Below, piece by piece: positions 1-23,600 of a stretch of DNA of 23,600 bases (the first letter of the stretch is position 1; the number at the start of each line of letters is the position of its first letter). Origin of the DNA: a virus; the IMG/VR virus record IMGVR_UViG_3300025655_000298, positions 1 to 23,600 of that record; one strand, written 5' to 3'. The notes under the pieces were generated by a model that saw only the letters and a program-made list of their open reading frames with translations, ran no database searches and was not told the DNA's origin. Both the position numbers and the translations under genes were made by a program.

Positions 1-84
1 AAAGACGTTCTTGGCGATACGACTTTTGAGTATGAAGTCGCTGCAAGGTCTATCTACGAAAAATGGACGCCTTGGAGCCGGTAA
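1..84 (+). CDS. C-terminal fragment of an unidentified upstream gene
   Basis: The frame is open from base 1 and ends at TAA (82-84), giving the last 27 residues of a protein whose start lies outside the window. The tail ends in ...EKWTPWSR. Its stop codon shares one base with the ATG of the HNH gene (TAATG), so the two are probably translationally coupled parts of one plus-strand operon with the AlpA-like gene and integrase. I do not recognise the family from so short a piece. Being real coding sequence is supported mainly by this tight overlap. Confidence 0.5.
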   Translation, partial: KDVLGDTTFEYEVAARSIYEKWTPWSR

Positions 85-461
85 TGGGTAAACGCCTAGA
101 ATTTTCCCGCAAGGTTCGCAAGCAGATTATCGACCGCGCCGATGGCAAGTGCGAGAAATGCGGCAGCGCTTTGAAAGCGGGGGAAGGCGATGCCGACCAC
201 ATATTGCCGTCAGAACTAGGCGGGAAAGCTGAAGCGGCGAACGGCCAATGGCTTTGCAAGATATGCCACAAGGCAAAGACCGCCGATGATATAAAGCGCA
301 TCCGCAAAGCAGACCGCCAGCGGGACAAGGCAACGGGCGCGGTAAAGCCGAAAGGCTCGATGCCCAATCGAGGTTGGGAGAAAACAGAAAAGCGGCGCAA
401 GATCGACAAAGACGTGGTCGATGCCGCGTCCATATCCAGACGCAGGAGCCTATTCGCATGA
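84..461 (+). CDS. HNH endonuclease (phage-type, 125 aa)
   Basis: This is a small HNH nuclease of the zinc-ribbon type. From the ATG at 84, a basic N-terminal helix is followed by C23-x2-C26, the catalytic D38-H39 in ADHILP, N53, then C58-x2-C61-H62. The two CxxC pairs should hold a structural zinc, and DH/N/H form the beta-beta-alpha-metal nuclease site. An in-frame ATG at 63 exists, but the TAATG overlap with the preceding gene favours 84. The last bases overlap the AlpA-like gene (ATGA at 458). Phage HNH proteins of this size can act in DNA packaging or as mobile nucleases. Here the position before the integration genes does not decide the role. The C-terminal 60 residues are very basic, which suits DNA binding. 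Confidence 0.8.
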   Translation: MGKRLEFSRKVRKQIIDRADGKCEKCGSALKAGEGDADHILPSELGGKAEAANGQWLCKICHKAKTADDIKRIRKADRQRDKATGAVKPKGSMPNRGWEKTEKRRKIDKDVVDAASISRRRSLFA

Positions 462-694
462 CCGCCGCCCGCCATTTACCCGTGCGCGGAATGCGTCGAA
501 CCGATGCCGCCCGGTACATCGGGGTTTCGCCCTCCACATTTGATAAGTGGATAGAGGATGGCAAGATGCCACGCGGACGCCCTGTGGATGGCTGTGTATT
601 ATGGGATTTACGCGAACTTGATGCGGCTTTTGACGATCTGCTTCATGGCAATGACGGGCAAAAACCTGCAATGATACGGGAGCCGCAATTGTGA
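458..694 (+). CDS. AlpA/excisionase-like helix-turn-helix protein (78 aa)
   Basis: This is a small DNA-binding protein of the MerR-like/AlpA (winged helix-turn-helix) type. Residues about 12-45 read as the usual pattern: an R-x-D-A-A-x-Y-I-G-V-S helix, then S-x-x-T-F-D-K-W-I-E-D-G-K-M-P. This matches excisionases and AlpA regulators that sit next to tyrosine integrases. The start at 458 forms a 4-nt ATGA overlap with the HNH gene. The stop (692-694) forms a GTGA overlap with the integrase, so all three are one operon. The expected role (inference from family and position) is to bend DNA at the attachment site and set the direction of recombination, or to regulate the integrase. A longer ORF from 374 in the same frame is shadow sequence of the HNH gene. 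Confidence 0.75.
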   Translation: MTAARHLPVRGMRRTDAARYIGVSPSTFDKWIEDGKMPRGRPVDGCVLWDLRELDAAFDDLLHGNDGQKPAMIREPQL

Positions 695-1749
695 GCGACC
701 GTATGAATATCGAATTTCAGCACGTCACGGCCCGAATAAACGGCGACGGCACCACCCGCTATTATTTCCGACGACGCGGATACAAGACCGTGCGCCTACC
801 TGACAACCCAATGTCAGATGCATTCCGGCTGGCATACGACGCCGCCATGCGGGGAGCGTCTGAAACACGTTCCAAAACGCGCCAAGGAACGTTTCAGTGG
901 CTTTGCGACCGCTACATGGCGTCCAGCGCCTACAACACGAAACGCGAAGCCACGCGCCGCGCACGCGCCCGCATCATTGCATCAATGTGCGCCGAGCGCC
1001 TGCACCCCGACTATGCGGAAACATTTGGGGAGGAAGCGTTTGCCTCATTCACCAGGAAGCACTTGGAAATCCTGCGCGACAGGAAAAGCGCGGGTCCCTT
1101 TGCCGCAAACGAACGCATCAAAGTGCTAGGCCAGATATTCGCCCTTCAGGAGGCCAAGGAAGCCTTCGGAGGCTTGAACCTAGCCACAGGGCTGGACAGG
1201 CTCACAACGCGCAAGGGCGGCCATGCTACGGCCACCACGGCGCATATCGAGCAATACCTTGCTTACCACCAATCAGGACCGGCACGGCTGGCCATGGTCT
1301 TGCTGAAAAATCACGGGATGCGGGTTTCCGATCTGCGGGTCATCGGGCGGCGAAACGTGGACGGCGCATTGCTGTCATGGACAACGGTAAAAACCGGCGT
1401 CTTGTGCGAACACCCCATGTCAGCGGAAACGCTGGCAGCAATCGAGCAATGGGGTGGCGATCTGCATTTCCTGGTGAACGACTGGAAAACGCCGTTCCGA
1501 TCCGACAAGAGCCTTTCCAGCCGAATAGCCAAATGGTTCCGCCAATCTGGCATTGAAGGAATCACCGCGCATAGCGTCAGGAAATGGCTGGCCACCCTCA
1601 TGGCGCAAGATGGCGCAACGGAATATCAGCTTATGGCATGGTTCGGTTGGAGCGATCCGAAAGAGGCTCGCCCCTACGTCGAGAAGGCAAGCCGCCGGTC
1701 AATGTCGGAAAGCGCGGGGCGCATCATCGCGTTACACAGGGCCACCTAA
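691..1749 (+). CDS. int: Tyrosine-recombinase integrase (352 aa)
   Basis: This is a site-specific recombinase for phage integration. The N-terminal part (about 1-170) is the arm/core-binding region. The catalytic domain shows R211 in NHGMRVSDL, a beta-hairpin lysine K234 (TVKTG), H294-x-x-R297 in AHSVRKW, W320 in the place of the second His (WFGWSDP), and the nucleophile Y329 in PYVEKA, all in the canonical order and spacing. The GTG start at 691 overlaps the AlpA-like stop (GTGA) and has GGGAG about 10 nt upstream. An ATG at 703 is a weaker alternative. A hairpin with a T tract follows about 65 nt after the stop, and a candidate attP begins 7 nt after it. Length and motifs are complete, so the enzyme is probably functional. 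Confidence 0.93.
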   Translation: MSDRMNIEFQHVTARINGDGTTRYYFRRRGYKTVRLPDNPMSDAFRLAYDAAMRGASETRSKTRQGTFQWLCDRYMASSAYNTKREATRRARARIIASMCAERLHPDYAETFGEEAFASFTRKHLEILRDRKSAGPFAANERIKVLGQIFALQEAKEAFGGLNLATGLDRLTTRKGGHATATTAHIEQYLAYHQSGPARLAMVLLKNHGMRVSDLRVIGRRNVDGALLSWTTVKTGVLCEHPMSAETLAAIEQWGGDLHFLVNDWKTPFRSDKSLSSRIAKWFRQSGIEGITAHSVRKWLATLMAQDGATEYQLMAWFGWSDPKEARPYVEKASRRSMSESAGRIIALHRAT

Positions 1750-1756
1750 GCTATTG

Positions 1757-1774
1757 AAACGTATAGGAACGTTT
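1757..1774. other. Candidate attP core (inverted repeat)
   Basis: AAACGT-ATAGGA-ACGTTT is a perfect 6-bp inverted repeat with a 6-bp centre, starting 7 nt after the integrase stop. Core-type sites of tyrosine recombinases have this form (two inverted binding sites around a 6-8 bp overlap). The CGTTACAC repeats lie on both sides. No tRNA-like sequence is seen here, so the identity of the bacterial target is unknown. The assignment rests on position and symmetry only. Confidence 0.35.
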
Positions 1775-1813
1775 GGCTAGGACGTTACACGAGAAAGCCC
1801 AATGAAATCAACA

Positions 1814-1852
1814 ACAGTGGAATAACGGGCGAGGCCTCCACTGTATTTTTTT
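1814..1852 (+). terminator. Rho-independent terminator after int
   Basis: ACAGTGGA (1814-1821) pairs with TCCACTGT (1837-1844), and the loop can form a small GGC/GCC inner pair. A run of seven T follows at 1846-1852. It lies about 65 nt after the integrase stop in the direction of the plus-strand operon. A second perfect inverted repeat, GCTGTTT-GG-AAACAGC, follows at 1853-1868; its role is unknown. Confidence 0.7.
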
Positions 1853-1975
1853 GCTGTTTGGAAACAGCGGCTTGCGCGGCACGTTACACGCTTTCGGCAC
1901 GGCGCGTTACACAACCCTCCTATTTTACGCATTCGGTTTCAACCGACCGCGCCATTGCGAGTGGCTTTGTCACGC

Positions 1976-2134
1976 TCAGTCATCGCGATTATCCAGCCAC
2001 GCCTTCAGCGCTGCTTCGACAACGGCGGTTTTGGAAGGCGGGAACTCCTGTCGAGAAAGCCACTCGTCCAAGCGTTTGAGCAATTCAGGGTCCAGCGCGT
2101 AGCTGACCATTTTTTTGTTTCGCCTCATGTCCAT
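1976..2134 (-). CDS. Ribbon-helix-helix (CopG/Arc-type) regulator, 52 aa
   Basis: This small gene reads M-D-M-R-R-N-K-K-M-V-S-Y-A-L-D-P, then a first helix ELLKRLDEWLSRQ, a turn EFPPSKTA, and a second helix VVEAALKAWLDNRDD. That is the complete ribbon-helix-helix layout: a beta strand that contacts DNA (KMVSYAL), helix A, an S-K-T helix cap, helix B. Such dimers repress phage or plasmid promoters. It lies alone between the integrase (convergent) and the late genes, with a near-consensus promoter ending about 7 nt before the ATG. It is the best candidate for a lysogeny or integration regulator in this window. A second ATG two codons in is an alternative start. No Shine-Dalgarno sequence is present, in keeping with a leaderless message. 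Confidence 0.8.
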   Translation of the reverse strand: MDMRRNKKMVSYALDPELLKRLDEWLSRQEFPPSKTAVVEAALKAWLDNRDD

Positions 2135-2141
2135 GCCCTAA

Positions 2142-2170
2142 TATCTAATGCACACGTCCGCAAGTGTCAA
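2142..2170 (-). promoter_or_regulatory. Promoter of the ribbon-helix-helix gene
   Basis: On the minus strand TTGACA (2170-2165) is followed by a 17-nt spacer and TAGATA (2147-2142), close to the sigma-70 consensus. Seven bases then lead to the ATG at 2134, so transcription would begin at or next to the start codon and give a leaderless mRNA. The spacer holds a partial palindrome (ACAC...GTGT), a possible operator for the regulator's own product. Confidence 0.65.
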
Positions 2171-2256
2171 TACGTTTATAAAAATGTCTTGACATTAACG
2201 GAGAAGCGCTTAGATTGGTGTCAACAGAAAGCGTTGACCCGGCGCGATTGTTGACA
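2165..2256. promoter_or_regulatory. Cluster of TTGACA/TGTCAA boxes (operator or promoters)
   Basis: TGTCAA occurs at 2165-2170 and 2219-2224, TTGACA at 2189-2194 and 2251-2256, and a related TTGACC at 2234-2239. The plus-strand TTGACA at 2189 has a TAGATT 16 nt downstream (2211-2216) and could be a rightward promoter, although no plus-strand gene follows. The alternation of orientations also fits operator half-sites for a ribbon-helix-helix dimer. Both readings are inference. Confidence 0.4.
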
Positions 2257-2329
2257 AAGCCGGGACACAGAAAAGGGAAGTTTGGGAACCTCGCAGAATG
2301 CACAGCGAGGTTGACTAAATCAACCAAAC
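2237..2329. other. Hairpin cluster between late operon end and control region
   Basis: CCCGGC (2237-2242) pairs with GCCGGG (2258-2263). AACCTCGC (2287-2294) pairs with GCGAGGTT (2305-2312), GTTGA (2310-2314) with TCAAC (2320-2324), and the outer GTTTGG (2280-2285) with CCAAAC (2324-2329). They lie just after the last minus-strand gene (stop at 2355) and before the divergent boxes. They may end late transcription, but no long T run follows on either strand, so this is not a classical terminator. Confidence 0.4.
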
Positions 2330-2354
2330 TGCAAACCGAGTTAAGAAGGGACGC

Positions 2355-2543
2355 CTAGCGTTCCTCCCTGCAAGCCATTGCGTGTAAAATGCGAACTGCT
2401 TCAGTAGCAATCAAGCCAGCCGTGAAATAGTCCATGTAATGCTTTTCTTTGCCTATCAGGACGTAAGGCTGGCCTGTCCTACGGTCAAAACGCAGATAGA
2501 CGGAACGGCGGGTTTCAAGCGGTAGATCGGCAAAGTTTTTCAC
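2355..2543 (-). CDS. Small conserved-type phage protein, 62 aa
   Basis: I do not recognise a family. The protein is mixed and basic, with the pattern VYLRFDRRTGQPYVLIGKEKHYMDYF, then a helix rich in Ala and Leu ending ...ACREER. It is the last gene of the late minus-strand operon. The GTG at 2543 shares GTGA with the metallophosphoesterase stop (2542-2540), the usual coupling in this operon, with AAGG about 10 nt upstream. An upstream in-frame GTG at 2561 would add six residues. The tight overlap with a clear gene is the main support for coding. Confidence 0.6.
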   Translation of the reverse strand: MKNFADLPLETRRSVYLRFDRRTGQPYVLIGKEKHYMDYFTAGLIATEAVRILHAMACREER

Positions 2544-3601
2544 GACCGCGCCCTTAGCCACTTGAGATAATCCGCGCCCGCTTCAACGTCCTCATAGCAC
2601 GTCACAACAGGCGAACGCCGCCCCTGTGCAGGGTCCACAATGGCGAGTATGGCAGCACCATTGTGATGTTCTGGAAAGCCCTTGACAAGCGCGTAATCGT
2701 CAAAGTGCTTGTAGCCCCGAAGCTGCATCAACCAGCAAAGATGGTTTCGCCTTGCGACTTCCAACTGTTCCATGGCGAAATTGTGCGTATGGCCCGTGAC
2801 ATACAGGTCCGCTGTTTCGCCCATGACAGCCTCGCGCAACGTGCCATGCAGTTCGTTATAGATCGATGAACCTTTGCGCCCGTGCGATGCGTCAATGCGG
2901 ATTTCAGTGCCGCCAGGATGGCAAATCTTAAACTTCGCCCGCCAGTCAATGACTGGTATCTGTTTCGCGCCCAATCGCTTGTAGAACGAAGCACCGTTGT
3001 TCCATAGGTCATGATTGCCGAGAAGCCATATCAGCCAAGTCACGCCGCTTTCCAGCATAAACCATTTTGCCAGCCGGTCGGCTGTGCTGAGGCTTGTCTC
3101 CTGATCGGCATACTTGGCCATGAGACGGCCCACCCAATTGTTCGTGGTGTCCCCGATGTTCGCGCCGTATATGCCTTCTTGGCGAGCGACTTCGATATGC
3201 CTTTCCAGCATCGGCCAGTTGCAGCCGTCATCGTCAAGGTGCGGATCACCGAACCATAGAAGGCCATAAGGCTTGGTCTCCTGTATTCTGATCGGGAACC
3301 AGTTGCGCGCTTCTGTTGCCTTGCGCTTGCGCTCGAAATTCTGCGCCATGCGGGAACGGATTTGTTCAATTGGTTCTTGTTCGTCGCCGTCCTCGACAAA
3401 GGCGGGGAAACGAACCTCATGGAGTTTACCGGCGTAACGGCCGCTGGTAATCTGTTCAATGCGGTAATCGGTTGTTGATCTGCTGATGCCCAATTCGCGG
3501 GCGATGGCAGAAACAATAGGCTTGCCGTCCTCGTGCTGGTGTTTTTGCATCGCGGCAATGGTTGCCGCAATGTCCGTTTCGGAGAGCGTCCGACCGGCCA
3601 T
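2540..3601 (-). CDS. Metallophosphoesterase with N-terminal helix-turn-helix, 353 aa
   Basis: This is a calcineurin-like metal-dependent phosphoesterase. The motifs appear in order: D119-P-H121 (GDPHLD), G150-D151 with N154 (GDTTNN), G195-N-H-D198, H240 (ASHGRKG) and G270-H-T-H273. These are all the metal and catalytic blocks of the fold. Residues about 1-55 form a DNA-binding-like helix-turn-helix (ARELGISRSTTDYRIEQI), an unusual fusion partner. Start ATG 3601 has AGGTGA directly upstream. The substrate cannot be told from sequence; family members act on nucleotides, nucleic acids or phosphoproteins. Its place at the far end of the lysis region, near the control region, suggests an accessory function rather than virion structure. 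Confidence 0.88.
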   Translation of the reverse strand: MAGRTLSETDIAATIAAMQKHQHEDGKPIVSAIARELGISRSTTDYRIEQITSGRYAGKLHEVRFPAFVEDGDEQEPIEQIRSRMAQNFERKRKATEARNWFPIRIQETKPYGLLWFGDPHLDDDGCNWPMLERHIEVARQEGIYGANIGDTTNNWVGRLMAKYADQETSLSTADRLAKWFMLESGVTWLIWLLGNHDLWNNGASFYKRLGAKQIPVIDWRAKFKICHPGGTEIRIDASHGRKGSSIYNELHGTLREAVMGETADLYVTGHTHNFAMEQLEVARRNHLCWLMQLRGYKHFDDYALVKGFPEHHNGAAILAIVDPAQGRRSPVVTCYEDVEAGADYLKWLRARS

Positions 3602-3631
3602 CAGTCACCTATGGTTTTGTTTCGGGGATGA

Positions 3632-3853
3632 TTACTTGGCAGGAAAGCCAAGCCAAGGGATAAAGGCGGAAAGTTTCGCAGATACAAACCCGCCTAGTGC
3701 GGCCATGGCAAAGATTGCCCACCGCGCGCCTTTGGCCTGCTGGAGCAGGCTGTGCATTTCATCCACTTTCTTGGAAGTGGACGCCATGTCGTGCTGCATG
3801 GCCTTCATTTCCGCTTCAAGGCGGATGACTATATCTCTGGTATTGTCAGCCAT
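3632..3853 (-). CDS. Small coiled-coil membrane protein (XhlA-like layout), 73 aa
   Basis: Residues about 5-42 form a charged amphipathic helix likely to be a coiled coil (VIRLEAEMKAMQHDM, KKVDEMHSLLQQ). One hydrophobic segment follows (about 45-67: AIFAMAALGGFVSAKLSAFI), and a short tail. This coil-then-membrane layout and length match XhlA-type holin-associated proteins, but sequence similarity to that family cannot be tested here. ATG 3853 has GAGGT about 7 nt upstream. It lies 30 nt before the metallophosphoesterase and 9 nt after the 130-aa membrane protein gene, in the lysis region. A role in host lysis is inference. Confidence 0.65.
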   Translation of the reverse strand: MADNTRDIVIRLEAEMKAMQHDMASTSKKVDEMHSLLQQAKGARWAIFAMAALGGFVSAKLSAFIPWLGFPAK

Positions 3854-3862
3854 GTCACAACC

Positions 3863-4255
3863 TCAATAGCTTTCTGACGCGGGCGCATTGGCCTTGAACA
3901 CAAGATCAGAATTGGCTATGTTTGCCGCGACCTTTTCATTCATTGGCATCTTTGTTGCCCATGCCCCTGTGAGCGGGTTGGGGATGACGCAATCGTTTTG
4001 AAACATCACCAGAACCACATCACTGGAATTGCTGAAAAGCACATAGACAAAACTGAAAGCAGGGTCATCGGGATACACCCATCGATAAGCTTTGGCCCCG
4101 ACCTTTTCCTTTTTTGTGTGCTTGTCGAGGCTTTCCAATCTGTTTTCCAGCGTCATGCATTCTTGCGACCGCGCTTCATGCTGCACAAACACCACCATGG
4201 CAAGGAAGAAACAAGCCGCCCCGATCAGCAGCCACATTATCGAACGTCCTGTCAT
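3863..4255 (-). CDS. Membrane-anchored or exported protein of unknown function, 130 aa
   Basis: Residues 7-26 (MWLLIGAACFFLAMVVFVQH) are a clear signal anchor or signal peptide. The rest is soluble, with two cysteines after the membrane segment (in QECMTL and NDCVIP) that could form a disulfide in the periplasm, and a beta-rich middle (FSFVYVLFSNSSDVVLVMF). AAAGGG precedes ATG 4255 by about 7 nt. Its neighbours are the spanin-like lipoprotein and the XhlA-like gene, so a function at the envelope during lysis or as a superinfection-exclusion protein is possible. I recognise no family. Confidence 0.65.
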   Translation of the reverse strand: MTGRSIMWLLIGAACFFLAMVVFVQHEARSQECMTLENRLESLDKHTKKEKVGAKAYRWVYPDDPAFSFVYVLFSNSSDVVLVMFQNDCVIPNPLTGAWATKMPMNEKVAANIANSDLVFKANAPASESY

Positions 4256-4266
4256 GGTGTACCCTT

Positions 4267-4488
4267 TCAGCAGCCCAGTTCCCGCCTTACGGCAGGGTTG
4301 CGCTTTATCTGGCGTATGGTTTCAGGGGAAAGCGCGGAAAGCTCCTGGCGGGTCACTGTGACCGCTGTAGAGGCAAGCGCAATGCATATTGTCGCCCGAT
4401 CAGCGTCTTGTAATCTCGTCGTCGAGCACGACATCAGAATTGGCGCGATCAATAGCAGCGCGCAAATCATCGTTAGCTTTGTCCGCAC
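4267..4488 (-). CDS. Lipoprotein, candidate outer-membrane spanin (Rz1-like), 73 aa
   Basis: From the GTG at 4488 a short signal peptide (TMICALLLIAPILM) ends in the lipobox I-L-M-S-C, with Cys21 expected to be lipidated, followed by a polar 50-residue mature part ending RRELGC. The gene begins inside the upstream 65-aa membrane gene in another frame, the classical nesting of Rz1 in Rz. AAGGA lies 8 nt upstream of the GTG. Spanin pairs fuse the inner and outer membranes in the last step of lysis. The lipobox is directly visible; the spanin role comes from layout and neighbourhood. Confidence 0.65.
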   Translation of the reverse strand: MRTKLTMICALLLIAPILMSCSTTRLQDADRATICIALASTAVTVTRQELSALSPETIRQIKRNPAVRRELGC

Positions 4489-4597
4489 GTTCGCGTTCCT
4501 TTAATCGGCCCAATTCCTCATCGCGGCGCGATTGGAAGAAGGCTGCGAGCGCATTAAAAAACTTCAACGCGCTCGCAATGATTGATGCCCAGGTCAT
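4400..4597 (-). CDS. Candidate inner-membrane spanin (Rz-like), 65 aa
   Basis: From ATG 4597 the protein has one N-terminal hydrophobic helix (about residues 3-21, WASIIASALKFFNALAAFF), then a highly charged helix (RRDEELGRLKERERADKANDDLRAAIDRAN) suited to a periplasmic coiled coil. This is the i-spanin plan in short form. The start overlaps the holin stop by 4 nt (ATGA), and the lipoprotein gene begins within it in a different frame. A longer ORF up to 4732 only adds antisense-like holin sequence. It is short for an i-spanin, so a holin accessory protein is an alternative. Confidence 0.6.
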   Translation of the reverse strand: MTWASIIASALKFFNALAAFFQSRRDEELGRLKERERADKANDDLRAAIDRANSDVVLDDEITRR

Positions 4598-4755
4598 TCC
4601 TTGTTCGGAACAAGCCAAGTCATCGCAAAGGCGAGAAGGGACACAAGCCCCGCCTGCACCTGCTCGGACAATTCGACGCCGAAGAACGTCATAGCCGAAA
4701 GGGCGATGAACGAAACCAGTCCGGCAGTCCATGCCTTGTCAATTTTGGTGAACAT
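4594..4755 (-). CDS. Putative holin, two membrane segments, 53 aa
   Basis: The protein reads MFTKIDKAWTAG, then two hydrophobic segments (about 10-26 LVSFIALSAMTFFGVEL and 34-49 AGLVSLLAFAMTWLVP) joined by a short polar turn (SEQVQ), ending in PNKE. Small size, two membrane helices and a position right after the endolysin fit a class II-like holin that would open the inner membrane for the amidase. AGGAG lies 8 nt upstream of ATG 4755, which is preferred over a TTG at 4785. It starts 11 nt after the amidase stop and overlaps the next gene by ATGA. Confidence 0.75.
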   Translation of the reverse strand: MFTKIDKAWTAGLVSFIALSAMTFFGVELSEQVQAGLVSLLAFAMTWLVPNKE

Positions 4756-4766
4756 GCTGTTAGCTC

Positions 4767-5402
4767 CTATTTGCGGTTGCCCCAAACAAAGTTGGGAATG
4801 TTGCCCAATTCATCGGAACAAACGTCGAAGGAAGGGCAAGCCTTCGCCGCGTATTCATTGTGACCAGAAATTTTCTTGATGCGCTTATCCGCCGCAATCT
4901 GCTTTGTCAGCCAAATCATCGCGGCGCGTTGTTCTGCCGTGCGCGTATCCTTGGCTGTCTTGCCGTCACTGGACACTCCGCCGATATAAGTCGCGCCGAT
5001 AGTTCCCGTATTGCGGCCCGCTACATGCGCCCCTGTGCGCTCGTTATCGCGTCCGCGCTTGATTGTGCCGTCACGATACACGACGAAGTGATAGCCGATG
5101 CCAGACCATCCCCGCGCCCTGTGCCATTGGTCGATCTGATCCACCGTAAAGTCACGCCCTTCAGGCGTTGCCGCACAATGCCAAATCAGTTCGTTGACGG
5201 AACGCTTGGGCGGGGAATAGGAAAAATCCGGCGCGACTTCCTGTTGCTCGATGCCCGACATTTTGGTTCCGCCAAGTTCTTCCGCGTCGATCAATTCCAT
5301 AGAAGCTGTTAATGTCATCGGGCCAAAATCGCCATCAATCTTGCCCGCATACAGGGACAAGTCCGATAGCTTTTCCTGCCAGTCTTTCACAAACTTTGTC
5401 AC
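4767..5402 (-). CDS. N-acetylmuramoyl-L-alanine amidase endolysin, 211 aa
   Basis: This is a zinc amidase of the Amidase_2/PGRP (T7 lysozyme) family that cuts the bond between MurNAc and the stem peptide. Zinc ligands are H75 (LIWHCA), H181 (SGHNEY) and C189 (KACPSF). The H-to-C spacing of 8 and the lysine K187 two before the cysteine match the T7 enzyme, with Y104 (GYHFVVY) as the catalytic tyrosine. Residues about 5-38 (LSLYAGKIDGDFGPMT) resemble a short peptidoglycan-binding repeat. No signal peptide is present, so it needs the holin. GTG 5402 overlaps the hydrolase stop (GTGA) with GGAG about 8 nt upstream. The longer frame to 5594 is shadow sequence. Confidence 0.92.
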   Translation of the reverse strand: MTKFVKDWQEKLSDLSLYAGKIDGDFGPMTLTASMELIDAEELGGTKMSGIEQQEVAPDFSYSPPKRSVNELIWHCAATPEGRDFTVDQIDQWHRARGWSGIGYHFVVYRDGTIKRGRDNERTGAHVAGRNTGTIGATYIGGVSSDGKTAKDTRTAEQRAAMIWLTKQIAADKRIKKISGHNEYAAKACPSFDVCSDELGNIPNFVWGNRK

Positions 5403-5947
5403 CGCAAAATCTCCGCCATCTTGTTGACAATGATGCGGCGCGTTATCGGGTGGCTGGCGCTGGCAATGTGGCCCGCCGCAATGTGGTGCACCTTGTGCTG
5501 AACCTTGTAGGGGTTGACACACATGCCGCCGGGATCGCCCGTCTTGTTGCGCCTTGCCCATTTGGGGAAATTGATAAAGCCCTTTGTGGACCAAAACTCA
5601 TCGACGTATTCAACGTTGTCTGGAATCACCATCGGGTCATCTCTGGCCCGTAATGCTGTAGGGTCAATGGCTGCGAAATAGGCCACCTGAAAGCCTGCCT
5701 TGTCGAGAATGGCGCAGGCCTCCAATCCAGTCTTGACGCCCCAGGAATGGGCAAAGAACGCAATCCTTACCTTGTTTGGGCTGTGCTTGTTGATTATGTC
5801 CCGCGCTACGTCATCGGCATCCCAATAAGCATGATGGTCCGCGCCTGCCCTTGCTGGTAGATCGTCAATCAGCTTTTCAAGCGCACGGGTTCCGCCTGCC
5901 GTGAAGGGATAACCCAACCCGGCAAAGCCATGGCATTCATATTGCAT
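5399..5947 (-). CDS. Alpha/beta-hydrolase-like protein in the lysis cassette, 182 aa
   Basis: A nucleophile elbow, A66-H-S68-W-G70, follows a hydrophobic strand (VRIAFFAHSWG). A second strand with D95 (VAYFAAIDPT) and several histidines in the last third (H154, H155, H160, H166) give a possible Ser-Asp-His set. This is the plan of small serine esterases and lipases. It has no signal peptide. ATG 5947 has GAGG 6 nt upstream, and the stop overlaps the amidase start by 4 nt, so the two are coupled. Phage LysB proteins are serine esterases in lysis cassettes of mycobacteriophages; an analogous envelope-ester target here is inference. A role in tail or host metabolism cannot be excluded. Confidence 0.7.
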   Translation of the reverse strand: MQYECHGFAGLGYPFTAGGTRALEKLIDDLPARAGADHHAYWDADDVARDIINKHSPNKVRIAFFAHSWGVKTGLEACAILDKAGFQVAYFAAIDPTALRARDDPMVIPDNVEYVDEFWSTKGFINFPKWARRNKTGDPGGMCVNPYKVQHKVHHIAAGHIASASHPITRRIIVNKMAEILR

Positions 5948-5949
5948 GG

Positions 5950-6179
5950 TTAGCCTCGTTTGATTTTTCGGTGAATTGGCCTGAATAGTGTGACGCCAAC
6001 AGCCACGATTGCGCCGATGAATAACCCGGCCACGGCAAGAGCGGGGTTAGGTGCGGTCGCAGGCACACACCACAGAAACCCAATGTCAGATAACTGGCCT
6101 AGATCATGGGCAATGCAGCCCAAGCCATGCGGCGGCGGTTGGCTTGGTAGGTTTTCTTGTCGGGGATGTATTCGCTCAT
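5950..6179 (-). pseudogene. Small membrane-protein gene, apparently frameshifted
   Basis: ATG 6179 opens a strongly coding-like frame (MSEYIPDKKTYQANRRRM) with G/C-rich third positions, but it stops at TAG 6101-6099 after 26 codons. A different frame then gives a good hydrophobic segment (ALAVAGLFIGAIVAVGVTLF) and a basic tail ending at TAA 5952-5950, 2 nt before the next gene's start. Joined by a frameshift these would make one basic-N-terminus membrane protein of about 75 residues. The ATGA overlap with the preceding frame supports the start. Either the gene is decayed, or the sequence has an indel, or frameshifting is programmed. A 121-codon open frame (6315..5950) spans the region, but its first half does not look protein-like. 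Confidence 0.4.
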
Positions 6180-6315
6180 TTTTGGCTCGCAGACCAAAGG
6201 ATGAATGCCAAGAGCGCCACCGCTGCGCGCTTCCAGCCGGATCAGCCAGATCAAAAACGACACGAAGCCAAGTATGATCGGCCAAAAAGAAAGGATCAGG
6301 TCGGTGATCTATCAC
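6176..6315 (-). pseudogene. Holin-like two-helix gene, apparently frameshifted
   Basis: GTG 6315 overlaps the preceding stop (GTGA). Within 7 nt the coding-like frame changes to one reading ITDLILSFWPIILGFVSFLI (membrane segment 1). It changes again near 6245 to GWKRAAVALLAFILWSASQK (membrane segment 2), ending in TGA 6178-6176, which overlaps the next ATG (ATGA). Two single-base shifts would restore a protein of about 48 residues with two membrane helices and perfect overlaps at both ends, like a small holin. Third-position G/C content follows the same frame switches. The uninterrupted frame in the middle is open from 6308 to 6099. Confidence 0.4.
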
Positions 6316-6473
6316 TCCGGGGTGTCAGCAGGCAGCGGCTCGTTGCCCTCGGCCAGCCACTCCTGAAACTCAGGGTATTCAGCCGTGCAGGTCAAGCGGC
6401 ATTTGCCGTCATCGTCGATGCGGGCGTAAATTTGTTGTTCGCCTTCTTGTTTAGGTAGCATTTTATAGATCAT
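6312..6473 (-). CDS. Small protein following the tail fiber, 53 aa
   Basis: From ATG 6473 this reads an acidic protein with a short beta part (QQIYARIDDDGKCRLTCTA), then EYPEFQEWLAEGNEPLPAD. The Y-P-E-F-x-x-W-L-x-x-G-N-x-P-x-P pattern is common in small proteins encoded right after phage tail fibers and resembles the C-terminus of tail-fiber-assembly proteins. A role in fiber assembly is inference. The start overlaps the fiber stop by 4 nt (ATGA), and the stop overlaps a GTG (GTGA). It has two cysteines (C25, C29). Confidence 0.65.
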   Translation of the reverse strand: MIYKMLPKQEGEQQIYARIDDDGKCRLTCTAEYPEFQEWLAEGNEPLPADTPE

Positions 6474-7990
6474 AATTCTGCGCTCCATCCCAGATAAGCG
6501 TTTGCTCCGTTTGTTCCATCTGACCTCAACAGCCCGCCATATCCGTTAGTAAGTCCAGATGAAACGGTAATATTAACAATGCCTGAATAGTTTGTTGTTG
6601 ATGTTGAGTGAGTTGGAACGGCTGAACAAGTTACAATAGAAGAACCCGCAACTACAGCGTAGTGATTGGCGGTTCCGCTTTGCTCTAAAGCTGTTGGTGC
6701 TATTCTCATAGTTACAGGATAAGGAATGGCTGCTTGCGCCCCTGTGGTAGAAAAAGAATATGCAGGGCCAAATACAGCTGAAACAGCGCCCGGAAAAATC
6801 TTGTAATAATACTTCTGACACAGCGCCAACTCCTGCCCATACAATCTATGCTCGAAAGGCGTGGCGGTGTCGCCTGCTTCTAGTTGGACGCCGGTGATGT
6901 CCCAAGTGGCGTTCAGGGTTTCGATGATGTTGGTCGCGCCCGTTGCGCCAAAGATGCTGGGAGTTCCCGTCCACGCTCCCGACGCTGCCACACGGCTTGA
7001 CCCTACACCTATTTGAAATCTTAAAGCCAAGCCACGACCATTGTCAGTTAGCCACGTGCCTGTGGTGTCGCCTGCAATGGTAATGGTTTTGTATTCCCAC
7101 GTATTTGCCGAGGAAATCGCATAGGTAAAAGGATATGTCCGATCATTTCCATTGTTTTGCAAAACCCCGCCAAACGTGCCTGTCACAGACGACCTTGCCC
7201 AAAAAGATAGGGTTACAGCTTTGGCGGAATTTTTGCCAAAATCGAAATCTGCGCAGTTAAATCCTTCCACAAACTGAGTAAGCAAATAGTTTTGCGTAGC
7301 ACCGATTGACGCATCGGCTGTGGTCACAGTAATCCGCAAGGAGTTTGTAAAACCAGCAGGAGCGTCTGTGGTTTGATCTACGGTAAAAACACCGTCTGTA
7401 ACTTGCCCAGAGCCAGCCCATCTATCCACTGTGTAGATATTAAACGTGGCGTCAATCGTTACCGCCGCCCCAGCATTCCTCTGGTCGATCCGCATATCTC
7501 CGTTGATGATGACGTTTGATGCCCGATTGTCTATTGCTGGATGTTGCAAATCAATCAACTGCAATGCGCCCGCCCCGCTGGCCCATGCCGAGCGATAGCG
7601 CAACAGATACAATCCGCCCGACTGTATATCGCCCGCCGCCACCGCCAATTCAGCGCCATCTGAACCTAGCGCCTTCTTGATTGTCTTGGCACCAATAGCA
7701 TTGACGTTCGCTGTCGGGGTTGTCGTGGCATTATCCGAACCAGCCACAAAGCCGATTATCATCCCGTCGAAATACGCATCAGCGGCGGAATCATTCGCGG
7801 TTATCGTGATTGCATCAGCAGTGCCGCCGACAGTGGTGGCGCCCGCAATATCCAAGGCGAATTGCTTGCCTTGCGCCGCCAGTTCTCTAAGCGCATTATC
7901 GATATTGGCAGGCGACGAGCTGCCTTGAATGGCTATTCCGTTCACAGATGTATTGTTCGCCGCTGTCGCGTCGTTCTTGTAAAAGCCCAT
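6470..7990 (-). CDS. Tail fiber / receptor-binding protein, 506 aa
   Basis: This is a beta-rich virion protein. The N-terminus (MGFYKNDATAANNTSVNG) probably attaches to the tail. Residues about 60-180 are Ala/Gly/Thr-rich repeats. The middle holds a jelly-roll-like segment (VIINGDMRIDQRNAG, YTVDRWAGSG, SFWARSSVTGTFGG, TITIAGDTTGTW), and DITGVQLEAGDTATPFEHR plus YGQELALCQKYYYK is a hallmark block of many phage tail fibers. The last about 90 residues are the likely receptor-binding tip. ATG 7990 has AAGGA 7 nt upstream, and the longer frame to 8089 is overlap shadow. It should decide host range by binding a surface glycan. Confidence 0.88.
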   Translation of the reverse strand: MGFYKNDATAANNTSVNGIAIQGSSSPANIDNALRELAAQGKQFALDIAGATTVGGTADAITITANDSAADAYFDGMIIGFVAGSDNATTTPTANVNAIGAKTIKKALGSDGAELAVAAGDIQSGGLYLLRYRSAWASGAGALQLIDLQHPAIDNRASNVIINGDMRIDQRNAGAAVTIDATFNIYTVDRWAGSGQVTDGVFTVDQTTDAPAGFTNSLRITVTTADASIGATQNYLLTQFVEGFNCADFDFGKNSAKAVTLSFWARSSVTGTFGGVLQNNGNDRTYPFTYAISSANTWEYKTITIAGDTTGTWLTDNGRGLALRFQIGVGSSRVAASGAWTGTPSIFGATGATNIIETLNATWDITGVQLEAGDTATPFEHRLYGQELALCQKYYYKIFPGAVSAVFGPAYSFSTTGAQAAIPYPVTMRIAPTALEQSGTANHYAVVAGSSIVTCSAVPTHSTSTTNYSGIVNITVSSGLTNGYGGLLRSDGTNGANAYLGWSAEL

Positions 7991-8000
7991 TTGTGTATCC

Positions 8001-10355
8001 TTATTTCCCGCTTGAACCGCCAGGACCGCCATAGGTGCGCGAACCACCTTCACCGAGCATCGATGTCGCGCCGTATTGATTGGTAACACCGCTCAGGTTT
8101 TCGCCGCCTATGCCTACGCCAATGCTTTCCACCACTTTGTTGCCACCCGCCGCTGGCGTCCATTCGCCTTGGTAATTGCTGCCGACAGGTGCGGCGATGC
8201 CGCTGACTAGCCCGCCCAATCCGCCTAGCGCCTGCGCTACGTTAGCGTTTCCTAATAGACTGCCGATCTTTTGGCCCAGGCTTTGCGCAACCACCTTGCC
8301 GGTAACGCCCTTAAGGTTGTTTTCTTCGAGGAATGCTTCGGCCCGCTGCTTGGCTTTTTCTGCTTCGCTCAATTGAGTTTGGGGTTTTGATTGCTGTGCT
8401 GATTTTGGAACAGAAGGCGGGGGCATTTCTGGCCGCGTAAGCATTGTTGACGCAGCAATAGCCAGCGGGTCACTTACCGGCTTTCCAGCGCCGTAGGAAG
8501 CATATTGCGCCGCCGTGGCGGACATTGGTCCTGGCGGATTAGCGATTTGCCCATTTGCAAAGTTTACCCCGCCACGCGGTCCAGAAAGCGCGGCTGATAT
8601 GCTTGGGCGATTGTAGGTCTGGACGCCAGTTGCAGCCTTTGTGGGCGACGTGAAGCCAAGAGGGGAACTAAACACCGGCGAGCTGGGGCGCGCACCTGAT
8701 AGAGACCTAGACGGGGATGGAACTTCGGAGAATGATTGTTGAGGCGCATATGCAAGCGTAGGGCTTAGCGTTCTGCCAGATACAGGCGCACCATCCCCAT
8801 ACATCGGGTTTGTAATCTTGCCTTCCGGCCCTGAAGAACGTTGCGATAGTGCGGGCGAGTAAGATGAGGGCGATGCGTTCTGCGGCTTGGCGGATTGCCC
8901 GTTTGCAAAGTTTACGCCGCCAAACGGACCCGAAAGCGCTGCTGATATGCTGGCGCGATCAATCGAATCTGAAGACGTGCCGCGCGGTGCTGGTGTAGGT
9001 ATGGGAGCGCCTGGAACGGATATGTTGTCGCCGAGCGGCCCAGGTTGAAACCTTGCGTCAGACCAAAAGCCGCCGCCCGGTCTAGGATCGGCATGAACAC
9101 GCCTGCCGTCGCCGTAGAAATTGACGGTCGGCAATCCTGCAATTTGGAATGCCTCCTTAAGCGCGGACTTTTCAAATTGGCTCATTTTGTAGCCAAGGTC
9201 TTCCGGCGCTGTCAGATAATCAAGCGCATTGCCGTGGAAGTGTTGCGAACCCTTGCGGTTTTTTTCACGGGATGTTCCCGCTTTGGCGATGCCGTCCGCT
9301 ATTGGCGGCATCTGTTTGCCAGTCAAAAACTCATAATGCTGCCGCGCTATTTCATGTTTCTGCAAAGTTTCTTGCATATTGGATAGTGCGCCGGATTTTG
9401 TTAGGCGTGACGCGCCTCGCATCGAATCCAACAGAGGTGCCATTCTGGCGCTGATATTTTCCGGTCGCGCTGGCCCCAGATCATCAGGCAAGGCAACAAT
9501 GTCAGCCATGTTTGGCGATGCCACAGATTTATTCGTGTTGCCCGCTTCTGCCGCCTCGCGTTCGCGCACCCCGTCAAATCTGCTTTGCGCGGCCCTTGCG
9601 TCTTCAAGGCTTGCCAGCCTGCCAGCCATAAACAACATACCGTTGATACGGGCGGCTTCCCACTGCGCTTGCATTCCTGCTTTAGGGGCAGGGATAACGC
9701 GCATTTTCCCGTCAGCCGTCAGAACCGTATCGATGCCCTTTTGCTCCGGGTCCACTTCCGCGTATTGCGTGGCGGGGAACGGCCTGTCTGCTGGTGCGAA
9801 TTGCGGCACAGGGTCGGCTTTCACCGCGCCATCGAACGGCTTTGCCGGTTGCGTGTTTTGCGCGGCAAGACCTGGCATAAACCCCATTTGCAAAGATGTC
9901 GGGTCATAGCTTTCCGCTTGCGCCTGCGCTTGTGCTTGCGGTGCTGAAGCAACAGGGTTTGCGTTAACGCCCTTTGGGGATGCGTTTTCTAGTCCTGTCC
10001 ATTGGCTGTCGACGACAGTTTTCGCCCCATGAAACTTCGACCAGCCTTCTTTGGCGGCGTGGTCGAGAGCAAATTGAACTTGCGCTTGCCACGTTGACCA
10101 ATCTTTTACATCAAGGCCAGTTTGCTTGTTAAATTCATTGCCAAGCCCGCCGCCTGTGTAAAGCTGGAATGGCCCGTAGGATGGCTCGCGTTTGCCTGTT
10201 TTTTCGCGGATGTTTGACTGCCAACCTTCTTTCGGGTCCGCCTTCAATCCTTCTGAATTTGCAACAGCGACCGCTGTGTCAGGGTTGATGCCGCGCGCAA
10301 TCGCTTCCGAGCGAATATATGATTCAACTTGCGCCCGAGTTGGATAGTTCGCCAT
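8001..10355 (-). CDS. Virion protein with lytic transglycosylase-like and M15 peptidase-like domains, 784 aa
   Basis: Residues about 5-125 resemble a goose-type or lytic transglycosylase domain: a helix with catalytic E35 (AVAVANSEGL), then S59-Y-G-P-F-Q-L-Y66. Residues about 305-430 resemble a zinc D,D-carboxypeptidase of the M15 family: S370-x-H372-x-x-G-x-A-x-D379 and H421 in RRVHAD. The remaining about 340 residues are Pro/Ser/Ala-rich linkers, with two near-identical blocks (SISAALSGP.GGVNFANGQ) and a Gly-rich tail. Size, composition and position before the tail fiber point to an internal or tail-tip protein that opens the cell wall during DNA entry. AAGGTGA precedes ATG 10355. Confidence 0.82.
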   Translation of the reverse strand: MANYPTRAQVESYIRSEAIARGINPDTAVAVANSEGLKADPKEGWQSNIREKTGKREPSYGPFQLYTGGGLGNEFNKQTGLDVKDWSTWQAQVQFALDHAAKEGWSKFHGAKTVVDSQWTGLENASPKGVNANPVASAPQAQAQAQAESYDPTSLQMGFMPGLAAQNTQPAKPFDGAVKADPVPQFAPADRPFPATQYAEVDPEQKGIDTVLTADGKMRVIPAPKAGMQAQWEAARINGMLFMAGRLASLEDARAAQSRFDGVREREAAEAGNTNKSVASPNMADIVALPDDLGPARPENISARMAPLLDSMRGASRLTKSGALSNMQETLQKHEIARQHYEFLTGKQMPPIADGIAKAGTSREKNRKGSQHFHGNALDYLTAPEDLGYKMSQFEKSALKEAFQIAGLPTVNFYGDGRRVHADPRPGGGFWSDARFQPGPLGDNISVPGAPIPTPAPRGTSSDSIDRASISAALSGPFGGVNFANGQSAKPQNASPSSYSPALSQRSSGPEGKITNPMYGDGAPVSGRTLSPTLAYAPQQSFSEVPSPSRSLSGARPSSPVFSSPLGFTSPTKAATGVQTYNRPSISAALSGPRGGVNFANGQIANPPGPMSATAAQYASYGAGKPVSDPLAIAASTMLTRPEMPPPSVPKSAQQSKPQTQLSEAEKAKQRAEAFLEENNLKGVTGKVVAQSLGQKIGSLLGNANVAQALGGLGGLVSGIAAPVGSNYQGEWTPAAGGNKVVESIGVGIGGENLSGVTNQYGATSMLGEGGSRTYGGPGGSSGK
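8543..8958. repeat. 68-bp imperfect direct repeats in the virion lysin gene
   Basis: The stretch 8543-8610 recurs at 8891-8958, offset by 348 bp and mostly identical. Both encode the block SISAALSGP-x-GGVNFANGQ within the linker part of the protein. This is an internal duplication or gene-conversion tract rather than a mobile element. Confidence 0.8.
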
Positions 10356-10564
10356 TTGTTCACCTTGCAATCTAGTGCATTCGTAGCGATTGTGTCAGGC
10401 TATGAAAAAACCCATTTTATCAGACGATAAAGAACGCCCTACCGCCCGCCCTGCGCCAATTGATCGTCCTGCACCGATGAAAGAAGCAGCTTAAGCATTG
10501 CAGAACGCTGCGCTTGTTATGGGGATGATGCTGGCGTATTATTGCACTGTTGTAATTATCGCCG
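10356..10564. other. 209-bp intergenic gap with possible promoter and small plus-strand ORF
   Basis: This is the widest gap in the late operon. On the minus strand, CTGACA (10398-10393), an 18-nt spacer and TAGATT (10374-10369) form a fair promoter just before the AAGGTGA of the lysin gene. TTTATC/GATAAA and a run of six T (minus strand) lie about 10403-10435 and may be a weak terminator for the preceding gene. On the plus strand an ORF MKKPILSDDKERPT... runs 10402-10494. After its TAA the same frame continues through a hydrophobic segment to 10626. No ribosome-binding site supports it. Confidence 0.35.
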
Positions 10565-12274
10565 CTATTGATTGGTTTCGCGCCCGACAGACAACAATGC
10601 AGGACCAAGAAGGCGAGGGTCGTTAAGGGGAAGAGGCGGGAGCGCTTGATTTCCGAGGTATTTTCGGCCCAGCCCGCTCAGCGCCATATTCCCAAGCACT
10701 TTAGGCGCCGCAGCGCCCAATGAAGCGCCAGCAATACCGCCCAAAACAGGGTTTGCAGGAAACAATGTTGCACCCAAAACAGTCCCGGCTGTTCCGCTTA
10801 TGCCAAACGGAAGCATTGCATCGAATCTTGGCGTTGTCCCACTTTGCTGCATTTTGACCATAGTTGCCTCGCCAGCGCGGGCGAGTTCGGCAAAGTCTCC
10901 TTTGCCCCTTGCGAAGTTTTTCCGCCCACTGACATTCATTGCAGCGGATCGAAGTTGCTTCGGAGATATAATGCCAAGTCTGGCAGCTTCACCCGCGCCG
11001 GTCGCCGCGCGTTCCACGACGAGAAGGTTTTTCCACAGGTTGCGGGCTTCCTTAAAAGCGCCAACGTCACTCGGGTTTGTTATCCTGATCGCCCTCTCCA
11101 TTCCGTCGTCCATCGCGTTGATAAAATCGCGGAGAGCCTTGGTGGTTTCAGGGTTTGCGGAGCGCATAACCTTGCTTATTTCGCTGCGCAAACTTTGGTA
11201 TTGCCGCCCGCTGATCGACCCTGTTTTTTTTACGGCTTCAGTGACATCCTTAATTGCCGCATCAAGCGTTCCCGATCTAGACATTGGGGATGCATCGCGC
11301 ATGTACCTTAGCCGAGCGTTTTGCAAATCTTTAAACAATTGCGGGTCGCGCGGGATTTTATAGGCACCAGTCAATGTCTCAAACTTGCGCCCAATATCGT
11401 CTGCCGCCTGACCCAAAACTTGAGGCGTAGCAGCGTCGGCATCAACGCCGATGCGTTTAAGAACAGCCCTTGTGAAAGCGTTACCTTGGTTCTCCGCGAA
11501 ATCGGCAGCAGCGTTTGGCGCTAATTGTGACTCCTTGTATAGAAGTTTTGTGTTGCCAAGTTTTTGCCCCGCAGAAAGGGGAACGCCTTCCTTTTCCATA
11601 ACCTTGACAAGTTTTGCCCGCTCCGCACCGCTGCCCTTAAATGGCGTTATAAGCCTATTCGCGGCCATGGGAGCCAAAAGTGCCGCACCTGTCCGCGCCC
11701 ATGGCTCGTATTTAGTGCCTTCAGTGGCTTGCCCTGCCGCCTCGCTAGCTAGCCCAGGGACTACCCCAAAACGCGCAATGTTCGCTGGGTTTAAACCGCC
11801 GAAAGCTGCCGCGCCGGGAAGGAACTCGCCAACCGTTGACACATATTTGCCCGCCGTGGTCTGTGGCTTGTAATCGGATGCCCCGCCTGTCGCGTATGCG
11901 AGATAGCGGCGCATGGCATTCCCGCTAAGAGCACTTTGGCGATTTGCGCCTTCCGGCCCTTTGGAAAAGAACGATTCAATTCCACCCGATGAAAACTGCG
12001 GCTCGCGTCCAGTAACAGCCTCAAAGCCCTTGCGCCCAAGATAACCTAGACCAGCCATAAGAGCATCGTCAAGGGAGCCTGGAAGGCCAACCAAATCAGC
12101 CACGCCACGGGCGGCACCAGAAACGACAGATTTAACTATATCTTCGGCGGTTCCGACTGCGGGCGGCATGTGGTTCGCAATATCATCAACGATAGCTTGC
12201 TGCTGTTCGGGCGGGAGAGTCGCAAAATCGCCCTGAATTTCTACATCTCTGCCGTTGATTTCAACAATTGGCAT
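10565..12274 (-). CDS. Large virion / DNA-ejection protein candidate, 569 aa
   Basis: From ATG 12274 the protein begins MPIVEINGRDVEIQGDF, then a helix-rich body with Gly/Ala-rich hydrophobic stretches near residue 55-80 (SVVSGAARGVADLVGLPG), 130-190 and 485-530 (GTAGTVLGATLFPANPVLGG). The middle is an alpha-helical, coiled-coil-like part (about 220-440). Long, helical, partly membrane-seeking proteins at this place in podophage genomes are usually ejected with the DNA (compare P22 gp16/gp20 or T7 internal proteins by position). No enzyme motif is visible. AAGGGA precedes the start, 4 nt after the upstream stop. Confidence 0.7.
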   Translation of the reverse strand: MPIVEINGRDVEIQGDFATLPPEQQQAIVDDIANHMPPAVGTAEDIVKSVVSGAARGVADLVGLPGSLDDALMAGLGYLGRKGFEAVTGREPQFSSGGIESFFSKGPEGANRQSALSGNAMRRYLAYATGGASDYKPQTTAGKYVSTVGEFLPGAAAFGGLNPANIARFGVVPGLASEAAGQATEGTKYEPWARTGAALLAPMAANRLITPFKGSGAERAKLVKVMEKEGVPLSAGQKLGNTKLLYKESQLAPNAAADFAENQGNAFTRAVLKRIGVDADAATPQVLGQAADDIGRKFETLTGAYKIPRDPQLFKDLQNARLRYMRDASPMSRSGTLDAAIKDVTEAVKKTGSISGRQYQSLRSEISKVMRSANPETTKALRDFINAMDDGMERAIRITNPSDVGAFKEARNLWKNLLVVERAATGAGEAARLGIISPKQLRSAAMNVSGRKNFARGKGDFAELARAGEATMVKMQQSGTTPRFDAMLPFGISGTAGTVLGATLFPANPVLGGIAGASLGAAAPKVLGNMALSGLGRKYLGNQALPPLPLNDPRLLGPALLSVGRETNQ

Positions 12275-12278
12275 CAGG

Positions 12279-13343
12279 TCAATTCCCTTTAATGCGGAAT
12301 TTGTTACCGCTCGGCGTCTGCTGGAAACCGTCAGAACTTTGCGGCGCAATTCCTATAAGCCTCTGCTTAATCTCTGGCGTCAATATCTCTCGGCGGTCCA
12401 GTTCGGAAATGCGGCTTCGTGCATCTGCCGCCGAAATTTCGCCATTACTGTAAGCGGCAACAATGTTTGATCTTTCAATGTCAATTTGCGCCTTGCTGCG
12501 AAGCACTTGCGTAATCAGCAAATTTGCGTCTGGCATATTTTGCAGTGCGGGCAAGGAGTCCAAGAAGCCTTGATATTCAATATCAGACGTAGAGCCTGAA
12601 CCTTCTTGGCGAAGGCTGGGCGCAACACGTTTTACAATCGCTTGGAATGCCGCAGCGGCGCTGGACGCACCAGGGAAGGCTTGGGCAAGCCTGCCTTCAA
12701 TCGGTCCTTGCGGTGCCATTTTCCCAATCTCATCAAGCATATCTAGATCGCGCGAAAGTTGCCCCGCTACAGCCCCAGCAGATTGATAGCTTGCCCATTG
12801 TTCTCCAGTATTTTCGTCCAGTTTTTTACGCAATGCGCCGTCATTTGGACCGCCCAAACTGTTGTTTACGTTGACATTGGTTTGCTCGCGCAGGGCTTGT
12901 AAAAAGTCCATAAATCCACCAGTGAAACCTTCCTTCTGCGCGAACAGAAATTCTTTGACCTTCGTCGGCATGTCCGCAGTCTGGCTTGCCATCTGAATGG
13001 CCTGCATAGGCGTTATTTCACCGGACGCAACAAGCGGGATAAGGTCATTCGCACCGCGCGTTTTTAGCCATTCCATCGTGACGTTGCGGCCCTGCGCGTC
13101 CTTGGCTTCCTGTTCCCTGCGCTGCCTGCTTTCTGCCGCAAACTTGCCCGCATTGCCCCAATTATTCGTGGCAAGCGATGTGCCAATGCCCATGAGAATA
13201 TCAGGCAAAGCCGCCCTGAAGCGGGAGCCGAAATCCTTTGGCGCCGCTGCGGAATAATTCGGCAACTGCATGGGGGCCTGCTGTGGCTGGAATTGGCTTG
13301 TCATGCCGAGGCCAGCGCCGTGCTGCGAAAATAATGGGTTCAT
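12279..13343 (-). CDS. Virion protein (ejection or internal protein), 354 aa
   Basis: The N-terminus is Gln/Pro-rich and flexible (about 1-40). Then comes DFGSRFRAALPDILMGIGTSLAT and a mostly helical body that includes long charged helices and the block GFLDSLPALQNMPDANLLIT, VLRSKAQIDIERSNIVAAYSNG, ISAADARSRISELDRREILT. Similar helical proteins occur among virion genes of podophages; I do not recognise a named family. ATG 13343 overlaps the preceding stop by 4 nt (ATGA). It is expected inside the capsid or tail as part of the ejection apparatus, from its neighbours on both sides. Confidence 0.65.
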   Translation of the reverse strand: MNPLFSQHGAGLGMTSQFQPQQAPMQLPNYSAAAPKDFGSRFRAALPDILMGIGTSLATNNWGNAGKFAAESRQRREQEAKDAQGRNVTMEWLKTRGANDLIPLVASGEITPMQAIQMASQTADMPTKVKEFLFAQKEGFTGGFMDFLQALREQTNVNVNNSLGGPNDGALRKKLDENTGEQWASYQSAGAVAGQLSRDLDMLDEIGKMAPQGPIEGRLAQAFPGASSAAAAFQAIVKRVAPSLRQEGSGSTSDIEYQGFLDSLPALQNMPDANLLITQVLRSKAQIDIERSNIVAAYSNGEISAADARSRISELDRREILTPEIKQRLIGIAPQSSDGFQQTPSGNKFRIKGN

Positions 13344-13906
13344 TTGCCTGCTGCGCCCCCTTCGCCTTTGGAGCCTTCCGAGTTCTGCCCGCTATAAAAT
13401 CCAGTCACGGATTCATTCGGCGCATTATACATGCCCGTTCCGGCATAGTGGTTTGAATACAGCCCGTATCCATCAGGCCCGGCAAAACCGCCCGGTGCGT
13501 CGTAGCCATCGTTTCGGCCTTCGGGCGCAGCCATAGGGGCGGCTTCAACGGGTGCCGGTGCTGCAGGTGCAGCGGCCTGTGCGGCAACGGGTGCAGCGTC
13601 CTGCGCTGTTTCACCCAACAGCGTATCGAGAAACGCATTCTGCCCGCCGCCCTGCGCATTCTGCCCGCCGCCCTGCGCATTCTGCGGCGTGAACGCGCCC
13701 AATATCTGATCGAAGGCCCGCGCCTTCATCAATGCCTGCATCAGCGCGTCGTTATGATATTTTTTATCGAACATAGGTTGGCCTAGCTGGTGGCCTTCCA
13801 TGCCGTTGTACGGCTCGTATTGCGTCAGGGGTGAAGCAATTCCAAGAACGTCTTCCATGCCGGTGTAAGGCGTATATTGGTATAGATGCGCTTGATTGTT
13901 TGGCAT
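13340..13906 (-). CDS. Low-complexity virion protein, 188 aa
   Basis: The protein has tyrosine- and glycine-rich ends (YTPYTGMEDVLG, GPDGYGLYSNHYAG) and a central Ala/Pro linker (AAPAAPAPVEAAP) preceded by QNAQGGG repeats. It has no signal peptide, membrane segment or enzyme motif. It lies between two virion genes, overlaps the next gene by 4 nt, and starts 11 nt after the stop of the upstream gene, so it is probably a structural or assembly protein. The family is not recognised. The two short repeats YxPYxGMEdVLG and YEPYNGMEGHQLG near the N-terminus may be duplicated peptide signals. Confidence 0.6.
   Translation of the reverse strand: MPNNQAHLYQYTPYTGMEDVLGIASPLTQYEPYNGMEGHQLGQPMFDKKYHNDALMQALMKARAFDQILGAFTPQNAQGGGQNAQGGGQNAFLDTLLGETAQDAAPVAAQAAAPAAPAPVEAAPMAAPEGRNDGYDAPGGFAGPDGYGLYSNHYAGTGMYNAPNESVTGFYSGQNSEGSKGEGGAAGK
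13635..13685. repeat. 21-bp tandem repeat, 2.4 copies
   Basis: The unit starting GCATTCTGCCCGCCG is repeated at 13635-13655 and 13656-13676, with a partial third copy to 13685. It encodes QNAQGGG repeats on the minus strand. Copy number is likely to vary by slippage between relatives. Confidence 0.85.
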
Positions 13907-13917
13907 GGTTTGTCCCC

Positions 13918-14703
13918 TTACAGGATTGAAGCCAAGAGGCTAAGCCCGCCGCCAAATATCTGCGACGGGCTGGTGTAATTCGGGTTTGGAACCTGTGCCG
14001 TGCCGGAAGTTGTCCCGCCTAGCTGACCCGCGCCTGTAGCAATCGCGTTCAATCGTGCGATGTCATCCCATTTGGCGTTTTTCTGCGCGTCAAACTTGCG
14101 CATTTCTTCGTTTAGATAATTGCCCGCCAACCCCTCATAGGCCGAGCCGACGCCCATCATTGCCTGTGCAGGCATCATTGCGGTCTGGAACGCCTGCGGC
14201 ATCGCGTTGCCGTAGTTCTGCATCTGCTGGCTGGCCCAATCCTGCCTTTGCAGCATGGCGCGGTTTGTCAAGTCGCCAATCTCGCGAGCAATGTTGCCCT
14301 GGTGCATGGCCCCGCCGTAGCGCCCTGCGCCGCTCATTGAAAGGTCAACGCCCGTTCTGGCGTCCTGCTGTGCGCGGCCCAGCGTGTTGTTGAATGTCGT
14401 ATCGTTTGAGAAATCACCCTGCGCAATCGGGTTTAGCGTCTGCATCATGCCGCTGTAAGCGGCCATCGGGTTTTGCATCGGCGCGGCTGCGTTGCTCGCC
14501 AAACCCTCGATCTGGTTCATACCCGCGATGGTTTGGTTCGCAAACGGCACCACCGTTGTTCCCTGATAAACCTGCGAACCTGTGCCAGCATCAAACTCAT
14601 TGCCCGCCGCCGCCATGGCTTTTTGAAGGTATGGCTGCGCCTGCGCCCATGGTTCGGTCGCAGATGTCTGCGATGTGGTTGTGGTCTTGCTGCCGCCTGA
14701 CAT
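13918..14703 (-). CDS. Virion protein, Met/Gln/Ala-rich helical, 261 aa
   Basis: The N-terminus MSGGSKTTTTSQTSATEPW is flexible and polar, followed by Q-P-Y-L-Q-K-A and a long helical body rich in Met, Gln, Ala and Asn, ending NPNYTSPSQIFGGGLSLLASIL. Proteins that begin with a Gly/Ser/Thr-rich leader and E-P-W-x-x-A-Q-P are frequent among tail or ejection proteins of podophages and related phages. This is recognition of pattern, not a named family. GAGG lies 8 nt upstream of ATG 14703, which is preferred over 14724. It is likely part of the ejection set with the next three genes. Confidence 0.65.
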   Translation of the reverse strand: MSGGSKTTTTSQTSATEPWAQAQPYLQKAMAAAGNEFDAGTGSQVYQGTTVVPFANQTIAGMNQIEGLASNAAAPMQNPMAAYSGMMQTLNPIAQGDFSNDTTFNNTLGRAQQDARTGVDLSMSGAGRYGGAMHQGNIAREIGDLTNRAMLQRQDWASQQMQNYGNAMPQAFQTAMMPAQAMMGVGSAYEGLAGNYLNEEMRKFDAQKNAKWDDIARLNAIATGAGQLGGTTSGTAQVPNPNYTSPSQIFGGGLSLLASIL

Positions 14704-14705
14704 AG

Positions 14706-15104
14706 CTATTCCTCTATCTCGCAAAGGGTTGCCAATCGCTTGGCCTTAAATTTCCGCAACCAGCCGTCACGCAGGTTTGCGCAAACCCGTTTCACGCCGA
14801 AATTTTCGGCAAACTTTTGTATATGCGGCATAGCGGCAACCCAATCGCAGCCGCCTTCACCGCCCAAAAACATGATGTAACAAACGCCCTCGCCGCCCCA
14901 TACTTCAAAGCGCAGCGTCATTGCGTTCTTCGGGTTTTCTATATCGTCCACAAACAGGAACGCCTCACGCCGTGAACACGCCTGATACAGTCCCGCAATC
15001 GTCCATCCGCTGCATCGGTTGTGGTTGATGGCCTTTTCCAGATAGGGCGCAACGCGCGGGAATATCGCGTCAACCCCATAATGGGAAACCAGATAAGGCG
15101 TCAT
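14706..15104 (-). CDS. GNAT-like phage protein, 132 aa
   Basis: The order of secondary structure suggests the acyltransferase (GNAT-like) fold: helix (about 18-28), strands AFLFVDDI and AMTLRFEVWGGEGVCYIMFLGG, helix VAAMPHIQKFAENFG, strand VKRVCANL, then GWLRKFKAKRLATL. Proteins of this kind occur among phage tail-module genes, with unknown function. The acetyl-CoA loop (Q/R-x-x-G-x-G/A) is not clear, so enzymatic activity is doubtful. ATG 15104 overlaps the upstream stop (ATGA). It has five cysteines. Confidence 0.55.
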   Translation of the reverse strand: MTPYLVSHYGVDAIFPRVAPYLEKAINHNRCSGWTIAGLYQACSRREAFLFVDDIENPKNAMTLRFEVWGGEGVCYIMFLGGEGGCDWVAAMPHIQKFAENFGVKRVCANLRDGWLRKFKAKRLATLCEIEE

Positions 15105-15445
15105 GCAGGCCGCAATTCCTCGATCAGCGTAACCGTGAATGTCAGGTTATTGGCGGAACTTGTCTTGACCTTGATCGAATGGCCAGACCGCAACACAGGT
15201 TCGCCAAATGTCTCCACATTGTTCGTGTTTGCGCTCAATGTTTTAGCATCAAGCAACAACCAGTCTGTAGAGCCGTCATTTAGCCACACAGTCGCGTTCG
15301 CCGCCCCGGTCGCCGCAATGTTCACCGATTCCAGAACGGCCCTCACAACGCCGCTGGAAACCGTGTAGACCGTTGCCGCATTTGTATCCGATGGCTTGGA
15401 AAAGAACGTTTGCCTTGTGCCGGTTTGGCTGATCTGAATGCTCAT
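15101..15445 (-). CDS. Beta-rich virion protein, 114 aa
   Basis: The protein is short and Thr/Ser/Asn/Val-rich with alternating hydrophobic strands (VYTVSSGVVRAVLESVNI, ATVWLNDGSTDWLLLDAKTL, LTFTVTLIEEL), consistent with a beta-sandwich structural protein. The order after the gp10-like gene suggests a tail-tip or neck component. It overlaps both neighbours by 4 nt (ATGA at each end). No known family is recognised. Confidence 0.6.
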   Translation of the reverse strand: MSIQISQTGTRQTFFSKPSDTNAATVYTVSSGVVRAVLESVNIAATGAANATVWLNDGSTDWLLLDAKTLSANTNNVETFGEPVLRSGHSIKVKTSSANNLTFTVTLIEELRPA

Positions 15446-16899
15446 CGCCGCCCCGCGCCTTTTGCATACAGCATCACGCCGTTTGCGTTATCCCAATCGC
15501 TCGACGCAATGTCGATCCTGGCGCGATGCGTCTTGCCCCTTGACCGAAACCACATGCGCCCGGTGTTGGCGTTTGGCGTCTGGCCGCTGGACCATGAAAG
15601 CGCCTCACCATGAAAAGGCCGTTGTGCGATTTTACCCGTCACGTTCGCCTTGTCAGGGTCGCCAACAAGGCGCATTGAATTGACAAATGCATAATCGCCC
15701 TTGGCCAGTTCAATGTCATGCGTTTCCAACGTCGCCGCCAGCGATGTTGTCTGGAAATATCCGAAGTCGCCATCGGTATTGAAGCCTGCCAGGGTTTTTA
15801 CGCCGCTGCCCTGCCAAAAAACCGAATCCATCGGATACGGCAGCGTATCAATCGTGTAGCCAAGCGCCGCCATGCCGTCGATGGTATAACCGGGGCTGAT
15901 AGCCGAGAAAATGTAATCGACACCCATTGTTGCGCGGGTCCAGCGCCGCAACAGCCAATCGAAGCCCAGCATGTACCGGGAATCGTCAGCGTCCTGTATC
16001 AGCCACCAAACCAGCTTCTTTGCCGGGTCGCGCCCGCCGCGCATGACCTTGCGAAAAGATGCATTCGAGTTGGTTTCAATGAAACGGTTCACTCGATCCG
16101 CGCCAATCGGGTTGGCTCCCAATCCCTCGTAAAAGCCGCCCTGGTCGTACCAGAAAAACGAATTGCGAACCGGAATGATGCTGTTTGGCGAAAAGCACCC
16201 GATTGCCTCATGCAAAACGCGGAAGGTGAACACAAGGTTGCCCGATACACGTTCCATCAGGCGGATTTTTTCATCCTGGAATATCACCGCACCGGATGAC
16301 TGCCCGACAACGCCCTGCACCTTGCCGCCATCCGGCAAAACCTGCTGGTCCGAGCCGCGCTGGCCGTATGTCCACCATTCGCTGTCATTGACGCCAGACC
16401 ACGCAACAGCGCGCGGGTCACTGTCCAGCCGTGCCAGCAACAGGAAATCGCCAACCGTGGCAACGTAATAAGCCTGCGGCGCATTGGGCAGCGCTGCAAA
16501 GTTCGTGCCGCTGTCAACGTCGATATACTGAACCGCATCCGCGCCATTGGCAGCGATCAGGCGTGAGCCGTATTGTGTCAGAGACCAATCCACGCCATCG
16601 AGCGTTGAATAATCCCCGCCCGAAAGCCGCGTCACCTCATCAAATGATGCCGTCGCATCGTTGTATTTATACGCCTTTGCAGCCGTGAAGGCATAAATGT
16701 CAGTTGTGCCGTCAGCCTTGCGCACCGTGATAGCGCCACGCGCCGCCGCGCCCAATCCATCGCCAATCGTATCGAAACCCGGCAAACTGCCGTAGCCGTC
16801 CTGCTTCGGCTCGACGTTCAAAATCGCGTCAGAAAACTCCGGTGAATAATCCGACAAATCCGGCGCATATTCCGCAAACGGAACCATGATCGGGTTCAT
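15442..16899 (-). CDS. Tail hub / packaged-DNA stabilization protein, P22 gp10-like, 485 aa
   Basis: This is a beta-propeller-like protein: repeated strands and turns with many aromatic and Gly/Asp positions (AARGAITVRKADGTTDIYAF, YGSRLIAANGADAVQYID, VGDFLLLARL, AVIFQDEKIRLMERV, NSFFWYDQGGFYEG, WWLIQDADDSRYMLGFDW). Length and position right after the adaptor match P22 gp10, which plugs the head and forms the tail hub, and equivalents in SU10-type podophages. Similarity is judged by pattern and gene order. ATG 16899 overlaps the adaptor stop (ATGA). It has no signal peptide or enzyme motif. Confidence 0.72.
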   Translation of the reverse strand: MNPIMVPFAEYAPDLSDYSPEFSDAILNVEPKQDGYGSLPGFDTIGDGLGAAARGAITVRKADGTTDIYAFTAAKAYKYNDATASFDEVTRLSGGDYSTLDGVDWSLTQYGSRLIAANGADAVQYIDVDSGTNFAALPNAPQAYYVATVGDFLLLARLDSDPRAVAWSGVNDSEWWTYGQRGSDQQVLPDGGKVQGVVGQSSGAVIFQDEKIRLMERVSGNLVFTFRVLHEAIGCFSPNSIIPVRNSFFWYDQGGFYEGLGANPIGADRVNRFIETNSNASFRKVMRGGRDPAKKLVWWLIQDADDSRYMLGFDWLLRRWTRATMGVDYIFSAISPGYTIDGMAALGYTIDTLPYPMDSVFWQGSGVKTLAGFNTDGDFGYFQTTSLAATLETHDIELAKGDYAFVNSMRLVGDPDKANVTGKIAQRPFHGEALSWSSGQTPNANTGRMWFRSRGKTHRARIDIASSDWDNANGVMLYAKGAGRR

Positions 16900-17507
16900 G
16901 GAGTAATGCTCTGAATATGCAGGCCAGCCGATGCGATTTCCGCTGCATCATCCTGCCCGTGAATCATGCTGATATACCGCTCCAGCGCTGCCGCGTGCTT
17001 GGCGTATTCCGCATCATCCTTGATAAATTCTGCCGCTACCATCTGCCCCGCACAAAGGTAAACGTGCGGGTAACGGGTCAAAAGCCAATCTGTAGCGCTG
17101 TCGCTGGCAAACGCGCCGAGCCGCGCATAATACACGAAGTTGATGTCATTCGTGATGGTCGGGAACACTCGCAGGCTTGAACCTGTAATCGTGAAATACT
17201 GGCCAAGCCCCGATGGCCTGTCAGGGTAAACTTCCTCCGCTTCCTCCATCGTGATGTATTCCAGCGGCCTACGTTGCGATGCCTTTTCGACCACCATGCG
17301 CCATTGCGCGTAATCGGTCGGCAAGGTGAACACGCCCGCTGTCGGGGAAAGGTCAACGCTTGTCACCATTTCACGCGACCGCAACGTGGTATTCAGCATG
17401 GCCTGGGACAGGGTAACGATGTCAGCCGCTTCCGTGTCCACAATCCCCGCGTCAAACATGAAGTCTGCAATGCGGGTTTTCAGGTCGCCGTAGTTAGCAA
17501 GTGCCAT
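16896..17507 (-). CDS. Head-to-tail adaptor protein (SU10/P22 gp4-like), 203 aa
   Basis: The layout is that of podophage adaptors: an N-terminal helical part (YGDLKTRIADFMF, DIVTLSQAMLNTTLR), then strands TLPTDYAQWRMVVEKASQRRPLEYIT, YFTITGSSLRVFPT and INFVYYARL, followed by a helix bundle (WLLTRYPHVYLCAGQMVAAEFIKDDAEYAKHAAALERYI). Adaptors bind below the portal and receive the tail hub, encoded next. The ATG at 17507 shares one base with the stop of the HNH gene (TAATG). The family call is from fold pattern and context. Confidence 0.72.
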   Translation of the reverse strand: MALANYGDLKTRIADFMFDAGIVDTEAADIVTLSQAMLNTTLRSREMVTSVDLSPTAGVFTLPTDYAQWRMVVEKASQRRPLEYITMEEAEEVYPDRPSGLGQYFTITGSSLRVFPTITNDINFVYYARLGAFASDSATDWLLTRYPHVYLCAGQMVAAEFIKDDAEYAKHAAALERYISMIHGQDDAAEIASAGLHIQSITP

Positions 17508-17965
17508 TACGCCGCATCCCTATAGTTATGGAATTTTTCGTGAAAACGCCTTGCAAGAGCGGCATGTCGCATGTGTTCGTAGGTGCCTAAATACTTATTG
17601 GAAAGGTACGTCCGCCAAGCCCCGCATTCTTTTCTAACGCCGGGATGCCCGCTGCTATTGTTTTTGTACCGCGATTTGTTTTTCACGTTTAGGCTGCGCG
17701 GGACATCACGTAGATTTTCAATCCTGTTGTCCAACTTATTTCGGTTAATGTGGTCGATCTCATGTTTCGGCATTTCACCATGGAACATGCACCAAACCAG
17801 ACGATGCGTCGCATACCTAACGCCATCAACCGAAATCTGCGAATACCCGCGACTATCAACTCTCCCTGCCTCCGAACCGGCCAACGCCTTTCCGGTGCGG
17901 TCAACTCGCCAAAAGAGCTTGCCTTCCCTGTATTCTAACAGTTCCTTAAAGCGCTTCTGGTTCAT
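17507..17965 (-). CDS. Free-standing HNH homing-type endonuclease with AP2-like domain, 152 aa
   Basis: An HNH_3-type core, A52-T-H-R-L-V-W then H68-E-I-D71-H72-I-N74 and N80-R-I-E-N84-L-R, is followed by SSGHPGVRK, WRTYLSNKYLGTYEHMRHAALARRF, the pattern of an AP2-like DNA-binding repeat found in homing endonucleases. Residues 1-50 carry the usual FKELLEYREGKLFWRVD and GYSQISVDG lead-in. It sits between two small conserved head genes and the adaptor, with a base composition more A/T-rich than its neighbours, so it probably moved in as a free-standing mobile gene. It overlaps the preceding gene by 4 nt (ATGA) and the next by 1 nt, which suggests neat insertion between coupled genes. Confidence 0.85.
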   Translation of the reverse strand: MNQKRFKELLEYREGKLFWRVDRTGKALAGSEAGRVDSRGYSQISVDGVRYATHRLVWCMFHGEMPKHEIDHINRNKLDNRIENLRDVPRSLNVKNKSRYKNNSSGHPGVRKECGAWRTYLSNKYLGTYEHMRHAALARRFHEKFHNYRDAA

Positions 17966-18333
17966 TTAATGCGTCCTCGAAAATTGCGCCAAGGGCGGTT
18001 GTTTTCATGGTCGAGCCACCATTTTGTATAGTCCTTATCGCCCTGCTTCAGGCGGGGTGCGATGTCCCGATAAAAGATGTTCATCGGGACACGCGCCACC
18101 ACTTGACCATCGCCAAAGCGGACGCCCTGGCTTTGGTTGTATCGCTCCTGGTTTTCGGCAATCAGTTCTTGCTCGATGACGTTTTCCTTCTTGCGGAAAA
18201 ACACGCCATTTTCCTTGTCCACCCAATAGATGAACGTGCGAGACGTGCCGCCATCCGAAAAGCCTTCAAATTCCCATTGATCGTCCGGTATGCGGGACGG
18301 ATCAATTTTCGTCGGGTCAATCAATGAAGGCAT
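17962..18333 (-). CDS. Conserved-type phage structural protein, 123 aa
   Basis: The protein is charged and Trp/Asp/Asn-rich: WEFEGFSDGGTSRTFIYWVDKENG, then a coiled part (KKENVIEQELIAENQERYNQ), then VARVPMNIFYRDIAPRLKQGDKDYTKWWLDHENNRPWRNFRGRI. The W-L-x-x-x-x-N-R-P-x-R-x-F ending is found in small proteins near the adaptor of podophages, function unknown. ATG 18333 lies inside the end of the 93-aa gene. A TTG at 18348 would add five residues. No good ribosome-binding site is seen for either, so coupling to upstream translation is likely. Confidence 0.6.
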   Translation of the reverse strand: MPSLIDPTKIDPSRIPDDQWEFEGFSDGGTSRTFIYWVDKENGVFFRKKENVIEQELIAENQERYNQSQGVRFGDGQVVARVPMNIFYRDIAPRLKQGDKDYTKWWLDHENNRPWRNFRGRIK

Positions 18334-18598
18334 CGGCGCGTTCGCCAATTCGCAGATGCAGCAGCCGCTTGGCTTCCACAGCGTTGATGTTCACGGTCTT
18401 GCCTGCAACGCATTTCGCCCGCTCTTGCGTGGTCGGTTCGCGCCAGATTTTGTTGCTTTCGGGGTCTTCGGGAATTTCCAAGTCCTGCACTTCAAAGTCA
18501 CCGCCTGGGCGATAGTTCTTCAGCAGTTTGACGGGATAGAGTTTCGCGTCTGGAGTGCTTTCCGCAGATTCCATTGCGTCCTTACGGGGTCGGGCCAT
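18317..18598 (-). CDS. Small conserved-type phage protein, 93 aa
   Basis: The N-terminal 20 residues are polar (MARPRKDAMESAESTPDAK). Then comes YPVKLLKNYRPGGDFEVQDL, an acidic turn, and a C-terminal part ERAKCVAGKTVNINAVEAKRLLHLRIGERADAF. The pattern G-x-x-V-x-x-x-x-x-E-A-x-x-L-x-x-x-x-I-x-E-R-A-D is common in small phage head-module proteins with a strand-helix fold, function not established. GAGAGG precedes ATG 18598. A strong terminator hairpin lies directly upstream (18626-18655). Confidence 0.62.
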   Translation of the reverse strand: MARPRKDAMESAESTPDAKLYPVKLLKNYRPGGDFEVQDLEIPEDPESNKIWREPTTQERAKCVAGKTVNINAVEAKRLLHLRIGERADAFID

Positions 18599-18625
18599 GT
18601 GCCGAGTTCCTCTCGCTTGTTCAAT

Positions 18626-18655
18626 GAAAAAGGGGCCAGCGATTGCCGGCCCCTT
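18626..18655 (-). terminator. Rho-independent terminator inside the late operon
   Basis: On the minus strand AAGGGGCC (18655-18648) pairs with GGCCCCTT (18637-18630) over a 10-nt loop. The stem runs straight into a T run (18631-18627). It lies 18 nt after the decoration-like gene and 28 nt before the next. It should reduce expression of the tail genes relative to portal, scaffold and capsid unless antitermination acts. Confidence 0.8.
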
Positions 18656-18673
18656 CGGTTGTCGTATCAGTGA

Positions 18674-19102
18674 TTACTGGTCGGCAAATGTCGGCGCTGT
18701 GGCCGAGACTACAGTGCCGTTGATGTACCAAAGCGTTCCGTCGCACTCAAAGCGGACCCTTGTGCCGGCTTCAGGCACCAGAACGTTGAACTTCGAGTTC
18801 GAGTTGCCGTCAGGATAAACAGGCACGACTTCATCGCCTGCTGAACCCGCGTCAGTGTCCAGATGGACAACGCCGCCCACGAAGTAATTCGTGTCGCTGC
18901 CTGTCGTGAAGTTCCAATCCTGCGCGTCTGCCGCAACGCCTTTAAAAGAAAATTCAAACCACAGGCCCGCCTTTGGGGTCGGGAGCGTGATGGCGCAATC
19001 TGCCGTGAGGTTTGGCATCCAGTGTGTAAGACCCGCATCCTGCGAATCCACGGTATAGGTCGCTGCGTCGGGGACCTGCTTGCTTACGTGTGTAACGGGC
19101 AT
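18674..19102 (-). CDS. Capsid decoration-like / head protein, 142 aa
   Basis: This is a beta-rich protein with VSKQVPDAATYTVDSQDAG, CAITLPTPKAGLWFEFSFKG, DWNFTTGSDTNYFVGGVVHL and RVRFECDGTLWYINGTVV. The pattern P-x-x-G-x-x-F-x-F...G-x-x-x-R-F-x-C-D-G-T-x-W is common in phage head-decoration or fiber-like proteins. Its place directly after the major capsid gene supports a capsid-surface role. AGGAG lies 7 nt upstream of ATG 19102, a strong site, which fits abundant expression. The gene is followed by the terminator hairpin at 18655-18626. Confidence 0.65.
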   Translation of the reverse strand: MPVTHVSKQVPDAATYTVDSQDAGLTHWMPNLTADCAITLPTPKAGLWFEFSFKGVAADAQDWNFTTGSDTNYFVGGVVHLDTDAGSAGDEVVPVYPDGNSNSKFNVLVPEAGTRVRFECDGTLWYINGTVVSATAPTFADQ

Positions 19103-19135
19103 CGCCGTTCTCCTTTCATTTTTCGGAAATGGTTA

Positions 19136-19157
19136 GGGCGGCAGTTGCCCGCCGCCC
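19136..19157 (-). other. G/C-rich stem-loop after the capsid gene
   Basis: On the minus strand GGGCGGC (19157-19151) pairs with GCCGCCC (19142-19136) over an 8-nt loop, 9 nt after the capsid stop. No T run follows, so it is more likely an RNA-stabilising or processing hairpin than a terminator. Confidence 0.5.
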
Positions 19158-19165
19158 GTCACGCA

Positions 19166-20705
19166 TTAGGTGGAAGCGGTCAGGCCGTAGAGGTCAGCGG
19201 CTACAGCATGTGCGGCTTCATTGTGCACACACAGCGTATATTCGCAGACCATTACGCGCTTTTCCGCATCGCCCGTCTTGGCTGGCTTCTCGACCTTGAT
19301 GTCATCGAACACGCCAAGCGAGACCATTTCCGGGTCGATCAGGTAGGCATTGCGGGCAATGGAAGCACCCGCACGGGCCATCTGACGGTTCGGCACAACT
19401 GCAATCTCACCGAAGTCGGAGAGGTACATGTCAGCCGCCGCAATGATGGTGTTCTTCTTCGAGGATGAAGCGGCGTAGCGGAAAGGTGCCACGTCCGTGT
19501 CGTTCATGAAGGTTGAAAACACCGTCTTGACGTATGGCGAAACCATCAGCGCGGATGGATTGCCGCCCGCGTTATAGGCGTCCAGGATGATGCCATCCAG
19601 AATCGCCTTGGTAAACGCGCGCTGGTCGCCATTGGTTGCCGCATCGACAACGCCCGTGCCGCTGTTAAAGCCGCCAGATGCACCGTTTGCGCCGAGTGAA
19701 TCATTGGTGGCCAGCCAAGCGCGAAATGCGCCAAGCTTGCGGTTGGTTGCGCCGTCGCCAGAGCCAGCGGATGAAGCCTGATTGGAAAGCACGATGGCTT
19801 CCATGTCAATCTTCAGTTCCTTGCCCTTCTTGGCCACTTCACGCGCCAGTTCCGACTTCCGGCCCGCCTTGGAGGTCTTCTCCTGCGTGCGCGAAATGAT
19901 GATTTTCTTGTCGGAAATCTGCGTGTAGTTGCCAACGCGGGTGGTCGGCGTGATCGAGTCATAAGCCCAATCATTGCCTTCCGGCTGGTTGTTGTCGGTA
20001 TCGACAGAACCGAGCGTGTCGGTCTGCCATTCGGGATGCGTAGATACTACGTTATCGCGCCCGATCAGGGACAGAAACGGGGTTTCTTCCGAGTATGTTA
20101 CCGCAACGGCATTTAACCGCTGCTTCTGCATGTCTCCATGCAGTCCAGACTATATCATCGCTTTCGCGCGCGGCGCTCTTGGAGGAAATTACTGCCGTTG
20201 TCGCCTTCTCTGGCTTTCCTTGCCTGCGCACGAATGCGAACAGGCAATGAATGACTTGCCGGTCACATCGCTTAGCCTTTTGCTAAGAAATGTTCCACAC
20301 CAAGCACATTTGCCATTCCAGCGACGGTAGGCTCGTCCTCTAGTCGTTACACCTTCCTGAATGTTTCCATCCAGGCTTGGCTCGGGATTGCCCTCAGCAC
20401 CACCTGTTAGGGGTTTCCCCGAGTTCACCGCGTTTTCATTTTCTGCAGCATGTACCGCCCAATGACACCTGCAACACAATGTTAAGCCATTGCTGACTTC
20501 CCACCGCAATTCAGGATATTCTTTGAACGGCTTTATATGGTGCGCGTGCAACTCAATATCTGTTGCCCCGCAATGTTGGCACGTTGCCTTTTATGCTACA
20601 GAAACGGCCCTAAATTCAAGGCGTAATCTGCCAGATTTTGTCTGCGAGTTCTTCGCGGTTTCCTACCGCGCTGTACGTTTCGAAGGTATTGGATACCTGT
20701 GCCAT
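19166..20705 (-). CDS. Major capsid protein (SU10-type), split by a group I intron; spliced 336 aa
   Basis: The gene is in two exons: 20705..20619 (29 codons, ending ...DKIWQITP) and 20089..19166 (307 codons plus stop, beginning EETPFLSLIGRDNV). Unspliced translation would stop at TGA 20618-20616. The joined junction ITP-EETPFLSLIGR is the conserved N-terminal block of SU10-family major capsid proteins. The remainder (TDNNQPEGNDWAYDS, ISDKKIIISRTQEKTSKAGRKSELA, MVSPYVKTVFSTFMND, IAVVPNRQMARAGASIARNAYLIDPEMVSLGVFDDIKVEKPAKTGDAEKRVMVCEYTLCVHNEAAHAVA) fits the family too. Exons join in phase 0. AGGAG 8 nt upstream of ATG 20705 overlaps the scaffold stop. A reader without the intron would start at 20131, adding 14 false residues and losing exon 1. 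Confidence 0.9.
20090..20618 (-). ncRNA. Group I self-splicing intron in the major capsid gene, 529 nt
   Basis: P1: exon GCCT (20622-20619) pairs with intron GGGC (20610-20607), with the last exon U opposite G as required. The P/Q core region reads CTCGGGGAAACCCC and then AATCCCGAGCCAAGCC (about 20417-20370). R reads GTGTAACGACTAGAGG (around 20341), and S reads GATATAGTCT (around 20150). GACTA (20345-20341) pairs with TAGTC (20152-20148) as P7. P9 is CTGCATG-GAGA-CATGCAG (20143-20126), a GNRA-capped hairpin. A second stem pairs 20123-20117 with 20109-20103. The last intron base is G (20090). An HNH ORF lies between P1 and P8 and runs through the core. Confidence 0.9.
20189..20551 (-). CDS. 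Intron-encoded HNH endonuclease, overlapping the ribozyme core, 120 aa
   Basis: The HNH motif is L-H-A-H-H-I-K-P-F, then N in VSNGLTLC, then C-C-R-C-H. Just upstream in the same frame lies T-C-Q-H-C-G-A-T-D-I-E, the first zinc pair. The open frame begins only at 20590, right after a TAA, and holds no ATG, GTG or TTG before the TTG at 20551, which would omit that zinc pair. After the nuclease part the frame reads EGNPEPSLDGNIQEGVTTRG, which is the translated ribozyme core. A second zinc-like segment follows (GKCAWCG...ACSHSCAGK) with a basic end. The expected role is cutting intron-less capsid genes for homing. The 5' part looks truncated or uses an unusual start, so activity is uncertain. Confidence 0.7.
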   Translation of the reverse strand: MHAHHIKPFKEYPELRWEVSNGLTLCCRCHWAVHAAENENAVNSGKPLTGGAEGNPEPSLDGNIQEGVTTRGRAYRRWNGKCAWCGTFLSKRLSDVTGKSFIACSHSCAGKESQRRRQRQ

Positions 20706-20716
20706 GTTGATAGCTC

Positions 20717-21775
20717 CTAAAGGTCAAAGTCCATGAGAGCGTCAACAGCAGCCGTAAGCGATCCAGTCTTGCGCAGGCGGTCAGCCTTTGCCTTTCTGGT
20801 TTGTGATTCCTTGTTTGCCGTGGTTTTGACCTTGGAGGCCGAAAGCATCTTTGGCTTGTTTTCCAGTTTCGCTTTCGCCGCTGGTTTTGCCTGCTTGATT
20901 TTCTGGTATGCCAGAGCGTCAAGCATAATTTCCAGCGCCCGCGAGTCCGTGAACGTCGCGAGTTCTTCCGCCGAAACACCATACGTCTTTGAAAACGTTT
21001 CGGTGAGTTCGGTATAGGTCTGCTTTGCCTTTTCGGGGTTTTTCAGGTGCGGTCGCCTTTCCAGAAGGCGGGATCGTTGTTCCTGAACAAACTGCCGGGT
21101 TTGCTCCTGTGCTTCCTGTAGCTGGCGCTGCCGGTCTTGTTCCGACATTGCCTGCATCTGTTGGAAGTGAAGCATTTGGCCTTCATATGCTTCGCGTTGC
21201 TGCTGGTATTCGAGCCAAGCAATCGGATCTTCCGATGGCGATTCGGTCGGAGCCAGCGGCTGTTGCGGCATATAAGCCTGTTGCCACTGCATCAAGAAAT
21301 CGCGCTGTTGTGCTATCTGTTGCGCGGTTTGCAATACACGCTGGCTGTTTGCCTCCACTTCCCTGGCCTGTTCGGCAAGTTCGGTGGTTTTGCGCGTGTA
21401 ATCACGCTGGAAATCGGCAACACGCTGTTGCACTTGTCCGAAATCGGCTTTCAGTTCCGCAAGGGTGGCCTTACGACCGTCGCCAAGGTCAACAACGGTT
21501 TCGTCATCAAGCGTTGCCGCTTCTGATTCTTCCGCGTCTTCGTCGGTTTCGTCGTCAGATTCCTCGTCGTCGCTTTCCGCGTCTTCGGTTTCCTGCGTTT
21601 CCTCGCCGTCACCCAATTCCTCATCGGTTTCAGGTTCGGGCTGTTCATCCTGGACGTTTTCCTTTGCCGGTCCCGGTTCTGGGGGGCTTAGGATGTCTTC
21701 CAGCGCCGCTGCGCCTTCATCAAGTGTCAGCGGTTCGCTTGAAGCGGTCCCATTCGGGAGGTCGCTATCTTGCAT
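20717..21775 (-). CDS. Scaffolding protein, 352 aa
   Basis: The N-terminal third is extremely acidic (Glu/Asp-rich, about residues 20-100, e.g. EETQETEDAESDDEESDDE). It is followed by LDDETVVDLGDGRKATLAELKADFGQVQQRVADF, a long Gln/Glu-rich coiled coil, and a basic Lys-rich C-terminus (AKPAAKAKLENKPKM, RKAKADRLRK). This charge layout and the position between portal and major capsid genes are typical of podophage scaffolding proteins, which template capsid assembly and leave before or during packaging. ATG 21775 has AGAAGGA about 9 nt upstream; an upstream ATG at 21838 lacks a good site. The TAG stop overlaps the ribosome-binding site of the capsid gene. Confidence 0.82.
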   Translation of the reverse strand: MQDSDLPNGTASSEPLTLDEGAAALEDILSPPEPGPAKENVQDEQPEPETDEELGDGEETQETEDAESDDEESDDETDEDAEESEAATLDDETVVDLGDGRKATLAELKADFGQVQQRVADFQRDYTRKTTELAEQAREVEANSQRVLQTAQQIAQQRDFLMQWQQAYMPQQPLAPTESPSEDPIAWLEYQQQREAYEGQMLHFQQMQAMSEQDRQRQLQEAQEQTRQFVQEQRSRLLERRPHLKNPEKAKQTYTELTETFSKTYGVSAEELATFTDSRALEIMLDALAYQKIKQAKPAAKAKLENKPKMLSASKVKTTANKESQTRKAKADRLRKTGSLTAAVDALMDFDL

Positions 21776-21850
21776 GTTAAGTGGTCCTTCTAAGGGATTC
21801 GGCACGTCATCCGACGTTCCTTTTGAATGGCGATCCATTAGGAGCCATTA

Positions 21851-21868
21851 TTTGCCGTTCGGCAAATT
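21851..21868. other. Perfect 18-bp palindrome
   Basis: ATTTGCCG-TT-CGGCAAAT has 8-bp arms. It lies between the stop of the 80-aa gene (21871) and the scaffold start (21775). No T run follows on either strand. It may be an mRNA processing or stabilising hairpin that separates portal from scaffold/capsid messages, or a protein-binding site. Confidence 0.5.
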
Positions 21869-21870
21869 CT

Positions 21871-22113
21871 CTATACCTGCGTCGTGTCTCCGTCAGCGTT
21901 CAACGCTTCGACATACCTATGCAAGCGCAGCATAAATTCTTCCGCCGCGCGATAGGTAGCCTGTGACTTACGGATTGCATCGGCATCGGTGGCATCTGCT
22001 GCCGCCAATTCCTGCAAGCTGTCCGCCATGATGCGGGACACAGTGAGATTCAACACCGGGTCTTTCAGAAGCCTTTCAGCTTCCACCGCCAATTGTTCGT
22101 CTGTGAAATCCAT
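21871..22113 (-). CDS. Small helical protein between portal and scaffold, 80 aa
   Basis: It is entirely alpha-helical by pattern: MDFTDEQLAVEAERLLKDPVLNLTVSRIMADSLQEL, then DADAIRKSQATYRAAEEFMLRLHRYVEAL. It resembles the small helical proteins that follow the terminase or portal in many phages, for which no function is settled. The ATG at 22113 shares one base with the portal stop (TAATG), so it is translationally coupled. There is no membrane segment and there are no cysteines. Confidence 0.65.
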   Translation of the reverse strand: MDFTDEQLAVEAERLLKDPVLNLTVSRIMADSLQELAAADATDADAIRKSQATYRAAEEFMLRLHRYVEALNADGDTTQV

Positions 22114-23600
22114 TACCCAGGTTCCCCGCCCATGTGGACGCCGCTGGTCGCCACCATCGTAGCACCATTGACGTTCGTAGCGTGCAGGCCCAATTCGCGC
22201 TTGATCTGCAATTCAGCTTGCATCTGTTCCCGCTTCAATTGCAGTTCCGCCGCAAGCTGCTCTCGCTTCAATTGCAATTCGGCAGTCAACTGCTCCCGCT
22301 TGATCTGAATATCGGCTTCCATTTTCTGCCGGGTTTGTTCCGTATCCGCCATAGCCTTTTGCTGCATCAACTGCGCATCCATCTGCGCTTTTTGCTGTTC
22401 GGCCTGCATATCGAATTGCGTCTTTTGCATTTCCATCTGCATCTTGGCTTTTTCGACTTCCGCCTTCGGATCAGGTTGCGGCTGCTGTGCAATCTGCAAC
22501 ATGCGCTGCAAGTCTTCCGGCGTGAAATCGATGTGGTAATCATCCGCATTGCGAAGGCCAGCCGATTCACCAATCTTGACCAGCGTCTTTACAATCTTTG
22601 GCAGGTATTCCAGCGCCTTTTGCGGTTCGTTCCGATCGGCCAATTGTGCCGCCATCATGGTCTGGTGCTGTAGAACCTGACTAAGCATCATCATGTCGCG
22701 GTCTTTGGAGCCTGTTCCAAGCCCTACATTGACCACGCAGTCCATTTCCGCGTTCCAGTGGCGCGGGTCCATCTGCACCCATTCACCGCGCAGCCTGACC
22801 ACTTCCTGGCGGTCCTGGTGCTTTACATACAGCCGCAATAGCTTGCGCCCGACATTGGCCCAGCCTTCTGCCATGTTTCGCGCCAGCAATTCCTGTTTCG
22901 CGCGGGATGCATCATGCGCGTTCTGGTTTGCCGTGGCTGACTGGTTCTGCAAGGCTTCGGCGTCCAGCGCCATTGCCATCTTGGAAACGCCTGTGCGCTT
23001 CTGCATTTCCTCATCGATATAGGCAATTCCCGCCAATGCCTTGTCACCGATAAACGGCACAACCTGCGGAACAATCGGCTGCGAACCTTTGCGCTTGATG
23101 ATTGGTTGCCCGAATTTCGGGTTAATCAGCGCATCCTTGTTGATTACCGAGCCTTCCTCAACCTCCTTCTGCGGGTTGTTCACCGCATACAGGTTATCAA
23201 GCATCTGGCGCGTTAGAACCGTCTTGATGCGCTCCAGGTCCATTGTATCATCGGCAATCGACATCCCGTCGAAGCGATGCGGCATCGGAAAGCAGTCGAT
23301 CTTGTCGAATGGGTGATCGTCTTCAACAATCTCCCAATCCAGCAATTCGCCAGAACCATGTGCGCCAGCGAAATAAGCCCTGACGTTTTCCGATACGCCA
23401 TCGCCGTCCATGTCGGCTTTCAGATAGCACTCGTAAATCTCGATCAGTTCGGTTGACGGGTCCATGCTGTCGTCAACTTCCACGCGGTCTTCCAGCCGCG
23501 CCAGTTCTTCCTCCGAAAACTGCTGCGAATTGTCATCCGAAAGCGCCATGACCTTATCGCGGTCGAAGCCCATTTCAATCAGTTCTGAACGGGTCTTTTC
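22113..23600 (-). CDS. Portal protein, C-terminal 495 residues (cut by window edge)
   Basis: The open frame reaches the right edge (first visible residues EKTRSELIEMGFDRD), so the N-terminus lies outside. Visible parts match podophage portals: LIEIYECYLKADMDGDGVSENVRAYFAG, DDHPFDKIDCFPMPHRFDGMSIAD, RTVLTRQMLDNLYAVNNPQKEVEEG-type block, RTGVSKMAMALDAEALQNQSATANQ and WVQMDPRHWNAEMDCVVNVGLGTGSKDRDMMML. Then a long Gln/Met/Lys-rich coiled coil (about the last 140 residues), built in part of four 11-residue repeats, recalls the portal barrel of P22. The portal is the dodecameric entry for DNA and binds scaffold, terminase and adaptor. The stop overlaps the next ATG by 1 nt. Confidence 0.85.
   Translation of the reverse strand, partial: EKTRSELIEMGFDRDKVMALSDDNSQQFSEEELARLEDRVEVDDSMDPSTELIEIYECYLKADMDGDGVSENVRAYFAGAHGSGELLDWEIVEDDHPFDKIDCFPMPHRFDGMSIADDTMDLERIKTVLTRQMLDNLYAVNNPQKEVEEGSVINKDALINPKFGQPIIKRKGSQPIVPQVVPFIGDKALAGIAYIDEEMQKRTGVSKMAMALDAEALQNQSATANQNAHDASRAKQELLARNMAEGWANVGRKLLRLYVKHQDRQEVVRLRGEWVQMDPRHWNAEMDCVVNVGLGTGSKDRDMMMLSQVLQHQTMMAAQLADRNEPQKALEYLPKIVKTLVKIGESAGLRNADDYHIDFTPEDLQRMLQIAQQPQPDPKAEVEKAKMQMEMQKTQFDMQAEQQKAQMDAQLMQQKAMADTEQTRQKMEADIQIKREQLTAELQLKREQLAAELQLKREQMQAELQIKRELGLHATNVNGATMVATSGVHMGGEPG
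22198..22329. repeat. Four 33-bp repeats in the portal coiled coil
   Basis: Units begin with CGCTT at 22198, 22231, 22264 and 22297, each 33 bp. They encode 11-residue blocks of the type AELQLKREQLA. Hendecads give a straight or slightly right-handed coiled coil. The copies differ at many third positions, so they are old. Confidence 0.85.

Follow-up and report, generated by a model that had tools for sequence, protein, structure and literature searches.

The window, a 23,600-nt stretch of viral DNA, carries on its minus strand a major capsid gene that comes after the portal (22113-23573) and scaffold (20717-21838) genes and is split by an insert of exactly 529 nt. Two free-standing HNH genes also occur in the window, one among the structural genes (17507-17965, minus strand; phrog_99, 4.5e-50) and one adjoining an integrase gene at 691-1749 (63-461, plus strand). 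The features of the split gene are the following:

20705..20619, minus strand: exon 1 of the major capsid gene, 29 codons (MAQVSN...WQITP), from translation and alignment with intronless relatives
20618..20090, minus strand: group I intron, 529 nt, from RF00028, intronless relatives, the P1 U.G pair, the terminal G and covariation over 13 aligned introns
20607..20622, minus strand: P1 helix, exon GCCU with internal guide GGGC, U.G at the splice site
20590..20189, minus strand: remnant of a homing endonuclease frame, 133 codons (HNH, core-coded linker, C-terminal zinc finger), lacking a start codon and lying right after a TAA
20426..20432, minus strand: P3 5' strand (CGCGGUG), from the RF00028 match and the pairing model; three of seven pairs changed on both sides
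20341..20347, minus strand: R element and P7 5' strand (ACGACUA), from the RF00028 match and the pairing model
20169..20175, minus strand: P3 3' strand (CGCCGCG), after the stretch of ~140 nt that codes the C-terminal zinc finger
20148..20156, minus strand: S element and P7 3' strand (GAUAUAGUC), from the RF00028 match and the pairing model
20126..20143, minus strand: P9 hairpin with a GAGA loop; all cells paired, six of seven pairs changed on both sides
20089..19166, minus strand: exon 2 of the major capsid gene, EETPF... to the stop, from Pfam SU10_MCP on the spliced protein

Exon 1, with a GGAG ribosome-binding site just upstream, encodes MAQVSNTFETYSAVGNREELADKIWQITP and is followed directly by TGA. 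The frame resumes at 20089 with EETPFLSLIGR, and joining the exons gives a single in-frame protein of 336 aa. This product is an SU10-type major capsid protein by its match to Pfam SU10_MCP (PF17236, 8.7e-90), and it also matches the PHROG family 'major head protein' (2.3e-102). Because 74 of the window's 80 best capsid relatives run uninterrupted across the insertion site, both intron boundaries are fixed independently of any ribozyme model. A cmscan search of the window places RF00028 Intron_gpI at 20474-20126 on the minus strand, scoring 56.1 bits (gathering score, 50 bits; E 5.5e-12) over the full model (1-253). The initial annotation had put a group I intron at 20090-20618, dividing the capsid gene at TPEETPF after a 29-codon exon ending in ...WQITP, and had proposed an Rfam search and an SU10-type spliced product; its placement is correct to the base, and the translation, the Rfam match and the Pfam match agree with the rest. 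On these sequence comparisons, the assignment to a group I intron in an SU10-type major capsid gene, at its TP/EETPF block (slash, insertion point), is well supported.

The landmarks listed earlier for the ribozyme were all located in the window: the U.G P1, the core with P4 and P6, R, S with a 5-bp P7, the GAGA-capped P9 and the terminal G. A P1 helix with U.G at the 5' splice site is present in all 14 introns of the family described below, and guide and exon covary across relatives in five P1 helices (GCCU/GGGC, GACU/GGUC, GUCU/GGAC, GGUU/GACC and GCUU/GAGC). An alignment of 13 intron cores (A2) was examined with a 47-pair model in which P7 forms a pseudoknot. P3, P4-P6, P7 (R/S), P8 and P9 are paired and conserved in it; 96.2% of cells are paired and 27 of the 47 pairs have changed on both sides, in rows that are not phylogenetically independent. 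Shuffled controls gave 80.6% paired cells and 13.6 double-changed pairs, none of 500 shuffles being as high as the observed alignment, and slid versions gave at most 43.4% and 8 double-changed pairs. A candidate P3 3' strand immediately after R (CUACCGUCG) was rejected, since CGCCGCG before P8 pairs perfectly and covaries.

Subgroup IA introns have extra helices, P7.1/P7.2, between P7 and P3. In the capsid family, the P7 5' strand and the P3 3' strand are separated by an insert of 141-176 nt, which in many copies contains a GGCAGUAAUGCC-type hairpin; P7.1 lies outside the pairing model. A covariance model built from A2 matches introns of Rhizobium phage RHph_N3_13 (94.6 bits) and of DSS3_VP1 (86.9 bits), and the ribozyme is therefore of a widespread phage type. 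The family's own scores with this model are not independent, because both alignment and model were made from these introns. Run against the uninterrupted capsid genes, the A2 model gave no match at the insertion site; elsewhere in those genes it gave only a weak partial match (20 bits), on the opposite strand of L007, and found a different intron further upstream in L043.

Relatives of the element were found by searching with the window's 133-codon frame and then with an alignment of full-length homologues; such homologues occur in L069/L113, L084, L085, L086 and L100-L115. Long matches came from 16 loci, several of them contigs already found, and a capsid gene was recognised beside the element in all 16, on both sides where the contig extends far enough. 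The element follows about codon 28-31 of the capsid gene. Exact boundaries could be set for 14 introns including the window's, and the relatives measure 902-982 nt versus 529 in the window. All 14 join their exons in frame to ..P/xxTPF or ..Px/xTPF, at two insertion points one codon apart: ITP/EETPF in the window, L113 (= L069), L114 and L112, and DPT/DTPF in the others. The same intron family is thus present in 13 other metagenomic phages within one codon of the window site, in capsids about 37-71% identical. It is highly probable, jointly with the complete explanation set out below, that these introns form a phage family confined to a single capsid site, with the window's copy as a member.

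Among 13 intact members scanned, only L069 and L084 reach the RF00028 gathering score; L100, L101, L103, L105, L108, L110, L112, L114 and L115 fall below it, an effect apparently due to the zinc-finger insert that separates P7 from P3'. Since that threshold missed most members, loci were sought through the endonuclease and verified with the custom covariance model. Standard annotation is likely to record SU10-type capsid genes with such introns as truncated. The intact relatives all come from metagenomic contigs. Among 50,697 phage records, no isolate carried the full element; the best coverage was 61% and none reached 80%. A prophage search restricted to one genome per species returned weak HNH matches only.

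The distribution fits an ordinary mobile element with a sporadic presence and a homing endonuclease frame. Within the window's 80 best capsid relatives, the intron occurs only in two contigs with the identical allele and in L069. Of 23 relatives of L100 with readable junctions, 21 are uninterrupted, L100 itself (L134) carries the intron, and L154 has a different intron without an endonuclease beside the site. Intron-plus and intron-minus alleles therefore coexist, and the element is more alike than its host genes: in all 36 pairs compared, identity is higher for the endonuclease than for the capsid (62% and 37%, respectively, for the window and L102), a difference that may partly reflect RNA constraint on the shared core and not transfer.

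The initial annotation had recognised the ribozyme, but it overlooked the endonuclease remnant, the deletion and the core-threading frame of the relatives. In intron frame 1, the remnant runs from an HNH domain (KATCQHCGATDIELHAHHIKPF...CRCHW) through a core-coded segment (NAVNSGKPL...EGVTTRGRAYRRW) to a zinc finger (CAWC...CSHSC). Its HNH part matches PF01844 at 2.4e-07, above the cut-off, and the intron thus encodes an HNH domain. An intact translatable endonuclease is absent from the window copy, which lacks the start and ~120 N-terminal residues that all intact relatives possess. Its nearest full-length relative is L113 (capsid 71%, endonuclease 75%), against which the whole part of the frame ahead of the HNH is missing, the start region and the two N-terminal fingers included. 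The window intron is 373-453 nt shorter than the intact relatives, 373 being the difference from L113. Assembly error was ruled out as the source of the deletion, the identical 529-nt intron being present in two further contigs (3300007542_000939 and 3300010299_002009). The remnant frame is still open, which may mean that the loss is recent or that the RNA core keeps part of the frame intact. A splicing-only, formerly mobile intron is the simplest reading of this copy, which most likely retains splicing competence and is no longer self-mobile.

In the intact relatives, the endonuclease comprises about 259-287 residues, depending on the start chosen, and consists of two zinc fingers, the HNH domain, a segment coded by the ribozyme core from P3 to P7, and a further zinc finger. 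The C-terminal finger (C-x2-C...FCS-x-x-C) is of the type common to the N-terminal fingers. In L100, L102, L105, L107, L109 and L115, the protein has a tail that stops precisely at the P7 3' strand (..DDIV, GAUAUAGUCUGA). The spacing between P3 and R was measured in 12 of the 14 introns; it is 87 nt except for 93 in L112, always a multiple of 3 and hence keeping the reading frame; the remaining two are gap-free against the others in the P3-R stretch of A2. HNH and core are joined without a stop in all 14 copies, so the nuclease, if made, must include the core-coded residues.

Codon divergence distinguishes the core from its flanks. The excess of third-position divergence over positions 1-2 is 0.337 (CI 0.268-0.403) in the HNH and 0.219 (CI 0.163-0.277) in the C-terminal finger, whereas in the core it is 0.043 with an interval that includes zero (CI -0.018 to 0.107). 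Protein selection thus flanks the core, and RNA structure dominates within it. In an AlphaFold model of the endonuclease, residues 176-200, 204-212 and 258-279 fall below pLDDT 50 (mean 65.5), values that are weak proof of disorder given the shallow alignment of 12 sequences. The core-coded residues of L100 are 178-210, and those coded by its P7.2-P7' tail are 264-279. As supporting evidence, the model suggests that the RNA core coincides with parts of the protein that look like a loose linker or tail.

We favour, with moderate confidence, a broader interpretation in which one stretch serves both as ribozyme core and as coding sequence for an internal linker of the intron's own endonuclease, with folded conserved domains on both sides. 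Splicing and nuclease synthesis would then be mutually exclusive on each transcript, and the window would represent the outcome of losing the nuclease end. If true, this would be a stable internal overlap of ribozyme and protein, beyond what terminal 'core creep' alone explains. After creep, the P7-P3' insert could have acquired the extra finger, a history of core creep and then domain gain. Searches of the open-licence literature for an ORF that traverses an entire group I core yielded only reviews of ORF-end overlaps and fungal mitochondrial papers, and an earlier description may have been missed. We regard the core-threading endonuclease of this family, together with its decayed copy in the window, as the novelty.

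Predicted leader folds place a hairpin over the endonuclease's ribosome-binding site in 9 of 12 intact members (L100, L101, L102, L105, L107, L108, L109, L110 and L112). Such a hairpin may limit translation of the endonuclease, which would be sensible if ribosomes crossing the core block splicing. A conserved UGAnGUAGUAUnAU-like motif also lies between P1 and the endonuclease start (L102:2946-2998, and the same stretch in L100, L105, L109 and L110); its resemblance to a -10 box would suit a nuclease promoter, or it may belong to P2.

Taken as a whole, the locus is very probably explained by a spliced capsid intron of a one-site family whose endonuclease has been lost by deletion in the window. 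By the standard pathway, guanosine would attack after the P1 U.G pair, and the freed exon 1 would attack after the terminal G, joining the exons into the message for the 336-aa capsid protein. In the intact relatives, an HNH endonuclease would be read in a single frame into and through the ribozyme core, its zinc fingers and HNH domain lying before P3, the core supplying a flexible linker, and the further finger lying between P7 and P3'. Once made, this enzyme would be expected to cut intronless capsid alleles and so spread the intron. The hairpin over its ribosome-binding site, predicted in most copies, would stop ribosomes from unfolding the core. The window copy, without the first ~120 codons and the start, should splice but would not home by itself.

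Other readings of the capsid gene itself dispense with splicing or give the intron a role. The capsid could be translated from an internal start at 20131 (MQKQRLNAVAVTYSEETPF...), exon 1 being a short leader or dead piece; an ATG-started frame of 321 codons does exist there, and L113 is likewise in frame from the corresponding ATG. We consider this extremely improbable, as exon 1 is conserved as the N-terminus of the 74 uninterrupted relatives, the extra N-terminal residues correspond to the ribozyme's P9 region (which contains stops in other members such as L100 and L102), and P1 tracks the exon changes. A real intron makes capsid yield dependent on its splicing, which the initial annotation took as a possible link to host state (GTP, Mg2+, translation); the intron might then have been retained as a regulator of capsid production. 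This too is very improbable: no result of the analysis favours such a role, the intron is rare at a site that is mostly uninterrupted, it has the distribution of a mobile element, and no regulatory element was seen in it.

The endonuclease frame can also be read in other ways. The window intron might still be self-mobile if its 133-codon frame, open to the stop and carrying a recognisable HNH, were translated from a cryptic start (e.g., TTG at 20551) into a working minimal nuclease, and homing endonucleases can use non-AUG starts. This is quite unlikely, because the frame begins right after a TAA and offers no ATG, GTG or TTG upstream of its first Cys pair for zinc binding, every intact relative is longer by about 120 N-terminal residues that include two zinc fingers, and the start with its hairpin-covered ribosome-binding site, found in most of those relatives, is absent. 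For the family at large, the HNH and the C-terminal finger might be two separate genes flanking the core, with the open frame through it a coincidence. The core's unclear third-position signal and an in-frame GTG within P3 are compatible with such an arrangement. It is nevertheless quite unlikely, since HNH translation must run on into the core in every copy, core length varies by just 6 nt, and the fingers at the two ends of the protein share one type. The preferred reading remains a single endonuclease frame that threads the core and has decayed in the window.

Capsid genes were described by the initial annotation as less usual hosts for phage introns, which is fair, but there are precedents in mycobacteriophage LittleE and lactococcal phage Tuc2009 (PMC3706429), and the insertion itself is a further case of a known type. 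The LittleE intron is spliced in vivo, as demonstrated by RT-PCR and by N-terminal sequence across the junction (PMC3706429). It resembles the window's in being a probable group I intron in a major capsid gene, with exon 1 ending in U and the intron in G, a homing endonuclease frame inside, and intronless relatives. LittleE differs in its HK97-type capsid, its length of 819 nt and a LAGLIDADG-like frame on the opposite strand, and its splicing is proven, whereas the window intron is expected to splice from its sequence features.

'Core creep' provides the closest comparison for the overlap. Five tabulated overlaps of endonuclease and core span 0-81 nt (20 nt for I-TevI) and were explained as extensions of ORF ends; the cases include T4 td/I-TevI, B. 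thuringiensis nrdF and the Synechococcus lividus LSU intron (PMC3073962). In those cases, as in the capsid family, the protein frame shares nucleotides with ribozyme helices, and the hairpin-covered ribosome-binding site of I-TevI (PMC3073962) has a predicted counterpart in the capsid introns. The capsid family differs in that its frame crosses P3-P7 (about 97 nt) internally, continuing into a conserved domain and often to P7'. The introns of RHph_N3_13 (in ribonucleotide reductase) and DSS3_VP1 (in terminase) also interrupt conserved genes and share the ribozyme family by covariance model, but they occupy other host genes and carry a separate ORF after the R element. The out-of-frame HNH insertion of ShiLan likewise combines an HNH with flanking zinc fingers and overlapping frames; no group I core was found there (PMC11855218), in contrast to the canonical covarying core of the capsid family.

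Within a capsid gene, which is highly expressed, an intron has to be removed with great efficiency, which makes the locus a natural test of ribozyme efficiency. The family supplies natural variants whose bases must satisfy both ribozyme and protein, together with a decayed copy relieved of the protein demand. Both the merging of intron and nuclease and the control of translation through a folded ribozyme thereby become directly testable.

SU10-type capsid genes look like an intron hotspot, with further group I introns or insertions at other sites. These lie at about codon 5 with an HNH (L043:2500-3060), at codon 22 with a different HNH frame that stops at the core (L091:2340-3450), next to the family site without any ORF (L154:1486-1782), at about codon 45 with a LAGLIDADG-like frame (L086:3638-4375; L086/L109) and at about codon 114 (L107:3969-4188). 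The capsid gene of L114 seems to hold two group I introns, the second near 5151, and that of L115 (3338-5654) seems to hold three, with covariance-model matches near 3338-3770, 3847-4029 and 5236-5404.
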